DNA of 64,000 bases from a gamma proteobacterium SCGC AB-629-P17 (lineage in GTDB: Bacteria > Pseudomonadota > Gammaproteobacteria > PS1 > Pseudothioglobaceae), in assembly GCA_000372785.1 (NCBI GenBank), contig KB889791.1, forward strand, positions 1 through 64,000. Direction: 5' to 3'. Below are positions 1-64,000 of this stretch, in pieces (the stretch's first letter is position 1; each line of letters starts with the position of its first letter). Both the position numbers and the translations under genes were made by a program. Below the pieces are notes generated by a model. It saw nothing but the letters and a program-made list of their open reading frames with translations, was not told the origin of the DNA and searched no databases.

Positions 1-654
1 TATCTTGCCTTTTGTCAAGCCCAGCTCATAACACGTCAGATTTGCAATGCATGGAAATCGGATAATCTTATTAAAAAAATTGTTTGTAACTCAATTATTG
101 GTGAATGTGTTTCAAAACTTATGGACTGGAAGGGCGCTAGATTACTACAGGACAATGTTTTGTGGAAACCACCTCTAGGAAAATCGTTATTATTCCATCA
201 AGATGCTGCATATGATGACTGGATTTTGCCTCAGACAATGGCTACCTGCTGGATTTCATTAGATGATACTTCCAAAGACAATGGCACCCTTGAGTTTGTG
301 GCTGGGTCTCACAAATGGGATTTATGTCCACCCTCAGGCACGTTTCATGCTCCAGAAGATTATAAAAAAGAATTAAAAATGTATGCAAAAAGAAATAATA
401 AAGCTTTAGATATAGTAGAAGTGAAAGTTCCTGCAGGTGGAGTTTCGTTTCATCATGGATTAACATGGCATGGCTCTGGTATCAATCATTCACCATATGA
501 TCGAAGGGCTTTGGTTTCACACTGTGTGCCTCATGATGCTAAATTTCATCCTACCAATTGTGGAGGTACAGGAAGAATATACAGAAAATACAAAATGAAT
601 CATACTGATGAGTTGAATGAAAGTTTTTTCCCTATCTTGTGGCAGAATAAATAA
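1..654 (+). CDS. Phytanoyl-CoA dioxygenase (PhyH) family protein, 5' end outside window
   Basis: The reading frame is open from base 1 with no stop before 652, so the gene is cut by the window edge and the ATG at 121 is probably internal. The protein belongs to the Fe(II)/2-oxoglutarate PhyH family. The iron-binding HxD pair is visible as FHQDAAY (bases 193-213). The distal histidine and 2-oxoglutarate-binding arginine lie in WHGSGIN...DRR (about 466-510). A block of the type WISLDDTSKDNGTLEFVAGSHKW, typical of the family, sits between them. These enzymes hydroxylate small or lipid-linked substrates, and the substrate cannot be read from this fragment. The next gene, nudE, starts 30 bases downstream on the same strand. 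Confidence 0.85.
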   Translation, partial: YLAFCQAQLITRQICNAWKSDNLIKKIVCNSIIGECVSKLMDWKGARLLQDNVLWKPPLGKSLLFHQDAAYDDWILPQTMATCWISLDDTSKDNGTLEFVAGSHKWDLCPPSGTFHAPEDYKKELKMYAKRNNKALDIVEVKVPAGGVSFHHGLTWHGSGINHSPYDRRALVSHCVPHDAKFHPTNCGGTGRIYRKYKMNHTDELNESFFPILWQNK

Positions 655-684
655 TAATCTGAAAATCATCTAACAACTGGGATA

Positions 685-1239
685 ATGGCCTCTATGAGAA
701 AAAATCCAAAAGTAACTAACGTTCAGACTGTCGCACGAAGCCATGTATTCAATGTCGAGTCCATGGATGTTGAATTTTCAAATGGTACGAAGCGAACTTA
801 TGAGCGACTCAACCCAAAAGGTAATGGCGCAGTTCTAGTAGTGCCGATGTTGGATGACGATACCGTGTTGATGATATATGAGTTTTCTGCTGGCACTGAG
901 TGTTATGAGCTGGGCTTGACAAAAGGCAAGATAGATAAAGGTGAAACACCGATTGAAGCAGCATCAAGAGAGCTCAAAGAAGAGATTGGTTATGGAGCAA
1001 ATAAGTTCACTTTCCTTAAAACCATTACCTTGGCTCCAGGTTATCAATCAAATACAACGCATATCGTTCTCGCAGAGGATCTATATGAAGAAACAGCAGA
1101 AGGAGATGAACCAGAACCACTGGAAATTGTGTCCCATAAACTGTCCAACTTAGAGCAATTAACTTATGATGAAGATTTGACAGAAGCTCGAAGTATACTG
1201 GCACTTTATATGGTACGAGAGATTATTCATAATCGATAA
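685..1239 (+). CDS. nudE: ADP-sugar/ADP compounds hydrolase NudE (Nudix)
   Basis: Cytoplasmic Nudix hydrolase of 184 residues that cleaves ADP-ribose, NADH, Ap3A and similar compounds to AMP plus a phosphorylated product. The Nudix box is complete: GKIDKGETPIEAASRELKEE followed by IGY, giving the G-x5-E-x7-REL-x-EE-x-G pattern and all metal-binding glutamates. The N-terminal part (VARSHVFNVESMDVEFSNG) matches the NudE subfamily more than MutT. ATG at 685 is used; an ATG three codons later is equally possible. The aat start lies 2 bases past the stop, so the two are probably co-transcribed. Confidence 0.85.
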   Translation: MASMRKNPKVTNVQTVARSHVFNVESMDVEFSNGTKRTYERLNPKGNGAVLVVPMLDDDTVLMIYEFSAGTECYELGLTKGKIDKGETPIEAASRELKEEIGYGANKFTFLKTITLAPGYQSNTTHIVLAEDLYEETAEGDEPEPLEIVSHKLSNLEQLTYDEDLTEARSILALYMVREIIHNR

Positions 1240-1241
1240 AA

Positions 1242-1901
1242 GTGATTGAGATTCCATCTCATTTTTGGCTTGATCAATACGATACACCTTTCCCAGATTT
1301 GAGTTTAGCGTTAAAGGAACCCAATGGCCTAATAGCCATTGGTGGTGAATTATCTATTGAGAGGTTATTAGATGCCTATGCAAAAGGCATATTTCCATGG
1401 TACAGCGAGGGCGAACCGATTTTATGGTATTCGCCTGATCCGAGGATAGTTATAACACCTGATACGTTTCATCTTTCAAAAAGTTTAAAAAAAATCACTC
1501 ATTCGTCTCGATTTGAGGTTCGAGTAGATACCGTTTTTGATGATGTTATTTCTCATTGTCGTTCAGTAATTAGGCCTGGTCAAGCTGGTACATGGATAGA
1601 TGATGCCATGGTCCAAGCTTATTGTGACCTTAATGAGGCAGGATACGCACATTCATACGAGGCTTATGAAAACGATAAACTTGTTGGTGGTCTCTACGGA
1701 GTTGCTTTAGGGGATGTGTTTTTTGGTGAATCTATGTTTTCTTTAGTGAGTAATGCTTCAAAGGTTGCTTTTTCTTATCTAATTCAAAATAGTCACTATC
1801 GATTAATAGATTGTCAAGTAGAAAACAAACATCTTCAAAGCCTAGGTGCATTCAAACTACCTCGAGATTTGTTTATACAACAACTTAAGGCCTTTGTGTA
1901 A
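1242..1901 (+). CDS. aat: Leucyl/phenylalanyl-tRNA--protein transferase
   Basis: Transfers Leu or Phe from aminoacyl-tRNA to proteins with N-terminal Arg or Lys, making them ClpS/ClpAP N-end-rule substrates in the cytoplasm. The 219-residue length is close to the usual 230. The family block GLIAIGGELSIERLLDAY followed by AKGIFPWY, and ILWYSPDPR, is present, as is the GGLYGV...GESMFS region of the acyltransferase core. The start is GTG at 1242, two bases after the nudE stop, which places the conserved region at the usual distance from the N-terminus. Confidence 0.93.
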   Translation: MIEIPSHFWLDQYDTPFPDLSLALKEPNGLIAIGGELSIERLLDAYAKGIFPWYSEGEPILWYSPDPRIVITPDTFHLSKSLKKITHSSRFEVRVDTVFDDVISHCRSVIRPGQAGTWIDDAMVQAYCDLNEAGYAHSYEAYENDKLVGGLYGVALGDVFFGESMFSLVSNASKVAFSYLIQNSHYRLIDCQVENKHLQSLGAFKLPRDLFIQQLKAFV

Positions 1902-1935
1902 AATAGCCCTATTGAAGCAAAGCAAGTGAGACAAT

Positions 1936-2067
1936 ATGAAAAAACTGTTGAAATTAACCATGATCGTATCGTTTGCGCTCACTTTGATTGCGTGTGGAAG
2001 AATGGGTGACTTGGTACCTGTTGCAGATACTCAAGCTGATTCTGAAACTGCAACCTCAAGTACATAA
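1936..2067 (+). CDS. lptM: LptM/LppL-like small lipoprotein
   Basis: A 43-residue ORF: Lys-rich N-terminus, a hydrophobic stretch (KLTMIVSFALTLIAC) and a lipobox LIAC followed by GRMGDL, close to the CGxxGPL that follows the lipidated cysteine in the LptM (YifL)/LppL family. E. coli LptM is reported to assist maturation of the LptD outer-membrane lipopolysaccharide translocon. The position directly upstream of lysA is the usual place for LppL-type lipoproteins in gammaproteobacteria, which supports a real gene despite its size. Signal peptidase II cleavage should leave a mature peptide of about 25 residues with an acidic, Ser/Thr-rich tail. The family call rests on lipobox plus synteny. Confidence 0.72.
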   Translation: MKKLLKLTMIVSFALTLIACGRMGDLVPVADTQADSETATSST

Positions 2068-2082
2068 TAACGTTCGAGTTCA

Positions 2083-3336
2083 TTGAATACATTTTCCTTT
2101 AACAATAACGCCTTGTATGCTGAGTCTGTTGCAGTAACTGACTTAATGGTAGAGTATGGCTCTCCACTTTACATATACTCTCGCGGTCAAATAGTATCAA
2201 ATTGGCAGCAATTTGATCAGGCTTTTGGTGATCATCCTCATCTGATCTGTTATGCAGTTAAAGCTAATTCCAATTTGGGTGTATTAAATATTTTAGCGAA
2301 GCTGGGTTCTGGTTTTGATATTGTCTCTATTGGCGAACTAGAAAGAGTAATTGCTGCAGGCGGATTGCCAGGACGCTGCGTATTTTCAGGAGTCTCTAAA
2401 ACAAAAACAGAAATTCAAAGAGCATTGGAGCTAGGAATTTATTGTTTTAATGTTGAGTCCGCCGCTGAGTTAGATCGTGTTGAATCCGTTGCAAAATTAT
2501 TGAGCACCAAGGCGCCGATTTCAATTCGTGTAAATCCTGATGTAGATGCTAATACTCATCCTTATATTGCGACAGGTCTCAAGGAAAATAAGTTTGGAGT
2601 TGGTATTGAAAAAGCTCTGGCGTTATACAAAAAAGCAGAACTTTCAAAGCATTTAGATGTTTTTGGTTTGGATTATCACATTGGCTCCCAGATTACCGAA
2701 GTTTCACCTTTTATTGAAGCTCTTGAAAAGGCGCTAGAGTTGATATCACAATTAAAAGCTGAAGGAATTAAGATGTCACATATTGACATAGGCGGTGGTT
2801 TGGGCATTGCATATAATGACGAGAAAACAATCAATATTGAAAAATATATTCAATCAGTTCTCGATAAGGTAGGTGATCTAGAAGTAATACTGGAGCCTGG
2901 TCGAGCTATTGTGGGAAATGCTGGTATCTTTGTCACTCAGGTTGAATATCTCAAGCAAGGTGGCGTTAAATCATTCGCTATCATAGATGGTGCAATGAAT
3001 GACTTACAGCGTCCTTCTCTTTATGGTTCATATCACCAAGCTATTGCTGTTGAAAATAACTCAAAAGGAATAAAAGATACGTGGGATTTGGTTGGACCGA
3101 TTTGTGAAACTGGTGATTTCTTGGCAAAAGATAGAGAATTAACACTCGCACAGGGAGATTATATTGCTTTAATGTCTGCTGGTGCTTATGGTTTTGTTTT
3201 AAGCTCTAATTATAATTCTAGACCAAGAGTTGCAGAGGTCATGGTGTCTGGCAGTAACCATGCATTAGTACGTAAACGTGAAACTGTTGGTTCTTTATTT
3301 GAAAATGAATCTATCTTCAATAATGAAATTAACTAA
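2083..3336 (+). CDS. lysA: Diaminopimelate decarboxylase
   Basis: PLP-dependent decarboxylase that converts meso-diaminopimelate to L-lysine, the last step of lysine synthesis. It is a fold-type III enzyme of 417 residues. The PLP lysine lies in CYAVKANSN (about residues 46-54). The phosphate-binding GGGLG (about 233-237), the EPGR block and the active-site CETGDFLA are all present. The start is TTG at 2083, 15 bases after the LptM stop; no in-frame ATG fits the expected N-terminus and no strong ribosome binding site is visible. The 3' end overlaps yhbY by 14 bases. Confidence 0.95.
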   Translation: MNTFSFNNNALYAESVAVTDLMVEYGSPLYIYSRGQIVSNWQQFDQAFGDHPHLICYAVKANSNLGVLNILAKLGSGFDIVSIGELERVIAAGGLPGRCVFSGVSKTKTEIQRALELGIYCFNVESAAELDRVESVAKLLSTKAPISIRVNPDVDANTHPYIATGLKENKFGVGIEKALALYKKAELSKHLDVFGLDYHIGSQITEVSPFIEALEKALELISQLKAEGIKMSHIDIGGGLGIAYNDEKTINIEKYIQSVLDKVGDLEVILEPGRAIVGNAGIFVTQVEYLKQGGVKSFAIIDGAMNDLQRPSLYGSYHQAIAVENNSKGIKDTWDLVGPICETGDFLAKDRELTLAQGDYIALMSAGAYGFVLSSNYNSRPRVAEVMVSGSNHALVRKRETVGSLFENESIFNNEIN

Positions 3337-3622
3337 CAATCAAAAAAAACATTTGCGTACACTTGCACATGACTTAAGGCCGATTGTAATGGTAGGTCAG
3401 CAAGGTCTTAGTGACGCCGTTTTGGCTGAGCTGGAATCAACAATGACCAAGCATGAACTTCTTAAAATAAAAGTTCGTGCTAGTGACCGTGAAGAGAAAC
3501 AACAGATAGTAGACAAAATACTAAATTTCTCAAAAGCAGCATTAGTGCAAGTTATCGGTGGTGTATTGATTATTTACCGACCTTTTGATGAGAACCCTAG
3601 TATTATTTTGCCTAGGACATGA
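3323..3622 (+). CDS. yhbY: Ribosome assembly RNA-binding protein YhbY (CRM domain)
   Basis: Single CRM-domain protein that binds pre-50S ribosomal particles. The start is set at ATG 3323, giving 99 residues beginning MKLTNNQKKHLRTLAHDLRP, which matches the family length (about 97 in E. coli). The upstream ATG at 3278 would add 15 residues read out of frame from lysA. The CRM signature is seen in VMVGQQGLSDAVLAELE and in the C-terminal VIGGVLIIYRP. It overlaps the end of lysA, which suggests translational coupling. Confidence 0.92.
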   Translation: MKLTNNQKKHLRTLAHDLRPIVMVGQQGLSDAVLAELESTMTKHELLKIKVRASDREEKQQIVDKILNFSKAALVQVIGGVLIIYRPFDENPSIILPRT

Positions 3623-3667
3623 GTCTTCATATAGACTCAATCTTACAATTTATAATGATCTTAGACA

Positions 3668-4753
3668 ATGAAAATTGCGATTAGTGCGGCAGAAACTTCG
3701 GGCGATCTTATCGCTTCAGCCCTAGTCAAATCATTGCTTGAACTTCAACCCGATTGTCAAATAGAAGGTTTGGTGGGTGACAAGATGATTGATGCAGGTT
3801 GCCAAAGGTTGTGGCATATTGATCGGGCCAACGTAATGGGACTGAGTGAAGTAGTCAATAAGCTACCCTCATTATTGCGATTAAGAAATTCAATTGTTAA
3901 ATACTTTTCTGAAAACAAGCCAGATGTTTTTATTGGTGTAGATTCTCCTGACTTTAATTTTAAGATTGAACAAAAACTAAAACAACGTGGTGTCAAAACT
4001 GTTCATTTTATTAGTCCATCAGTATGGGCATGGCGTTCGAATCGAATTATAAAAATTAAAGCTTCAACAGATTTAATGCTTTGTCTTTTCCCTTTTGAAG
4101 TGGATTTTTTTGAAAAACATGGTCAAAAAGCTTTATTTGTTGGTCATCCTCTGACTGAAAAATTGCAACCTAGACAAAACTACCAGCCGAGTAAAAAAGT
4201 TTTATTGATGCCTGGATCACGTGAAGCAGAAATAAAATCTTTGTTGCCTGAGTTGTTATCTGCTGTTGATTTAATGCGCGAGAAGGATTCAAAAATACAG
4301 TTCTCATTAGCTCTTGCTAATGACCACTTTAAGGAGTGGGTTGAGGATCGAATCCATAAATCAGGGATAGAGCTCAGTGTTGGCGATGCTTACGCACAAA
4401 TCGCACAATCGGATTTAGTGATTGTTGCCTCGGGCACTGCAACACTTGAAATAGCTATGCTTGGTGTACCGATGGTAGTTGTTTATAAACTTTCAGGTGT
4501 CAGCTATCAGATTGTAAAACGCCTTTTAAAAACCGAATTTATTTCTCTACCGAATGTTATTTTAGGAAAAGAGGTTGTTCCAGAATTGATTCAAGACAGT
4601 GCTAATGGAAAAAATATTGCAAACGTTGCTATGCAAATAATCATCTCTGATAATTCTAAACTAGTCTCTGAATTGAGAAATATCCATAGCCAATTACATC
4701 AAGAGTCTAGTGCTCAATCTGCAAAAGCAATTCTCGAGTTTGTTAATGAGTAA
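3668..4753 (+). CDS. lpxB: Lipid-A-disaccharide synthase
   Basis: Peripheral inner-membrane glycosyltransferase (GT19) that joins UDP-2,3-diacylglucosamine to lipid X, forming the lipid A disaccharide. At 361 residues it is slightly short for the family (about 380). The N-terminal AAETSGD block (residues 7-13), VDSPDFN (about 92-98), SPSVWAWR (about 116-123) and the nucleotide-sugar site PGSREAEI are all clear. It does not sit in the usual lpxD-fabZ-lpxA-lpxB cluster here; its stop overlaps nadC, so it is probably co-transcribed with NAD synthesis. Confidence 0.95.
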   Translation: MKIAISAAETSGDLIASALVKSLLELQPDCQIEGLVGDKMIDAGCQRLWHIDRANVMGLSEVVNKLPSLLRLRNSIVKYFSENKPDVFIGVDSPDFNFKIEQKLKQRGVKTVHFISPSVWAWRSNRIIKIKASTDLMLCLFPFEVDFFEKHGQKALFVGHPLTEKLQPRQNYQPSKKVLLMPGSREAEIKSLLPELLSAVDLMREKDSKIQFSLALANDHFKEWVEDRIHKSGIELSVGDAYAQIAQSDLVIVASGTATLEIAMLGVPMVVVYKLSGVSYQIVKRLLKTEFISLPNVILGKEVVPELIQDSANGKNIANVAMQIIISDNSKLVSELRNIHSQLHQESSAQSAKAILEFVNE

Positions 4754-5567
4754 GATTCTAAGGCAAATTGTTAATATGGCTTTGTCAGAGGATATTGGCA
4801 CTGGAGATTTGTCATCTAGTTTACTTGATGACAATATTGCAAATGCTAAAATCATCTGCCGTGAAAAAGCAATAATTTGTGGAATTGATTATTCTGATCT
4901 TTGTTTTGCTATTCTTGACCCGGATATCGTAATAGATTGGAAAATTAAAGAAGGGGAAGAGGTAGCTCCTGATTATGTGATTTGTCATCTGAAAGGGAAA
5001 TCTCAGGCAATAGTCAGCGCAGAACGAACTGCGCTTAATTTCCTGCAAACGCTCAGTAGCACAGCAACTCAAACTAAAAAATTAGTGAGTATGATTAAGC
5101 ATACGAATGCACAATTATTAGATACTAGAAAAACTATTCCAAATTTGAGATATGCTCAAAAACATGCTGTTGAGTGTGGTGGTGGAGTGAATCATCGGAT
5201 GGGCTTGTTCGACTGTGTTTTGCTTAAAGAAAATCATATTTTATCGATTGGTTCACTTGAAAGATCTATAGAAAAGGCTCTTTTTAAGTTCCCAAATAAA
5301 CCTGTTATTGTTGAAATTGAGTCACTTGATCAGCTTAAGATAGCTTTATCAATAAAAGATATAACCCGAATCCTTTGTGATAATTTTTCTATTCATGAGA
5401 TGCTTGAAGCAGTAGCTATGGCTAAAGGAATATATCCATTAGAGATTTCTGGAAATATAAACGAGAAAAATATAATTGAATACGCTGAAACAGGGGTGGA
5501 TTTTATCTCAATTGGTTCAATTACAAAAAATATTCATTCAATCGATTTATCTTTAAGGTTGGTCTAA
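4746..5567 (+). CDS. nadC: Nicotinate-nucleotide pyrophosphorylase (quinolinate phosphoribosyltransferase)
   Basis: Makes nicotinate mononucleotide from quinolinate and PRPP in de novo NAD synthesis. The start is ATG 4746 (273 residues, usual length), overlapping the lpxB stop by 8 bases; a longer frame from 4710 would run inside lpxB and is unlikely. Family blocks seen are EDIGTGDLSS, ERTALNFLQTLSS, LLDTRKTIPNLR and the substrate-binding GGGVNHRMGL. The C-terminal ETGVDFISIGSITK closes the barrel. The gene converges on cysQ with only one base between the stops. Confidence 0.95.
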   Translation: MSKILRQIVNMALSEDIGTGDLSSSLLDDNIANAKIICREKAIICGIDYSDLCFAILDPDIVIDWKIKEGEEVAPDYVICHLKGKSQAIVSAERTALNFLQTLSSTATQTKKLVSMIKHTNAQLLDTRKTIPNLRYAQKHAVECGGGVNHRMGLFDCVLLKENHILSIGSLERSIEKALFKFPNKPVIVEIESLDQLKIALSIKDITRILCDNFSIHEMLEAVAMAKGIYPLEISGNINEKNIIEYAETGVDFISIGSITKNIHSIDLSLRLV

Positions 5568-5568
5568 A

Positions 5569-6324
5569 TTAGGCACTAGCTACAAAAGTTGAACTTAGAT
5601 TGTCTTCTCGAGTGTTGTAGCGCAAGGGCTGGTTTTGGAAATCCACAACTTTGCCGCCTGCTCCTTCTAAAATACAGACACCAGCAGCTGTATCCCATTC
5701 AGAGCAACGGCCAAATTTAGGGTAATAATGGTTGCGACCCTCTGCGATTGAGCAAAATTTTAGAGCGCTCCCCAAACGGAAGATTTCAAAATTTGTCTTT
5801 GATTGGAGGTGTTTTTGGAGTTGTTTGTTTTTTGTAGAATGCCTTCCAATAACAATATTTTCCCAGCGCTTAGGCTTTTGAGTGCGAAGCTTGTAACAAA
5901 TACCATCTATGAGTTTGATTGAAGTTTGTCCTGGTAATCGGTAATAGTGAATCTTGTTAAAGGGTGAGTAGATTAGACCAAAAACAGGATAGTTTTTTAC
6001 TACATAGGCAATGTTTATACAAAACTCTTGGGTTCCATCTAAAAAATCTCTGGTTCCATCTAAAGGGTCAATCAACCAATATGCATTCCAATCCTTGCGA
6101 ACAGATAAGGGAATGTTTTTAGACTCTTCTGACAATATTGGAACATCTGGGGTAATTTTTTTTAGTGTCCCAGTGATGAGATTGTGGGAAATTTTATCTG
6201 CCTGAGTAAGAGGCGTATTATCGGATTTTACAATGAAACCCATGTTGTCGTTATGAAGAGCCATGATAGTCTCGCCAGCCTCATAAGTTAGTGATATAAG
6301 CTTTGGAAGTAATGATGAAAACAT
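5569..6324 (-). CDS. cysQ: 3'(2'),5'-bisphosphate nucleotidase CysQ (inositol monophosphatase family)
   Basis: Mg-dependent phosphatase that removes the 3'-phosphate of adenosine 3',5'-bisphosphate (PAP), a by-product of sulfate activation and of acyl-carrier-protein metabolism. Seen: LTQADKISHNLI, LSEES and the lithium-sensitive phosphatase motif DPLDGTRDFLDG. The C-terminal metal site is WDTAAGVCILEGAGG. The frame is open upstream as far as 6471, but that part is read through the tRNA gene; MFSSLLPKLISLTYEAG at 6324 gives 251 residues and the correct N-terminus. FIG domain proteins differ subtly in substrate, so PAP specificity is inferred. Confidence 0.85.
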   Translation of the reverse strand: MFSSLLPKLISLTYEAGETIMALHNDNMGFIVKSDNTPLTQADKISHNLITGTLKKITPDVPILSEESKNIPLSVRKDWNAYWLIDPLDGTRDFLDGTQEFCINIAYVVKNYPVFGLIYSPFNKIHYYRLPGQTSIKLIDGICYKLRTQKPKRWENIVIGRHSTKNKQLQKHLQSKTNFEIFRLGSALKFCSIAEGRNHYYPKFGRCSEWDTAAGVCILEGAGGKVVDFQNQPLRYNTREDNLSSTFVASA

Positions 6325-6437
6325 GGATTTATTATAACCCCACACTTGAATAAATTTTTTCAGTAACTCTACTCGTTGAGTAAAATTTCTGAGGAAGAAT
6401 TTTATCTTAAGGAAGAAATATTTTTTTATATTGGAGG

Positions 6438-6514
6438 TGGTGGGCCTACTTGGACTTGAACCAAGGACCAATCGATTATGAGTCGACTGCTCTAACCAGC
6501 TGAGCTATAGGCCC
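6438..6514 (-). tRNA. ileX: tRNA-Ile2 (anticodon CAT, lysidine-dependent)
   Basis: A complete 77-nt cloverleaf on the minus strand with encoded CCA (6438-6440). The acceptor stem is GGGCCTA/TAGGCCC, the D arm is GCTC...GAGC, the anticodon stem is GTCGA/TCGAT with loop CTCATAA, and the T arm is CTTGG/CCAAG. The anticodon reads CAT, which suggests Met, but the body (GACTCATAATCG then TTGGTC) resembles E. coli ileX. In E. coli ileX lies near rpoD, as here. TilS, encoded at 19835-21004, would convert C34 to lysidine so the tRNA reads AUA. Isoleucine identity is inferred from similarity and synteny. Confidence 0.85.
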
Positions 6515-6524
6515 TGGGAAAGTA

Positions 6525-8363
6525 TTATTCCAAAAAACTTTGTAATTTATGAGCACGTGAAGGGTGTCTTAGTTTTCGTAACGCTTTTGCTTCAATTTGT
6601 CGAATTCTTTCTCGAGTAACGTCAAATTGTCGACCGACCTCTTCTAAAGTGTGATCTGTACTCATATCGATTCCGAAACGCATCTTCAAGACTTTAGCTT
6701 CTCTTGGAGATAAATTAGCCAAAAGGTCACCAGTAGTTTCTTTAAGACTCTCACGAGTAGTAACTTCAACTGGCGAAGATAGTTTTTCATCTTCGATAAA
6801 ATCACCAATCGTAGAATCTTCATCGTCACCAACTGGATTCTCCATAGATAAGGGCTCTTTGGCAATTTTAAGTATTTTATTAATTTTATATTCTGGCAAT
6901 TCCATCTCAATAGCAAGCTCTTCTGGTGTGGCTTCTCGTCCAAATCTTTGTAAAAGTTGTCTTCGGACTCGATTTAGTTTGTTAATTGTTTCAATCATAT
7001 GAACAGGAATACGAATCGTGCGAGCTTGGTCAGCAATTGAACGAGTGATCGCTTGACGAATCCACCAAGTGGCATATGTTGAAAATTTGTAACCACGTCG
7101 GTACTCAAACTTATCAACTGCTTTCATTAAGCCAACATTGCCTTCTTGAATTAGGTCTAAGAATTGCAAACCACGGTTTGCATATTTCTTTGCGATTGAG
7201 ATAACAAGGCGTAAATTCGCTTCAATCATTTGACTTTTCGCATTTTTTGCCTTACGGTCACCCTGTCGAAGTTTTTTATTGATATCTTTTAACTCAGATA
7301 TAGTAATTTGCATAGAAACTTCATGTTCTAAAAGGCTTTTTTGTGCATAGTAGATATTGTCTTTATATGCTCCTAAAGCTTTTTTTAGAGTGCTATCAAA
7401 GTTAGTCGATGTTAGCCAATCAAAGTTAGTTTCATTTCCAGGAAAAGAATCATAAAAAAGTTTTCTTGGCATACCAGCATCAAAACAAGCTTGGCGAATA
7501 ATATTTTCTTCTTTTTTCACATCATTAACGCTATGAAAGACAACTTCCATCATAGTGCTGACTAATTTTGGCGCCAACCTCAACTCTGATATGCTCTCTG
7601 CGAATTTCTGTCTAGCTTTGACTGTTTTGTTATCAAGATAACCATTCTTATTATTTGAATTAACATAGCTCTTAAAGGTTTTTTGGATTTTTTCAAAGAG
7701 TTTATATACTTCCTCTTCGTCTGGACCCGTATATTCCAACTCTTCAAATTCTTCTTCCTCTTCTGCACTAATCTCGTCAAGTTCCATCTCTTCAAGAAGG
7801 GCTTGTTTTTCGATAATAAGAGCTTGCTTTTCTTCAAACTCTTCAGCATCACCTTGATAGCCGATGACAACGTCAGTCATCTTACATTTACCCTCCTCGA
7901 GTCTTGTGTATGCTTTAAAGAAATAATCAGAAATTTGAGGATAAAGTGAAATAGCTTGCATAATTTGATAGACACCCGCTTCTATCTCTTTTGCAATTCG
8001 AACCTCGTCCTTTTGTTCAAGTAATTCCACCACACCCATCTCTCTCATATACATTCGGACAGGGTCAGTAGTTCTTCCAAATTCTGAGTCAAGTGCGGCC
8101 AAAGCAGCCACAGCCACCTCAGCAGAATTTGCTTGCGCTTTGCCACCAGATTCCATGACTAATGTGTCAGCATCTGGCGCCTCATCAGAAACAACAATAT
8201 CTAACTCTTCTAAAATAGTAACAATTGGTTCTACTTGTTCAGGAGTCAGTAAGTCTTCTGGCAGGAGGTCATTAATTTCAGAGTAAGTTAAGTAGCCTTG
8301 CTCCTTGCCTATTGTTATTAGGCTATTCAGTGCTTGTTTGTGAACTTCTGTGGTTGTTTTCAT
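6525..8363 (-). CDS. rpoD: RNA polymerase primary sigma factor RpoD (sigma-70)
   Basis: Housekeeping sigma factor, 612 residues against 613 in E. coli. It has an N-terminal region 1.1, region 1.2 ([11 protein letters not shown]) and a long acidic non-conserved region (about residues 170-225). Regions 2.1-2.4 contain [19 protein letters not shown] and [15 protein letters not shown]. Region 3 is [16 protein letters not shown]. Region 4.2 is the [23 protein letters not shown]. It ends 10 bases before the tRNA-Ile2 gene on the same strand. The acidic region produces long spurious ORFs in other frames. Upstream dnaG is absent from this locus. Confidence 0.98.
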
Positions 8364-8452
8364 AATTGAGTTTTTTACAAAACAGAGAGAGAATTATACC
8401 TAAGTCAGCTCATTGTTTTTATTCATAATTCAGTGTCTTAGAAAGGTTAATA

Positions 8453-9415
8453 TTACTTCGAATCAAGAAAAATTGAACTAATTGATTTCTCTTCACTAAT
8501 CCTTCTGATAACGTCTGCAAGTGTTGGTGCAATTGACAATTGTCTAATTTTTGAGCAAGCCATCGCGTTGTCTGCCAAAGGGATTGTGTTAGTGGTTACA
8601 ACTTCATCTAAAGAAGAATTGGATATGTTGTCTACAGCCATCCCAGAAAGAACCGCATGTGTTGCATAGGCTACAACCTTATTAGCACCTTTCTCTTTTA
8701 AGATATCGGACGCTTGGCAAAGTGTGCCAGCAGTATCAACCATATCATCTACAATAATACAAGTACGTCCAGAAACATCACCGATTACATTCATCACTTT
8801 AACTAAATTAGGCTCTGGGCGTCTTTTATCAATGATCGCCAGGTCAGCGTCATTAATTCTTTTTGCTGCAGCTCTCGCTCTAGCAACGCCGCCTACATCT
8901 GGCGAAACAACAACTACGTCATCGTAGTTGCAATTCAAAATGTCTTTAACCAAAACGGGTTGTGCGTATATGTTATCTATAGGGATATTAAAAAATCCTT
9001 GTATTTGATCGGCGTGTAAATCCATCGTCAAGATGCGGTCAACACCTGATGTTTCAATCATTTGAGCAACTAGTTTAGCTGTAATTGGTACACGAGACAT
9101 GCGAGAGCGTCTATCTTGTCTTGAATAACCTAAATAAGGAACCACAGCAGTAATTCGACCAGCTGAGGAACGTCTGAGCGCATCTACCATCACTAACAAT
9201 TCTATGAGTGTTTCAGCTGGGGATGGGCCGCAGGTTGGCTGAATGACAAAGACATCACAGCCGCGAACATTATCAAGTATTTCAATCTGTGACTCACCAT
9301 CACTAAATTGACCAACAAAAGCCTTGCTTTGGGTAATTTCTAGATTATCAATAATTTCGGAAGAAAGATTTGGGTTGGCATTTCCGCTAAAGATTTTGAT
9401 TCTTTCTAAAGACAT
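8453..9415 (-). CDS. prs: Ribose-phosphate pyrophosphokinase
   Basis: Makes PRPP from ribose 5-phosphate and ATP for purine, pyrimidine, His, Trp and NAD synthesis (nadC and trpD in this window use it). At 320 residues it matches class I PRPP synthases. Seen: [12 protein letters not shown], the Mg/ribose block [12 protein letters not shown] (about 131-142), [10 protein letters not shown] and the PRPP-binding loop [13 protein letters not shown] (about 218-230). A TATAAT hexamer lies 30 bases upstream, so it may be transcribed separately from gpx. Confidence 0.97.
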
Positions 9416-9445
9416 CCGGCTGTGCTCTTATTGATGTAGCTGACA

Positions 9446-9451
9446 ATTATA
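9446..9451 (-). promoter_or_regulatory. Probable -10 element of prs
   Basis: The minus strand reads TGTATAATTG here, a perfect TATAAT preceded by TG one base upstream (extended -10 type). It lies about 30 bases before the prs start codon. No good -35 hexamer is visible at 17 bases, where only TGATTA-like sequence occurs. Other TATAAT words may occur by chance in this AT-rich DNA. Confidence 0.4.
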
Positions 9452-9507
9452 CAAAAAAATTACCTAATTAATCATAATAGTTTTTTGCCAGTGTTTTTAT
9501 CGATGAT

Positions 9508-9987
9508 TTATAACAGTTCATTAATAAATGGTGTTATATCTTCAGGCTCAACTGTTGAACTAAAACGTTTAAAAGGGGTACCGTTACGATCTATTAGGAA
9601 TTTAGTAAAATTCCATTTAATACTGTTGTTTAACTTGCCCTTTAATTCGCTTTTTAAATATTTATAAAGCGGGTGGGTATCTGCACCATTAACTTTAATC
9701 TTTTTTGACATAGGGAAGGTAACATCATATTTGTGGCTACAAAAATCTACTATTTCTTCTGAAGATCCGGGCTCTTGTTTGCCAAATTGGTTGCATGGGA
9801 ATCCAATTACTACAAGCCCATTGTCTTTGTATTCTTGGTAAAGCTTTTCTAGTCCGGTGTAGTGATAGGTTAAGCCACAATAACTTGCTGTATTAACAAT
9901 TAGGATTACCTTTCCTTTGAATTTACTCAAAGAAATTTCTTCACCGTTAAGTTGATTAATATTGAATTGATAAAATTCTTTACTCAT
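9508..9987 (-). CDS. gpx: Glutathione peroxidase family thiol peroxidase
   Basis: Cytoplasmic peroxidase of 159 residues, the usual length of bacterial BtuE/Gpx proteins. The peroxidatic residue is a cysteine (Cys37 in NTASYCGLT), not selenocysteine. The partner residues are Gln in GFPCNQFGKQEPG and Trp/Asn in SIKWNFTKFLI. Bacterial members often use thioredoxin rather than glutathione as reductant. It lies between tRNA-Gln and prs on the same strand; these are commonly direct neighbours in gammaproteobacteria, so gpx appears to have been inserted. Confidence 0.92.
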   Translation of the reverse strand: MSKEFYQFNINQLNGEEISLSKFKGKVILIVNTASYCGLTYHYTGLEKLYQEYKDNGLVVIGFPCNQFGKQEPGSSEEIVDFCSHKYDVTFPMSKKIKVNGADTHPLYKYLKSELKGKLNNSIKWNFTKFLIDRNGTPFKRFSSTVEPEDITPFINELL

Positions 9988-10010
9988 TAGTTGCTCCTAA
10001 TAGAGAAAAA

Positions 10011-10085
10011 TGGCTGGGATGGCAGGATTTGAACCTGCGCATGACGGGATCAAAACCCGTTGCCTTACCACTTGGCGACATCCCA
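10011..10085 (-). tRNA. glnQ-type: tRNA-Gln (anticodon TTG)
   Basis: A 75-nt cloverleaf with encoded CCA (10011-10013). The acceptor stem is TGGGATG/CATCCCA, the anticodon stem ACGGG/CCCGT encloses loop TTTTGAT (anticodon TTG), and the T arm is GCAGG/CCTGC. Its 5' 21 bases (10065-10085) are also the last codons of ispE. The order ispE, tRNA-Gln, prs is a common gammaproteobacterial arrangement. The exact gene symbol is not known; this is a tRNA-Gln. Confidence 0.95.
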
Positions 10086-10928
10086 ATTGATTGTTGGTGA
10101 TCTATCTATCGCTTGTGCGACAAAACCAGACCACTGTGATGGCAGTTTTTCCTTTGCTATCACTGCATCTTCTTTGTTTTCAAAGGCTATAAAAACACAA
10201 CATCCACTACCCGTCATTCTAGCAACACCAAGATGGTTTTCAGTAGAGTCTAGATGGTTTAAAGCTAGTTGTATCTCACCTTCCAGTTCAATTGCAGCAT
10301 CTAAGCAGTCGTTATGTGGATTTGAAACCAATGAAAAGTCTGATATTTTCCTTTGTACCGGCGACATTGTCAATGCTTTATGAGTGAAAATTTCTTGAGT
10401 AGATACATGTTTATTGATTGAAACAACTAAATAAAAAAATCTTGGCAAATTGATGGGAGTTAGAATATCTCCTATGCCTTCAGCCCATGCACTGTGACCA
10501 TTGACAAATACTGGGACATCAGCGCCCAGAGTTTGACCTATATCTAGGAGCTTGCTTTTAGGTAAACTTAGATTCCATAAATCATTAAGTGCTATCAAAA
10601 CCGTCGCTGCATTTGAGCTTCCTCCTCCAAGACCACCACCGGTAGGTATTTTTTTAATGACACCGATATCAACTCCAGATAATGTTTTCGAGTATTTTTT
10701 TAAGGTATTTGCGCTGCGTAAAATTAAGTCTTTTTCGGGCGAAATTGTTTCATTGCCATAAATACGTTTTATTTCACCATCATTCCTTAAGCTAAAAGTA
10801 ATTTCATCGCCATAATCTAAGAGCTGAAAAATGGTTTGAAGGTTATGGTAGCCGTCTCCTCTTTTTGAGGTAATGTGCAAAAATAGATTAATTTTTGCGG
10901 GTGCAAGATAGGTAGCTTCAGGCATCAA
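10065..10928 (-). CDS. ispE: 4-diphosphocytidyl-2-C-methyl-D-erythritol kinase
   Basis: GHMP kinase of the non-mevalonate (MEP) isoprenoid pathway that phosphorylates CDP-methylerythritol. It has 287 residues. Seen: [12 protein letters not shown] at the N-terminus, the ATP-binding glycine loop [16 protein letters not shown] (about 96-111) and the C-terminal [12 protein letters not shown]. The stop codon TAA lies inside the D-arm region of tRNA-Gln (overlap 21 bases), so mRNA and tRNA share sequence. The start overlaps the orn stop by 11 bases; a second ATG follows immediately and either may be used. Confidence 0.95.
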
Positions 10929-11460
10929 TAAAGTGTTCTCGATAGTGCTTCAATTCATTGATGGAATCGTATATGTCTGATAAGGCTAAATGCTTTGATT
11001 GTTTGAATGAAGCGGTAACAACTTCAGGCTTCCAGCGAACAGCCAGCTCTTTTAGTGTTGAGACGTCGATATGACGGTAATGGAAAAAATTCTCAAGCTT
11101 AGGCATGTAGATGTAAAGAAATCTTCTGTCTTGGCAGATTGAATTACCGCACATCGGCGAAGCGCCTGAATCGACATACTTCACCAAGAAATCCAAAGTC
11201 TTTTTTTCGGCATCATTTAAAGAGATTTTGCTTTCCTTTACTCGCTGAACCAGGCCAGACTTAGTATGTTGGCGAGTATTCCATTCATCCATACTGTCTA
11301 GATATTTGTTGTCCTGATGGATTGCTAATGAAGGTCCCTCTGCTAAAACATTGAGATCAGCATCGGTCACAACAGTGGCGATTTCAATAATAATATCTTT
11401 TTCTGGAACCAGACCTGTCATTTCTAGGTCTATCCAAATAAGGTTTGTCTTTTTATTCAT
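10918..11460 (-). CDS. orn: Oligoribonuclease
   Basis: DEDDh 3'-5' exonuclease that degrades RNA di- and short oligonucleotides, including pGpG from c-di-GMP turnover. The start is set at ATG 11460, giving 180 residues beginning [17 protein letters not shown] (E. coli 181). A longer frame from 11550 would overlap trpD by 83 bases. The catalytic acids are in WIDLEMTGL, in CQDRRFL and in the final HLALSDI block (His and Asp). It starts 8 bases after the trpD stop, in an apparent pepP-trpD-orn-ispE-tRNA-Gln transcription unit. Confidence 0.96.
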
Positions 11461-11467
11461 TGCAGAA

Positions 11468-12484
11468 CTAACTGTTACTGGCCTTAACGTAATCATCAAG
11501 TTTTTGTTGCGCGCTACCATTCGACAATGCTTGGTTCGCTCTGTTAACACCTGATTGCATTGAACTGGTTAGTCCGCTTACATAAATCGCTGCACCTGCA
11601 TTTAAAGAGATAATATCTTTTGCAGTTCCATTTTGACCTGAGAAAGCCTCCTTAATGAGTGCAAGAGAACCCTCAGCATCGTCAGCTCTAATATCATTTA
11701 AATTACCTAAACCAAGACCTAATTCTTCAGGATGAATTGAGTATGTAGTGACAACCCCGCGTTTTAATTCAGCGATAAATGTTTGATCGGCAATAGATAG
11801 TTCGTCGAGACCATCGGCAGAGTGAACAACCATCACGTGGCGAGATCCGAGACTTTTAAGTACATTAGCAATAGGTTCAATCAAGCTTTGATCATAAACA
11901 CCCATCACCTGATTGGGAGCCTTAGCTGGGTTAGTAAGGGGACCTAAAACATTAAATATCGTTCGTACCGCTAGCTCTTTTCTTGGGCCAATGGCGTGCT
12001 TCATGGCGCTATGGTGGGCCGGTGCAAACATAAATCCGACACCAATCGTTTCAACACATTGACTAATAAAATTCGGACTTAAATCAAGATTAACTCCTGC
12101 AGACTCTAGGACATCAGCGCTGCCTGATTTTGAAGAGATTGATCGATTACCATGCTTAGCGACCTTTCCGCCAGCTGCGGCAACAACAAAGGCAGAAGCA
12201 GTAGAGATATTAAACAATCCCAAGCCGTCACCGCCAGTTCCACAGGTATCAACCAGATAATCTAAACTGCTAATTTCTACAGGTGTAGCGAGAGATCGCA
12301 TGACTTTAGCACTGGCAGTGATTTCTTCAATAGTCTCTCCTTTCATTGATAGCCCAACTAAAAAAGCGCCAATTTGTGCATCAGTTGTCTGACCCGTCAT
12401 GATGCTGTTCATTACATCATGCATTTGATCTTCGTTTAAATTTTGTTTTGCAATGACTGCTTTGATAGCTTGTTGTATGTTCAT
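11468..12484 (-). CDS. trpD: Anthranilate phosphoribosyltransferase
   Basis: Second committed step of tryptophan synthesis, joining anthranilate and PRPP. It has 338 residues. Seen: the PRPP-binding [15 protein letters not shown] (about 81-95), [17 protein letters not shown] (about 109-125) and the substrate region [10 protein letters not shown]. No other trp gene is present here; trpD overlaps pepP by 4 bases (ATGA), so tryptophan synthesis genes are split in this genome. The coupling with pepP and orn looks like a general housekeeping operon. Confidence 0.96.
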
Positions 12485-13710
12485 GTTATATTTTGACTCA
12501 TTAGGTATTCAATATCTTTTACTTCTTTGACTGCAGACTTTGATAAAACATGATGGCCGTCTTTGGTTACCAACACATCATCTTCAATTCTAATACCAAT
12601 ATTCCAGTACTTAGGGTCAATTTTATCATTCTTGCGAATATAGATTCCTGGTTCCACAGTTGTTACCATGCCTTCTTCAAAATCTCTAAAATCGTTATCA
12701 ATTTTATATTCACCGACATCATGCACATCCAGTCCTAACCAGTGCCCCGTTTTATGCATATAAAACTCAGTTAAATTATCCAGATCTTTCATGATGCCAA
12801 TTTTGTTGAGTTCACGAGAGATAATGTCACAGGAGATTTCATGAGGAGTATTTACTTTTTCACCAGGTTTGATAGATGCGATAGCAGATTTTTGTGCACT
12901 TAAAACAATTTGATATATCTGTTTTTGAGCTTTACTAAAGCGTCCATTAATTGGAAAAGTGCGTGTAATATCCGATGCGTAACCCAATGACTCACAACCT
13001 GCATCAATCAGTAGTAAATCACCATCATTTAATAATTTGTTGTTTTCTGTGTAGTGCAGGATACAGCTGTTTTTCCCGCTAGCAACAATAGGTGGATAGG
13101 CGTAATCAGCATTTCCGGTTCGAAATTCTGCGTCAATCTCTGCTGCAATATGGTATTCATATAATCCAGGTGACGCTTTTGTCATTGCTGCCATATGTGC
13201 TTTTGCAGCAAGATTGGCTGCAGTTTGCATATTTTGTATTTCATTAGAATCTTTTATGAGACGCATTTCAGATATTACAGTGTTCAGTAATTTGGTGTTA
13301 TTTGCAAGAATTGAAGTAATATTTTCATTAAGTTTGTTTGTACTAGAATCATCGAAATAAACAAGATTATTTTTATCAATGAGTTTATGAATTGTTTTTA
13401 AAAAGTCATTAATAGAATAGGCATTGTCTGCTAATAAGACTTTCGGAGCTGACTTTACACCAAGACGTTCGCCGTCCCAAATCTCTTTTGTTTTGTCTTT
13501 CGGTCGAACAAAGATGCTGTAGTTATTGTTAGAGAAAACAGCAATAGCATCAGGCTCGGTAAAGCCAGTAAGGTACCAAAAACTACTGTCTGGACGAAAT
13601 GGGTAATTGACATCACTATTCCTTTTTTGTTCACTATTAGTGCTAACAATAACTACACTATTGTCACCCAATCTGCTTAATAACTCTTGTCGTCTTTTTT
13701 GATGTATCAT
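12481..13710 (-). CDS. pepP: Xaa-Pro aminopeptidase (aminopeptidase P)
   Basis: Dinuclear-metal M24 peptidase that removes N-terminal residues preceding proline. At 409 residues it is slightly shorter than E. coli PepP (441). The metal ligands are visible in order: DAGCESLGYASDITRTFP (two Asp), GHWLGLDVHDVG (His), TTVEPGIY (Glu) and GIRIEDDVLVT (Glu). The N-terminal domain has PFRPDSSFWYLTGFTEPDA, typical of PepP rather than PepQ. The ATG at 13710 gives the expected N-terminus (MIHQKRRQELLSRLG). Confidence 0.93.
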   Translation of the reverse strand: MIHQKRRQELLSRLGDNSVVIVSTNSEQKRNSDVNYPFRPDSSFWYLTGFTEPDAIAVFSNNNYSIFVRPKDKTKEIWDGERLGVKSAPKVLLADNAYSINDFLKTIHKLIDKNNLVYFDDSSTNKLNENITSILANNTKLLNTVISEMRLIKDSNEIQNMQTAANLAAKAHMAAMTKASPGLYEYHIAAEIDAEFRTGNADYAYPPIVASGKNSCILHYTENNKLLNDGDLLLIDAGCESLGYASDITRTFPINGRFSKAQKQIYQIVLSAQKSAIASIKPGEKVNTPHEISCDIISRELNKIGIMKDLDNLTEFYMHKTGHWLGLDVHDVGEYKIDNDFRDFEEGMVTTVEPGIYIRKNDKIDPKYWNIGIRIEDDVLVTKDGHHVLSKSAVKEVKDIEYLMSQNIT

Positions 13711-13757
13711 TTTCTTAAGAACATTTGGTACTCTGTAACTAATTCCAAAACGATACC

Positions 13758-14474
13758 ATGAAAAAGATACGACTTTATCAAAATACTTTGTTCAAAGTAG
13801 GTAATAAGATTAGCTTAGAAAAAAATAATGAACATTACCTTCTTAAGGTATTACGCTTCCCTGTCGGTAACACAGTTACTCTGTTTAATGGGGACGGTTT
13901 TGATTACCAAGCAATAGTCATTAGTACAAAAAAAACTTGTAAAGTTGAAGTTCTTTCGCAACAAAAAAACGAAAGTGAGTCTAGCTTGGATCTAACCCTT
14001 GCTCAAGGTATTGCCAAAGGTGAAAAAATGGATTTTTTAATCCAGAAAGCAGTTGAACTTGGTGTTACACGAATTATTCCAATACAAACTGAGCGCTGTG
14101 TTGTTAGACTGAAAACGGATAAAGTGGCTAAACGAATTGATCATTGGCAAAAAATAGCAAACCATGCATGTGCACAATCTGGGCGTTCTGTTATCGTGGA
14201 TATCTTATTACCACAAACACTTAGTGAGTTATTAAGTAAACCCAATCATAATGGTTTTGTGCTTCATCACCGTGCTACTGAAAACCTCCAAATGATGGAA
14301 AAAACATCAAAAGCAACGATTCTAATTGGTCCAGAGGGTGGCTTGAGCGATAATGAAATTAAACAAGCCATTACAGCAGGATTTCAACCAATTTTATTAG
14401 GAAAAAGGATTTTAAGAACTGAGACCACTTCGCTTGTGGCGATCGCCAATATGCAACTTTTATGGGGTAGTTGA
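13758..14474 (+). CDS. rsmE: 16S rRNA (uracil(1498)-N(3))-methyltransferase
   Basis: SPOUT-family methyltransferase that modifies U1498 of 16S rRNA. It has 238 residues. The C-terminal knotted SAM site is clear: ILIGPEGGLSDNEI (about 190-203) followed by LLGKRILRTETTSL. The N-terminal PUA-like domain includes HYLLKVLRFPVGNTVTLFNG, and GIAKGEKMDFLIQKAVELGV is typical. It is transcribed divergently from pepP across 47 bases. Confidence 0.95.
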   Translation: MKKIRLYQNTLFKVGNKISLEKNNEHYLLKVLRFPVGNTVTLFNGDGFDYQAIVISTKKTCKVEVLSQQKNESESSLDLTLAQGIAKGEKMDFLIQKAVELGVTRIIPIQTERCVVRLKTDKVAKRIDHWQKIANHACAQSGRSVIVDILLPQTLSELLSKPNHNGFVLHHRATENLQMMEKTSKATILIGPEGGLSDNEIKQAITAGFQPILLGKRILRTETTSLVAIANMQLLWGS

Positions 14475-14507
14475 GGCTAATTTAGGTTCTCAGAGAGGTT
14501 TAATAAT

Positions 14508-15338
14508 TTACTCAACATCGCCTAGTTCGGCACTGAGCTCGCGAGCACGATCAAAGGCTGCTCTCGTTGCGCTGGCGACAATCCCTTCAAAATTTTGGTC
14601 TTGAAAGCACTCGATAGCGGCCTGTGTTGTGCCATTAGGTGAAGTGACATTGGTGCGAAGAGTTTTTGGATCCTTTCCGCTTTTGGTTGCCATCAGACTG
14701 GCACCAAAAGCTGTTTGGACGCTTAATTCTTTGGCTGTTTTTTCGTCTAAACCGAGTGCCATTCCTGCTTGGGTCATGGATTGCATTAGTAAGAAAAAAT
14801 AAGCAGGGCCGCTACCAGAAATTGCTGTAATGGCATCAATGAGCTTCTCTTCATTAACCCAGAAGCAATCCCCGACAGATGACAGTATGGTAGTCACTAA
14901 AGCCTTCTGCTCATCATTAACAAGTTCGTTTTGAAATAAGCCTGTAACTCCATGTTGCAAAAGAGCTGGTGTATTAGGCATTGTTCGAACTAGAGGGTAG
15001 TTACCACCAAGCCAATGATTAATATCGTTTACTCTTATACCAGCGACAATGGAGATGAATAGATGCTTTGGTTTAATTTTCTCTCTCAGTCCAAGGCATA
15101 CCTCTGTGAGGACTTGAGGCTTGACAGCGAATACTATGACCTCACAAACTTCTAAGAGTGAAGAGTTGTTTGCGAAGGTAGTAATATTGAGTTCTGCCTC
15201 TCTTTTTCGTAATAACTCATCATTAGGGTCGCTTACCTTAATATTTTTCGAATCATAGCCATTATTCAATAAGCCGCTAATCAGTGCATAAGCCATGTTG
15301 CCAGCTCCAATAAATCCAATGACTGTTTGGTTTTCCAT
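14508..15338 (-). CDS. proC: Pyrroline-5-carboxylate reductase
   Basis: Last step of proline synthesis: NAD(P)H reduction of pyrroline-5-carboxylate. It has 276 residues. The Rossmann nucleotide loop GFIGAGNMAYALISGLL (about 8-24), the AVKPQVL block and the C-terminal signature around ISGSGPAYFFLLMQSM are present. TSPNGTTQAAIECF is the conserved substrate region. The genome also encodes PutA in this window, so it both makes and degrades proline. Confidence 0.95.
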   Translation of the reverse strand: MENQTVIGFIGAGNMAYALISGLLNNGYDSKNIKVSDPNDELLRKREAELNITTFANNSSLLEVCEVIVFAVKPQVLTEVCLGLREKIKPKHLFISIVAGIRVNDINHWLGGNYPLVRTMPNTPALLQHGVTGLFQNELVNDEQKALVTTILSSVGDCFWVNEEKLIDAITAISGSGPAYFFLLMQSMTQAGMALGLDEKTAKELSVQTAFGASLMATKSGKDPKTLRTNVTSPNGTTQAAIECFQDQNFEGIVASATRAAFDRARELSAELGDVE

Positions 15339-15406
15339 ATAAAATATCCCACTTGTTAAAACTTAAGTTAATTCTACCGAAATTGGTGTAAATATATAGA
15401 ACATTA

Positions 15407-16075
15407 ATGAAAACATTCCAACCAAAATTAATAATGATCGATTTGGACGGAACTTTAGTCGACAGTGTCCCTGATCTTGCATATTGCATAGATGAAATGA
15501 TGCAGAAACTTGGTCTGCAAAAATGGGGTGAAGCCAAAGTTCGTCATTGGGTCGGTAACGGTGTTCCTAAGCTAGTAGAGAGGGCATTGACGGGAGAGCT
15601 CGAAGGACGGCCAATAAAAGAAGTCTTTGATGTAGCTTATCCAATTTTTTTAGATCTTTATGAAGATAATAATGCTCAAAGGTCTTACTTGTATGATGGT
15701 GTTCGTGAAGGTTTAGATTACTTAAAATCTCAAGGATATCAATTAGGCTGTGTCACCAATAAATCGGAGCAATTTACTCACCCATTGCTCAAAGTGCTAG
15801 GTATTTTTAATGATTTTAAAATAATAATTTCGGGTGATACTTTGGCTAAAAGAAAACCGGATCCTATGCCATTGCTATATTGTTCTGATCACTTTAATCT
15901 TAAGCCAGAAGAGTGCCTCATGTTGGGTGATTCTGTTAGTGATGTTAAGGCAGCTCGGGCTGCTGGTTTTGATATTATTTGCATGTCTTACGGTTATAAT
16001 CATGGCAATGATATTGCGGATGAAAACCCTGATCTAGTAATAGATTCAATGAACCGGTTGAGTGACCATTTATAG
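15407..16075 (+). CDS. gph: Phosphoglycolate phosphatase (HAD family)
   Basis: HAD-superfamily hydrolase of 222 residues. Motif I is MIDLDGTLVDSVPDLA (nucleophile Asp). Motif II is the VTNKSEQF block, motif III the Lys in KRKPDPMPL, and motif IV GDSVSDVKAARAAG. The VDSVPDLA and GVPKLVERAL segments fit Gph, which clears 2-phosphoglycolate from DNA repair or oxygenase activity. Related HAD phosphatases (for example MupP) share these motifs, so the exact substrate is inferred. Its stop shares one base with the bioA start. Confidence 0.85.
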   Translation: MKTFQPKLIMIDLDGTLVDSVPDLAYCIDEMMQKLGLQKWGEAKVRHWVGNGVPKLVERALTGELEGRPIKEVFDVAYPIFLDLYEDNNAQRSYLYDGVREGLDYLKSQGYQLGCVTNKSEQFTHPLLKVLGIFNDFKIIISGDTLAKRKPDPMPLLYCSDHFNLKPEECLMLGDSVSDVKAARAAGFDIICMSYGYNHGNDIADENPDLVIDSMNRLSDHL

Positions 16076-17310
16076 TGAATTTTGATGACCAACATATTTG
16101 GCATCCTTATGCCAAAATTCCCAATGCAGTACCTACTTATTTAGTAGAATCTGCGGACAACGTCTATCTTAATCTCGAAGGAGATAGGCGGGTTATTGAT
16201 GGTATGAGTTCATGGTGGTCGATGATTCACGGTTACAACAATCTGGCCCTTAACCAAGCAATAAAAGCTCAGATTGATCGTGTTTCTCATGTGATGTTTG
16301 GGGGTTTAACTCATCAACCTGCTATTGATCTCTGTCAGCTTCTTATTCAAATAACGCCTCCAGGCCTTGACAAGGTATTTTTGGCAGATTCAGGTTCTGT
16401 TTCTGTAGAAATTTCTCTCAAAATGGCGTTGCAATACTGGTACAACAAGGGTCGAATAGATAAAACACATTTCGTGACTCCAAGGGGCGGTTATCATGGT
16501 GACACTTTTGGAGCGATGAGTGTTTGCGATCCAGAAAACGGAATGCACTATTTGTTCCAGGGCGTATTACCTAAACATTACTTTGTTACAAAACCGATTC
16601 TTGGAAACACCTCTGAAGCTCTTGCCGACCTTAACAAAGTCTTAAAGGAAAACCACAATAAAATTGCTGCAATGATTCTTGAGCCAATTGTGCAAGGGGC
16701 GGGCGGTATGAATATTTATGAGCCAGAATATCTTAAAGAAGTTAGGTCAATCTGTAATACCTTTGATGTGCTCTTAATTGTGGATGAAATTGCTACAGGT
16801 TTCGGTCGCACTGGAAAATTGTTTGCTTGCGAGCACGCTAATATTTCGCCAGATATACTTTGCCTTGGTAAGGCTTTGACTGGTGGTTATATGACCATGG
16901 CAGCAACACTGTCAACTACTGAAGTCGCTGAAACCGTTGGCACGCTTATGCACGGGCCTACTTTTATGGGCAACCCTTTATCCTGTTCGGTTGCAAATAG
17001 AAGTATTGACTTGCTGCTGAAAACTGATTGGGAAAACAGGATATTGCAAATAGAAAGCATACTGAAATCTGAATTATTACCATTACAAAAACAAAAATCA
17101 GTATCGGATGTTCGAGTGATCGGCGCCATAGGTGTGATTGAATTTGAAAATCCACTTGATATGAAAGCAGTCCAGGAAGAGTTGATCGAAAATGGGGTTT
17201 GGTTAAGGCCTTACGGTAAGTTGCTCTATACCATGCCACCTTATGTCATAAATGACGATGAATTATTGACTATCACCGAGGCAATGAGCGCAATCGCCCA
17301 TAGTTTTTAA
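16075..17310 (+). CDS. bioA: Adenosylmethionine-8-amino-7-oxononanoate aminotransferase
   Basis: PLP class III aminotransferase of biotin synthesis that uses SAM as amino donor to make 7,8-diaminopelargonate. It has 411 residues. Diagnostic BioA features are HIWHPYAK at the N-terminus, DGMSSWWSMIHGYNN, FGGLTHQPA, GDTFGAMSVCDP and MHGPTFMGNPLSC; the PLP lysine lies in LCLGKALTGG. The start is GTG at 16075, overlapping the gph stop by one base. No other bio gene lies nearby. Confidence 0.94.
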   Translation: MNFDDQHIWHPYAKIPNAVPTYLVESADNVYLNLEGDRRVIDGMSSWWSMIHGYNNLALNQAIKAQIDRVSHVMFGGLTHQPAIDLCQLLIQITPPGLDKVFLADSGSVSVEISLKMALQYWYNKGRIDKTHFVTPRGGYHGDTFGAMSVCDPENGMHYLFQGVLPKHYFVTKPILGNTSEALADLNKVLKENHNKIAAMILEPIVQGAGGMNIYEPEYLKEVRSICNTFDVLLIVDEIATGFGRTGKLFACEHANISPDILCLGKALTGGYMTMAATLSTTEVAETVGTLMHGPTFMGNPLSCSVANRSIDLLLKTDWENRILQIESILKSELLPLQKQKSVSDVRVIGAIGVIEFENPLDMKAVQEELIENGVWLRPYGKLLYTMPPYVINDDELLTITEAMSAIAHSF

Positions 17311-17377
17311 TCTATTCTCTCTCAAAATATCCCAAAAACTTGGTTTAAGGTAAAGTTTAAGTTTAAGTAAATCTGGC

Positions 17378-19387
17378 TTAATCTGTAGGGTCAACATCTA
17401 AAAACCAGCGCACCGACGAGCTAACTTTTATTGTTTCTAGGTGTTTATAAAAAGTTTTAATGACTCGGTGAAGTTGATTTCTATTTATTGACTGCAAGTA
17501 AAGATTAAAGTAGTAGTAATTGGCTTTTTTTTCAATAACGGCAGGAACTGGCCCCCAAATTTCAACGGAATCTATATCGATATTATTAAGCAGGTCTGCA
17601 ACCTCATTTAAGAATTTTTCTGCGTTGTTTTTGTTTTTAGAGTTGGCACAAATTAAAGTTTGATGTGAATAAGGGGGTAATTGAGTCTTTTCACGTTCTT
17701 TTAGTAATTTGCTGGCGTATTTTGTGTATTGTGAAGATCTAATAAAGTTGAATATTGGGTGATTTGGGTAGCGAGTTTGAATCGATACCTCGCCCTTGTG
17801 GTCGCTTCTGCCGGCTCTACCGGAAACTTGGATTAAGAGTTGCGCCAAATGTTCCGTAGCTCTGAAATCCAATGATAACAATCCAACATCTACGTCCAGA
17901 ATGCCCACAAATGCCAAGTTAGAAAAATCATGACCTTTGGCTAACATTTGAGTACCAACTATGATGCATGGTTCGCCTGAATTGATTTTTTCTAAGTGAG
18001 TTGCAAAAGCTCTTTTCCTGCGCGTGGTATCTCTATCAATTCTAATAATAGTTGTATCGGGGAAATAAGACTCAAGGTTTTCCTCCAATCTTTCTGTTCC
18101 ATAACCTAGAATCCTTAGAGTCTGTTGATGACAGGAAGTGCAAGTGGATTCTGGAATTTTTTCAATGCCACAGTGATGACACTTTAGGCGATTAATGTGG
18201 CGATGATAGATAAGAGCAGAGTCGCAACGATCGCATTCGGCTTTCCAATCACAATTTGTACAGTAAAACACGGGAGCATAACCACGACGATTAATAAATA
18301 ACATAACCTGTTTATTGTCTTTGAGATAATGTCTCATTTTCGCAACCAAAGGTATTGATAACGCTTCTGCTGTCTGATTTCGCATATCAATTAAATTAAC
18401 TTCTGGCATTATCGCTTGACCAGGACGAGAGCTTAAAACAAGCCGAGTAAGCTTCTTATCGACCACATTTTTCAAGGTTTCCAGTGATGGCGTGGCAGTA
18501 CCTAAAATTAAGGGAATATTTGCTAGTTTTGCACGTATAAAGCTGAGATCTCGTGCAGAATAGCGGAAGCTGGACTGTTGTTTAAAAGATCCGTCATGCT
18601 CCTCATCAACGATTACTAAGCCGAGGTTTGGCATAGGGGTAAAAATTGCCGAACGTGTGCCAAGAACGACTCCAGCCTCTGCATTTTTTGCCAGAAGATA
18701 AGCGTCTAATTTTTGTGTTTCATTTAATTGCGAGTGGACAGCGACAACCTTGGCTTCAACTCTCTCCTCAAAGCGAGAAATCATTTGTGGTGTTAGTCCA
18801 ATTTCAGGAACCAATACAAGGACCTGCCTTCCTTTCTTGAGTAGAGCTTGAGTGATGCTTAGGTAAACTTCGGTTTTACCACTGCCAGTGACACCATGAA
18901 GTAAAAAACCATGAAAATTGTTTTCTGATTTTAAAACTGATTTAATCGCTTTGTTCTGCTCAGTCGTTGCATCAAAGGTATATGAAGATGTTGTGTTATT
19001 ATTTGTACTTATTTTTTTGATAACCGCAGGCTTGCCTTGTCTAAGGTTTTTGGGCAAGGCGCTAGCCAAGACTTCACCAACTGGATGGTGGTAATAGTTT
19101 GCTGACCAGAATAAAAAATCAAGTATCTCTATTGACAGAAGGGCTTCCTGATCGAGTATTTCTTCAACTGATCGAAGTTTATCGAAGTCACTTTTCTTTT
19201 TATGTGACAACACAATAGCAGTTACTTTTTTTTGCCCAAACGGAACTTTGACTCTGGCTCCGATACTAACGTTTTGATCACACAAATAGTCAAATGTATT
19301 GTGTAAAGGGACGGGTATAGCTACTTCTATGATCGATGACAAAGTAAAATGTTTTAGGGATAAAATAACTATTTTATCAATATTCAC
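17378..19387 (-). CDS. priA: Primosomal protein N', replication restart helicase PriA
   Basis: Superfamily 2 helicase that reloads the replisome at stalled forks. It has up to 669 residues. Seen: the 3'-DNA-binding N-terminal domain (EVAIPVPLHNTFDYL), Walker A GVTGSGKTEVYL, the VDEEHDGSFKQQ Walker B box and the zinc region with eight cysteines (CTNCDWKAECDRC through CTSCHQQ). Helicase motifs VGTQMLAKGHDF and QVSGRAGRSDHKGEV are also present. The ATG at 19387 is only 5 bases from the divergent ybeY start. A TTG at 19342 would also leave the conserved N-terminus intact and free room for promoters. Confidence 0.95.
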   Translation of the reverse strand: MNIDKIVILSLKHFTLSSIIEVAIPVPLHNTFDYLCDQNVSIGARVKVPFGQKKVTAIVLSHKKKSDFDKLRSVEEILDQEALLSIEILDFLFWSANYYHHPVGEVLASALPKNLRQGKPAVIKKISTNNNTTSSYTFDATTEQNKAIKSVLKSENNFHGFLLHGVTGSGKTEVYLSITQALLKKGRQVLVLVPEIGLTPQMISRFEERVEAKVVAVHSQLNETQKLDAYLLAKNAEAGVVLGTRSAIFTPMPNLGLVIVDEEHDGSFKQQSSFRYSARDLSFIRAKLANIPLILGTATPSLETLKNVVDKKLTRLVLSSRPGQAIMPEVNLIDMRNQTAEALSIPLVAKMRHYLKDNKQVMLFINRRGYAPVFYCTNCDWKAECDRCDSALIYHRHINRLKCHHCGIEKIPESTCTSCHQQTLRILGYGTERLEENLESYFPDTTIIRIDRDTTRRKRAFATHLEKINSGEPCIIVGTQMLAKGHDFSNLAFVGILDVDVGLLSLDFRATEHLAQLLIQVSGRAGRSDHKGEVSIQTRYPNHPIFNFIRSSQYTKYASKLLKEREKTQLPPYSHQTLICANSKNKNNAEKFLNEVADLLNNIDIDSVEIWGPVPAVIEKKANYYYFNLYLQSINRNQLHRVIKTFYKHLETIKVSSSVRWFLDVDPTD

Positions 19388-19392
19388 AAGCC

Positions 19393-19833
19393 ATGGTCGT
19401 TATTCAAAATATCATTAATGATGCAACCGTAGATGAGGAAAAACTCAAACTTACCTGCCAGCAATTTATGCAAGAGTTTGATGTTGATGATAGTGAGTTG
19501 GTGGTACGTCTTGTATCACCTATAGAGATTCAGGTTCTTAATAAAGAGTATCGATCGAAAAATCAAGTAACTAATGTCCTTTCTTTTTCAAGCGACATAC
19601 CTTTGGAAATTGGAGAATCTATTTTAGGAGATGTGGTTATTTGTGTGGATGTGGTTCGAGAGGAAGCTGTATTAGGGGATAAAAATTTTCCAGATCATTT
19701 AAGCCACATGGCTATTCATGGGATTCTTCACTTGTTGGGCTATGACCATGAAGATTTAACTTCTGCAAATAAGATGGAAGGAATTGAGATTGAATTTTTA
19801 AAAAAAATTGGGGTTAATAACCCTTATCAATGA
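19393..19833 (+). CDS. ybeY: Endoribonuclease/rRNA maturation factor YbeY
   Basis: Zinc-dependent RNase that acts in 16S rRNA 3'-end maturation and ribosome quality control. It has 146 residues. The metal site H-x3-H-x5-H is exact in HMAIHGILHLLGYDH, and NKEYRSKNQVTNVLSF is the other family block. It converges on tilS with one base between the stops. The phoH gene that often precedes ybeY is not adjacent; priA is divergent instead. Confidence 0.95.
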   Translation: MVVIQNIINDATVDEEKLKLTCQQFMQEFDVDDSELVVRLVSPIEIQVLNKEYRSKNQVTNVLSFSSDIPLEIGESILGDVVICVDVVREEAVLGDKNFPDHLSHMAIHGILHLLGYDHEDLTSANKMEGIEIEFLKKIGVNNPYQ

Positions 19834-19834
19834 T

Positions 19835-21004
19835 TTAACCCTCAACCATCTCACCTAAATTTTCCATAGCCCGTAACTTGCCATCGATGTAGTACATTCT
19901 TAGATGGTCCCTTTCCCACGGTGGGATATTTGCTTCTTGCAAAATTTTTTTCAGCGATTGTGAGTGCTTTTTACCTTTGAGCTTGATGCGTTGTCCATCT
20001 TGACGAAAGCGCACTTCAAAATTAGGTAGATCTTTTAAAGATTCATAATAACGACAAGGCCTAATAGAGTTGGTTTGGGTTTCGTCAAAAAAATAGAGCT
20101 CGTTATGATATCGTCTAACCTCGTAATGATGCCAGCTAACGATAGATTTTGCATCTGCCTTGGCATGAATTAGAGAAATAATTTCTTGCAAGACTTTATC
20201 AGATGGAGAGAGTAATTCGTGCTGACTAATGTAATGACGAATAACATTAACCATTCTTCTGTTCGGTAATTTAACTAAAGGGGTAACTTGTAATTTGTCC
20301 TCAATAATGAGGTCGTGATTAGTAATATCTAGTTTAGCTAAATCATGCATTAAATTGAGTGCTTCGGCTTGATGTTTGGCACTTCTCGCTATATTTTTTG
20401 TGAGGTTAGTAAATACAGCTGAGAGTTTTGGTAAAAATTCAAGCCTCAAAAGATTTCGTCTAAAGTTGATGTTTTTATTACTATCATCTTCAACCCAGTC
20501 AAGATGATTTTCTATCGCATAGTCAGTTATTTGCTGTCTTGAGATTGTTAAAAAGGGTCGGTATAGTTGATAGCCATGAATGGTTTTGTTTTTCGGCATG
20601 GCGGATAAGCCAGCAACACCACTGCCTCTGAATAGTTGTAATAAAAGTGTTTCAGCTTGATCGTCCTGGTGATGACCTGTGCAAATTATTTCACCAGTCT
20701 TCAATTCAGAGGTTAATGCAAGATAGCGTTTTTTACGGGCAATTTCTTCGATGTTAGATATATTTTCGATGAATATATCGACACTTTTAAAATTAATGTC
20801 GGCGTTCTGGCAAAGGTTTTTGCAGAAAGATTGCCACTGATGACAATAGTCTGAGAGATTGTGGTTGATATGTATAGCTCTAACTTTGCCAGGGTAGTGC
20901 TTGCTTAAGAAATGTAGAAGAACAACCGAATCGATGCCACCACTGAGGGCAACGACAATTTTTTTGTCGATTAAAAATTCGTCTTTATTCGTTAAATCTA
21001 CCAA
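19835..21004 (-). CDS. tilS: tRNA(Ile)-lysidine synthase
   Basis: N-type ATP pyrophosphatase that attaches lysine to C34 of tRNA-Ile2(CAT), changing decoding from AUG to AUA and charging from Met to Ile. It has 389 residues. The PP-loop is [15 protein letters not shown] (about 19-33), with the family block [22 protein letters not shown] and a C-terminal substrate domain ([15 protein letters not shown]). Its substrate tRNA is at 6438-6514. It overlaps accA by 20 bases at the 5' end. Confidence 0.95.
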
Positions 21005-21935
21005 AGCTTAAGAGTTTTTTGTGTCTTTCACTAATAAGTTCTTCTATAGAAACATCTTGTAACGACTTTAACTCTTTAATGAGAGCTTTTTTAAGGAAAC
21101 TACAAGATTTTTCTGGGTCTCTGTGAATTCCACCCAATGGTTCTGGAATGATTTTATCAATAAGTTTGTTCTTTTTTAGGTGTTTGCTCGTCATTTTAAG
21201 AGACTCTGCTGCAATATTTGCCTTTGAGGCATCTTTGTAGAGAATAGATGCGCAGCCTTCAGGCGAGATGACCGAATAAATACTATATTCAAACATCATG
21301 GTTGTATCAGAAAGTCCAATTGCGAGCGCTCCACCAGAACCACCTTCACCAATAACGACTGCTATGATGGGTGTTTTCAAAGTAGACATTTCGTATAAAT
21401 TTCTTGCAATCGCTTCACTTTGACCACGTTCCTCAGCACCAATTCCTGGGTAGGCGCCCGGAGTGTCAATAAAGGAAATGACTGGGAGTGAGAATTTTTC
21501 GGCCATCTTCATTAGTCTTAGTGCTTTACGGTAGCCTTCGGGTCTAGTCATACCGAAGTTATGAAAAATTTTTTCTTTTGTAGAACGACCTTTTTGTTGT
21601 CCTATAAACATGAAATTGAAGTCATCCATTTTGGCGATACCGCCAACTAAAGAGTGGTCATTCGAAAACGCACGATCACCATGCAGTTCAGTGAATTCAT
21701 CAAAAATATTTTCTATGTAATCTAATGTGTAAAGTCTTTGAGGATGCCTTGCAAGTTGAGAAATTTGCCAATCTGAGAGAGAAGTAAATATTTTTTTTGT
21801 TAGTAACTCACTTTTTAATTTAAGTGAGTCCATTTCTTTGGCAATATCAGCGTCATCTTTGACACTCTCGAGTGCATCAATCTTATCTTCCAGTTCAGCA
21901 ATGGGTTGTTCAAAATCAAGATAATTTAAGTTCAT
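20985..21935 (-). CDS. accA: Acetyl-CoA carboxylase carboxyltransferase subunit alpha
   Basis: Alpha subunit of the carboxyltransferase that transfers CO2 from carboxybiotin to acetyl-CoA, the first step of fatty acid synthesis. It has 316 residues (E. coli 319). The N-terminal coiled region ([20 protein letters not shown]), [46 protein letters not shown] and the oxyanion-hole [12 protein letters not shown] are all standard. The partner accD is not in the window. Confidence 0.97.
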
Positions 21936-22002
21936 TTAGTCACCAAAATGGTAGAGATTAATTATTTGTGATTATAGCAGAAGCTATAGCTATAATCTGT
22001 CA

Positions 22003-22611
22003 ATGGACTGGCTAACACTGCTCTCACTAACCATTGCAACTTTCGTCTACGCAATTTCACCTGGACCAGGTTTATTTGCAGTTTTAGCAATTTCAACAAG
22101 ATACGGTGCGATGCCAGCAATGTGGCTTTCATTTGGACACACTGTTGGTGATATTATTTATGTTACAGTAGCCATGTTGGCTCTCAGTGCATTAGCTGAG
22201 ATAATTAGTAATAGTATGCTATATGTCAAAATTTTTGGAGCCTCTTATTTGATATATATTGGCTATCAACAGTGGCGCTCAATGGGTGTTAGCTTTGAAC
22301 AATCGAATAAAAAAGAGTCAATATTGAAGTTGTTATTAGCAGGATTTATTGTTGGCGTAACTAACCCAAAAACCATTATTTTTTATTTATCATTTCTTCC
22401 TATATTTGTTGATCTTAATAATTTAACAATTGCAACTGAAGTTCAGGTAATTAGTGTTATAGGGTTTACTGTTTTCTTTGTACTGAGTTTAGCCAATGTA
22501 TTGGGTCTTAAGCTTAGAAGACATATTGAAAATCCGGCAGTCATTATGCGAGTCAACGAAGTAACGGGTATCACGATGATTTTGGTTGGTATTTTTGTAG
22601 CGCTCTATTAA
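22003..22611 (+). CDS. LysE/RhtB family amino-acid exporter
   Basis: Inner-membrane protein of 202 residues with about six hydrophobic segments. It has the family N-terminal block ATFVYAISPGPGLFAVLAIS, where SPGPG is diagnostic, followed by RYGAMPAMWLSFGHTVGD, and later GVTNPKTIIFYLSFLPIF. Family members export amino acids such as homoserine, threonine, lysine or leucine; the substrate cannot be read here. The EamA gene starts 15 bases downstream, so the two exporters may share a transcript. Confidence 0.85.
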   Translation: MDWLTLLSLTIATFVYAISPGPGLFAVLAISTRYGAMPAMWLSFGHTVGDIIYVTVAMLALSALAEIISNSMLYVKIFGASYLIYIGYQQWRSMGVSFEQSNKKESILKLLLAGFIVGVTNPKTIIFYLSFLPIFVDLNNLTIATEVQVISVIGFTVFFVLSLANVLGLKLRRHIENPAVIMRVNEVTGITMILVGIFVALY

Positions 22612-22626
22612 TATATTGAGTTAAGA

Positions 22627-23523
22627 ATGATTGAGTCTAAAAATACAATGTCTTTATTGATGGTAATGGTGACCTTTACCTGGGCTTTATCAGGAATTGC
22701 AACAAAATATTTATCGTTTTATATTAGCGAGAATGAGATTGTTGTGTATAGATATTTTTTTGCAGTTCTGTCGACTTTTCCGGTACTTTGGTTGATGAAA
22801 ATTCCGCTAAACATTAATAAAAAAAATCTCTTGTTGTCACTACTACTGGCGATATTTTTAATTGGAAATACGCGCTTTTATTTTATGGGAATGCAGCATG
22901 GCGCCGCAGGATTGGGTGCCGCACTTGTGACCGTTTTAATTCCAATATTTGTCTACATATTTATGGTTTTTTCTAAGAAATCTCAGCCAAAATTAAGGGA
23001 TTGGCTTGCATTGCTATTTGGAATAGTGGGTGTATCGTTTATGATGAATTTTGAACAATTAAGTCTTTCAGAGTGGATGCGTGGCGGCAACCTTTATTTT
23101 GTTTTGGCCGCCTTCTTTTATGCGTTGATAACTGTTTTTGGTGCATTTATGAGAGGCATGCATGTTATGGCGTTTAATTTTTATATCTGTATTTTTGCTT
23201 TAACGATTGATTGGTTTGTGTCGTTCGATGGATCATTCCTTGCTGAGGTCAATATGGATAAAGTATTTTGGATCAATATATTTATTCTTTCAGTTTTGAG
23301 TACTACGATTGCGGCTACTCTTTACTATATTGGACTCAAAGTTTTAGGCTCTAAAAAGTGCTCTGAGTTTAGTTTGTTGACACCATTTTTTGCGATAGCA
23401 TTGGGTGCTCTATTTTTTGGTGAAATACTAACGATAAAAAATGCATTAGGCACAATTATGGCTGTATCATCACTTGTTGTGTTAAATCATGTGAAGTTTA
23501 AAGACTTTACAAACTTTAGATAA
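22627..23523 (+). CDS. EamA (DMT superfamily) transporter
   Basis: Polytopic membrane protein of 298 residues with about ten predicted helices arranged as two EamA repeats (about 8-135 and 150-290). The first has FTWALSGIATKYLSFYISENEI and RYFFAVLSTFP; the second ends with SLLTPFFAIALGALFFGEIL, the typical second-repeat signature. The role is export of amino acids, metabolites or drugs; the substrate is unknown. It follows the LysE-type exporter on the same strand. Confidence 0.85.
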   Translation: MIESKNTMSLLMVMVTFTWALSGIATKYLSFYISENEIVVYRYFFAVLSTFPVLWLMKIPLNINKKNLLLSLLLAIFLIGNTRFYFMGMQHGAAGLGAALVTVLIPIFVYIFMVFSKKSQPKLRDWLALLFGIVGVSFMMNFEQLSLSEWMRGGNLYFVLAAFFYALITVFGAFMRGMHVMAFNFYICIFALTIDWFVSFDGSFLAEVNMDKVFWINIFILSVLSTTIAATLYYIGLKVLGSKKCSEFSLLTPFFAIALGALFFGEILTIKNALGTIMAVSSLVVLNHVKFKDFTNFR

Positions 23524-23585
23524 GGGGTTGACTGTTATTATGTGAAGTATGCTTGATTTTTGTAATTTTTATTTACTATTCACAA

Positions 23586-23777
23586 CTAAGCGGTAGCTTC
23601 AATGTCGCGTTCTGTTAGATCATTCATTATGGCTGTGCGCATCTCGTCAGTAAAATCAAACCAGTCAAATATTTCATGCATGTGTCTTTTGCAACCAACA
23701 CAGTAGTTATTGTGATTGTATTTACAAATACTGACACATGGACTTTTGATCTGCCTTAATTTATTTTGCTCATTCAT
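23586..23777 (-). CDS. DUF1289 family small cysteine-rich protein
   Basis: A 63-residue protein with four cysteines in the pattern SPCVSICKYN...CVGCKRHMHEI, followed by a tryptophan and acidic patch (WFDFTDEMR). This is the DUF1289 family, small proteins with a probable metal or Fe-S site, fused in some genomes to other domains. The function is not known. It is encoded alone, convergent with the EamA transporter and on the same strand as the flavoprotein gene downstream. Confidence 0.8.
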   Translation of the reverse strand: MNEQNKLRQIKSPCVSICKYNHNNYCVGCKRHMHEIFDWFDFTDEMRTAIMNDLTERDIEATA

Positions 23778-23852
23778 AGTGGTGGATTATAAATTACAAT
23801 TACTTTTAAACAGAAAAATTCACGTTTTTCTATATTCAAGTGGCAATTTAAT

Positions 23853-26270
23853 TTAAACACGCAGCTTCTCATTATCCTTGTCATAAGATGCGCTCGTCGA
23901 GACATGGCACTTTCTAGTGCCTATTGAAGTATCAACAGTTAGGTTGGTTCCTTCCTTGCAATGCTCTGGCTTAATGTAGGCAAAGGCAATACTGTGGCCT
24001 ACCCGATAACCATAAGCACCACTAGTGATGATCCCACTCAGTTTGTCACCAAAAAAGACGGCCTCATTTCCAAAACATTCTGCAGGCAATTGGTCGTCAA
24101 ATACTAGGTATGCTAGCTTTGTATTAACACCATTAGTTTTTCGTTCACGTATATTATCCGAACCGATAAAGTCTCTACTAAGGTCAAGGAATCGATCCAT
24201 TCCAGCCTCTAGGGCAGAAATCTCTTCTGTAAACTCTGCTCCATAAGCACGATACATTTTTTCCAATCGCATACTATTAAAAGCCTGACCGCCAAAGTCC
24301 TGTAGTCCGTGTTGCTCACCCATTTCCATTAAGGATTCATAGATAGAGATGAGTTGCCAACTTGGCATATGTAGTTCCCACCCCAACTCACCCGCGTAGG
24401 ACACCCGCATCGCGAAAACAGAAGCCGAGTCAATTGTAATGTTTCTACAGCTCAGCCAAGAAAATCCGTTATTGCTGAGATCTTCTCGAGTGCATTGCTC
24501 TAGTATTTGACGGGCATTCGGTCCAGTTAAAAGCAAACCACCCCAGCTCTCCGTAATATCTTCGATTTCAACTTCATATCCATCAGAGTGCAACTCAAGC
24601 CACTGATAATCTTTTACTTGCGAGCCTATAGCGCCCATTAAAATGAAATGTTCTAGGTTAATACGACTGATGGTCTGTTCTGCCATAATGCCACCATTTG
24701 GAGCATGGAAAAGAGTCAAACCAATTCGCTCATCTTTCTCAGGCAGTTTATTGCAGGACAATTGATCTAAAAATGCAAAAGCATCTTTTCCAGTTACTCT
24801 AAATTTTGCAGTTCCGCTTATATCGGTAACGCCGCAATGGTTTTCGACAGCAGAACACTCCAGAGCAACGGCCTCGTGAGCCTCACTGTGAGCCCAGGTA
24901 TGACTTTCTTTTCTAATGCTTTCTGTTGTAAACCAGGCGGGTTTTTCAAATCCTGTATTGACGATATGAACTGCGCCCTTCTGTGCCAGCACTGTATGCA
25001 GCGCACTAACCCTAATTGGTCTGCCATGTGGCCTGTTTTCATTAGGTACAGCCATAGCATACATCCTTTCATATGATTCAATTGCGCGAGTAATACAGTA
25101 TTTCTTATCCGCCCAAAGATCAAATCGGCGAGAATCTAATGAAGACATATTGAGTTCAGTTTGTCCATACACCATCCATTGTGCTAGGTATTTACCAATA
25201 CCACCTTGGGCAATACCAATACTAGCACCACATAAATTCCAAAAGTTTCTTAACCCTTTGGCTGGTCCAACAAGCAGGTTGTCATCTGGTGTATGGGTAA
25301 TGAGTCCATTGATGATGCTGCTAATACCAACCTCCTTGAATAAAGGTACAATATCCATACAGCGCTCTAAAAAAGGCATAAGTCGCTCTAGGTCTCCTTC
25401 GAATAACTCTCTATCAAATGACCAATCTACTCCTTCTAATGCCCAGGGTTTAGACCCCCTTGTTTCATATGGACCAATCAAAATTCCGTTCCCCTCTTGA
25501 CGAATATATGAGGCCGCTATAGAGTCACGGGTGACAGGTAGTTCTTTTGTTAGTGCAGCAATATCTGGGTGATTATCAGTAATCAAGTATTGATGCTGGA
25601 GGTTGACTAGGGGTACATAAGAACCAACCATTTCGCCAACCTGCGGTGAAAAACAACCACCAGCATTAACAACATGCTGAGCGATAATATTTCCCAATTC
25701 AGTGACAACTTCATATTCACCACTAGATAGAATGTTGATATCAATAACTCGGTTAAAGTTACTTACCTGAGCTCCAGCTTTTTTACCCAGTTGCGCTAAT
25801 TGTGTAACTACAGTTGTTGGGTCAACGTGTCCGTCATTAGGGGTATATAAGATGTTACGTGCATTATCAAAGCTCATCACCGGGTTGATAGTTGAAGCTT
25901 CTTCCTTTGAGACAAAATACATTTCGCAGCCAATATGGTTTGCTCTACTTATGATGTTGCGAAACCACTGCTCCTCAACTTCGGTATGTCCCACCCTTAA
26001 AGAACCAGTTTTGTGAAATGATGAAGCAAGCCCAGTTTTTTCTGGAAGAATTTCATCGTAAAGTTTTATCGTATATTCATGAATATGGGAGAGTGTGTGG
26101 TTACCATTAAAATTTGGACATAGACCTGCTGCATGCCATGTAGAGCCACTCGTAAGCTCGCCCTTTTCAACTAACACAATATCAGTCAAACCCTCTTGCG
26201 TTAGATGGTACATAAGGTTTACACCTAGAGAGCCACCACCAATAATTACTACTTGAGCATGTGTTTTCAT
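23853..26270 (-). CDS. FAD-dependent dimethylglycine/sarcosine dehydrogenase family protein with GcvT domains
   Basis: An 805-residue flavoprotein with an N-terminal DAO oxidoreductase domain and dinucleotide loop VVIIGGGSLGVNLMYHL (residues 7-23). Next comes GSTWHAAGL, where His46 corresponds to the histidine that carries covalent FAD in mammalian dimethylglycine and sarcosine dehydrogenases. The C-terminal half (about 440-800) is GcvT-like and would pass the released one-carbon unit to tetrahydrofolate. Likely reaction: oxidative demethylation of dimethylglycine or sarcosine. It follows the MttB-family gene by 12 bases on the same strand, which supports methylated amine or betaine use. The precise substrate is not decided by sequence. 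Confidence 0.83.
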   Translation of the reverse strand: MKTHAQVVIIGGGSLGVNLMYHLTQEGLTDIVLVEKGELTSGSTWHAAGLCPNFNGNHTLSHIHEYTIKLYDEILPEKTGLASSFHKTGSLRVGHTEVEEQWFRNIISRANHIGCEMYFVSKEEASTINPVMSFDNARNILYTPNDGHVDPTTVVTQLAQLGKKAGAQVSNFNRVIDINILSSGEYEVVTELGNIIAQHVVNAGGCFSPQVGEMVGSYVPLVNLQHQYLITDNHPDIAALTKELPVTRDSIAASYIRQEGNGILIGPYETRGSKPWALEGVDWSFDRELFEGDLERLMPFLERCMDIVPLFKEVGISSIINGLITHTPDDNLLVGPAKGLRNFWNLCGASIGIAQGGIGKYLAQWMVYGQTELNMSSLDSRRFDLWADKKYCITRAIESYERMYAMAVPNENRPHGRPIRVSALHTVLAQKGAVHIVNTGFEKPAWFTTESIRKESHTWAHSEAHEAVALECSAVENHCGVTDISGTAKFRVTGKDAFAFLDQLSCNKLPEKDERIGLTLFHAPNGGIMAEQTISRINLEHFILMGAIGSQVKDYQWLELHSDGYEVEIEDITESWGGLLLTGPNARQILEQCTREDLSNNGFSWLSCRNITIDSASVFAMRVSYAGELGWELHMPSWQLISIYESLMEMGEQHGLQDFGGQAFNSMRLEKMYRAYGAEFTEEISALEAGMDRFLDLSRDFIGSDNIRERKTNGVNTKLAYLVFDDQLPAECFGNEAVFFGDKLSGIITSGAYGYRVGHSIAFAYIKPEHCKEGTNLTVDTSIGTRKCHVSTSASYDKDNEKLRV

Positions 26271-26282
26271 ATTAGATGTTTT

Positions 26283-27839
26283 TTATAGTGGTTTTCGTCC
26301 AATAGCTTTACGACTTAATTGAATCTTAAATTTTTCTCTCAACTCTTCGTCTGTAGTATCGCTAATATGGCTAGGGAAGTGAGTTGCAAGTATCTCTTTT
26401 TTTCTTGCGATTGCACCATCTAAGATAACCTGTTTACCTTTATCTTTCCAGTCATTTGGGCTGTCTCGGTCACTCAGTTCGGGGTAAATATATTCGCTCT
26501 GCATAACATTGATTGTTTGTTCAGAGCCCAGGTAGTGGCCACGATTGTTTAGGCAAACATCTTTGACAGCTTCGAAGCATAACGATTCTTTGCTGTCATC
26601 ACTGAAACCCTTTGTCATTCTCATAGAAGCCCCTAAAAAATCATTGTCTAATAATAAGCTTTCAGGGCAGGTGCCTAAAAGACTTGCATACATTCCTGCT
26701 GATTCATAAATAATATTAGCACCGGCTATAGCAGTTACAACATGCGTTGAAGCGCGCTCCGTTCCTGCCTGGTAGTCAGGAAACTTTGCATCTGTCATGC
26801 CTGCGGCAGTGCCTGTTGGCAAATCAAAATAAACTCCCATTTGGGCACAAGCAGCTGAGATTAAACCTTGTTCAGGCGACCCCCCACACATCGCTCCAGT
26901 GCGAAGATCTGAGACAAATGGCCAAGTCCCTAGAATTGCTGGTGCGCCAGGTTTAATCGCATTAACATAAACCAGTCCCCCCAGACATTCCGCCCAAGCT
27001 TGAGATACCACGCCTGGTAAAAGTGGCGGTGCAGTGGCACCAGCCTGAGCAGCAGAAAGAAGTAAAATAGGCATACCACCTTCAACACCGACACGTAGGC
27101 ATTCCAAAGACTCCTCCGCAAATTTCATTGGTGGTACAACAAAGCAGTTACTCATACTAACAAAAGGACGCTGTCGCCATTTATCCTCGCTGCCAGCAAT
27201 AATATGCAACATCTCAAGACCATCAGTGACATGGGGTGATTCAGTAAAACTCACTCCAATGTGTTTTTGCGTCCCCATCACTGCACAATAAACTGAGTTT
27301 TGATCCATAGACCGTGGATCTGCTATATCACGTAGCACGCAGGTTCTTTGAAACATATGGATATGTTCACATTTGTCAGTAATTCGAGCCATGTCATAAA
27401 GATCTTGAGTGAACGATTCTCTATATTCATTGTTCTCAGGATCGGCAATCATAACTGCAGCACCCGCAGTAGAGAAGTGCACTTTTGACCCACTCAAATC
27501 CAAATCATATTGAGGAGACTGGCCGTGCAGAGTCAAACTATGTTGCGCTAAGTCCATAGCTTTTTTAACCACTTCTTTTGGCATTCTAAGTCTACCATCA
27601 TCACCCATGATTGCACCAAACGCAACACAGGCTTCAATACAATGCGGAGTTGCGTCAGCAAAGCCAATTTCTTCAAGGATGCGGTAAACATTAACCTCAA
27701 TTGCCTGAACTTGCTTATCACTCAGTGGCTTATACCTGCCACCAATCTCACCAGGCTTAACAGGCTTCTCTTCTTCAGTTAAAGGAGTGTTTCTTAAGGC
27801 AATTCTTGCCTCTCTTCCACCTGATTTCCTTTTGGTCAT
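26283..27839 (-). CDS. MttB-family (trimethylamine/glycine betaine type) methyltransferase, non-pyrrolysine
   Basis: 518 residues of the trimethylamine methyltransferase superfamily. The N-terminus resembles other bacterial MttB homologues (GGREARIALRNTP and GRYKPLSDKQVQAIE). Core blocks include VHFSTAGAAVMIADPEN, FVSMSNCFVVPPMKF, GTWPFVSDLRTGAMCGGSPEQ and DAKFPDYQAGTERASTH. The frame is uninterrupted, so there is no in-frame amber (pyrrolysine) codon. Non-pyrrolysine members such as MtgB demethylate glycine betaine with a corrinoid protein. No corrinoid protein or corrinoid methyltransferase gene lies in the window. It lies 12 bases upstream of the dimethylglycine dehydrogenase-like gene, so betaine to dimethylglycine to sarcosine is a plausible path. 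Confidence 0.85.
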   Translation of the reverse strand: MTKRKSGGREARIALRNTPLTEEEKPVKPGEIGGRYKPLSDKQVQAIEVNVYRILEEIGFADATPHCIEACVAFGAIMGDDGRLRMPKEVVKKAMDLAQHSLTLHGQSPQYDLDLSGSKVHFSTAGAAVMIADPENNEYRESFTQDLYDMARITDKCEHIHMFQRTCVLRDIADPRSMDQNSVYCAVMGTQKHIGVSFTESPHVTDGLEMLHIIAGSEDKWRQRPFVSMSNCFVVPPMKFAEESLECLRVGVEGGMPILLLSAAQAGATAPPLLPGVVSQAWAECLGGLVYVNAIKPGAPAILGTWPFVSDLRTGAMCGGSPEQGLISAACAQMGVYFDLPTGTAAGMTDAKFPDYQAGTERASTHVVTAIAGANIIYESAGMYASLLGTCPESLLLDNDFLGASMRMTKGFSDDSKESLCFEAVKDVCLNNRGHYLGSEQTINVMQSEYIYPELSDRDSPNDWKDKGKQVILDGAIARKKEILATHFPSHISDTTDEELREKFKIQLSRKAIGRKPL

Positions 27840-27970
27840 CTGATTAATCCGAGTTGAGTTCTGTCTGAGGCATTTTGATACGAATCTTAATCGCTGTCAA
27901 TCATTTTGTTAACTTAATTATTGCATTATTCTATAACATATATTGTTGAAATATCTTAATCATAAGCAAA

Positions 27971-30900
27971 ATGGTTAGTAATGAATTATTGACTGATTAC
28001 AGTGACTTACGTCAAGCTGTTAGAAGTGCACGTGTGATTAAGGAGCGCCAGGCTTTATCAAATTTAATAAATATAGATAAGACCAGTGCCAAGCAAAGAG
28101 CAGTGATTAGTCAGAAAACATCTGATTTGATTACAAAATTACGCCAAACTAAAAAACCCGATTTGTTATCTCAGTTTATTGCTGAATACAATTTAAATAC
28201 TGAAGAGGGACTCTCGTTGATGACTTTAGCTGAGTCTTTTTTGCGCGTACCTGACAATAAAACTAGAGATAAGCTTTTTTCAGATAAGATTTCAAACAAG
28301 CCCTGGGCAAAACACCTGCGAGGCGGGCAGTCTTCTATAGTCAATATTGCAACTATCGCTCTTAGTATTGCAGATATGATGATAAGTCATGGACATAACG
28401 ATTCCATTAAGGATCGCATTAAGCACGCACTAGAGATTTTATCTAGGCCTGGTATTCGCTTTAGTGCAGGTAGCGTGATGCGATTTTTCGGAACTCAATT
28501 CGTTTTTTCAGAGGGCATAGAGAGTGCCTTAGCTGTTGTTAATCAGAATGTGCATTCTTTCGATATGTTAGGAGAAGCGGCATGGACAATGGCTGATGCA
28601 GATCGCTACTTTTTAGCATACAAAAATGCCCTGATTGCGATTGGAGAAAATAATAATGGAGGTGATATTTTTTTGGCAGACGGGATATCTGTAAAACTCT
28701 CTGCGCTTCATCCGACCTATGATTTTATGCATAAGGAGCGCGTTTTAAAAGAATTGGTTCCAAGGCTATTGACTTTGATTGAAATTGCACAAAGCTTCAA
28801 CGTTGCCATCAACATTGATGCAGAAGAGTGTGATCGGTTGGACATATCACTTGATGTTATTGGAGAGATTGCCAAGAGCATTTCACACTCAAAATGGCAA
28901 GGTTTTGGAGTTGTGGTTCAGGCTTATCAAAAACGAGCTCCCTATGTTTTAGACTGGCTTTATGAGTTAAGCCGAAAAAACAATTTAAAGTTAATGGTTC
29001 GTTTAGTGAAGGGGGCATATTGGGACAGTGAAATCAAGCAAGCTCAAGTATTGGGTGATGTTGATTATCCGGTATTTACAAAAAAATCAAATACCGACTA
29101 CTCCTTTCTGGCTTGTGCGCAAAAGTTGCTTGATATGAGAGATTGTATTTATCCACAGTTTGCCAGTCACAACGCTCATACTCTTATAAGTGTATGTGAG
29201 ATTGCAGGCGACAATGTCGGCTTTGAGGTCCAACGCCTTCATGGCATGGGAGAGTCACTTCACGAGCTTTTATCAAGTCAGTACGGGGTTTTGTCAAGAA
29301 TATATGCTCCTGTTGGTAGTCACAAGGACTTGCTGGCCTATTTGATGAGACGCTTACTTGAAAATGGCGCTAACAGTTCATTTATCAATCACTTGTTTGA
29401 CCAAAACATCAAACCAGAGCATCTAGCCTGTGATATTTTGAGTCAAGTCGAACAAGACCTAGAACACTCTCATCCAAGTATCCTCCTGCCGAAAGATATT
29501 TATCAAAAAATTCGTCAAAACTCCAGTAGTATATTGCTTTCAGAACAGGATGAAGTTGACCATTTGTATCAAAAGCAGCAGCACTGGTTGGGACATAAAT
29601 GGCAAGCTAAATCGATTATATCGGCTGATTGCGTGGATGATGAAATCAGACACAAGGTAATTAACCCTGCTGACTTTAATGACAAGGTGGGGGATGTTAT
29701 TTACGCTACCAAAATGCAATTGGATGAGTGCTTGAAGGTTGCACAAAAAGCATTTAAAGACAAAGGCAATAATCAACCGATCCTTCAAAGTTTAGACCGT
29801 GCAGCTGAGCTCTATGAGTCGAATCAAGAAGAGCTCATGAGTTTGGCAATGAGAGAAGCAGGAAAAACCTATCAAGATGCTATAGACGAGGTGCGTGAAG
29901 CAGTTGATTTCCTCAGGTATTACGCAAACTTGGCACAAAAGGTCATTCCCAAAAAGCGCGAGGCTTTGGGTATTTTTGTGTGTATCAGTCCCTGGAATTT
30001 TCCTTTGGCAATTTTCACAGGTCAAATCGCCGCAGCGCTCTCTGCAGGCAATGTTGTCATTGCAAAGCCTGCCGAAAGTACTTCTCTGATTGCTTACCGG
30101 GCAACGCAGTTATTGTTAGAAGCTGGTATACCATTGGGAGTCTTGCAGTTGGCTTTAGGTGAAGGACCAGATGTGGGTTCTTATCTTGCAAGTCATACAA
30201 GTATTGCCGGTGTCGCCTTTACGGGTTCAACTGGTGTGGCCAAGCTAATCAAGCACAATTTGGTAATGAACGGAAATGCTAAAGCAAGAGTTATTGCAGA
30301 GACAGGAGGTTTGAATGCCATGGTTGTGGATTCAACTGCACTCAGTGAACAAGTCACCAGAGATGTGCTAGATAGCGCTTTCAAAAGTGCAGGTCAACGC
30401 TGTTCAGCGCTAAGAATACTGCTTATCCAGGATGAGTGTTTTGATGAAACTATTTCCATGATAAAAGGCGCCATGCTTGAATTAAAACTTGGAAACCCAA
30501 AGTACCTTTCAACCGATTGCGGTCCGGTCATTAATACTAATGCAAAAACAAAACTTCAGAATCATATAGATCGACTAAGCTCACAAAATAAAGTTATTGC
30601 AGAAGTTAAAAATGAGCTCAGCGATGGTTACTATGTTGCACCAACGATTATTCAACTCAATAGTATAGATGAAATCAATGAGGAGTTTTTTGGACCAATT
30701 CTTCATGTGATTCGCTATAAAAGCAAACACTTGACGGACACGATTGATCGCCTGAATGCAAAAGGTTATGGATTAACATTTGGCATTCATTCCCGAATAA
30801 AAAAACAGGTAGATGAGATTACATCGAGAGTCAATGCAGGAAATATCTATGTAAACCGCAATCAAGTTGGCGCCATTGTCGGTTCACAACCTTTTGGTGG

Positions 30901-31585
30901 AGAAGGATTGTCTGGCACTGGACCCAAGGCGGGCGGTCTGCACGCACTTCATGGTTATAGCCGTAATCTGCAGTATGGAAAAACAAGTGATCAAATTATG
31001 ACGCTATATGATGGTCATGTTGAAGTAACCAGTTTAATTAAACCATCTCTTTCATTTGATGAAAAATTGATAGTCAAACTTCGGCAAGAATTTCCTTCTA
31101 TTGATGCTCAATTTTTTGAATTTTTGCATGAAACAGTTAATACCTATGCATTGAAGCATAGCTTGCCTGGTCCTACGGGAGAGTCAAATGAGCTCAGCTA
31201 TCAAGCGAAGGGCGCTGCGCTGTGTCTTGGGCCAAGCTCGGCTGATACTCTTATACAAACTATTATGGCATTGGCTTTAGGTAATAGTGCTATCAGCTTA
31301 ATAAGTCAAAAAAATTATTCTTCTCTGATCAAGTTAGGTTTTGATAAAGACAATATTTTTAGATTAATAAACGGTCCAAGTTCAAATCTTTTTAGCAGTA
31401 AGCAATATGACCTAATACTCTATTTTGGTGATCTGATGTCGGTTGAACGGGAACTAGCGAACAGGCGTGAAGAGTTAATCCCAATTATGAATTCGGTTTA
31501 TGAGCCCTGGCAATTAGTTAACGAAAGAGTGGTAACCGTAGATACTACAGCATCTGGTGGTAATGCAAATCTGTTAGCACTCTGA
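27971..31585 (+). CDS. putA: Bifunctional proline dehydrogenase / L-glutamate gamma-semialdehyde dehydrogenase
   Basis: Oxidises proline to glutamate with FAD then NAD. It has 1204 residues. The PRODH barrel is at about 80-470 (DGISVKLSALHPTYDF, INIDAEECDRLDISLDV, VRLVKGAYWDSEIKQAQ). The aldehyde dehydrogenase domain is at about 530-1010, with catalytic Glu in ETGGLNAMVV and Cys in SAGQRCSALR. A C-terminal ALDH-superfamily-like segment follows (about 1050-1200). There is no N-terminal ribbon-helix-helix domain, so it should not act as its own repressor as E. coli PutA does. It is divergent from the MttB gene across 131 bases. Confidence 0.95.
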   Translation: MVSNELLTDYSDLRQAVRSARVIKERQALSNLINIDKTSAKQRAVISQKTSDLITKLRQTKKPDLLSQFIAEYNLNTEEGLSLMTLAESFLRVPDNKTRDKLFSDKISNKPWAKHLRGGQSSIVNIATIALSIADMMISHGHNDSIKDRIKHALEILSRPGIRFSAGSVMRFFGTQFVFSEGIESALAVVNQNVHSFDMLGEAAWTMADADRYFLAYKNALIAIGENNNGGDIFLADGISVKLSALHPTYDFMHKERVLKELVPRLLTLIEIAQSFNVAINIDAEECDRLDISLDVIGEIAKSISHSKWQGFGVVVQAYQKRAPYVLDWLYELSRKNNLKLMVRLVKGAYWDSEIKQAQVLGDVDYPVFTKKSNTDYSFLACAQKLLDMRDCIYPQFASHNAHTLISVCEIAGDNVGFEVQRLHGMGESLHELLSSQYGVLSRIYAPVGSHKDLLAYLMRRLLENGANSSFINHLFDQNIKPEHLACDILSQVEQDLEHSHPSILLPKDIYQKIRQNSSSILLSEQDEVDHLYQKQQHWLGHKWQAKSIISADCVDDEIRHKVINPADFNDKVGDVIYATKMQLDECLKVAQKAFKDKGNNQPILQSLDRAAELYESNQEELMSLAMREAGKTYQDAIDEVREAVDFLRYYANLAQKVIPKKREALGIFVCISPWNFPLAIFTGQIAAALSAGNVVIAKPAESTSLIAYRATQLLLEAGIPLGVLQLALGEGPDVGSYLASHTSIAGVAFTGSTGVAKLIKHNLVMNGNAKARVIAETGGLNAMVVDSTALSEQVTRDVLDSAFKSAGQRCSALRILLIQDECFDETISMIKGAMLELKLGNPKYLSTDCGPVINTNAKTKLQNHIDRLSSQNKVIAEVKNELSDGYYVAPTIIQLNSIDEINEEFFGPILHVIRYKSKHLTDTIDRLNAKGYGLTFGIHSRIKKQVDEITSRVNAGNIYVNRNQVGAIVGSQPFGGEGLSGTGPKAGGLHALHGYSRNLQYGKTSDQIMTLYDGHVEVTSLIKPSLSFDEKLIVKLRQEFPSIDAQFFEFLHETVNTYALKHSLPGPTGESNELSYQAKGAALCLGPSSADTLIQTIMALALGNSAISLISQKNYSSLIKLGFDKDNIFRLINGPSSNLFSSKQYDLILYFGDLMSVERELANRREELIPIMNSVYEPWQLVNERVVTVDTTASGGNANLLAL

Positions 31586-31614
31586 TTTTTTGAGTTCAAT
31601 GGGGCTTCTTGTGA

Positions 31615-33114
31615 TTAGACGTCTTTACCGCTTTCAAAGTGGAACTGAGCGCCTTTTCGAATTCCAGAAGGCCATCTTGATGTAATTGTTTTTAGCTGAG
31701 TATAAAAACGCACACCCTCCATACCGTGAATTGAAGAACCGCCGAAAAGTGAACGCTTCCAACCGCCGAAACTGTGCATGGCGACCGGAACAGGAATAGG
31801 TATATTTACACCAACCATGCCCACCTTAACGTTTGAGGTAAAGTGACGAGCAGTGTCACCATCTCGTGTAAAGATGGCAGTGCCATTACCATACTCATGA
31901 TCATTAACAAGCGCCAATGCCTCATCGTAAGTAGACACCCTAACAATCGATAAAACTGGTCCAAAAATTTCATCGGTATAAATTGGCATATTCGGGGTCA
32001 CTTTATCAAACAAGCAACCACCAATATAGAAGCCATCCTTTTTAATCTCTGACCTTCCATCAACTTTGAGTTCAGCGCCCTCGTTAATACCTGATTCGAT
32101 GTAGGACAAAATCTTTTCTTGACTCTGCTTTGAAATAACAGGTCCCATTTCAACGTCGGGTTCATCATAAGCGCCAATTTTAAGAGATGTCACTTTTGGT
32201 TTAAGTGATTCAATCAACTTATCGGCTGTTTCATCACCAACAACGACCACCACAGAAATAGCCATACAGCGCTCACCAGCTGAGCCATAGGCTGCACCAA
32301 TAATAGCATCTGCGCTTTGCTCTAAATCCGCATCAGGCATCACAATCATATGATTCTTTGCACCACATAGAGCCTGAACACGCTTATTGTTACGAGAACC
32401 TTCTTGATAGATGTACTCGCCTACTGCAGTTGAACCTACGAAACTGATTGCACGAACTTGTGGGTTTATAAGTATTTCATCTACAGCTTCTTTGTCGCCC
32501 ACAATCGTATTCAGTACACCTTCAGGAAGACCCGCTTCATGAATTAGCTCAGTGAGTCTTAATCCGCATGAAGGGACTTTCTCAGATAATTTTAGAACGA
32601 AAGTATTGCCACATGAGATTGCAACAGGGTACATCCACATTGGTACCATCGCTGGAAAGTTAAAGGGAACAATACCAGCACAGACACCAATTGGTTGGCG
32701 CAAATTATGACTATCAATACCTGTTGAAACGTCTGCACTAAAGTCAGATTTGAGGTGATTATTAATAGCTGTACAATACTCAACGACTTCTAAACCTCTT
32801 CCAATCTCACCTTTCGCGTCATCAAATGTCTTTCCGTGTTCCTGTGAGATTAGCTCTGCTAATTCGTCGCTATGATTGATTATCAATTCACGATATGCGA
32901 ACATAATTTGTGCACGTTTCGATGGTGTAACTTGACTCCAGTTTTGAAGTGCATTACTTGCAACTTGGATTGCATCTGCTGTGTCTTTTGCGCTTGCGCC
33001 TTCTATCTGCCTAATAACTTCACCTTTGGCTGGGTTATAGACGTCAAAAATACGTCCACAGCTACCTGCAACCTTATTACCACCAATGATATGTTGTAAG
33101 CGATTAATAGACAT
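31615..33114 (-). CDS. mmsA: CoA-acylating methylmalonate-semialdehyde dehydrogenase
   Basis: ALDH-superfamily enzyme of 499 residues converting methylmalonate semialdehyde to propionyl-CoA, or malonate semialdehyde to acetyl-CoA. MmsA-type features are FVGSTAVGEYIYQEGSRNNK, VQALCGAKNHMIVMPDAD (where most ALDHs have a catalytic Glu block), the catalytic Cys in GSAGERCMAISVV, and GWKRSLFGGSSIHGMEGV near the end. It normally serves valine, thymine, beta-alanine or inositol breakdown; no such genes lie next to it, so its pathway here is open. It converges on putA. Confidence 0.92.
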   Translation of the reverse strand: MSINRLQHIIGGNKVAGSCGRIFDVYNPAKGEVIRQIEGASAKDTADAIQVASNALQNWSQVTPSKRAQIMFAYRELIINHSDELAELISQEHGKTFDDAKGEIGRGLEVVEYCTAINNHLKSDFSADVSTGIDSHNLRQPIGVCAGIVPFNFPAMVPMWMYPVAISCGNTFVLKLSEKVPSCGLRLTELIHEAGLPEGVLNTIVGDKEAVDEILINPQVRAISFVGSTAVGEYIYQEGSRNNKRVQALCGAKNHMIVMPDADLEQSADAIIGAAYGSAGERCMAISVVVVVGDETADKLIESLKPKVTSLKIGAYDEPDVEMGPVISKQSQEKILSYIESGINEGAELKVDGRSEIKKDGFYIGGCLFDKVTPNMPIYTDEIFGPVLSIVRVSTYDEALALVNDHEYGNGTAIFTRDGDTARHFTSNVKVGMVGVNIPIPVPVAMHSFGGWKRSLFGGSSIHGMEGVRFYTQLKTITSRWPSGIRKGAQFHFESGKDV

Positions 33115-33148
33115 CGTAATTAATATTTATCATAACGGTTTAAAATTA

Positions 33149-34198
33149 TTATATATTTGATATTGTTTCTGCAAGACGTCTTAGAACGCTTTGTGTTTCT
33201 TCCCAATCTATACAACCATCAGTAACAGAGACACCATACTTCATCTCATTTTGATTGTCCAGTATTTTTTGATTGCCAGAAAACAAATTGCTTTCTAACA
33301 TAATGCCAAAAATTGATTTGTTTCCAGCGACAATTTGTGTACTAATCTCTTCAACCACATTACCTTGAAGTCGATAGTCCTGATTAGAGTTATCGTGAGA
33401 GCAGTCCACCATAATCCTTTCAGGCAAATCATTTTGCTGGAGAAGTTTTTCACAACGCTCAATATCTTCACTATGGTAGTTTGGTTTGATGCCACCCCTT
33501 AGAATAATATGTGACGACTTGTTACCTTTTGCCTTAAATGTTGAAATTTGACCCTTATCATTGATTCCCAAAAAACTTTGAGGTGAAGAACAAGCTTTGA
33601 TTGCATTGACAGCCATTTTGAGGTTTCCATCGGTACCATTCTTAAAACCAACTGTCATTGAAAGACCGCTTGACATTTCACGATGCGTTTGTGATTCAGT
33701 TGTTCTTGCACCTATGGCGCACCAAGAGATGAGATCTGCCAGATATTGAGGGGTGATTGGGTTAAGAGCTTCTGTAGCTGCCGGCATGCCTAAGTCCGCT
33801 AACCAGGTTAAAAATTGGCGACTTTGATAAAGGCCTTTGTCGACATCAAGTGAATTATCCATATCAGGATCACTAATTAAACCTTTCCAACCAATCGTTG
33901 TTCTTGGTTTTTCAAAATAAACTCTCATCACTATATAAAGTGACTCTTTTAATTCTTCACTAAGGGCTTTCAATTTATGTGCGTATTCTTTTGCGGCATC
34001 AAGGTTATGAATTGAACAGGGTCCAACAATCACCATAAATCTAGAATCCTTTTTTGAGAGTATATCGCTCACAACTTCGCGACCAGCCATAATATTTCTC
34101 TTGCCCTTTTGAGTGATGGGCAATTTTTTACTGAGATCATTAGGGGAAGTTATAACAGCTTCGCTAGCTATATTAGTATTGTGAATTTGACGATCCAT
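33149..34198 (-). CDS. aroG: 3-deoxy-7-phosphoheptulonate synthase, class I (AroG/F/H type)
   Basis: First step of the shikimate pathway, from phosphoenolpyruvate plus erythrose 4-phosphate. It has 349 residues. Seen: VGPCSIHNLDAAKEYAHKL (about 58-76), VYFEKPRTTIGWKGLISDP, RTTESQTHREMSSGLS, ILRGGIKPNYH and VDCSHDNSNQ, all in the class I alpha family. Which aromatic amino acid feeds back on it cannot be told, so the aroG symbol is used for the family. Confidence 0.93.
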   Translation of the reverse strand: MDRQIHNTNIASEAVITSPNDLSKKLPITQKGKRNIMAGREVVSDILSKKDSRFMVIVGPCSIHNLDAAKEYAHKLKALSEELKESLYIVMRVYFEKPRTTIGWKGLISDPDMDNSLDVDKGLYQSRQFLTWLADLGMPAATEALNPITPQYLADLISWCAIGARTTESQTHREMSSGLSMTVGFKNGTDGNLKMAVNAIKACSSPQSFLGINDKGQISTFKAKGNKSSHIILRGGIKPNYHSEDIERCEKLLQQNDLPERIMVDCSHDNSNQDYRLQGNVVEEISTQIVAGNKSIFGIMLESNLFSGNQKILDNQNEMKYGVSVTDGCIDWEETQSVLRRLAETISNI

Positions 34199-34334
34199 AA
34201 AAAGTATTTACTAGTTAATTTAATTTATTGGTGATTTTAAACACAACTTACTCTATTATGTTGCTGAGATAAGATAATATGAGCATTAAAAATCCTCAAG
34301 ATTAGATAAAAATATAGAATTGCCTTAATTAATA

Positions 34335-34787
34335 ATGAATGAATTGTTAAAAGACTTCACTTTTGTGGTCGACCTTAATATTGAATGGGGTGATATGGAC
34401 GCCCTTCAACATGTCAACAATATTGAATATTTCAAATATTTTCAAGCGGCTCGAATTGCCTATTTTGAAAAAATTGGTTCTGATGGCGTGTGGGGAGAAA
34501 AACGAATTTCATCGATACTAGCATCAACCCAGTGCAAGTTCATTTACCCACTCGCCTACCCGGATAGTATTTCTGTTGGAGTCAGAGTTGACTCAATGGC
34601 AGACCAGTACTTTACAATGAAATATGCCGTTGTTAGCCACAAGCACCAGAGACTAGCCGCTATCGGTGATGCTAAAGTGGTAATGTTTGACTATGCTAAT
34701 AATAAGAAAGCCTCTATTCCTAATGAGATTAGAAAGACAATCATTGGCCTTGAAAAATTCGTTGACGAGATAGTTGACAAAGACTAG
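34335..34787 (+). CDS. Acyl-CoA thioesterase, hotdog (4HBT/YbgC-FadM type)
   Basis: A 150-residue single hotdog domain. The 4HBT active-site region is WGDMDALQHVNNIEYFKYFQ, with the catalytic Asp in GDMD and the HVNN block, followed by ARIAYFEKIG. The size and motif fit FadM/YbgC-like acyl-CoA thioesterases. The substrate is unknown. The gene is flanked by convergent and divergent genes and appears monocistronic. Confidence 0.87.
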   Translation: MNELLKDFTFVVDLNIEWGDMDALQHVNNIEYFKYFQAARIAYFEKIGSDGVWGEKRISSILASTQCKFIYPLAYPDSISVGVRVDSMADQYFTMKYAVVSHKHQRLAAIGDAKVVMFDYANNKKASIPNEIRKTIIGLEKFVDEIVDKD

Positions 34788-34824
34788 TGCGCTCAGACAC
34801 AAACTGGCTACTAGGTCCAGTAAA

Positions 34825-36531
34825 CTAAGATTGAGCTAATCCTTGAAATTTTGGCATGGCATCAAGTAGTGAACGGGTGTATGCGTGTTTTGGTTGTTCA
34901 AATATATTATCATTGCTGCCGTTCTCCAAGGCTTCACCGTCCTTCATAACAATAACACGATCGCACATTTGACGAATAACTGCTAGATCGTGACTCACAA
35001 AGAGCAGAGTCAAAGAAAATTGTTCTTGTAGATCCTTCAATAGATTGAGTAAATTAGCTTGTACAGAGACATCTAAAGCAGAAGTCGGCTCATCGCAAAA
35101 AATAAAGTCAGGTCGGTATCCTAGCGCCCTTGCAATACCAATTCTTTGGCGTTCACCACCAGAAAAAGCATGAGGCAACTTATCGGCGTCTTCTCGCTTT
35201 AAGCCGACCAAGGACATAAGATCTTGAGCCAATGTTTTGGCTTTATTGTTATCGATAAAGTTATGTATCTTTAAGCCATAGGTAATGTTTTCTCCGGCAC
35301 TCATGCGCGGATTGAGTGAGGAATATGGGTCTTGAAAAATGCACTGCATGGAAAGACAATGTGCTCGACGTTCAGCACTATCGGTTATTAGCTTAAGATC
35401 TTTGCCACGGTAAATGACACTACCTTCAGTGATATCCTCCAAACCTAGAATCATTCTTCCAATGGTTGATTTGCCAGAACCTGATTCTCCAACAATGCCA
35501 ACAGTTTCACCGCGCTGAACTGTGAAATTTACTCCTTTTACAGCAGTAAATGACTGTTTTGCTTTCAATAGACTAGAAGGGGTAATAAATATTTTTGAAA
35601 GATTACGAACTTCCAGTAAAGGCTCATTAGTTGAGTCTTGTGTTGTTTGTTTTTCTTGCAAGTAGTGAAGACCGGTAGAGGTGTCCTCCAAGTTATCTTC
35701 CTCATTTAAAGCGAAACGGTGAAGGCGCTTCTCTATGAGAGGTACTGATGCCATTAACGACCTGGTATAGTCCTGTGTCGGTCTTTGAAGTACCTTATTT
35801 GTTGCATCTTGCTCGACATGTTTTCCATATCTTAGTACGTAGACATAGTCACATGTTTCCGCTATAACACCTATATCGTGGGTTATTAAAATAATGGCAA
35901 TCTGTTCTTGTTGACTCAGCTTAATCAGAGTCTGTAGTACCGATTGTTGAACGGTAACATCCAAAGCAGTTGTTGGTTCATCGGCAATAATAAGCTTGGG
36001 TTTTGCAGCAATTGCGATTGCAAATACAATTCGCTGGCATAGTCCACCAGATAATTGATGGGGATACTTTTGAAGTCGATCTTTGGCAAAGCTGACATCT
36101 GCGCGCTCTAACAACTGAATGGCATATTCTTGGGCATTCTTGCCTCTCATATCGGTGTTAGCTTCTATCGCTTCTATGACTTGTTCGCCGATTGTTAGGA
36201 CAGGGTTAAGGGCGGTCATCGGATTTTGGTATATATAGCCGATTTGGTTGCCACGCAAAGATTCGAATTGTGCTTCACTTAAACCAACAAGCGAATTTCC
36301 AAGAAATCTAATTTCACCACTAACAAGTTTTGCTGGTGGGTCCAGAAGACCCAGGATAGCCCTACCAATAGTTGATTTTCCAGCACCACTTTCACCAACT
36401 ATTCCTACAATTTGTCCTGAATTTACTTTAAGAGAGGTATTATCAAGAGCCTTGAGTACATCACTGCCTTCAGAATTCAAAGGGTAGGTGACTGTTAAGT
36501 TATTTATTTTAAGAAGTGGAGTATTATTCAT
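34825..36531 (-). CDS. Oligopeptide-type ABC transporter, fused double ATPase (DppD-DppF/YejF type)
   Basis: 568 residues holding two complete nucleotide-binding domains. The first (about 5-260) has Walker A GESGAGKSTIGR, signature LSGGLCQRI and Walker B LIIADEPTTALD. The second (about 305-560) has GESGSGKSTIGR, FSGGERQRIG and FIFCDEPTSALD. Each is followed by an oligopeptide-type C-terminal segment (HAYTRSLLDAMP). It powers the importer made with the two permeases upstream and the binding protein at 38555-40153. The first signature reads LSGGLCQ rather than the usual LSGGxRQ. It overlaps the DppC-like gene by 4 bases. Confidence 0.93.
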   Translation of the reverse strand: MNNTPLLKINNLTVTYPLNSEGSDVLKALDNTSLKVNSGQIVGIVGESGAGKSTIGRAILGLLDPPAKLVSGEIRFLGNSLVGLSEAQFESLRGNQIGYIYQNPMTALNPVLTIGEQVIEAIEANTDMRGKNAQEYAIQLLERADVSFAKDRLQKYPHQLSGGLCQRIVFAIAIAAKPKLIIADEPTTALDVTVQQSVLQTLIKLSQQEQIAIILITHDIGVIAETCDYVYVLRYGKHVEQDATNKVLQRPTQDYTRSLMASVPLIEKRLHRFALNEEDNLEDTSTGLHYLQEKQTTQDSTNEPLLEVRNLSKIFITPSSLLKAKQSFTAVKGVNFTVQRGETVGIVGESGSGKSTIGRMILGLEDITEGSVIYRGKDLKLITDSAERRAHCLSMQCIFQDPYSSLNPRMSAGENITYGLKIHNFIDNNKAKTLAQDLMSLVGLKREDADKLPHAFSGGERQRIGIARALGYRPDFIFCDEPTSALDVSVQANLLNLLKDLQEQFSLTLLFVSHDLAVIRQMCDRVIVMKDGEALENGSNDNIFEQPKHAYTRSLLDAMPKFQGLAQS

Positions 36532-37433
36532 TGCATATTCATTGATTTTAAAAAAGGATTATTATGTTCGCGAATTCTGTCTGCAACAACATTAATACAT
36601 AAAACCAGAGAAACTAGAACAAGACCAGGGAAAAGACTAATCCACCATTTTCCAGATAGTAAGTAGTCATTGCCGTTGGCAATCAGTAATCCCAATGACG
36701 GTTCGGTGATTGGAACACCTACACCTAGAAATGACAGCGTTGCTTCCGCACCGATGCAGCCTGAAAGTGACATTGGTACCATAACTAATACTGGTGCAAT
36801 ACTATTAGGTAGCAAAAATTTCAGCATAATTCGCCAGTTAGGAATAGCGGATATTTTTGCCGCATCAATATATTCTTTTTGCATCTCTGATAGCGCAGAG
36901 GATCGAGTAAGTCTTGCTTTGCTAGCCCAAACGCCAATAATGAGGGCATAGATAATCTTATCGACTCCGGTTCCGAATATGGCCAACATCATGAGCGCCA
37001 GTAAAATGCCTGGAAAGCTCACTTTTAAATCAACGGCACGCATAATAACACTCTCTACCCAGCCACCTTTGACCGCTGCTAGAAGTCCAAGAAATACGCC
37101 AATTAAGAAACCAACAGTTGTGGCAACAAATGCAACAAAAAGACTTAATCGTAACCCGTACATAACTGCAGATAATATGTCACGACCAACTGCGTCAGTG
37201 CCAAGCCAAGAGGTAGTGCCATTACCAAGCTTAGATAATGGAGGCAATAGTCCATCCATAATGTCTAAAACCTTCAAATCGTAGGGATTTTGTGGTGCAA
37301 TCCATGGGGCTAAAAGTGCGATTAAAACAAATATAACAAAGCCAATCAAACCAGCAATTGCTATTGGGTGACCAGAAAAAATGGATTTTGTTTGTAAGCT
37401 TAATGTAGCTAATTTTTTTTTGTAATCAATCAT
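36528..37433 (-). CDS. Oligopeptide-type ABC transporter permease (DppC-like)
   Basis: 301-residue inner-membrane protein with about six helices, an N-terminal OppC-type extension and WLGTDAVGRDILSAVMYGLR, diagnostic of DppC/OppC permeases. The cytoplasmic EAA loop (YIDAAKISAIPNWRIMLK...LPNSIAPVLV) contacts the ATPase. It sits between the ATPase gene (4-base overlap) and the DppB-like gene (6-base gap) on the same strand. Confidence 0.93.
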   Translation of the reverse strand: MIDYKKKLATLSLQTKSIFSGHPIAIAGLIGFVIFVLIALLAPWIAPQNPYDLKVLDIMDGLLPPLSKLGNGTTSWLGTDAVGRDILSAVMYGLRLSLFVAFVATTVGFLIGVFLGLLAAVKGGWVESVIMRAVDLKVSFPGILLALMMLAIFGTGVDKIIYALIIGVWASKARLTRSSALSEMQKEYIDAAKISAIPNWRIMLKFLLPNSIAPVLVMVPMSLSGCIGAEATLSFLGVGVPITEPSLGLLIANGNDYLLSGKWWISLFPGLVLVSLVLCINVVADRIREHNNPFLKSMNMQ

Positions 37434-37439
37434 AGGTAG

Positions 37440-38408
37440 TTACTTTTGGTGCCGAATACGTGGGTCTAGAAATGCATACATAACATCCACAACAAAATTA
37501 ATAAAGACAAACATCATAGTTATTAGGATGAGATAGGCAACAACAACTGGCCTATCAATCATATGGATAGAATCTAGTAATAATTTACCGATACCTGGCC
37601 AAGAAAAGATTGTTTCGGTGACTGTCGAGAATGCAATCAGTCCTCCCACTTCTAGTCCTGTAATAGTAACAATCGGTATCAAAATATTGCGAAGAAGGTG
37701 ACGTCTAATAATGCGATTTTTTGTTATTCCTTTGGCTCGAGCAAAGGTCATATATTCTTGGTATAAGATTTCTTGGGTTCCAGACTTAGCAAGCCTTTGC
37801 TGCATACAAATTTTGTAAATCGCGAGATTAATTGCCGGAAGAGCCATGTGCTGTAAGCCATTAAGGGATAACCAGGCCCACTCGATACCAAACATTGAGT
37901 TGGTAAGTCCTCTACCTGAGGCCGGAAGCCATTGCAAAAAAACCGCAAACACCATAATCAAAATTATGGCTTGCCAAAAATTGGGCGTTGAGTAACCTAC
38001 GGTTGTGAAAAAGCTTATTATTTTCGAAGCTCTAGAATTGTTTTTTATACCGGAAAATATTCCGAGAGGGATGCCAATAGCAAGGCCAATAATCATCGCT
38101 AAGAGGGAGATTTCTATTGTGGCTGGAAGGCGCTCCATGATGAGATCAAGTACTGGTCTATTGTGGACAAATGAGGTACCAAAGTCCCCTTGAAGCATAC
38201 CCCCTGCATAGGTAAAGTATTGCTCAAAAAGTGGCTTATCAAGTCCAAGTTCAATGGCTAAGTCGATTTTGTCCTGCTCGGTAAACTCGTCATCCGATAA
38301 CATTTCAACTGGGTCGCCAACCACGTACAGGCCAAAAAAAACGATTAACGACATGACGATCGCTAGTATGCCGCTGTGCCAAAGACGTTTTAAAATGTAC
38401 TTAATCAT
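37440..38408 (-). CDS. Oligopeptide-type ABC transporter permease (DppB-like)
   Basis: 322-residue permease with an N-terminal helix (MIKYILKRLWHSG), the periplasmic GDFGTSFVHNRPV block and five further helices. The EAA loop is YMTFARAKGITKNRIIRRHLLRNILIP, shared with DppB/OppB. It is separated from the upstream binding-protein gene by a strong terminator hairpin at 38484-38531, so permease expression depends on read-through or an internal promoter. Confidence 0.93.
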   Translation of the reverse strand: MIKYILKRLWHSGILAIVMSLIVFFGLYVVGDPVEMLSDDEFTEQDKIDLAIELGLDKPLFEQYFTYAGGMLQGDFGTSFVHNRPVLDLIMERLPATIEISLLAMIIGLAIGIPLGIFSGIKNNSRASKIISFFTTVGYSTPNFWQAIILIMVFAVFLQWLPASGRGLTNSMFGIEWAWLSLNGLQHMALPAINLAIYKICMQQRLAKSGTQEILYQEYMTFARAKGITKNRIIRRHLLRNILIPIVTITGLEVGGLIAFSTVTETIFSWPGIGKLLLDSIHMIDRPVVVAYLILITMMFVFINFVVDVMYAFLDPRIRHQK

Positions 38409-38483
38409 GGATACTTTGACTCTAACTTAGTCCTACAAACGGATAATTGTATTTTTTTTTAAACTATAGATTAAAGCAGTTCA

Positions 38484-38531
38484 TAAAAAACCCCCTCACA
38501 TAAGTGTAGCAGATTGCTTATGCGAGGGGTT
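38484..38531 (-). terminator. Rho-independent terminator/attenuator between binding protein and permeases
   Basis: On the minus strand AACCCCTCGCATAAG pairs with CTTATGTGAGGGGGTT around a 12-base loop (one mismatch, one bulge) and is followed by TTTTTT. It begins 23 bases after the binding-protein stop. Read-through would set a low permease to binding-protein ratio, as often seen for such importers. Confidence 0.85.
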
Positions 38532-38554
38532 ATTTAGTGTGCTTCTAAAGGTCT

Positions 38555-40153
38555 CTAATTTTTAGTAGCCATGTCAGCAAAGGTACGCTCATCAGGTCGA
38601 CCAACAACGCTTATGTCGCTTGTGTGAGCCCAGATGCTGTGCTGGTAGTATAGAGGTATTCCTGGTAAATCCCTAACAGCTATACGCATGGCCGCTTGAT
38701 TATATTCAAAGGCCTTTGCTTCGTCCGTTTCAACTGCCCATGCCGTCATTGCGGCATCGTAGTCTGGATCAGTATAGTTAGAGTAGTTACTACCTCCTAG
38801 GTTGAGAGCCTTATTCCTTGTTCCAAATGCATAGGAAATCATCTGTGAAGGACCTTGAGGATGACCCCAACCGTACATAAACACACCCAACTCACGAGCT
38901 GAACGACCCTTTCTAAATACAGACCAAGGCTCAGCAACTAGATTGACCTGAATGCCGATACGAGACCAGTATTGAGCAATAGCTTGACCAACTCGAGTAC
39001 CATTTTGATACTTAGCAGTTGGCATTCTGAGATCGATAGAAATACTATCAGAGTAACCCGCTTCAGCGAGTAATTGCCTTGCCTTATCAACATCGTAAGC
39101 CATATCTGGCATTGATGAATCCGCACCTACTTGATAACTCGGTGCAAACTGGCTAGCAACGGTTGCATTACCACCCATTAATTTATCTACAATTGCCTGT
39201 CTATCAATCGATAATGAAAGCGCCTGTCTAACCCTTATATCTTTTAGTGGGTTACTTCCATCGGCAGCGGTCACTCCTGGTGCAACATCACTACCTACAT
39301 CCAAAATCAAGAAAATGGTGCGCCAAGAAGGCATAGTTGAGTAACTATAGGCAGAGTTACCTTCCAAAGCCAGTAAATCTTCACCAGTAGGGTTCTCAAT
39401 CAAATCATAATCTCCAGCAAGTAGTCCAGCCATTCGTGCACCAGAATTCGCTACCGAAGTCATTTCTACGCGATCCCAGTTGCCTGGTTCACCCCAATAA
39501 TTATCGTTACGTACCAAGACGGCATCGCCGGTATTTTCGAAAGACTCGTATTTGTACTTGCCTGTACCATTTGCATACTTACCGCTCTCAAACTCAGCTT
39601 TAGTGGGGTAACGTGTTATGCCACAGTCACCAGTATTATCAAACTTAAGAGTCGGCCCCAGATCGGCATCGCCGCTGTCCAAGATAGACAAAGACTTAAG
39701 TTTTTGAATGAGTATTGGGTACAGACCTACGGTTTTGAAGGCCACGGTATAATCATCAATCGCTACCACATCAGCTACTGGGCCCATCGCACTTGTGAGC
39801 ATGTTTTTCTTGCCGTCGACTCTGTACATCATACGGCATGAACTATAAACGACATCCTCAGCAGTGAAGTCAGCCCCATTATGGAACTTGACACCTTTTC
39901 TTAGGTTGACTACGAACGTTGTATCATCTACCCACTCATAAGAAGTGCCCAACAGTTTTTCATTGGTCCGCGAAACAAGCGCCTCATAAAGATGCTCATT
40001 TAATGAAGCGGTTGCTGAGGCGCTGCTTTTATATGGATCTATCGTTTTTGGTGCGACCGAATACGCCATTCGCAATGTATCTGCATACACAGAGCCCATC
40101 ATGCTGGCGAAGAGCCCAACAAAACAGACGGTTTTAAAGTTAATATGTTTCAT
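38555..40153 (-). CDS. ABC transporter substrate-binding protein, family 5 (peptide/opine type)
   Basis: Periplasmic binding protein of 532 residues with a signal peptide (VCFVGLFASMMGSVYA, cleavage expected near residue 24). The family 5 signature is TLRMAYSVAPKTIDPYKSS...NEHLYEALV, followed by VVNLRKGVKFHNGADFTAEDVVYS and IRVRQALSLSIDRQAIV. A good ribosome binding site (AGGAG) precedes the ATG. Family 5 proteins bind di- or oligopeptides, opines, glutathione, nickel or sugars; the ligand cannot be read here. It is first in the operon with the permeases and ATPase, and follows the N-formylglutamate amidohydrolase-like gene on the same strand. Confidence 0.93.
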   Translation of the reverse strand: MKHINFKTVCFVGLFASMMGSVYADTLRMAYSVAPKTIDPYKSSASATASLNEHLYEALVSRTNEKLLGTSYEWVDDTTFVVNLRKGVKFHNGADFTAEDVVYSSCRMMYRVDGKKNMLTSAMGPVADVVAIDDYTVAFKTVGLYPILIQKLKSLSILDSGDADLGPTLKFDNTGDCGITRYPTKAEFESGKYANGTGKYKYESFENTGDAVLVRNDNYWGEPGNWDRVEMTSVANSGARMAGLLAGDYDLIENPTGEDLLALEGNSAYSYSTMPSWRTIFLILDVGSDVAPGVTAADGSNPLKDIRVRQALSLSIDRQAIVDKLMGGNATVASQFAPSYQVGADSSMPDMAYDVDKARQLLAEAGYSDSISIDLRMPTAKYQNGTRVGQAIAQYWSRIGIQVNLVAEPWSVFRKGRSARELGVFMYGWGHPQGPSQMISYAFGTRNKALNLGGSNYSNYTDPDYDAAMTAWAVETDEAKAFEYNQAAMRIAVRDLPGIPLYYQHSIWAHTSDISVVGRPDERTFADMATKN

Positions 40154-40297
40154 TATTTTTTTCTCCTTTTTTTACTTTGCTAAATTAAGAGTTGTGAAAA
40201 AACGATATTTTCGCTTGAACTCATAATAGTTATATTACCTTATTAGTACAATGTTATTAATTTAAACTCTTTGGTTATAAGTTATAGTTATAGTTTA

Positions 40298-41188
40298 TTA
40301 ACTGACCGATTGTTCTACATACTTTTTAATGTCAGTTAGGGCAGCGCTACAATCCTCTTGCATTTTTTTAAAGCGCTGGTTTCTTTCTCGGCTTTCTTCA
40401 TCCATATACAAGTCTCGCCGAATTTCCACTTGTAGAATATTTTGATTAATTTCAGGCCATCCGTAACGCAAAATTATTTCCCCACCGAGGAAACGTTCAT
40501 TGATCTTTACGTCGTATCCGAGGCTACTAAAGACGTCTGCAACGCACTCAGTATATTGTGGACTGCAGCTCTGACCATGACGATCACCAATATCTATTTC
40601 TGGTCGCTGTTTTCGTCCTCGTAGCTTGCCATCAAACTGAGTCATCGAGTGGCAATCTAGCACAAAAGCTTTGCCGTGACTTTGATATATCTGCTCGATA
40701 TAATAAGTCATTAGTTGGTGATAAGGTACAAAGCACTGAGCTAGTCGTTGCTTTAATTCATTATGGCTAAGTTTTCGTGAATAAATATCGAATACTTCCT
40801 TGGTTTTTGACCAAAACAGCGTAGTACCAGTTTTGACTCCAGATGGATGGATACGACCATACCATTCTTCTCCATTTTTTAACATATTTACATCGATATT
40901 ATGTTGATGTCGATTGACATCAACATAAGTCCTTGGAAAATTAGCATGTATGGATAGAAGGTCTAACTCAGAGCGAGCTTGATAAAGCTCATCAACATAC
41001 TTGTCGTTAGGGAAATCTAATGTTTCAAAAGGCAGTTCTGAGTTTGTGTCAAAATCGTCAGGGTAGTGTTCTCCACTATGAGGAAAGCTGAGTAGTAAAG
41101 GAATATCAGATTTGCCATTTAATGGTCTGGTGTTACCTTCAACACGAACAGTTGAAACGGGTTGTCCTTTGACTTGAATTGTCGTCAT
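40298..41188 (-). CDS. N-formylglutamate amidohydrolase (HutG/FGase) family protein
   Basis: 296-residue zinc hydrolase family member. Seen: the N-terminal LLLSFPHSGEHYPDDF (metal His), YVDVNRHQHNIDVNML, VPYHQLMTYYIEQIYQSHG, and VLDCHSM with the second metal site, then IDIGDRHGQSCSP. True HutG enzymes deformylate N-formylglutamate in histidine breakdown, but no hut genes are present. Placement next to a peptide/opine importer and divergent from a LysR regulator suggests it hydrolyses an imported N-acyl amino acid. That role is inference. Confidence 0.85.
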   Translation of the reverse strand: MTTIQVKGQPVSTVRVEGNTRPLNGKSDIPLLLSFPHSGEHYPDDFDTNSELPFETLDFPNDKYVDELYQARSELDLLSIHANFPRTYVDVNRHQHNIDVNMLKNGEEWYGRIHPSGVKTGTTLFWSKTKEVFDIYSRKLSHNELKQRLAQCFVPYHQLMTYYIEQIYQSHGKAFVLDCHSMTQFDGKLRGRKQRPEIDIGDRHGQSCSPQYTECVADVFSSLGYDVKINERFLGGEIILRYGWPEINQNILQVEIRRDLYMDEESRERNQRFKKMQEDCSAALTDIKKYVEQSVS

Positions 41189-41340
41189 GAAAATGTTCTT
41201 TAGTGTGAGATGTTTAATAGACTAACCTAGTTGATAGTCAGTCCGCAACCTTATAAAATGTAATTTACACGATATAAGATTATGTTATAGGTTCATAGGT
41301 AACATTCATTATTATGTGAAGGGAACTGAGTTACATCGAT
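41189..41340. promoter_or_regulatory. Divergent intergenic region of FGase-like gene and LysR regulator
   Basis: 152 bases between oppositely transcribed genes, the classic layout in which a LysR protein controls its divergent neighbour. A short palindrome GTAATTTAC lies at 41260-41268, and a GTTA...TAAC pair occurs near 41284-41302. Neither is long enough to call an operator with confidence. Confidence 0.3.
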
Positions 41341-42291
41341 ATGAATGAAAACCCAAAAATTAATCGTTTTAAGTATATAGAGGCTTTTTCAGAGGTAGTT
41401 GCTTGTGGTAGTGTTTCTGCTGCTGCCAAGAAACTTGGCGTTTCTCAGCCGGCAGTAAGTCAATTAATAAAGAAGCTGGAAGAGGCTGTCGGTGTTCCTT
41501 TGTTTGTACGCCGTAATGGGTTAATTTTTCCTACTGATAGAGCTGGTAGCTTAAGAGATGATGTAGAACAGTTGTTGGTGCAACTTGACAAAATTCAAAT
41601 GCAACTTAATTTTGGACGTTCCAATGAATTAACTCTCAACCCTTTGAGGTTTTCAGCAAGCCTATCGGTAGTCAATGAAATTCTACCAAGAGTCATTTCC
41701 CACATTCATAGCACAAAGCCAGACATGTTGTTTTATGTTAACTCATTGCCAATAGCAAATATGAGTCAGGCTATTCGAAGGGGCAATGTTGACTTTACTT
41801 TAAGCACAAGACAAATTGACCATGCTAATATTATCAGTAAGAAATTACTATCTGCAAGAGAGGTTTGTGTGATGCCTATAAGTCACTCATTGACAACTAA
41901 AAAAACTTTGTCTGTCGATGATATAAATAATGAAAAAATGATCATGGCTTCCAGGACTGACCCATCCTATGAGCACCACAGAGCTCTTTTATACCAGCAT
42001 AAAATTCGTTATCAAAAAGTATTAGAGTCACCTTTTTCAACTTTATCTATGGCCATGATTCCAGAATTGAATGCCTTGTCTATTAATAATGTCTTGATTG
42101 CTGAGCTAGTTTGTCAACATAATGAGCGCTTAACATGGCGCTATGTTGATGAATTTAACCATCAAACTGATTTTTATCTATCGATGCCACCATGGCTCCA
42201 TGAATCTACTACTGAAAATTTATTTTTGGTCAGTTTTAGGGAATCTTTAATGGAAATTACACAAAAGCTTGATATCGATATGACTTTTTAA
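41341..42291 (+). CDS. LysR family transcriptional regulator
   Basis: 316 residues. The N-terminal winged HTH (about 11-70) reads YIEAFSEVVACGSVSAAAKK then LGVSQPAVSQLIKKLEEAVG, standard for LysR, followed by VPLFVRRNGLIFPTD. The C-terminal substrate-binding domain (about 95-300) is of the periplasmic-binding-protein fold. It is divergent from the FGase-like gene, its most likely target. Its stop overlaps the convergent amidotransferase stop by 3 to 4 bases. Confidence 0.92.
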   Translation: MNENPKINRFKYIEAFSEVVACGSVSAAAKKLGVSQPAVSQLIKKLEEAVGVPLFVRRNGLIFPTDRAGSLRDDVEQLLVQLDKIQMQLNFGRSNELTLNPLRFSASLSVVNEILPRVISHIHSTKPDMLFYVNSLPIANMSQAIRRGNVDFTLSTRQIDHANIISKKLLSAREVCVMPISHSLTTKKTLSVDDINNEKMIMASRTDPSYEHHRALLYQHKIRYQKVLESPFSTLSMAMIPELNALSINNVLIAELVCQHNERLTWRYVDEFNHQTDFYLSMPPWLHESTTENLFLVSFRESLMEITQKLDIDMTF

Positions 42292-42998
42292 TCAGTACCA
42301 CGAAGATTAATAAAGTTAGCCATCCACTGACCTACGTATTCTCCTTGATGTTGTATATCTAAAGATTGAAGTGCTGGCTTGAATTGCTTGCCAATTCGTT
42401 CCTTTCGTCTAACAATCAAGTCTCGACAAAGCTCTGATGTGAATTCTGGATGCTGTTGGATTGCAAGTACTCTATCGTCAATATAAAAACCAGAATTATG
42501 ACAAAAATGGCTATCTAAGAACCGAATTGCCTCGAATGGCATTTTGGTAACTTGGTCTTGGTGCATTGCTAATAAGTAGATTTTTTCAGCCATTGGTAGA
42601 AGCCAAGCAGGCTGATTAATGACATTTACTGTAGTCACTCCAGCACCCCAACCACTATCAAATCTTTCAACATGACCGCCTAAGGCATGTGCAATAGCTT
42701 GATGACCATAACAGATTCCTAAAAGTGGAATATTTTTTTTATAAATCTGTCGAATAAAGTCAAATAATTTATGTTGCCAATCTAAATCTTCAAAGACAGA
42801 ATATTTTCCACCCGTGATTAAATACACATCGAATCCATTAGCATCATCAGGCAAATTATCTTCTAGGCAATGAATAGTAGTCCATTTTGCTTCAGGAAGT
42901 GAGGGCTTGAGTAAGTCTATAAAACGCTCTGGTGAAGTTTTGTGGCGTTTATTAAGGCTATCATTATCGAAACCAATGTGGAGAATACAAATATGCAT
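42288..42998 (-). CDS. Class I glutamine amidotransferase-like protein
   Basis: 236-residue stand-alone GATase1 domain. The nucleophile elbow is LLGICYGHQAIAHALGG, with Cys in GICYGHQ. The His-Glu pair of the triad is in AIQQHPEFTSEL. LITGGKYSVFEDLDW forms the oxyanion strand. Stand-alone members include GMP-synthase-like amidotransferases and gamma-glutamyl hydrolases of amine breakdown. It lies by the FGase-like and LysR genes, but a functional link is only inferred. Confidence 0.87.
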   Translation of the reverse strand: MHICILHIGFDNDSLNKRHKTSPERFIDLLKPSLPEAKWTTIHCLEDNLPDDANGFDVYLITGGKYSVFEDLDWQHKLFDFIRQIYKKNIPLLGICYGHQAIAHALGGHVERFDSGWGAGVTTVNVINQPAWLLPMAEKIYLLAMHQDQVTKMPFEAIRFLDSHFCHNSGFYIDDRVLAIQQHPEFTSELCRDLIVRRKERIGKQFKPALQSLDIQHQGEYVGQWMANFINLRGTD

Positions 42999-43145
42999 AT
43001 TTCAAGAATTAATGGCCATTATGTTTAAGTTAGCAAAAAGATTACAATGGAAAGAGGACAAATGCAATTTCATTATTCTATATTAACAGTCTATTAGATT
43101 TTGTTATATAAATTAGATTCATAAAACTTGTTAGGTTTTAGTTAA

Positions 43146-44513
43146 CTAAGTAGACATCACTACATCCTGTTGTTCGTTCTCTACACTTTTAAGTAGGCCT
43201 AAAATGTACCAGTAAAGAACCGCTCCTATAGTTATTTGGGAAAGACATACACCCCATAAAATACCTCTAATGCCAGCCAATTCAGCACCTAATAATGCAG
43301 CTGGAATTGTTATGATAAGTAAGGGAATTAAGTTAATCATGAGTGATAAGATTGGTTTATGGAGTGATAATAATAACGAACTGGTAAGTTGACTTAGGCC
43401 TATCATTGCATAACTTAAAGGCACTATTCTAAGATATGCAACAGCCAAGTCAATAACCTCCTGATCTTCAGAAAATATAGTGGCAATTATGGGAGACAAA
43501 GGCCACAATATGAGATAGATTAAAACATATACATAAATTATTAGGCGGATACTATAGAGGATGCTTTGACTTGCTCGTTGATTTAGGCCAGCACCATAAT
43601 TTTGACCAAACACAGTGGGAACGATAAGACTTAGCGACATTGCTATAATTAGCAGTGTAGACTCAATACGCATGCCAATTCCAAAAGCTGCAACTCCTGC
43701 CAACCCAAAACTAGACAAAAGCCACACTAAAAATCCCTGAGCCAAGGGATTGACCATTTGTGAGATAGCTGTTGGAATACTAATTTTCAATACTCTTGAC
43801 CAATTATTTAATATGTGACTTATACCAGGCCAGGACCAGTCAATTAATTTGAGATTGACTTGGAGCATATAGCTAACCATCAATGAAGCAATAATCCATG
43901 CAACTGCAGAAGCAACGGCGGCGCCCTGCATGCCCATATCCAGTATGAATATAAATATTGGGTCCAAAACGGCATTGATTAAGCCCGAAAGGATCATTAC
44001 TGTAGCAGGTAAACGCATATTACCAGTAGAACGAATAGCTGCATTACCAACCATAGGAATGGTCAAGAAAAATACTCCAATGTACCAAACTTGCATATAG
44101 TCAACGATATAAGGAACTGTGACCTGATTGGCACCTAAAAAGCTAAATAATGATTCTATTGTGAAGTAGCCAATGGTTATTAAAATAGCTAATAAAATTA
44201 AGCTAAGTGCAAGACTATCTGTCACAATTCGATTGGCTTGACGATTTTGTTGGGCGCCGAGTAATCGACCAACAATAGCTGACATACCTTTGCCTATTCC
44301 CATTATTACACAGGTAACAATGAAACACACTGGGATAATATATGACATCGCAGCTAATGCTTCTGTGCCTAGCAGTGAAATAAACCAACTATCTACTAAG
44401 AAAAACATCATGATGCCAAGCATGCCTATCATCATGCCCCCAGACTTTAGCCTTACTAAGACTTCAATTGGCTCAATTAAAATTGGGTTAAGGGTTTCCT
44501 TAGAATAAGACAT
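43146..44513 (-). CDS. MATE family efflux transporter
   Basis: 455-residue membrane protein with about 12 helices in two six-helix halves. Seen: WFISLLGTEALAAMSYIIP in helix 1-2 and GMSAIVGRLLGAQQNRQA, the N-half MATE signature; the C-half repeat is FGIGMRIESTLLIIAMSLS then VPTVFGQNYGAGLNQRA. These antiporters export cationic drugs or metabolites using Na+ or H+. The substrate is unknown. It has no obvious operon partner. Confidence 0.9.
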   Translation of the reverse strand: MSYSKETLNPILIEPIEVLVRLKSGGMMIGMLGIMMFFLVDSWFISLLGTEALAAMSYIIPVCFIVTCVIMGIGKGMSAIVGRLLGAQQNRQANRIVTDSLALSLILLAILITIGYFTIESLFSFLGANQVTVPYIVDYMQVWYIGVFFLTIPMVGNAAIRSTGNMRLPATVMILSGLINAVLDPIFIFILDMGMQGAAVASAVAWIIASLMVSYMLQVNLKLIDWSWPGISHILNNWSRVLKISIPTAISQMVNPLAQGFLVWLLSSFGLAGVAAFGIGMRIESTLLIIAMSLSLIVPTVFGQNYGAGLNQRASQSILYSIRLIIYVYVLIYLILWPLSPIIATIFSEDQEVIDLAVAYLRIVPLSYAMIGLSQLTSSLLLSLHKPILSLMINLIPLLIITIPAALLGAELAGIRGILWGVCLSQITIGAVLYWYILGLLKSVENEQQDVVMST

Positions 44514-44587
44514 GATATTACAGATACTGTTTCAAGCTATATAAAATTGACAAAAGCCTGGATAAAATTCGAATTAATTTTAAAAAA

Positions 44588-44968
44588 TTAAAATTCATTC
44601 ACATCAATTTCTTTTAATTCTTTTTCTCTATCAAGGTACTTGTATTCAATCTTAATAGGATTAAATTGTTTTAATTCTTCAAATATTACATCCGTATTGA
44701 AATCGCCACATGTGTATACATCTAGCTGCATCAAACCTGGATCTTCTTCATCCCAACAATGTAGAGCAATATGAGAGGTTTCAATAATAACCAAACCAGT
44801 CAAACCTCTGTTGCCTGGAATATCAAGATAAGTCGTAATTGGGCCTTGACATATTTGCATGCCAATCTTGTTCACCAATTCCGTTAACCATGTATGAGCC
44901 CATTTCTGGTCATTGGGTGTTTTACGTGTTTCGGCTCTTATAATGAGATGTTTGTGAACTACTGGCAT
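44588..44968 (-). CDS. speD: SpeD-family pyruvoyl-dependent decarboxylase (AdoMet decarboxylase homologue)
   Basis: 126 residues of the class 1b S-adenosylmethionine decarboxylase family. The self-cleavage and active-site block is IIETSHIALHCW, where Ser65 should become the pyruvoyl group and His70 assists processing. The catalytic cysteine is Cys87 in DVYTCGD. These correspond by spacing to Ser63, His68 and Cys83 of Thermotoga SpeD. AdoMet decarboxylase supplies aminopropyl groups for spermidine, but no speE or other polyamine gene is nearby. Some SpeD homologues have become ornithine or arginine decarboxylases, and the substrate here is open. An AGGAGG-like site precedes the ATG. Confidence 0.85.
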   Translation of the reverse strand: MPVVHKHLIIRAETRKTPNDQKWAHTWLTELVNKIGMQICQGPITTYLDIPGNRGLTGLVIIETSHIALHCWDEEDPGLMQLDVYTCGDFNTDVIFEELKQFNPIKIEYKYLDREKELKEIDVNEF

Positions 44969-45067
44969 TCCTACCTCCTAGTAAATAGATTGCTAGATAT
45001 TTTTGTAAAAATGCCATTATAGTTAAATTTTCTTCTGTAAATATATAAATAAAAAGAAGATTATTAA

Positions 45068-46153
45068 CTATCTGCTTCTAACAATTGCTGAACCCCAAAT
45101 CAAAATGATGCCAATTAGAGCGGCGCCTAAAAGCCAAATCGTAGGTAAGCCAACACCTGCATCATACATAACGCCTCTGTATGCCGCACCTATCGAGTCA
45201 AAAGGTATTACTTCACCAATCTCTCGTAGCCAATCTGGTGCGGCAGCAACGGGAGCCATCGAACCTCCAAGTACAGATTGGTAAAAAACTGTAGGAAGGA
45301 TAACAACCAAAGACCAAAGACCTGTCACTTCAAAGATTCCTATGAAAAGCCAAACGAGACAGAGAGAAACTATCCAGACACTTAACCAAACCCCTACAAA
45401 CTGTCCCCATTGGGAAGTTGTAAAAGCTACCACAAGTGCTAAAACGAAACTCGCCAAACCCATTGTCATGACTGGAGCCAGTGTTCGGATGTATGCGCGA
45501 TTCATGCTAGGCATTTGTCTAGTTGCAAGGAATAGTAGTATTGTCCCAACCATCGCTGCAAGCCAGCTTGTGAAAGTCATCACGAATGGAGCTGGAAGTG
45601 TTGCCGTACTTTCTGCACTATGTAGAGTTTCTACGTCTGCAGTAACCGTAAGATCAAGGCTGGGCATCTGACCCTTAGACATAGCAAGTCGAAGGTTCGC
45701 TACACCGGATGAAAGAGCCATTTGCACCATCATTGGTAATTGCGAGGCCATTTGTGTTTCAGCAACAGTCAGATGCTGAGTATTCCAGATCTCGATACTG
45801 AAGTTTTTATCACCAACCGCAAGCTTAGAAAAGTCTGCAGGGAAGACTATCACAGTCGCTACCTCACCCGCCTCAAGTGCAGAACGCGCAATCTCAGGAT
45901 TATCGAGCTCCGTGACGGTGAAAGGTAGATTTCCTGAAATTCCTTCAATCGCTATAGTGGCTAACTTCATCGGTGGAAAAGTTAACCCATCATCCTGATT
46001 GACAACACCTAGATTGAAAGCTGAGGCAGTTCTTACTGGATCTGCAGGCGCAGTCAAATTAAACAACGAAAAGATCAACATAATCATGGTGGGAACCATA
46101 ATCGCAGGTTTGAAAAGTTCACTACGACGAAACTCAGCAATAGATGACGACAT
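45068..46153 (-). CDS. ABC-2/YhgE-Pip-like membrane permease, orphan
   Basis: 361 residues: one N-terminal helix (about 16-36), a large periplasmic segment (about 40-200) and about five helices in the C-terminal half (about 200-360). The layout NLGVVNQDDG...TVIVFPADFSKLA is that of ABC-2 and YhgE/Pip proteins. Such proteins export lipids, polymers or peptides with an ATPase partner, yet no ATPase or second permease lies next to it. By eye the coding sequence is richer in G and C than neighbouring genes, which may indicate acquisition. The function is unknown. Confidence 0.7.
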   Translation of the reverse strand: MSSSIAEFRRSELFKPAIMVPTMIMLIFSLFNLTAPADPVRTASAFNLGVVNQDDGLTFPPMKLATIAIEGISGNLPFTVTELDNPEIARSALEAGEVATVIVFPADFSKLAVGDKNFSIEIWNTQHLTVAETQMASQLPMMVQMALSSGVANLRLAMSKGQMPSLDLTVTADVETLHSAESTATLPAPFVMTFTSWLAAMVGTILLFLATRQMPSMNRAYIRTLAPVMTMGLASFVLALVVAFTTSQWGQFVGVWLSVWIVSLCLVWLFIGIFEVTGLWSLVVILPTVFYQSVLGGSMAPVAAAPDWLREIGEVIPFDSIGAAYRGVMYDAGVGLPTIWLLGAALIGIILIWGSAIVRSR

Positions 46154-46261
46154 GATAATAAACCCCTATAAATGGATGAACTAAAGTTACTAACCAAACA
46201 ATACAGAATGAAACTTGTTAAGTCAAATCTAGAGCAAGATGTCTTGGAAAATGTTGACTAA

Positions 46262-47869
46262 TTAAAGTAATTTTTCATCAAGTATCATATCTGCAGCCTT
46301 TTCAGCAATCATCATCGTTGGTGCGTTGGTATTACCAGAAATAAGTTCTGGCATAATTGAAGCGTCTACAACCCTTAACCCAGAAATGCCGTGAACCTTT
46401 AGTTGATCATCCACAACACTGCTATCGTCATGTCCCATTTTGCATGTTCCAACTGGATGATAGATGCTCTGGCTGTTATTTTTTGCCGCCTCTAATAGTT
46501 GTTCATCTGAGATGTAAGATTCACCGGGTACGAATTCATCAATAATATATTTTTTTAAAGGGGAAGCTTTGGCAATTTTTCTTGCCACTTTGATAGATTC
46601 TACTGCAATTTTTTGGTCACCCTCTGTAGATAAATAGTTTGGAATAATAGTTGGAGATTGGCTTGGATCTGCGGAATTGATCCTTACTTCTCCACGACTC
46701 TCAGGACGTAGAGTACAGACTGATATTGTAAATGCAGAAAAGGGATGGACGCCATCACCAGGCTTGTCAGCGCTTAAGGGCTGCATATGGAATTGTATAT
46801 TAGGCCTAGAGCCATCCAAGGATGTATTAGTAAAGGCATAAACTTGACTAGCGCTTAAAGTTAAAGGCCCTGTCCTGAAGAACAAAAATTGTAGCCCAAT
46901 CATTGCCTTTTTCCACCAGGTATTTAATTCATCATTTAGAGTTCTTGTGGTTGTTTTGTAGACCATTCTAACTTGTAAATGGTCCTGTAGATTTTTTCCT
47001 ACTGCAGGGTTGTTATGAATCACATCAATACCCAGTTTTTGTAATAATTTTGCATCACCAATACCAGAAAGCTGTAATATTTGTGGTGATGCAATTGAGC
47101 CAGCAGATAAAATCACTTCGCAATTGGCGAAAATTTCTCTTTCTCTTTCTTTTCCTTTTTGAATATATTTAACGCCAATTACTTTCTTTCCTGAAAAAAT
47201 TAATTTGCTTATTTGAGTGTCAGTCGTAATTGTTAAGTTGTTTCTTTTCCTAATATTTTTTGTTAAAAAGGACCTGTATGAGCTTTTTCTAAAGCCTTTA
47301 TATGAAGTTTGTTGGAAATAACCAACCCCTTCTTGTTTTTCGGAATTGCAATCTGGGTTTTGAGGTATACCTATTTCTTGAGCCGCCTTAATAAAATATT
47401 CTGCTATTTTTCTTTTCAACCTTAGGTTGGAAACTTTTAACTCTCCATCTACACCGTGATATTTGCTTTTGCCATTCTCCTGGCATTCGGATTTTATGAA
47501 ATAAGGCAATATGTCATCATAACCCCATCCCTTATTGCCCAAATGTTCCCAGTTATCATAATCATGTTTGTCACCCCTGATATATAACAAACCATTTAAT
47601 GCACTTGAGCCACCTAAAACCTTACCTCTTGGCCAATCAATTCGCCTGTTGTTGACACCTTTGTCTTTCTCTAATTTGTACATCCAGTCAAACTTGGGGT
47701 TATTCATGGTTTTGAAATAGCCGACTGGTATATGGAGCCATATACTATTATCTTTGCTACCCGCTTCAATCAGCAAAACATTGTTGTTTGGGTCGGCGGA
47801 AAGCCTGTTAGCTAAGAGGCAGCCTGCAGAGCCAGCACCGACAATGATGTAGTCATAAGTTTTGTCCAT
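46262..47869 (-). CDS. GMC family FAD-dependent alcohol oxidoreductase (choline dehydrogenase-like)
   Basis: 535 residues. FAD loop YIIVGAGSAGCLLANRLS (about 6-23), GMC signature 1 PRGKVLGGSSALNGLLYIRG (about 79-98) and signature 2 around ILSAGSIASPQILQLSGIG are present. The catalytic His is in SIYHPVGTCKMG. This is the BetA/alkanol dehydrogenase branch that oxidises primary alcohols. It is divergent from the TRAP 1 operon across a shared 202-base region. Choline is the usual guess, but isethionate dehydrogenase (IseJ) belongs to the same family and is also found with TRAP importers. Confidence 0.9.
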   Translation of the reverse strand: MDKTYDYIIVGAGSAGCLLANRLSADPNNNVLLIEAGSKDNSIWLHIPVGYFKTMNNPKFDWMYKLEKDKGVNNRRIDWPRGKVLGGSSALNGLLYIRGDKHDYDNWEHLGNKGWGYDDILPYFIKSECQENGKSKYHGVDGELKVSNLRLKRKIAEYFIKAAQEIGIPQNPDCNSEKQEGVGYFQQTSYKGFRKSSYRSFLTKNIRKRNNLTITTDTQISKLIFSGKKVIGVKYIQKGKEREREIFANCEVILSAGSIASPQILQLSGIGDAKLLQKLGIDVIHNNPAVGKNLQDHLQVRMVYKTTTRTLNDELNTWWKKAMIGLQFLFFRTGPLTLSASQVYAFTNTSLDGSRPNIQFHMQPLSADKPGDGVHPFSAFTISVCTLRPESRGEVRINSADPSQSPTIIPNYLSTEGDQKIAVESIKVARKIAKASPLKKYIIDEFVPGESYISDEQLLEAAKNNSQSIYHPVGTCKMGHDDSSVVDDQLKVHGISGLRVVDASIMPELISGNTNAPTMMIAEKAADMILDEKLL

Positions 47870-47945
47870 GTATTTTGTATTCCGGTGTTTAGTCTTATAG
47901 CTGAAATTATATAGTTATTAATTTAGACTCATAATTTTTTTTCAA

Positions 47946-47963
47946 ATATATGAATTCATATAT
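47946..47963. promoter_or_regulatory. 18-bp perfect palindrome, candidate operator of TRAP 1
   Basis: The sequence ATATATGAATTCATATAT is its own reverse complement. It lies between the divergent GMC and dctP genes, just upstream of a TATACT (47975-47980) that could be the -10 box of dctP; the palindrome then covers the -35 position. Eleven of its bases recur at 58124-58134 ahead of suyA. In such AT-rich DNA chance palindromes occur, so binding is a hypothesis. Confidence 0.45.
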
Positions 47964-48071
47964 ATTAATTAATGTATACTAAATTGTGATTGATTGTTTG
48001 GATAGGAGATAAAATTGCTATCTAAAGAAAGATCTTAGATGTTTAATTTGTGTATTACTTAAGGAGAAAAT

Positions 48072-49166
48072 ATGTTTAAAAATATAATTTGTTTATTGGC
48101 AGCCGCTGTTGTTGCGTTTAGTTCAAGCGCTATGGCTGGGAATGTCAATCTAAAAGTACAATCTGTATTAAGTTCTACTGGTAGTGAAGTTGGCTATGTA
48201 AGAGATTTTGCAGAAGATGTTGCTGCCTTGACTGATGGTAGAGTAACAATCGAAGTTCTTCCAGGTGGTTCTGTTGTTCCTAACTCTGATCTTATTGATG
48301 CAGTAGACGCAGGTCTAATCGATGGCGGATTCGCATGGACTCACTACTGGTCTGGTAAGCATCCAGCAGCAATGCTGTTTGGTTCACCAATTGCTGGCGC
48401 AGGTGTCGGTATTGATAACATCGCTTTTCTTTCATGGTTCCATAGTGCTGGCGGTAAAGAGCTCTATGCGCAGCTATGGGATGAGATGGGCCTTAATGTT
48501 CATGGTTTGATGCTTCAACCGGTTGGTCCTGAAGCGCTAGGTTGGTTCAAAGAGCCAATTAACAGTATGGATGACTTCCGTAAACTTAGATTCCGTGCAC
48601 CTCCAGGAATTCCAGGTCAAACCTATAAGGATATTGGTGTCGCAGCTGTAGCTATGGGCGGTGGAGATATTCTGCCAGCACTAGAAAAAGGCGTAATTGA
48701 CGCTGCAGAATGGTGCTGTCCAGAGCCTGACAGAGACTTCGGTTTCCAAAAAGTTCTTAAGTACTACTACTTACAAGGACTTCACCAGAATGTTGTGAAT
48801 GCTGATATGTATATCAACGGCGATATGTGGAATAAGATCTCTGCACGTGACCAAAGAGCTATAGAAATTGCTGCAAGAGCGGCAAGACTTGATTCACTTT
48901 CTCACCGTATCTACAACAACGGTAAGGCTTTGGATGACTTGTTAAATAACCATGGTGTTCAGTTAATGGATACTCCAGATGACTACTTCACTGAGTATAT
49001 GGCTGCTGCGAATGCAACACTTGCTAAGAATGCTGAAGAAAACGCCTTCTTTGCAGAAGTTTGGCAATCACAGAAAGATTTCGCAAAGATTGCGGTACCT
49101 TTCTGGTCAGGCGCTCAAGCGTCTAACGCTAAACTAGGTCTGGCTTTTGCTGAGACTTTGAAGTAA
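48072..49166 (+). CDS. dctP: TRAP transporter substrate-binding protein DctP (system 1)
   Basis: Periplasmic solute receptor of 364 residues with signal peptide (IICLLAAAVVAFSSSAMA, cleavage about residue 22). DctP features: LTDGRVTIEVLPGGSVVPNSDLIDAVD, FRKLRFRAPPGIPGQ, and LPALEKGVIDAAEWCCPEPD in the ligand site. AAGGAG lies 6 bases before the ATG. The AEWCCPEPD stretch resembles the carboxylate/2-oxo-acid type binding proteins. It is first of three TRAP genes and followed by a terminator. Position beside the sulfonate genes suggests a sulfonate ligand such as DHPS or isethionate; this is inference. Confidence 0.92.
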   Translation: MFKNIICLLAAAVVAFSSSAMAGNVNLKVQSVLSSTGSEVGYVRDFAEDVAALTDGRVTIEVLPGGSVVPNSDLIDAVDAGLIDGGFAWTHYWSGKHPAAMLFGSPIAGAGVGIDNIAFLSWFHSAGGKELYAQLWDEMGLNVHGLMLQPVGPEALGWFKEPINSMDDFRKLRFRAPPGIPGQTYKDIGVAAVAMGGGDILPALEKGVIDAAEWCCPEPDRDFGFQKVLKYYYLQGLHQNVVNADMYINGDMWNKISARDQRAIEIAARAARLDSLSHRIYNNGKALDDLLNNHGVQLMDTPDDYFTEYMAAANATLAKNAEENAFFAEVWQSQKDFAKIAVPFWSGAQASNAKLGLAFAETLK

Positions 49167-49190
49167 AGATCCGTAAGACTTGTAAATTAA

Positions 49191-49224
49191 GTTGCCAATA
49201 GTTAATACTGTTGGCAACTTTTTT
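49191..49224 (+). terminator. Terminator/attenuator after dctP 1
   Basis: GTTGCCAATAG pairs with CTGTTGGCAAC around TTAATA (11 pairs, one G-T) and is followed by TTTTTT. It sits 25 bases after the dctP stop and before dctQ, so full-length transcripts of the permease genes need read-through. Confidence 0.85.
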
Positions 49225-49239
49225 AGTTTGATGGCTTTA

Positions 49240-49266
49240 GCTGGTGGCGCGTCTCCTGCCACCAGC
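49240..49266. repeat. GC-rich inverted repeat between dctP 1 and dctQ 1
   Basis: GCTGGTGGC and GCCACCAGC form a perfect 9-bp stem around a 9-base loop, notable in AT-rich intergenic DNA. No T tract follows, so it is not a standard terminator. It may block 3'-exonucleases or be a dispersed repeat element. It follows the first terminator by 15 bases. Confidence 0.6.
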
Positions 49267-49412
49267 AATGGCTTCTTGTTAGGTACAATACAGTTTTTTA
49301 TGTATTTATTTAGTTATTCTCAACTCAATATATAAAATCTAATTAGGAGCTAGTCCCATTAGAAGGTAAGATTATTTTTCATCACTTTTTTATTTAGTCA
49401 AAGGTATTCAAT

Positions 49413-50021
49413 ATGCCAGAAAAGGAAGATTATAGTCAGTTAGATGTTACTGATGAAATGATCGCTGAAGGCAGATCATATACCGGAGTTATGCCTGATG
49501 ATATGCCAAAAATGATGGCGAGAACTATTCTAAGTATTGACTGGTTTAGTCTCAGGGTTGGCCAAATAGCTTGTTGGATTACAGTTCCCGTATTTTTATC
49601 CATGTTCATCGAAGTTACTGGTAGACATTTCTTTGGCTCACCAACGATGTGGGCATACGATATTAGCAGAATGGGTGCAGGTGCTATGTTTATGCTGGGT
49701 GCTGCTTATGCGCTTTCGAAAGGTGTTCATATTAGAGCGGACTTTATGTATCGAGATTGGTCAGTTAAGACTCAAGCAACGATAGATTTAACACTGTATT
49801 TATTATTTTATTTTCCTGGAATTATAGGTGCAGCATGGGCGTGCTATAAATATGCCTATAAGTCTTGGTCGATAATGGAGAGAGGTATGGATACTGCTTG
49901 GATGCCTCTTATGTGGCCAATCAAATTTACTCTTTTTATAGGATTTATTTTTTTATTAATTCAAGGTATTTCAGAAACACTTAAGTGCGTTTATGCTCTC
50001 AAAAATAGGAGATGGCCATGA
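49413..50021 (+). CDS. dctQ: TRAP transporter small permease DctQ (system 1)
   Basis: 202 residues with an N-terminal soluble extension of about 45 residues and four transmembrane helices. The DctQ signature region is FIEVTGRHFFGSPTMWAYDISRM followed by AYALSKGVHIRADF. It joins DctM to form the Na+-driven membrane unit. Its stop overlaps the dctM start by 4 bases (ATGA). The N-terminal extension is longer than in typical DctQ proteins. Confidence 0.9.
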   Translation: MPEKEDYSQLDVTDEMIAEGRSYTGVMPDDMPKMMARTILSIDWFSLRVGQIACWITVPVFLSMFIEVTGRHFFGSPTMWAYDISRMGAGAMFMLGAAYALSKGVHIRADFMYRDWSVKTQATIDLTLYLLFYFPGIIGAAWACYKYAYKSWSIMERGMDTAWMPLMWPIKFTLFIGFIFLLIQGISETLKCVYALKNRRWP

Positions 50022-51337
50022 GTCCTGAAGTGCTAGGCATCATATTGATCTTTACAATGCTCTTTGCCATTTTTGCTGGCTTTCCAATTTCATTCACTCT
50101 CATTTTCCTAGGCGTTTTCTTTGGCTACTTAGGCTTTGGAGATCTTGTTTTTTACTTAATGACCTTCCAGTTTTCTGGAAGTATGCTTGAGCAAACTCTT
50201 GTGGCAATCCCTCTATTTACCTTTATGGGAATTCTTATGGAAAAGGCAAACCTCATGGAGAGATTATTCACATCCGTACAAATGGCTCTTGCAAGAACCA
50301 AGGGCTCTTTGTTTGTGGCAGTGCTTTTTGTCGCTACAATTTTTGGAGCTGCAACTGGAATCGTAGGTGCGTCGGTCACAATTTTAGGAATCATGTCAGC
50401 CAAAACAATGAATAGATCGAAGTATGATGTTCGTTTGGCAGCAGGTTCAATCACTGCTGGCGGCACCCTCGGTATATTGATACCCCCAAGCATTATGTTA
50501 GTTGTTATGGGTCCTATACTTAAAGTTCCAGTAACTGACTTGTTTGCTGCTGCAATCGTCCCAGGTGTCATGTTAGCGTTACTATACACAGCTTATACTC
50601 TCATAAGATGTCACTTGAACCCATCTTTGGGACCTGTTGTCCCAGAGGATTTGATACCAGATTCCATGAGCGACGTATGGAAAGAGTTTTTCAAGGGACT
50701 TGTTCCACCTGTTCTTTTGGTGGGCGCATCATTAGGAAGTATTTTGGCAGGTTGGGCCACAGCAACGGAAGGTGCTGCAATGGGTGCTGTTGGTGCAATC
50801 GCATTAACTTTGGCGTATCGAAAGCTAACCTTTGAATCTTTTAAAAGTTCACTTTTAAAGACTTTAGAGATAACTACTTTAATCATGGTATTGGTTTGCG
50901 CTTCAAACTTTTTTGGAGCAGTATTTTCAAGACTAGGAACGCCAACCATGATCACAGAGGCATTGATGTTGCTCGATCTTCCGCCAACAGCTATCCTGCT
51001 TATAGTTATGGCACTAATTTTCTTATTAGCTTGGCCATTAGAGTGGGTCCCAATTGTTCTCATTATAATTCCAATTGTATTGCCACTAATTGAGCAATTA
51101 GGATTCAACCTGACTTGGTTTGGAATTCTTGTTGCTGTTAATCTTCAGACAGCGTGGTTATCGCCGCCTGTTGCACTCTCGGCCTACTTTCTCAAAGGGG
51201 TTGTTCCTGAATGGGATTTATCAGATATTTATAAAGGAATGATGCAGTTCATGGTGATCCAAGTCATTGGACTAGCGCTGATAATTATATTCCCTCAAAT
51301 TGTATTATGGCTGCCAACCTATTTGTATGGGAATTAA
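50018..51337 (+). CDS. dctM: TRAP transporter large permease DctM (system 1)
   Basis: About 439 residues with 12-13 helices. The start is set at ATG 50018, which has AGGAG at 50007-50011 and the usual 6-base spacing; ATG 50012 would touch that site. Seen: FAGFPISFTLIFLGVFFGYLG, AGGTLGILIPPSIMLVVMG (the DctM GxLGxxIPPS block) and ATEGAAMGAVGA. The gene ends 31 bases from the convergent GntR gene. No clear terminator hairpin was seen between them. Confidence 0.92.
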   Translation: MSPEVLGIILIFTMLFAIFAGFPISFTLIFLGVFFGYLGFGDLVFYLMTFQFSGSMLEQTLVAIPLFTFMGILMEKANLMERLFTSVQMALARTKGSLFVAVLFVATIFGAATGIVGASVTILGIMSAKTMNRSKYDVRLAAGSITAGGTLGILIPPSIMLVVMGPILKVPVTDLFAAAIVPGVMLALLYTAYTLIRCHLNPSLGPVVPEDLIPDSMSDVWKEFFKGLVPPVLLVGASLGSILAGWATATEGAAMGAVGAIALTLAYRKLTFESFKSSLLKTLEITTLIMVLVCASNFFGAVFSRLGTPTMITEALMLLDLPPTAILLIVMALIFLLAWPLEWVPIVLIIIPIVLPLIEQLGFNLTWFGILVAVNLQTAWLSPPVALSAYFLKGVVPEWDLSDIYKGMMQFMVIQVIGLALIIIFPQIVLWLPTYLYGN

Positions 51338-51367
51338 ATCAAGGATAAGTAAATGACTTATATGAGC

Positions 51368-52138
51368 TTATTCTCCGATTAAGCTGTACTGATCCCGAGT
51401 GTATTCAACTTCAGCTGTATCAACATAGGAAGTTCTTAGCTCAACAATCTCGTCATGGTAGCTATAACCAAGGCGCTTAATTCTTAAAATAGGTGTGCCC
51501 ATTTCGATATCTAACATTTGAGAAATTTTCTTTTCTACCAAGGCTGCCTTAATTCTCTCAGAGGTATGCGTTATAAAAACATTAAATTTATTTTGAAAAA
51601 GGTTGTATATAGTGTTATGACGGTTAACGAGCATTTCTTCAGTTAATAATGGAAACTTAGCTGCTGCAATGACAATCTTGTCAATTGAGTGGACATTATT
51701 TGGAAAGCTTAATTTATTATAAATATGAAAAACCTTGTCGTTTTCTTTTGGGATGTTTAACAACTGAGTTTCTGTTTTGTTGGCTTTTCTCGTTACGAAG
51801 GAGACTAGTTCTACATCAGGAATTTGCCTTACGTCACTACCATTCATGACAATATGAAAAAATTTAAATAGGAAACTCTGGGTGTCATGTTGGCAAACAA
51901 AAGTTCCTAGGCCTTGTTTTCTCATTAAAAGACCTTCTTTTTCTAAAGCTCCGATAGCCTTTCTAACAGTGCCAATCGATACACTAAACAAATCTACTAG
52001 GGTTTTTTCATTAGGAATAAGTTGACCAGGCTTTAAGACATCTTTATAAAGGCAATCAAATAGTTCATTCCTAATCTGAAGCCACATTGGGGTTTTGATG
52101 TTAGGGTCAATATTAAATTTAAGATCTGTTAAGCTCAT
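51368..52138 (-). CDS. GntR family transcriptional regulator, HutC/UTRA type
   Basis: 256 residues. The N-terminal winged HTH (about 15-80) reads QIRNELFDCLYKDVLKPGQL then SVSIGTVRKAIGALEKEGLL and RKQGLGTFVC, the GntR pattern. The C-terminal part (about 95-250) is a UTRA ligand domain ending RIKRLGYSYHDEIVELRTSYV. It is the last gene of the minus-strand operon that begins with the 51-residue ORF and comC, so it is likely the local regulator of the sulfonate genes. Its ligand may be DHPS, sulfolactate or a similar intermediate (inference). HutC-type operators usually resemble GT-N-TA-N-AC. Confidence 0.9.
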   Translation of the reverse strand: MSLTDLKFNIDPNIKTPMWLQIRNELFDCLYKDVLKPGQLIPNEKTLVDLFSVSIGTVRKAIGALEKEGLLMRKQGLGTFVCQHDTQSFLFKFFHIVMNGSDVRQIPDVELVSFVTRKANKTETQLLNIPKENDKVFHIYNKLSFPNNVHSIDKIVIAAAKFPLLTEEMLVNRHNTIYNLFQNKFNVFITHTSERIKAALVEKKISQMLDIEMGTPILRIKRLGYSYHDEIVELRTSYVDTAEVEYTRDQYSLIGE

Positions 52139-52156
52139 GATTTTCTATCCATCTGT

Positions 52157-53167
52157 TTACAAATGCGGTTTTAAAATAACCTTTGCGGATGACATTCTAT
52201 CATCGTGAAGCTGTCTAAAAGCAAGATTTGCATCAGATAACGGAAGCTCCTTTATCCAAGATAAATTACCAAACTTACCACTTTCTATTGTTTTTAGTGC
52301 AGATTTAAAATCTTCCATGCTGTAGGTATAACAACCAATTAGTTTAATCTCTTCTAAGGTTAGTTTTCTTATGTTGATATTGCTTGTCCAACTCTGCAAC
52401 CCAACATTGATAATAACGCCACCAGTTTTAACTGTTTCAAAGGATAGAGAGCTGGTCTTTTCACTGCCCACACAGTCAATTACAATATCAAAGTTATTGT
52501 TATTGAGTGTCTGAGTCATTGGATTCATTGCATCTATGCCAACATGCTCCTTGACACATGGATGGCGAGCTAAGTTAGTCTCTAAAACCTGCATTTTTAC
52601 ACCATATGATTTTAATAGTAATGCTGTCAGTAGTCCAATAGCACCAGCACCAATAACTAAAACTTGACACTCTTGTATGGGAAGGTAGGATTCTTTCACT
52701 GCAATGTTAACAGCATGTATTACGGTTGCTGCAGGCTCTGTTAAAGCGATATGGTTTGGATCCATATCCTTTGGAGCATCAATTAAACAGCGTTTAGGAA
52801 TTGTCATATACTGGGCAAATGCACCCTGCCTATTCATACCAATCATATCTCTATCACTGCACAAGTTGTCACGACCTTGTAGGCAATAATCACATTTACC
52901 GCAGGTAATCAATGGGTTGCCTGTAACTATTTGTCCCCGCTTCTGTCCTTCAACGATTTCTCCACAAAACTCATGACCCAGAATAAGACCTGGCTTTCGT
53001 CTAGGATCCTTGCCATGATAGGCGTGCATGTCGGAACCACAGATACCTACAGATTCAATGCGTAATAAAACGTCATCATCGCGATCTTGTTGAGTTGAAC
53101 GGTATTCAGGGACATAAGTCATTTCTTCAGGGGCGGTATAAACCACTGCTGCCATAGTATCTATCAT
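52157..53167 (-). CDS. Zinc-dependent alcohol dehydrogenase (MDR), probable DHPS 2-dehydrogenase
   Basis: 336 residues of the medium-chain dehydrogenase family. Catalytic zinc site in GICGSDMHAYHG and LILGHEFCGEIVEG; structural zinc cysteines in CGKCDYCLQGRDNLC; NAD loop VIGAGAIGLLTALLLKSYG (about 172-190). The family includes sorbitol and threonine dehydrogenases. In known DHPS clusters (hpsNOP) two dehydrogenases act on C2 of DHPS to interconvert enantiomers; this gene and the SDR next to it fit that pair. The 4-base ATGA overlap with the SDR indicates coupling. Substrate by context only. Confidence 0.85.
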   Translation of the reverse strand: MIDTMAAVVYTAPEEMTYVPEYRSTQQDRDDDVLLRIESVGICGSDMHAYHGKDPRRKPGLILGHEFCGEIVEGQKRGQIVTGNPLITCGKCDYCLQGRDNLCSDRDMIGMNRQGAFAQYMTIPKRCLIDAPKDMDPNHIALTEPAATVIHAVNIAVKESYLPIQECQVLVIGAGAIGLLTALLLKSYGVKMQVLETNLARHPCVKEHVGIDAMNPMTQTLNNNNFDIVIDCVGSEKTSSLSFETVKTGGVIINVGLQSWTSNINIRKLTLEEIKLIGCYTYSMEDFKSALKTIESGKFGNLSWIKELPLSDANLAFRQLHDDRMSSAKVILKPHL

Positions 53168-53925
53168 TGTGCTGTGAAACCTCCATCTAGAAATATTGTT
53201 TGGCCTGTAATATAGGAATTAGCATCACTACATAAAAAGACACTGATACCAAATAAATCTTCTTCTTCACCATTACGATTCATCATCGTTTTGCCTGCTA
53301 AAACTTTTAACTTTTCAGGGTCTTGAAATAATGATTCAGTTAGTTTGGTGTGAAAAAATCCTGGTGCAATGGCGTTAACCAGTATGCCGTTTTTAGAGTA
53401 GGACTGAGCTAAGGCCCGAGTCAGTTGCATCACTCCGCCCTTACTTGCACCATAAGGAATACTATCATCAAATGCCCTTTGTGATTGCAAGGATGCTATA
53501 TTAATAATTCTTCCCCAGTCATTTTCTTTCATCTTTTTGACAACCAATTGACTTAATTGATAGGGCGCGGTTAAATTGATATCCATGGTTTTTTGCCAAT
53601 CATCTAGTGACAAATCTTCTGCCGGAATTCTAAGATTTATTCCAGCTGCATTAACTAAAATATCAATTTTTTTTGACACACCATAGATATGAGATAGCAT
53701 TGTTTCTAATTCATTAGAATTGGTAACATCGACTTGAAAAAAAGCCCCTTCTGAACCTTGCTGTTCTATCTCTGATATTGCCTCATCGGCATTATCTCGA
53801 GTGCTAACAATCCAGACAAATGCTCCTGCACGGGCTAATGCTAATGCCATCATTTTGCCAAGACCGCTGGTTCCTCCAGTAACTAAAGCAACTTTATTTT
53901 TTAATGAAAAGTTTTCTAAGTTCAC
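53164..53925 (-). CDS. Short-chain dehydrogenase/reductase, probable DHPS 2-dehydrogenase partner
   Basis: 253 residues, classical SDR. Cofactor loop ALVTGGTSGLGKMMALALA (about 13-31), NAAG motif in ILVNAAGINLR, catalytic Ser in INIASLQSQ and YGASKGGVMQL (YxxxK), with C-terminal YITGQTIFLDGG. It starts 7 bases after the hpsN stop and overlaps the MDR gene by 4 bases. Similar to gluconate 5-dehydrogenase-type SDRs; the sulfonate role is inferred from neighbours. Confidence 0.85.
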   Translation of the reverse strand: MNLENFSLKNKVALVTGGTSGLGKMMALALARAGAFVWIVSTRDNADEAISEIEQQGSEGAFFQVDVTNSNELETMLSHIYGVSKKIDILVNAAGINLRIPAEDLSLDDWQKTMDINLTAPYQLSQLVVKKMKENDWGRIINIASLQSQRAFDDSIPYGASKGGVMQLTRALAQSYSKNGILVNAIAPGFFHTKLTESLFQDPEKLKVLAGKTMMNRNGEEEDLFGISVFLCSDANSYITGQTIFLDGGFTAQ

Positions 53926-53932
53926 AATATTA

Positions 53933-55261
<1,329 letters not shown>

Positions 55262-55300
55262 TTAATTAATTTGTTGTTTACATATTACAACCTGTATGGA

Positions 55301-56317
55301 TCATAATATTGATTCAGTTAGCTTGTTAATCTCATCAAAAAGTTGTTTTGAAATAGCTATGTTTTTTTCTTTTGATTTTTTTCTTTTTTCAAGTCTTTTA
55401 GTGCCTGGTAATCTCGTCGAGGGTTGCTCAAGTATCGCGCTGACAATAGTTTCCATGCGATCAGAAAAACTATCTCCAGAAAAGAAACCGGGGTCTATGG
55501 CAATTAGTAGTTGTCCTACATCTGGTGAGTCGCCCTCTGAATCAAGGAAAGAGCTTGCCTCAAAGCCAAACTTAGAGTCAGTTAATCCTGCAGCAAGTAT
55601 TTCCACCATTAATGCCAGAGCGCTTCCTTTGGCATCACCAATTGGAAGCATGGCACCTGATAGAGCTTTTTGTGCATTTGTAGTTGGATTGCCTTGCTTG
55701 TCTATTGCCCAGTCTTCCGGGATTCGCTCTTTTTTTTGATTAGCTAACATCACTTTACCACGGGCGACTTTACTTAAGCTTAAATCAATTACTAAAGCTG
55801 GGGCATTGCTACGGGGGGCAGAAAATGCAATTGGATTGGTTCCAAATAAGGCTTGGGTTCCTCCCCAAGGAGGTATTGCTTTAGGGGTGTTTCCAAACAT
55901 TAAACCTATCAGTCCAGAATCAGCCAAACATTCAACATACCTTCCAGCTTGACCAAAATGATGAGAGTTGGATACACTAACAGCTGCGATGCCATATTTT
56001 TTGGTGGCATTGGTGAGTTCATTAATTGCTAATGAAAGTGCAGGAAAAGCAAAACCATGCTTTGCATCAATCCTAATAACACCACCCTTGCTGCTAACAA
56101 TAGTGGGATTTACATTGCCATCTACCTTGCCAGATGATAACTGTTCGATATAAGATGGTAGACGTGACAGGCCATGTCCGGGTTGACCATCGATTTCAGC
56201 AGAGATTAATGCATCAGCAACATCTTTAGCATTTTCCTTTGATGTCAGGTTATTTTGAAGGGCATTAAAAGCTAAATCCCAAGCTTCTTTTTTGTCTAAA
56301 TGCAGTGTATTGGTCAA
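55301..56317 (-). CDS. comC: LDH2/malate dehydrogenase family oxidoreductase, probable (R)-sulfolactate dehydrogenase ComC
   Basis: 338 residues of the NAD(P)H-dependent LDH2/MDH family (sulfolactate, ureidoglycolate and malate dehydrogenases), distinct from Rossmann-type LDH. Seen: GQPGHGLSRLPSYIEQL, VSVSNSHHFGQAGRYVE (substrate and NAD region), TNPIAFSAPRSNAPALVIDLS and GSALALMVEILAAGL. The start is TTG at 56317, preceded by AAGGAG with 7-base spacing. ComC reduces sulfopyruvate to (R)-sulfolactate, or the reverse; next to SuyAB it would supply or remove the SuyAB substrate. The assignment relies on context. Confidence 0.8.
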   Translation of the reverse strand: MTNTLHLDKKEAWDLAFNALQNNLTSKENAKDVADALISAEIDGQPGHGLSRLPSYIEQLSSGKVDGNVNPTIVSSKGGVIRIDAKHGFAFPALSLAINELTNATKKYGIAAVSVSNSHHFGQAGRYVECLADSGLIGLMFGNTPKAIPPWGGTQALFGTNPIAFSAPRSNAPALVIDLSLSKVARGKVMLANQKKERIPEDWAIDKQGNPTTNAQKALSGAMLPIGDAKGSALALMVEILAAGLTDSKFGFEASSFLDSEGDSPDVGQLLIAIDPGFFSGDSFSDRMETIVSAILEQPSTRLPGTKRLEKRKKSKEKNIAISKQLFDEINKLTESIL

Positions 56318-56337
56318 TCTCTAACTCCTTATAAGAG

Positions 56338-56493
56338 TTATTTAAAAAATTCTATATAGATTATGTAAATTATCAATGTAAGCCATATCAAGCCAATATT
56401 ATCCATTGTTCTTTTGGATTGATTTTCAATTTTTGAGAGACTACTATTCATCTTGCTTAGTTGTTCATTGGAAGTCTTATCATTTTTATCCAT
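56338..56493 (-). CDS. Small single-pass membrane protein, 51 residues, unknown
   Basis: Encodes MDKNDKTSNEQLSKMNSSLS and then a basic linker (KIENQSKRTM), one hydrophobic helix of about 18 residues (IGLIWLTLIIYIIYIEF) and a final Lys. GGGA lies about 10 bases before the ATG, and the comC ribosome binding site begins just after the stop. It is the first ORF after the suyAB terminator and on the same strand as comC-hpsN, so it may head that operon. No family was recognised. The codons are not unusual, but a protein this short could be a chance ORF. Confidence 0.55.
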   Translation of the reverse strand: MDKNDKTSNEQLSKMNSSLSKIENQSKRTMDNIGLIWLTLIIYIIYIEFFK

Positions 56494-56517
56494 CTTTGCA
56501 TTCCCTTTTAATAAAAT

Positions 56518-56547
56518 AAAACGCTAACTGTTTAAGTTAGCGTTTTT
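56518..56547 (-). terminator. Terminator downstream of suyB
   Basis: AAAACGCTAAC and GTTAGCGTTTT form a perfect 11-bp stem around TGTTTAA, with T-rich DNA on either side (bidirectional type). It lies 30 bases after the suyB stop and ends the suyAB transcript before the comC-hpsN group. Confidence 0.85.
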
Positions 56548-56576
56548 AAGCTATTTCCAAAATTTATCCTTACAAA

Positions 56577-57743
56577 TTAAGCGCTCTCATATAGTCGTGT
56601 CAGAATAAACTCTTGATGCCCTAGTATTTCTGCTGCAGTCATTTGCCCATTGGCAACCCTAACCATAACATCAATTAACTTATCACCTGCTTGGTCCATA
56701 TTAATATCACGGTTTAAGAGGCCAGTGACATCAACATCGACATGCTCTGACATGGTTCTAACAGTCCTAGGGTTGGCGCAAATTTTAATGACAGGCAAAA
56801 TAGGGTTGCCAATAATATTGCCCTGACCTGTAGGGAAAAGATGAGCAACGTAGCCAGAGGCAGCACAAAGGGTGACCATTTCACCAGCAGCTGAAGATGA
56901 ATCCATAAACCAGAGTCCTTTACCCGTTGGCATTTCTGCTTTATCTAGAACGCCGTCAACGACACATTTTTTTCCAATCTTTTGAATATTACCTAAAGCC
57001 TTCTCTTCAATTGTCGTTAGACCGCCCTCGATGTTTCCTTTTGTAGGCTGTGATTCAGATAAGTCGTCTGTTTTAAATCTTTCAATCATATCTTGATAGC
57101 GATTAAACATGAACATAAACTTTTTAGCAACAGCATCACTGGCGCATCTTGCTTCAACTAGGTGTTCACCTCCAGTAATTTCAGAGGTTTCTCCGAACAA
57201 CAAGGTATTATTATTTTCATATAATTTATCAAATGCATTGCCAACGGTTGGGTTTGAACCAAAACCTGAAGTTGTGTCTGATTCACCACATTTGGTTGAT
57301 ACCCATAACTCACTAATATCGCAAGGCTCTCGTTGCAATCCAGTAGCATAGCGAACCATATCATAAGCCGCTTTTGAAGCATCAGCAATAGTTTGAATGT
57401 CGCCTTTTTTCTCAATTGAAAATCCTTGAACAGGTTTTCCAGTTGAAGCAATGCCATCAACAATTTTTTGAGTCCAACCGGGCTCAATACCTATCACTAC
57501 AACGGCAGCCACGTTTGGGTTAGATCCCGTTCCAATCATTGTTCGAAAATGCAAATCCAGATCTTCGCCAAACTGAAGCCTACCGTAAGGGTGAGGTAGT
57601 GCAATGGTGCCTTTAATATTATTAGCAACAGCTTCACAGGCTGCATTTGAGATATCATCAACAGGTAAGATTACAACATAGTTGCGAATACCTACTCGAT
57701 CATTATCACGACGATATGCGTAAATTTTTTCACTTAAATTCAT
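56577..57743 (-). CDS. suyB: (2R)-sulfolactate sulfo-lyase subunit beta
   Basis: Large subunit (388 residues) of the iron-dependent lyase that splits (R)-sulfolactate to pyruvate and sulfite. It belongs to the UxaA/GarD altronate-galactarate dehydratase family, C-terminal part. Seen: [43 protein letters not shown] (iron-site cysteine region), [14 protein letters not shown] and [20 protein letters not shown]. The start is ATG 57743 with AAGGTGG upstream; a GTG at 57752 would overlap suyA. Split small/large subunits and the linked hpsN/comC genes favour sulfolactate over altronate as substrate. Confidence 0.85.
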
Positions 57744-57745
57744 AA

Positions 57746-58027
57746 TCACCACCTTTTTGTTTTTACGTTATGAACATGCAGATGGTCGCCAACTTCGATG
57801 TTTGCGATTGTGCGACCAATATCTACGCCATATTTAATAACTGTATCATCTTTATTGAGTTTTTTAATTGCTAACTTATGCCCGATAGGGATGTCTTGAT
57901 TAATCTTTATATCCATTAGTTTGTCTTGGTCCATCACCCAACCAGTCACTGTGTCGTTGGCTTTGAGTCCTTCAACTGTTACAACTCCAACAGAATCATT
58001 CTCGTCATGCACAATAAATTGAATCAT
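57746..58027 (-). CDS. suyA: (2R)-sulfolactate sulfo-lyase subunit alpha
   Basis: 93-residue SAF-domain protein, equivalent to the N-terminal domain of UxaA. It has [36 protein letters not shown] and [20 protein letters not shown], where the last block is typical of UxaA/SuyA N-domains. It precedes suyB by 2 bases, as in known suyAB pairs. AAGGAG lies 5 bases before the ATG. Altronate dehydratase subunits share this fold, and the distinction rests on context. Confidence 0.85.
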
Positions 58028-58119
58028 GTTTGCTCCTTACAAATGAGTAGAATAAGTAATAAAATACAGATTTAACATTCAATAATATTAAATATCTTAT
58101 ATTAATGAAATATATTATA

Positions 58120-58141
58120 TCATATATATGAATTATTTAAT
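58120..58141. promoter_or_regulatory. AT-rich palindrome and half-site ahead of suyA
   Basis: TCATATATATGA (58120-58131) is a 12-bp palindrome. Overlapping it, ATATATGAATT (58124-58134) matches the left 11 bases of the palindrome at 47946-47963, with 14 of 18 positions alike overall. It lies about 100 bases upstream of suyA and 60 bases upstream of the divergent 58192 gene. It could be a second site for the local GntR regulator; AT richness makes chance matches possible. Confidence 0.35.
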
Positions 58142-58191
58142 ATTTTATATATTAAAAAATATATTGGCATATCAATCACTGTCATAAAATT

Positions 58192-58581
58192 ATGAAAAAA
58201 AAATTGCTAATCTTAATTCTTTCCTTGTTGTCAATCCAGAATTTTGCAAAAGTTGGAGATGTCTATTATTGTGAAATGACACAGGCTATTGAATTAAAGG
58301 AAGGAAAACTTATTAACTATATTCCTCAAAAATTCAAATTTACAATAGAATCAGACAATATGATTAGATTTGGTTTAGATGCCAATTATTTTAAAGGTAG
58401 TTCTTTTGAGGTAATAGAATTCTCTAATAATGGAGAGCAATTCTATGGTGATAATTTTGAGTATTCTTACGGTAATTTTTATTTCGCCGAAGTATTCAGA
58501 TGGGCCTCGACAGAAGTTGATACATTAACGGCAACAGCGGTTAGTGCAACTTGTTCCATTCTTGAAGACTACGCTGTTTAG
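58192..58581 (+). CDS. Hypothetical exported protein, 129 residues
   Basis: Begins MKKKLLILILSLLSIQNFA, a clear signal peptide with likely cleavage near residue 19. The mature part of about 110 residues has two cysteines (Cys27 in VYYCEM and one near the end in SATCSIL) that could form a disulfide. It contains repeated aromatic residues (YGDNFEYSYGNFYFAEVF). No family was recognised. No strong ribosome binding site precedes the ATG. It lies between the divergent suyA and the TRAP 2 operon. A periplasmic location is the only supported statement. Confidence 0.65.
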   Translation: MKKKLLILILSLLSIQNFAKVGDVYYCEMTQAIELKEGKLINYIPQKFKFTIESDNMIRFGLDANYFKGSSFEVIEFSNNGEQFYGDNFEYSYGNFYFAEVFRWASTEVDTLTATAVSATCSILEDYAV

Positions 58582-58802
58582 TTTTTTTTTACGTTTGATA
58601 AATGTGGATTTTAATTTTGACGAACGATCAATCAACGTATACAATTCACATTACACTCTCGGATAAAAAACTAATCTGGTATTGATATTTCCAAGTTATA
58701 ACTAGATTATTTCAAATAGATCGCTTAATCAGATTTTTCTGTTGGTTTTTTGTTTTTTATTACAATCTATGAGTGTTTAATTATCAATCAAGGAGATTAC
58801 TT

Positions 58803-59876
58803 ATGATTAGAAATAAATTGATGCTTATGATGATAGCAACATTTGTTGTTTTTACGACTTCGAATTCAGTTGCTGCAGATGAAAAAGTCATCAAGTGGAA
58901 ACTTGCGATGACATGGCCTGCTGGCTTACCACCTTTCGCATGGACTGTTGATCGTTTTGCTGACAATGTAGAGGCGATGAGTGGTGGTCGAATGACAATT
59001 CGTGTTGATGACAAAAATAAACACAAAGCTGCCTTGGGCATACTTGATATGGTCAAAGCTGGTCAGTATGAAATGGGTCATTCAGCTTCTTACTATTGGA
59101 AAGGCAAGGACATTAATACTATGCCATTTACAACCATGCCTTTCGGTATGACAACTGCTGAGCAAGATGCTTGGTACTACTATGGTGGTGGTGAAGCGCT
59201 TGCGAAAGAAGTGTTTGACAAACATGGAGTTAACCAGTATCAAGGTGGTAGTACAGGTAATCAGATGGGTGGCTGGTTCCGTAAGGAAATCAATTCTGTT
59301 GACGATCTTAAAGGTCTGAAGATGCGAATTCCTGGTTTTGCGGGAGAAGTATTGGCTGAACTTGGTGTTGCGGTAACTAACCTACCTGCGGGTGAGTTAT
59401 ATACTGCGCTAGAGCGTGGAACCATTGATGCGCTTGAGTGGGTTGGTCCAGGCATGGATATTAATATGGGCTTTCATAAGGTTGCACCATATTATTACAC
59501 TGGTTGGCATGAGCCTGCTACAGATTTACAATTCTTAATCAACCAGGATGCTTGGAATGAGCTACCGGCTGATTTACAAGCTATTGTCGAGATAGCTATG
59601 GTTGATTCCAAGGCACGTATGTATTGGGAGAACTTTTCCATGAGTGCGGAAGCTTGGTCTAAGATGGGAGAGGATTATCCTAACATTAAAGTTAAGTCAT
59701 TCCCTCCAGAAGTAATTGCTGAGATGAAGGCTATTAATACTCGACTTATAGCCGAAACTTCTGCTAAGGATCCAATGTTCAAAAAGATCATGGACTCTCA
59801 AGCGGAATTTATGGCAAAGGCTCGAGAATGGACAAAGATGTCAGATTATTTGTACTTGCAAGACAATCTCGAATAA
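58803..59876 (+). CDS. dctP: TRAP transporter substrate-binding protein DctP (system 2)
   Basis: 357-residue solute receptor. The start is set at ATG 58803 with AGGAG at 58791-58795; the longer frame from GTG 58773 reads through this site. The signal peptide ends near SNSVAA. Ligand-site blocks are LKGLKMRIPGFAGEVLAELG and LPAGELYTALERGTIDALEW then VGPGMD, matching the 2-oxo-acid (TakP-like) class, where Arg and Trp contact a carboxylate. It differs clearly from DctP 1. It is followed by a terminator and then dctQM 2. Placed after suyA, it may import a sulfonate or its keto acid; unproven. Confidence 0.92.
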   Translation: MIRNKLMLMMIATFVVFTTSNSVAADEKVIKWKLAMTWPAGLPPFAWTVDRFADNVEAMSGGRMTIRVDDKNKHKAALGILDMVKAGQYEMGHSASYYWKGKDINTMPFTTMPFGMTTAEQDAWYYYGGGEALAKEVFDKHGVNQYQGGSTGNQMGGWFRKEINSVDDLKGLKMRIPGFAGEVLAELGVAVTNLPAGELYTALERGTIDALEWVGPGMDINMGFHKVAPYYYTGWHEPATDLQFLINQDAWNELPADLQAIVEIAMVDSKARMYWENFSMSAEAWSKMGEDYPNIKVKSFPPEVIAEMKAINTRLIAETSAKDPMFKKIMDSQAEFMAKAREWTKMSDYLYLQDNLE

Positions 59877-59897
59877 TTTAAATCTTATGTGTTTTAT

Positions 59898-59930
59898 AAT
59901 GCCCGCTATAAACGCGGGCATTTTTATTTT
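59898..59930 (+). terminator. Terminator/attenuator after dctP 2
   Basis: AATGCCCGC pairs with GCGGGCATT around TATAAAC and is followed by TTTATTTTT. It lies 21 bases after the dctP stop and just before dctQ, as in TRAP system 1. Confidence 0.9.
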
Positions 59931-59947
59931 TATAAAGAGTGAAATCT

Positions 59948-60463
59948 ATGCAATGGATTGAATCAGTTTGCAATAAATTTTCAAAATACTTAGGTATTTT
60001 TATTGCGTTTCTGCTCATCATAATGATGATCAATGTTGCTTTTGATGCCTTGAATCGTTACCTGATGAACTCTAATTCTGTTGCTTTGCAAGAAATGGAA
60101 TGGCACTTATTTTCAGTGATTATATTGTTGGGATTATCTTATACACTGAGTGAAGAAGGTCATGTTCGTGTCGATATTTTGTATACAAATTTTAGTGCCA
60201 AAAAGAAAGCCATCATCAATATGGTTGGTGTCATTACATTTGTTCTGCCACTGAGCCTATTAGTAGCATTCGGCTCGCTTGGTTTTGTTGAAGAGGCCTA
60301 CATTTTTATGGAGCAGAGTGGTGATCCGGGTGGCTTGCCTTATCGGTTTATTATTAAGGGCTTAATACCAACAGCGTTTTTTATTTTGATATTCATGTCA
60401 GCAGGCTATTTTGCACGTAACTATAACCACTTAAAAAGACTTAATTCAAGGCCTGAATCATGA
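59948..60463 (+). CDS. dctQ: TRAP transporter small permease DctQ (system 2)
   Basis: 171 residues with four helices. The DctQ signature is INVAFDALNRYLMNSNSVALQEMEW then TLSEEGHVRVDILY. The start is ATG 59948; a GTG at 59939 would add three residues. The stop overlaps the dctM start by 4 bases (ATGA). Unlike DctQ 1 it lacks a long N-terminal extension. Confidence 0.92.
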   Translation: MQWIESVCNKFSKYLGIFIAFLLIIMMINVAFDALNRYLMNSNSVALQEMEWHLFSVIILLGLSYTLSEEGHVRVDILYTNFSAKKKAIINMVGVITFVLPLSLLVAFGSLGFVEEAYIFMEQSGDPGGLPYRFIIKGLIPTAFFILIFMSAGYFARNYNHLKRLNSRPES

Positions 60464-61809
60464 TTGGATTGTTGATGTTTTTTACCGGTTTGGGAATGCT
60501 ATTTATTGGCTTTCCAGTTGCGTTTACTTTCGGTGCCGTGGCGGTATTCTTTGGAATGGCTGCTGGCATTATCGAAGCCTTCAATGATGGTGAGTTATTA
60601 ATCGACGGTATCGATAATGGTTTGATGATGTTTGCGATGATGCCTCATCGTATTTGGAGCATTATGAACAACACCATTTTGATGGCTATTCCTTTATTTA
60701 TATTGATGGGCTTGATTCTACAAAAAACCAAATTAGCGGAGCGCCTACTTGAATCAATGGGTTATTTATTTGGCGAAATTAGGGGTGGTCTGGCTATCAG
60801 CACCGTTTTAGTAGGATCTTTGTTAGCAGCATCTACTGGAGTTGTGGGAGCCAGTGTTGTAGCCATGGGCGTTATTTCCTTGCCCGTAATGTTGAAGTAC
60901 AATTATTCAAAAAACCTATCAACTGGTACTATTTGTGCCGCAGGTACTTTGGGACAAATTATTCCACCCTCAATTGTCCTTATTATATTGGGAGACGTCT
61001 TTAACGTCCCTGTTGGAGACTTGTTTAAAGCAGCACTAATGCCTGGTCTAGTTCTGGTTGCAGCTTATGTTGTCTATATTTTAGTAGCGGCTTATCTAAA
61101 CCCTCAAATCGGTCCAGCAGTTAAGCTTGAAAGGCAAGAAGGCGAGAGTAAAAAACAGCAAGTCATTTCAGCGCTATTTTCAATTATTCCGCCTTTATCA
61201 TTAATTGTTATCGTTCTAGGTTCTATTTTTGCAGGTATTGCAACCCCTACAGAGTCGTCCGCGATTGGTTGCACAGGTGCCGTTATACTAGCATTCCTAT
61301 ATAGAAAGTTTTCATTTGCAATGTTGATGGAGTCTTCCAAGGAAACGGTAAAAATAACCGCAATGGTTTTTGCTATTTTGATTGGAGCGACTGCATTTTC
61401 TATGGTATTTACCTATACTGGAGCTGATGCCTTGATAGAAGAGTTTATGCTAGGGTTACCGGGCGATAAATGGGGTTTTATAATTATGGCAATGCTAGCT
61501 ATAATGGTTCTAGGATTCTTTATAGATTTTGTAGAAATTTCCTATATTATCGTGCCAATACTAGTTCCTATTTCAGAAGTTATTGGTATCAACCCTATTT
61601 GGTTTGCTATCTTAATTGCAATGAATCTGCAGACTTCCTTTTTAACTCCACCCTTTGGCTTCAGCTTATTTTATTTAAAAGGAGTGGCCCCTCAAGGTAT
61701 AAAAACAACGGATATTTATAAAGGAGTAATTCCTTTTATCATTATACAAGTTCTTGTACTAGCCTCCATTGTTGTGTACCCAAATTGGTATGGCAGTTTC
61801 ATATATTGA
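60460..61809 (+). CDS. dctM: TRAP transporter large permease DctM (system 2)
   Basis: 449 residues, about 12 helices. It begins MIGLLMFFTGLGMLFIGFPV. It has a cytoplasmic extension (FNDGELLIDGIDNGLMMFAM) seen in the larger DctM subgroup, then AGTLGQIIPPSIVLIILGD and ATPTESSAIGCTGAV. It forms the Na+-coupled channel with DctQ 2. The next gene starts 55 bases downstream, and no clear terminator was seen. Confidence 0.92.
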   Translation: MIGLLMFFTGLGMLFIGFPVAFTFGAVAVFFGMAAGIIEAFNDGELLIDGIDNGLMMFAMMPHRIWSIMNNTILMAIPLFILMGLILQKTKLAERLLESMGYLFGEIRGGLAISTVLVGSLLAASTGVVGASVVAMGVISLPVMLKYNYSKNLSTGTICAAGTLGQIIPPSIVLIILGDVFNVPVGDLFKAALMPGLVLVAAYVVYILVAAYLNPQIGPAVKLERQEGESKKQQVISALFSIIPPLSLIVIVLGSIFAGIATPTESSAIGCTGAVILAFLYRKFSFAMLMESSKETVKITAMVFAILIGATAFSMVFTYTGADALIEEFMLGLPGDKWGFIIMAMLAIMVLGFFIDFVEISYIIVPILVPISEVIGINPIWFAILIAMNLQTSFLTPPFGFSLFYLKGVAPQGIKTTDIYKGVIPFIIIQVLVLASIVVYPNWYGSFIY

Positions 61810-61864
61810 TCCTAGAGATGATTAAATCCACTCCAAAATATAGGTAATCTAGCTAAATAAATTT

Positions 61865-62344
61865 ATGTTTTCAAGAAAATTAAAAACCACTTGGATGATT
61901 CGTAAATTTGGTGTATTAAAAGTGCCACTGATTTGGCTTTGTAGACCCAAAGTGATTGAACATACTGATGAGAGAATAGAAGTGGTAATCAGGTTAAGGC
62001 GTCGTACGAAGAACCATTTGGGGAGTATGTATTTTGGTGCATTGGCGGTTGGTGCAGATGTTACAGGAGGATTCCTTGCAATGGATCCCATCAAGGAAAG
62101 TGGACGACAAATTCAACTTATTTTTAAAGACTTCAAGGCGGATTTTCTAAAACGGCCAGAAGGGGACGTGCACTTTCACTGTTACGATGGTCTAGCCGTA
62201 AGAGAGTTAGTTAAAAAAACTGTCGAGACTGGTGAAAGGCATAACTACAAAATGAATATAGAAGCTACCGTGCCTTCATTATCAATGGATGTTGTTGCGA
62301 AATTTGAACTTACATTATCGTTGAAAGATAAAACTGTAAGATAG
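61865..62344 (+). CDS. DUF4442 hotdog-fold protein
   Basis: 159 residues that look like the DUF4442 family (hotdog fold, related to PaaI and the YiiD C-terminus): KNHLGSMYFGALAVGADVTGG is the typical helix region, and IQLIFKDFKADFLKRPEGDVHF the following strand. The family has thioesterase relatives, but no substrate is known and the usual catalytic Asp is not obvious. It lies between TRAP 2 and fdxA on the same strand, with 55 and 116 base gaps. Confidence 0.75.
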   Translation: MFSRKLKTTWMIRKFGVLKVPLIWLCRPKVIEHTDERIEVVIRLRRRTKNHLGSMYFGALAVGADVTGGFLAMDPIKESGRQIQLIFKDFKADFLKRPEGDVHFHCYDGLAVRELVKKTVETGERHNYKMNIEATVPSLSMDVVAKFELTLSLKDKTVR

Positions 62345-62460
62345 GTATGACATTATATTTTTCAATAAATGAATTTCGAAATCAGGATAATCCATAAGGC
62401 AATTTTTTTTATTCTAGTATTATGTGTAAGTATTGGTTATAGAGATTAATAAAAAGTCAA

Positions 62461-62811
62461 ATGCCCTATGTAGTAAACGATAGTTGTATCAAATGTAAGC
62501 ACTTAGATTGTGTTGAAGTATGCCCAGTAGATTGTTTCTACGAAGGCGAAAATATGCTGGTTATTAACCCAGAAGAATGTATTGATTGTGATGTATGTGT
62601 GCCAGAATGTCCAGTTGATGCTATATTGCCTGATAGCGATCCAGCTGCCGCTAAGTGGTTAGAGTTCAACAGAAAATATAGTACTGAGATGATGTGGCCA
62701 GTTATTACTGAAAACGGAGACCCAGATCCAGAGCATGAAAAATATCACCCAGATAATTTTCCAGATGGAAAGATGCATTTATTTTCTGAAAAACCAGGCG
62801 AAGGAACCTGA
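62461..62811 (+). CDS. fdxA: Seven-iron ferredoxin (FdxA type, 3Fe-4S and 4Fe-4S)
   Basis: 116-residue cytoplasmic electron carrier. The cysteine pattern matches Azotobacter ferredoxin I shifted by one residue. Cys9, Cys17 and Cys50 are expected on the 3Fe-4S cluster. Cys21, Cys40, Cys43 and Cys46 are expected on the 4Fe-4S cluster. Cys12 and Cys25 match its two free cysteines. The C-terminal [18 protein letters not shown] is typical of this type. Its partner enzymes are not identified. It converges on the lipid kinase gene. A weak 7-bp hairpin (62800-62820) overlaps the stop codon. Confidence 0.93.
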
Positions 62812-62837
62812 TTTTCCTTCCATCAATAAATAGATTG

Positions 62838-63785
62838 CTAGACAATCACGCGTAATTTTTTATCGAGTATCTGCACTTCAAGATGCCGAGTTTGGGGATA
62901 AGGTATTTCACCGTCAGCTTCAACCACAAAAGGCTGCTGTGACTTAATGTCTATTCTGTGAGCTCTATAGTTCTTCAAAATTGGTTCATTGACATGAGTC
63001 CCTTTCATAATTTTCGGGATCAAACGTAAGATTTTGAGTCTACCAACACTCTGTGTCACCATCACATCAAGCAAGCCGTCATCTACCTGGGCTTCGGGAC
63101 AAACCCAAAAACCACTGCCAAAACAGCGTCCATTGGTAATCGCCGTCATCGTTGTTGATTGCTCGAAAACCTCTTGGTCATCAATCTGAATTCTGACCTT
63201 TGGTATACGATAATCAATCAGTGTTTTCATAATCGCGGCAAGATAAGCCGCCATTCCAGTAAGAAAACTCGGAACTTTGGTAAAGTTAAGTGCGGTTTGT
63301 GCGCCAAAGCCAATATCCATACCATTCATAAAGTACTGTGGTTTATTGTCTCGATCTGTGCGCAATTGATCACCTGACATGCGCCCAACATCAAACAGTT
63401 TTGTCTGTCCCTTATTAATTTTTTCAATCGCTACGTGCCAGTCAAACACCTTGCCGCCAATGGTAGTTTGCGGTGGAATCATTTTAGCAAAATCGTCACC
63501 ATTTCCGAGTGGTACAACACCTAAAGCAATCGTTTCACCTTCGCTTGAAGCACGCAGCAGTCCGTTAACAACTTCATGAACCGTTCCATCACCTCCAACA
63601 GCTATTACGGTCGAGTATTTCGTTGCCGCTTTTTCAGCCAACGTTACTGCATCAAGTGGTGCAGAAGTGGAAGCCACATCAAACTCAATACCGGCGTCAA
63701 TCAACGCTTGATGGACCTTTGGCCAGTGTTTTTTAACACGACCCCGTCCAGCTATCGGGTTGTAAATAACGAGAATTGAGGGCAT
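62838..63785 (-). CDS. YegS/diacylglycerol kinase-like lipid kinase
   Basis: 315 residues of the DAGK catalytic family. Seen: SILVIYNPIAGRGRVKKHWP (about 3-22) and the nucleotide-binding VIAVGGDGTVHEVVNGLL (about 61-78), then GVVPLGNGDDFAKMIP. The C-terminal region has AQVDDGLLDVMV. Such proteins phosphorylate diacylglycerol or other lipids. The exact substrate cannot be assigned. It is divergent from the aminotransferase gene across 77 bases. Confidence 0.9.
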   Translation of the reverse strand: MPSILVIYNPIAGRGRVKKHWPKVHQALIDAGIEFDVASTSAPLDAVTLAEKAATKYSTVIAVGGDGTVHEVVNGLLRASSEGETIALGVVPLGNGDDFAKMIPPQTTIGGKVFDWHVAIEKINKGQTKLFDVGRMSGDQLRTDRDNKPQYFMNGMDIGFGAQTALNFTKVPSFLTGMAAYLAAIMKTLIDYRIPKVRIQIDDQEVFEQSTTMTAITNGRCFGSGFWVCPEAQVDDGLLDVMVTQSVGRLKILRLIPKIMKGTHVNEPILKNYRAHRIDIKSQQPFVVEADGEIPYPQTRHLEVQILDKKLRVIV

Positions 63786-63862
63786 TTTATGAGTTTATAC
63801 TATCACTAAAAATATTGATATCAATTTATCCTTTATGACAAATATTAGTAATAGTAGAGCAC

Positions 63863-64000
63863 ATGACTAGAAAAATTTTCTCCAGGCCATTTACTCAACA
63901 AGAGGCCATCAGTCAAGAGGCGATCGATGCGGCAACTGAAGTGATGAGGACAGGCAGGTTGCATCGATATAATTCAATTGAAGACGAACTTTCACAAGCC
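63863..64000 (+). CDS. DegT/DnrJ/EryC1-family PLP aminotransferase, 3' end outside window
   Basis: The first 46 codons of a gene that runs past the window edge. They read MTRKIFSRPFTQQEAISQEA then IDAATEVMRTGRLHRYNS, which is the N-terminal pattern of DegT-family sugar aminotransferase-like proteins (phosphate or substrate loop GRLHRYN). The PLP lysine would lie outside the window. The full role (cell-surface sugar or other amination) cannot be told. It is preceded by AGAG. Confidence 0.75.
   Translation, partial: MTRKIFSRPFTQQEAISQEAIDAATEVMRTGRLHRYNSIEDELSQA

Follow-up and report, generated by a model that had tools for sequence, protein, structure and literature searches.

An MttB-family methyltransferase gene and its flavoprotein neighbour in a SUP05-related bacterium, with a candidate corrinoid partner on another contig

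The gene pair and its surroundings

The stretch of DNA analysed here (64 kb, referred to as the window) belongs to a SUP05-related (Ca. Thioglobus/Pseudothioglobus) draft genome, G000, which is 77% complete. On its minus strand lies an intact open reading frame of the mttB family (26283–27839, 518 aa), followed on the same strand by an intact open reading frame for a dimethylglycine/sarcosine dehydrogenase-like flavoprotein with a GcvT-type folate domain (23853–26270, 805 aa). According to an earlier note on this DNA the two genes are 12 bases apart, and the ORF ends confirm a gap of exactly 12 bases (26271–26282) between the mttB stop and the flavoprotein start. The divergent intergenic stretch of 131 bases between mttB and putA (27840–27970) is the expected place of the putative promoter of the pair. 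A gene similar to that of dimethylglycine dehydrogenase (DMGDH) occurs on the same locus as mttB in 50 of 54 related loci, and in 38 of the 54 it lies directly downstream on the same strand. Three of the four loci without such a gene (L058, L059, L088) break off at a contig end within mttB; the fourth, L066, has full flanks and carries a corrinoid gene instead. The short gap and its conserved arrangement in 38 loci suggest that mttB and the flavoprotein gene probably form one transcript.

The flavoprotein shows the domain order DAO, FAO_M, GCV_T, GCV_T_C and contains the WHAAG histidine, which we take to be the FAD anchor, as expected for a dimethylglycine dehydrogenase. The same order is also found in sarcosine dehydrogenases and others. 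Its closest solved relative is human DMGDH (5L46, 568.6 bits, 37% identity); the alignment with the mitochondrial enzyme (5L46, 4P9S) covers nearly the full length and includes a common GSTWHAAGL stretch. DMGDH-like matches in the genome number 10, part of them fragments. A role of the paired flavoprotein in dealing with the remaining methyl groups, as proposed in the earlier note, is plausible and is supported by the pairing of the two genes.

A methylmalonate-semialdehyde dehydrogenase (MMSDH) gene is located at 31615–33114 on the minus strand (TIGR01722, 652 bits, cut-off 448.5), with putA standing between it and mttB. In several relatives the MMSDH gene immediately precedes mttB in the same orientation; its tie to the mttB pathway is uncertain. 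A link to proline betaine via the neighbouring putA was set aside, since putA adjoins mttB in only some loci of the genus.

Family placement and substrate pocket

By profile search the 518-aa protein belongs to the MttB superfamily (PF06253 MTTB, 346.8 bits, cut-off 25), and it scores 310 bits against TIGR02369, under the cut-off of 525. The frame has no internal TAG, and the pyrrolysine-equivalent codon 348 is ATG (Met348), which rules out pyrrolysine; together with the TIGR02369 score, this excludes a pyrrolysine-type trimethylamine methyltransferase. The earlier note had proposed a phylogeny of this MttB branch. In a tree of 21 rows the MtgB clade (9 rows, support 100/100) excluded the window protein, which belongs to a non-pyrrolysine branch apart from that clade. 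A literature search, with most subscription papers outside its reach, found no description of the branch.

The structural model of the window MttB, which is of middling confidence (pLDDT 71), matched six MttB-family entries with Z scores of 33–36. The best match was the pyrrolysine MttB of Methanosarcina barkeri (7XCL/M/N, Z 35.6, 30% identity), tied within about 1.5 with MtgB of Desulfitobacterium hafniense (2QNE and 9YCE, Z 34.1 and 33.7, 28% identity), which likewise lacks pyrrolysine; the best matches include the structure of an MttB–MttC complex. The alignment behind the model (A1) includes an MtgB-clade paralogue with 23% identity (L087 18022–19806), which was left out of the branch rows in the residue counts below and counted with the MtgB clade.

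In the available part of PMC6855144, the glycine betaine contacts of MtgB are modelled as Y94, N199, R309 and H345; these residues come from docking and not from a complex. The window MttB has G126, C232, G343 and E379 at these positions, so that all four differ from D. hafniense MtgB. Throughout the branch all four contacts are replaced, three of them by one residue each in 28 of 28 rows and the fourth, His345, by Glu (26/28) or Gly (2/28). In contrast, all four are retained in the five MtgB-clade rows compared (5/5, query MtgB not counted) as well as in the MtgB-type gene that neighbours the corrinoid genes in related genomes. The branch and the pyrrolysine MttB have the equivalents of Gly110 and Tyr364 in common, and both carry Cys where MtgB has Asn199. 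Glycine betaine or trimethylamine, implied as substrate by the earlier note, finds no support in a branch that stands outside the MtgB clade and has lost the modelled glycine betaine contacts. Glycine betaine is probably not the substrate of the window MttB, which perhaps acts on another compound.

The corrinoid partner

A PF02607 search of the whole genome gave no corrinoid-binding match inside the 64-kb window, in line with the earlier note, one match above cut-off on contig C57 and a sub-threshold match beyond the window (C35:70123); there were no others. PF00809 matched on C57 and, likewise beyond the window, at C35:73006, which from its score is probably FolP. Contig C57 carries genes for a stand-alone corrinoid protein, a DUF1638 protein and a pterin methyltransferase, together with MTHFR pieces and a fragment of a RamA-like activase. 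The corrinoid protein combines the B12-binding cap and core domains (PF02607 + PF02310) with a GDIHDIG stretch that matches the D-x-H-x-x-G motif of corrinoid proteins. It thus has the domains and motif of an MtgC-type protein; its score against NCBIfam MtgC_2 is 195, below the cut-off of 370. With the PF00809 match, C57 provides the stand-alone corrinoid protein and the pterin methyltransferase of an MtgBCD system. Only residues 1–40 of the activase are left, followed by an abrupt join that is probably an assembly join; the ramA gene is whole in G008 and others, and PF14574 matches occur in 25 of 58 genomes. For PF02574, the family of MtgE, which serves methionine synthesis, no match was found in the 77%-complete G000; counting MtgE and others together, a match occurs in 26 of the 28 other members of the genus. 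An MtgB-clade gene is absent from the assembled G000. Contamination as the origin of C57 was rejected: its succession of genes (MFS, GATase, corrinoid protein, DUF1638 and others) recurs in G008 and, minus one MTHFR piece, in G006, and the corrinoid proteins of G008 and G027 are 98–99% identical to that of C57.

The stand-alone corrinoid protein is present in 24 of 28 other genus members (85–99% identity). It accompanies the window mttB orthologue in 20 of the 23 genus members that carry the latter; the remaining three genomes (G009, G020, G022) are 54–76% complete. Outside the genus, seven of eight family members have neither and G032 has both. G050 has no MttB match at all, yet it encodes an activase along with a corrinoid protein of the stand-alone kind. 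Furthermore, 6 of the 54 loci (L066, L069, L078, L082, L086, L089) have a window-type mttB gene (66–69% identity) that adjoins a corrinoid gene or shares a cluster with it, and a corrinoid gene occurs somewhere on the mttB locus in 10 of 54.

As a whole, these data are best explained if the window MttB uses the MtgC-type corrinoid protein encoded on another contig, which we consider probable. The earlier note had left a choice between a partner encoded elsewhere and a different methyl acceptor; the whole-genome search that it suggested supports the former by way of C57 and of the clustering in relatives, and the reading of a window MttB without a corrinoid partner was rejected. That the enzyme passes the methyl group to another acceptor without a corrinoid protein is hardly credible: the absence of a corrinoid gene from the window says little because such systems are encoded in pieces, and against it stand the partner gene in the same genome, its tight co-occurrence with the mttB orthologue, the six clustered loci and the MttB–MttC complex among the best fold matches.

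The system would be of the MtgBCD type known from aerobic marine bacteria, with components encoded apart. MtgBCD(E) is described for Ruegeria pomeroyi, and the available part of the source names SUP05 among the carriers (PMC12478193). Common to both are genes for an MtgC-type corrinoid protein, an MtgD-type pterin protein, a MetF2-like reductase, DUF1638 and RamA (in G000 a fragment of 40 residues), the absence of a MetH-sized match (here in most genus members) and several PF06253 genes per genome; unlike MtgBCD(E), the window MttB lies outside the MtgB clade, in a comparison that did not include R. pomeroyi MtgB1/MtgB2, and has a flavoprotein of its own. R. pomeroyi DSS-3 carries a relative with 44% identity, SPO_RS21400, on its megaplasmid. 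MetE-type matches were weak fragments in four of five genus genomes examined and absent in G000; BCCT transporters were not found in five genus genomes examined. Precedent for separate encoding with one shared corrinoid protein exists (PMC8604678, PMC12155760, PMC12478193, as far as available). In Eubacterium limosum, an anaerobe unlike the window host, MtpB, MtcB and MtyB share MtqC, and by description the methyltransferase genes are located apart from the corrinoid/THF components with several methyltransferases per corrinoid protein (PMC8604678, PMC12155760).

The content and pairing of the genes, the phylogeny, the residue patterns and the physical linkage in relatives lead us to infer methyl transfer, partner choice, co-transcription and the kind of substrate as follows. 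Most likely, MttB removes the first methyl group of a quaternary amine and the flavoprotein the next one. MttB, as a quaternary-amine methyltransferase, would take a first methyl group off an N-trimethylated compound and place it on Co(I) of the MtgC-type protein, from which MtgD would pass it to tetrahydrofolate; the MetF2-like reductase would oxidize methyl-THF, and recharging of the cobalt would fall to RamA and DUF1638. The flavoprotein would then oxidize the dimethylated product, with the next methyl captured as methylene-THF in its GcvT half.

Candidate substrates

The window branch may represent one more specificity class among the MttB enzymes without pyrrolysine. Keeping part of the pyrrolysine-MttB pocket and lacking the glycine betaine contacts, it would use MtgC as a shared hub, together with one or more flavoprotein demethylases of its own, to strip a quaternary amine step by step, and this amine would not be glycine betaine.

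It is possible, if rather unlikely, that the window MttB is a second glycine betaine methyltransferase, converting glycine betaine to dimethylglycine on MtgC, with the flavoprotein then forming sarcosine. This would agree with human DMGDH as the nearest solved structure, with a second, sarcosine dehydrogenase-like (SDH-like) flavoprotein in 17 of 54 loci, which fits three successive demethylations, and with a Mesorhizobium relative (39% identity) that adjoins genes annotated as glycine betaine/proline ABC transporter. However, the genus already owns an MtgB-clade gene beside mtgC; the four modelled contacts missing from the window protein, which is outside that clade, are kept in this corrinoid-operon gene.

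The resemblance of the pocket to the trimethylamine enzyme, in the Gly110 and Tyr364 equivalents, the shared Cys and the Glu replacing His345 in most rows, would fit a substrate without a carboxylate near the ammonium group, such as an amine or a choline-like compound. We consider this improbable, as the window protein lacks pyrrolysine and the family of its paired flavoprotein acts on N-methyl amino acids. Moreover, MttB members without pyrrolysine were judged unlikely trimethylamine methyltransferases in the available part of PMC6855144.

There is a slight chance that the substrate is a beta-amino betaine, e.g. beta-alanine betaine, which three demethylations would convert to a beta-amino acid, followed by a semialdehyde and, via MMSDH, an acyl-CoA; the step from beta-amino acid to semialdehyde would be a transamination. 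Of the 54 loci, 14 contain an MMSDH gene: in 11 loci of the genus type it lies upstream of mttB, in the other three (L079, L082, L086) it has SDH-like and DMGDH-like genes as neighbours. On two Ruegeria plasmids a class III aminotransferase gene sits between MttB and two flavoproteins. On the other hand, the MMSDH gene of L040 closes an inositol-catabolism-type run (genes read from translations), so MMSDH may be IolA; the aminotransferase scores best as glutamate-1-semialdehyde aminomutase, below cut-off, and other relatives have neither gene. Among the papers listed by a literature search on beta-alanine betaine demethylation, none dealt with an MttB acting on this compound.

If the branch is a further specificity class, its substrate would be an osmolyte without an assigned enzyme for corrinoid-dependent breakdown in oxic seawater. 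In the available part of PMC12478193, MtgC expression equals or exceeds that of the other marine glycine betaine route, and genomes hold up to seven MttB-like genes, the rest of which are given without substrates. The window branch offers a conserved, concrete and testable case, in which one methyltransferase goes with a partner flavoprotein and a corrinoid hub that is already known. If its substrate were named, this would reveal additional methylated compounds consumed by marine bacteria that depend on B12. As such a class, the branch would be widespread in ocean Gammaproteobacteria and occur on alphaproteobacterial plasmids.

The gene pair and a corrinoid protein encoded on another contig

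The mttB-family gene (26283-27839, 518 aa) and the flavoprotein gene (23853-26270, 805 aa) are intact ORFs on the minus strand, separated by 12 bases. Profile searches placed the first in the MttB superfamily (PF06253, 346.8 bits) and detected DAO, FAO_M, GCV_T and GCV_T_C domains in the second. Among solved structures, the second protein comes closest to dimethylglycine dehydrogenases of mitochondria, the human one sharing 37% identity with it. The nearest named loci showed 83-92% identity, several being labelled Candidatus Thioglobus, Pseudothioglobus or SUP05.

As the earlier note had said, no corrinoid-binding match lies within the 64-kb window. Across the source genome (G000), a draft of 1.42 Mb in 70 contigs (77% complete, 5.4% contamination), a single PF02607 match above cut-off was located on contig C57. 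The genes read along C57 are a class-I GATase, the corrinoid protein (234 aa, PF02607 and PF02310), DUF1638, an MTHFR C-terminal piece, MTHFR, a pterin-binding protein (PF00809; NF005719, 359.5 bits vs a cut-off of 259), a GFA protein and residues 1-40 only of a RamA-like activase, with 90% identity to a 645-aa protein of G008. In this near relative, the same type of cluster runs on into a whole RamA and a gene of the clade of MtgB, the glycine betaine methyltransferase. A PF06253 search of the 77%-complete draft did not find the latter gene assembled; its hits were confined to the window gene and to both halves of one other gene on contig C5.

Fatty-acid oxidation genes spanning approximately 5 kb interrupt this second MttB gene (L004 9708-16335). 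Both mttB ends contain one and the same 70-base word, and a 95-base word recurs at the start of fadA and at the end of the contig; the split looks like an assembly join rather than biology. On C57 (L008 16997-17389), the RamA-like frame passes abruptly into permease-like sequence after 40 residues, probably another assembly join.

Linkage to corrinoid genes and cobalamin supply

Among 54 named related loci, the window-type mttB adjoins or shares a cluster with the corrinoid gene in six. At most one small ORF intervenes in L066, L069, L082 and L089, a pterin gene in L078, and DUF1638 plus a pterin gene in L086. Four more (L079, L083, L085, L087) carry the corrinoid gene at greater distance. In Woeseia (L066 12446-14443), a hydantoinase/ASKHA-like protein of 665 aa immediately follows mttB-mttC and could be a reactivase substitute.

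We also searched 58 genomes for MttB and a stand-alone corrinoid protein. The latter occurred in 24 of 28 other genus members and in 20 of 23 genus genomes carrying the window orthologue; the remaining three are 54-76% complete. Among eight family members of other genera, MttB was found in G032 only, as was the stand-alone corrinoid protein; elsewhere in the class, G053 carries the two together. G050 runs counter to this co-occurrence, with a stand-alone corrinoid protein (38%) and activase and no MttB match. Of the 58 genomes, 25 contain the activase family PF14574, namely 22 from the genus plus G032, G050 and G053. Second corrinoid domains (38-39%) at G016:C7:35011-35640 and G018:C25:11387-12013 lie in frames of approximately 615 aa holding one TGA.

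CobS was found in none of 21 genus genomes examined, compared with 10 of 14 for the control. Cobalamin riboswitches (loci L169, L170 and L172) precede a TonB-dependent-receptor-like gene in G006, G028 and G017 (in G017 below gathering score) and were not found in G000 or G008. Both observations fit import of B12, without proving it.

In one published study, MtgBCD is described from aerobic marine bacteria, with SUP05 and Ca. Thioglobus among the carriers named, PF06253 genes number up to seven per genome, and R. pomeroyi mutants show that MtgC and MtgD serve both glycine betaine use and methionine synthesis (PMC12478193). Elsewhere, several MttB-family enzymes are described as acting on one common corrinoid protein, encoded apart (PMC8604678, PMC12155760). 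An mttB gene with a separately encoded corrinoid protein is thus an arrangement of known kind.

Branch placement and pocket residues

In a tree of 21 proteins, the MtgB clade (nine rows, support 100/100) comprises the MtgB of D. hafniense, 4YYC from S. meliloti, the genes located in the corrinoid operons of G006, G008 and G053, an L087 gene beside a corrinoid gene and three further G006 paralogues. A separate clade, supported at 100/99, unites the window gene with relatives from Oceanospirillaceae, Woeseia, S. meliloti pSymB, Roseovarius, Ruegeria and Mesorhizobium. No assignment of this branch or its substrate was apparent in the searched literature. The complete genome G006 has one corrinoid protein vs five MttB matches. 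Other MttB paralogues of this genome (L138, L139) stand beside a carnitine 3-dehydrogenase (NF005716, 707.8 bits vs a cut-off of 592) and a gene resembling choline dehydrogenase, which scored below cut-off. This is a hint that substrates may differ from paralogue to paralogue.

Glycine betaine contacts of MtgB have been proposed from docking as Y94, N199, R309 and H345 (PMC6855144). All four are retained in five of five MtgB-clade rows compared; in the three other G006 paralogues, N and R are conserved, whereas the remaining two positions are variable. The aligned window residues are G126, C232, G343 and E379, the first three positions being invariant in the branch (28/28 rows) and the fourth Glu in 26 rows and Gly in two. 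Equivalents of Gly110 and Tyr364 are common to pyrrolysine MttB and the branch, whereas the pyrrolysine site is Met348 in the branch. The predicted structure (pLDDT 71) scored Z 33-36 against the entries for MttB, MtgB and 4YYC, the next best being Z 20.

The flavoprotein partner

A dimethylglycine-dehydrogenase (DMGDH)-like gene is present in 50 of the 54 loci, directly downstream in 38, and 17 additionally hold a sarcosine-dehydrogenase-like gene; a tree of 17 rows splits the two kinds with support of 100/100. Of nine plasmid regions with annotation, eight have an FAD-dependent oxidoreductase near mttB, the Leisingera region having none in the mttB neighbourhood; a tenth region, H4, is unannotated. 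This pairing fits a stepwise loss of methyl groups, inferred from gene order, in which the first would pass to the corrinoid and the others would be removed by oxidation.

Within G000, a DMGDH-like stretch (C46:7119-8387) contains two internal TAG codons and may be a broken gene or a sequence error. At G003:C3:54769-58106, and similarly in G004, G008, G014 and G021, a DMGDH-like gene adjoins a homocysteine-methyltransferase-type gene (PF02574, approximately 303 aa), another pairing of a flavoprotein with a candidate first-methyl remover.
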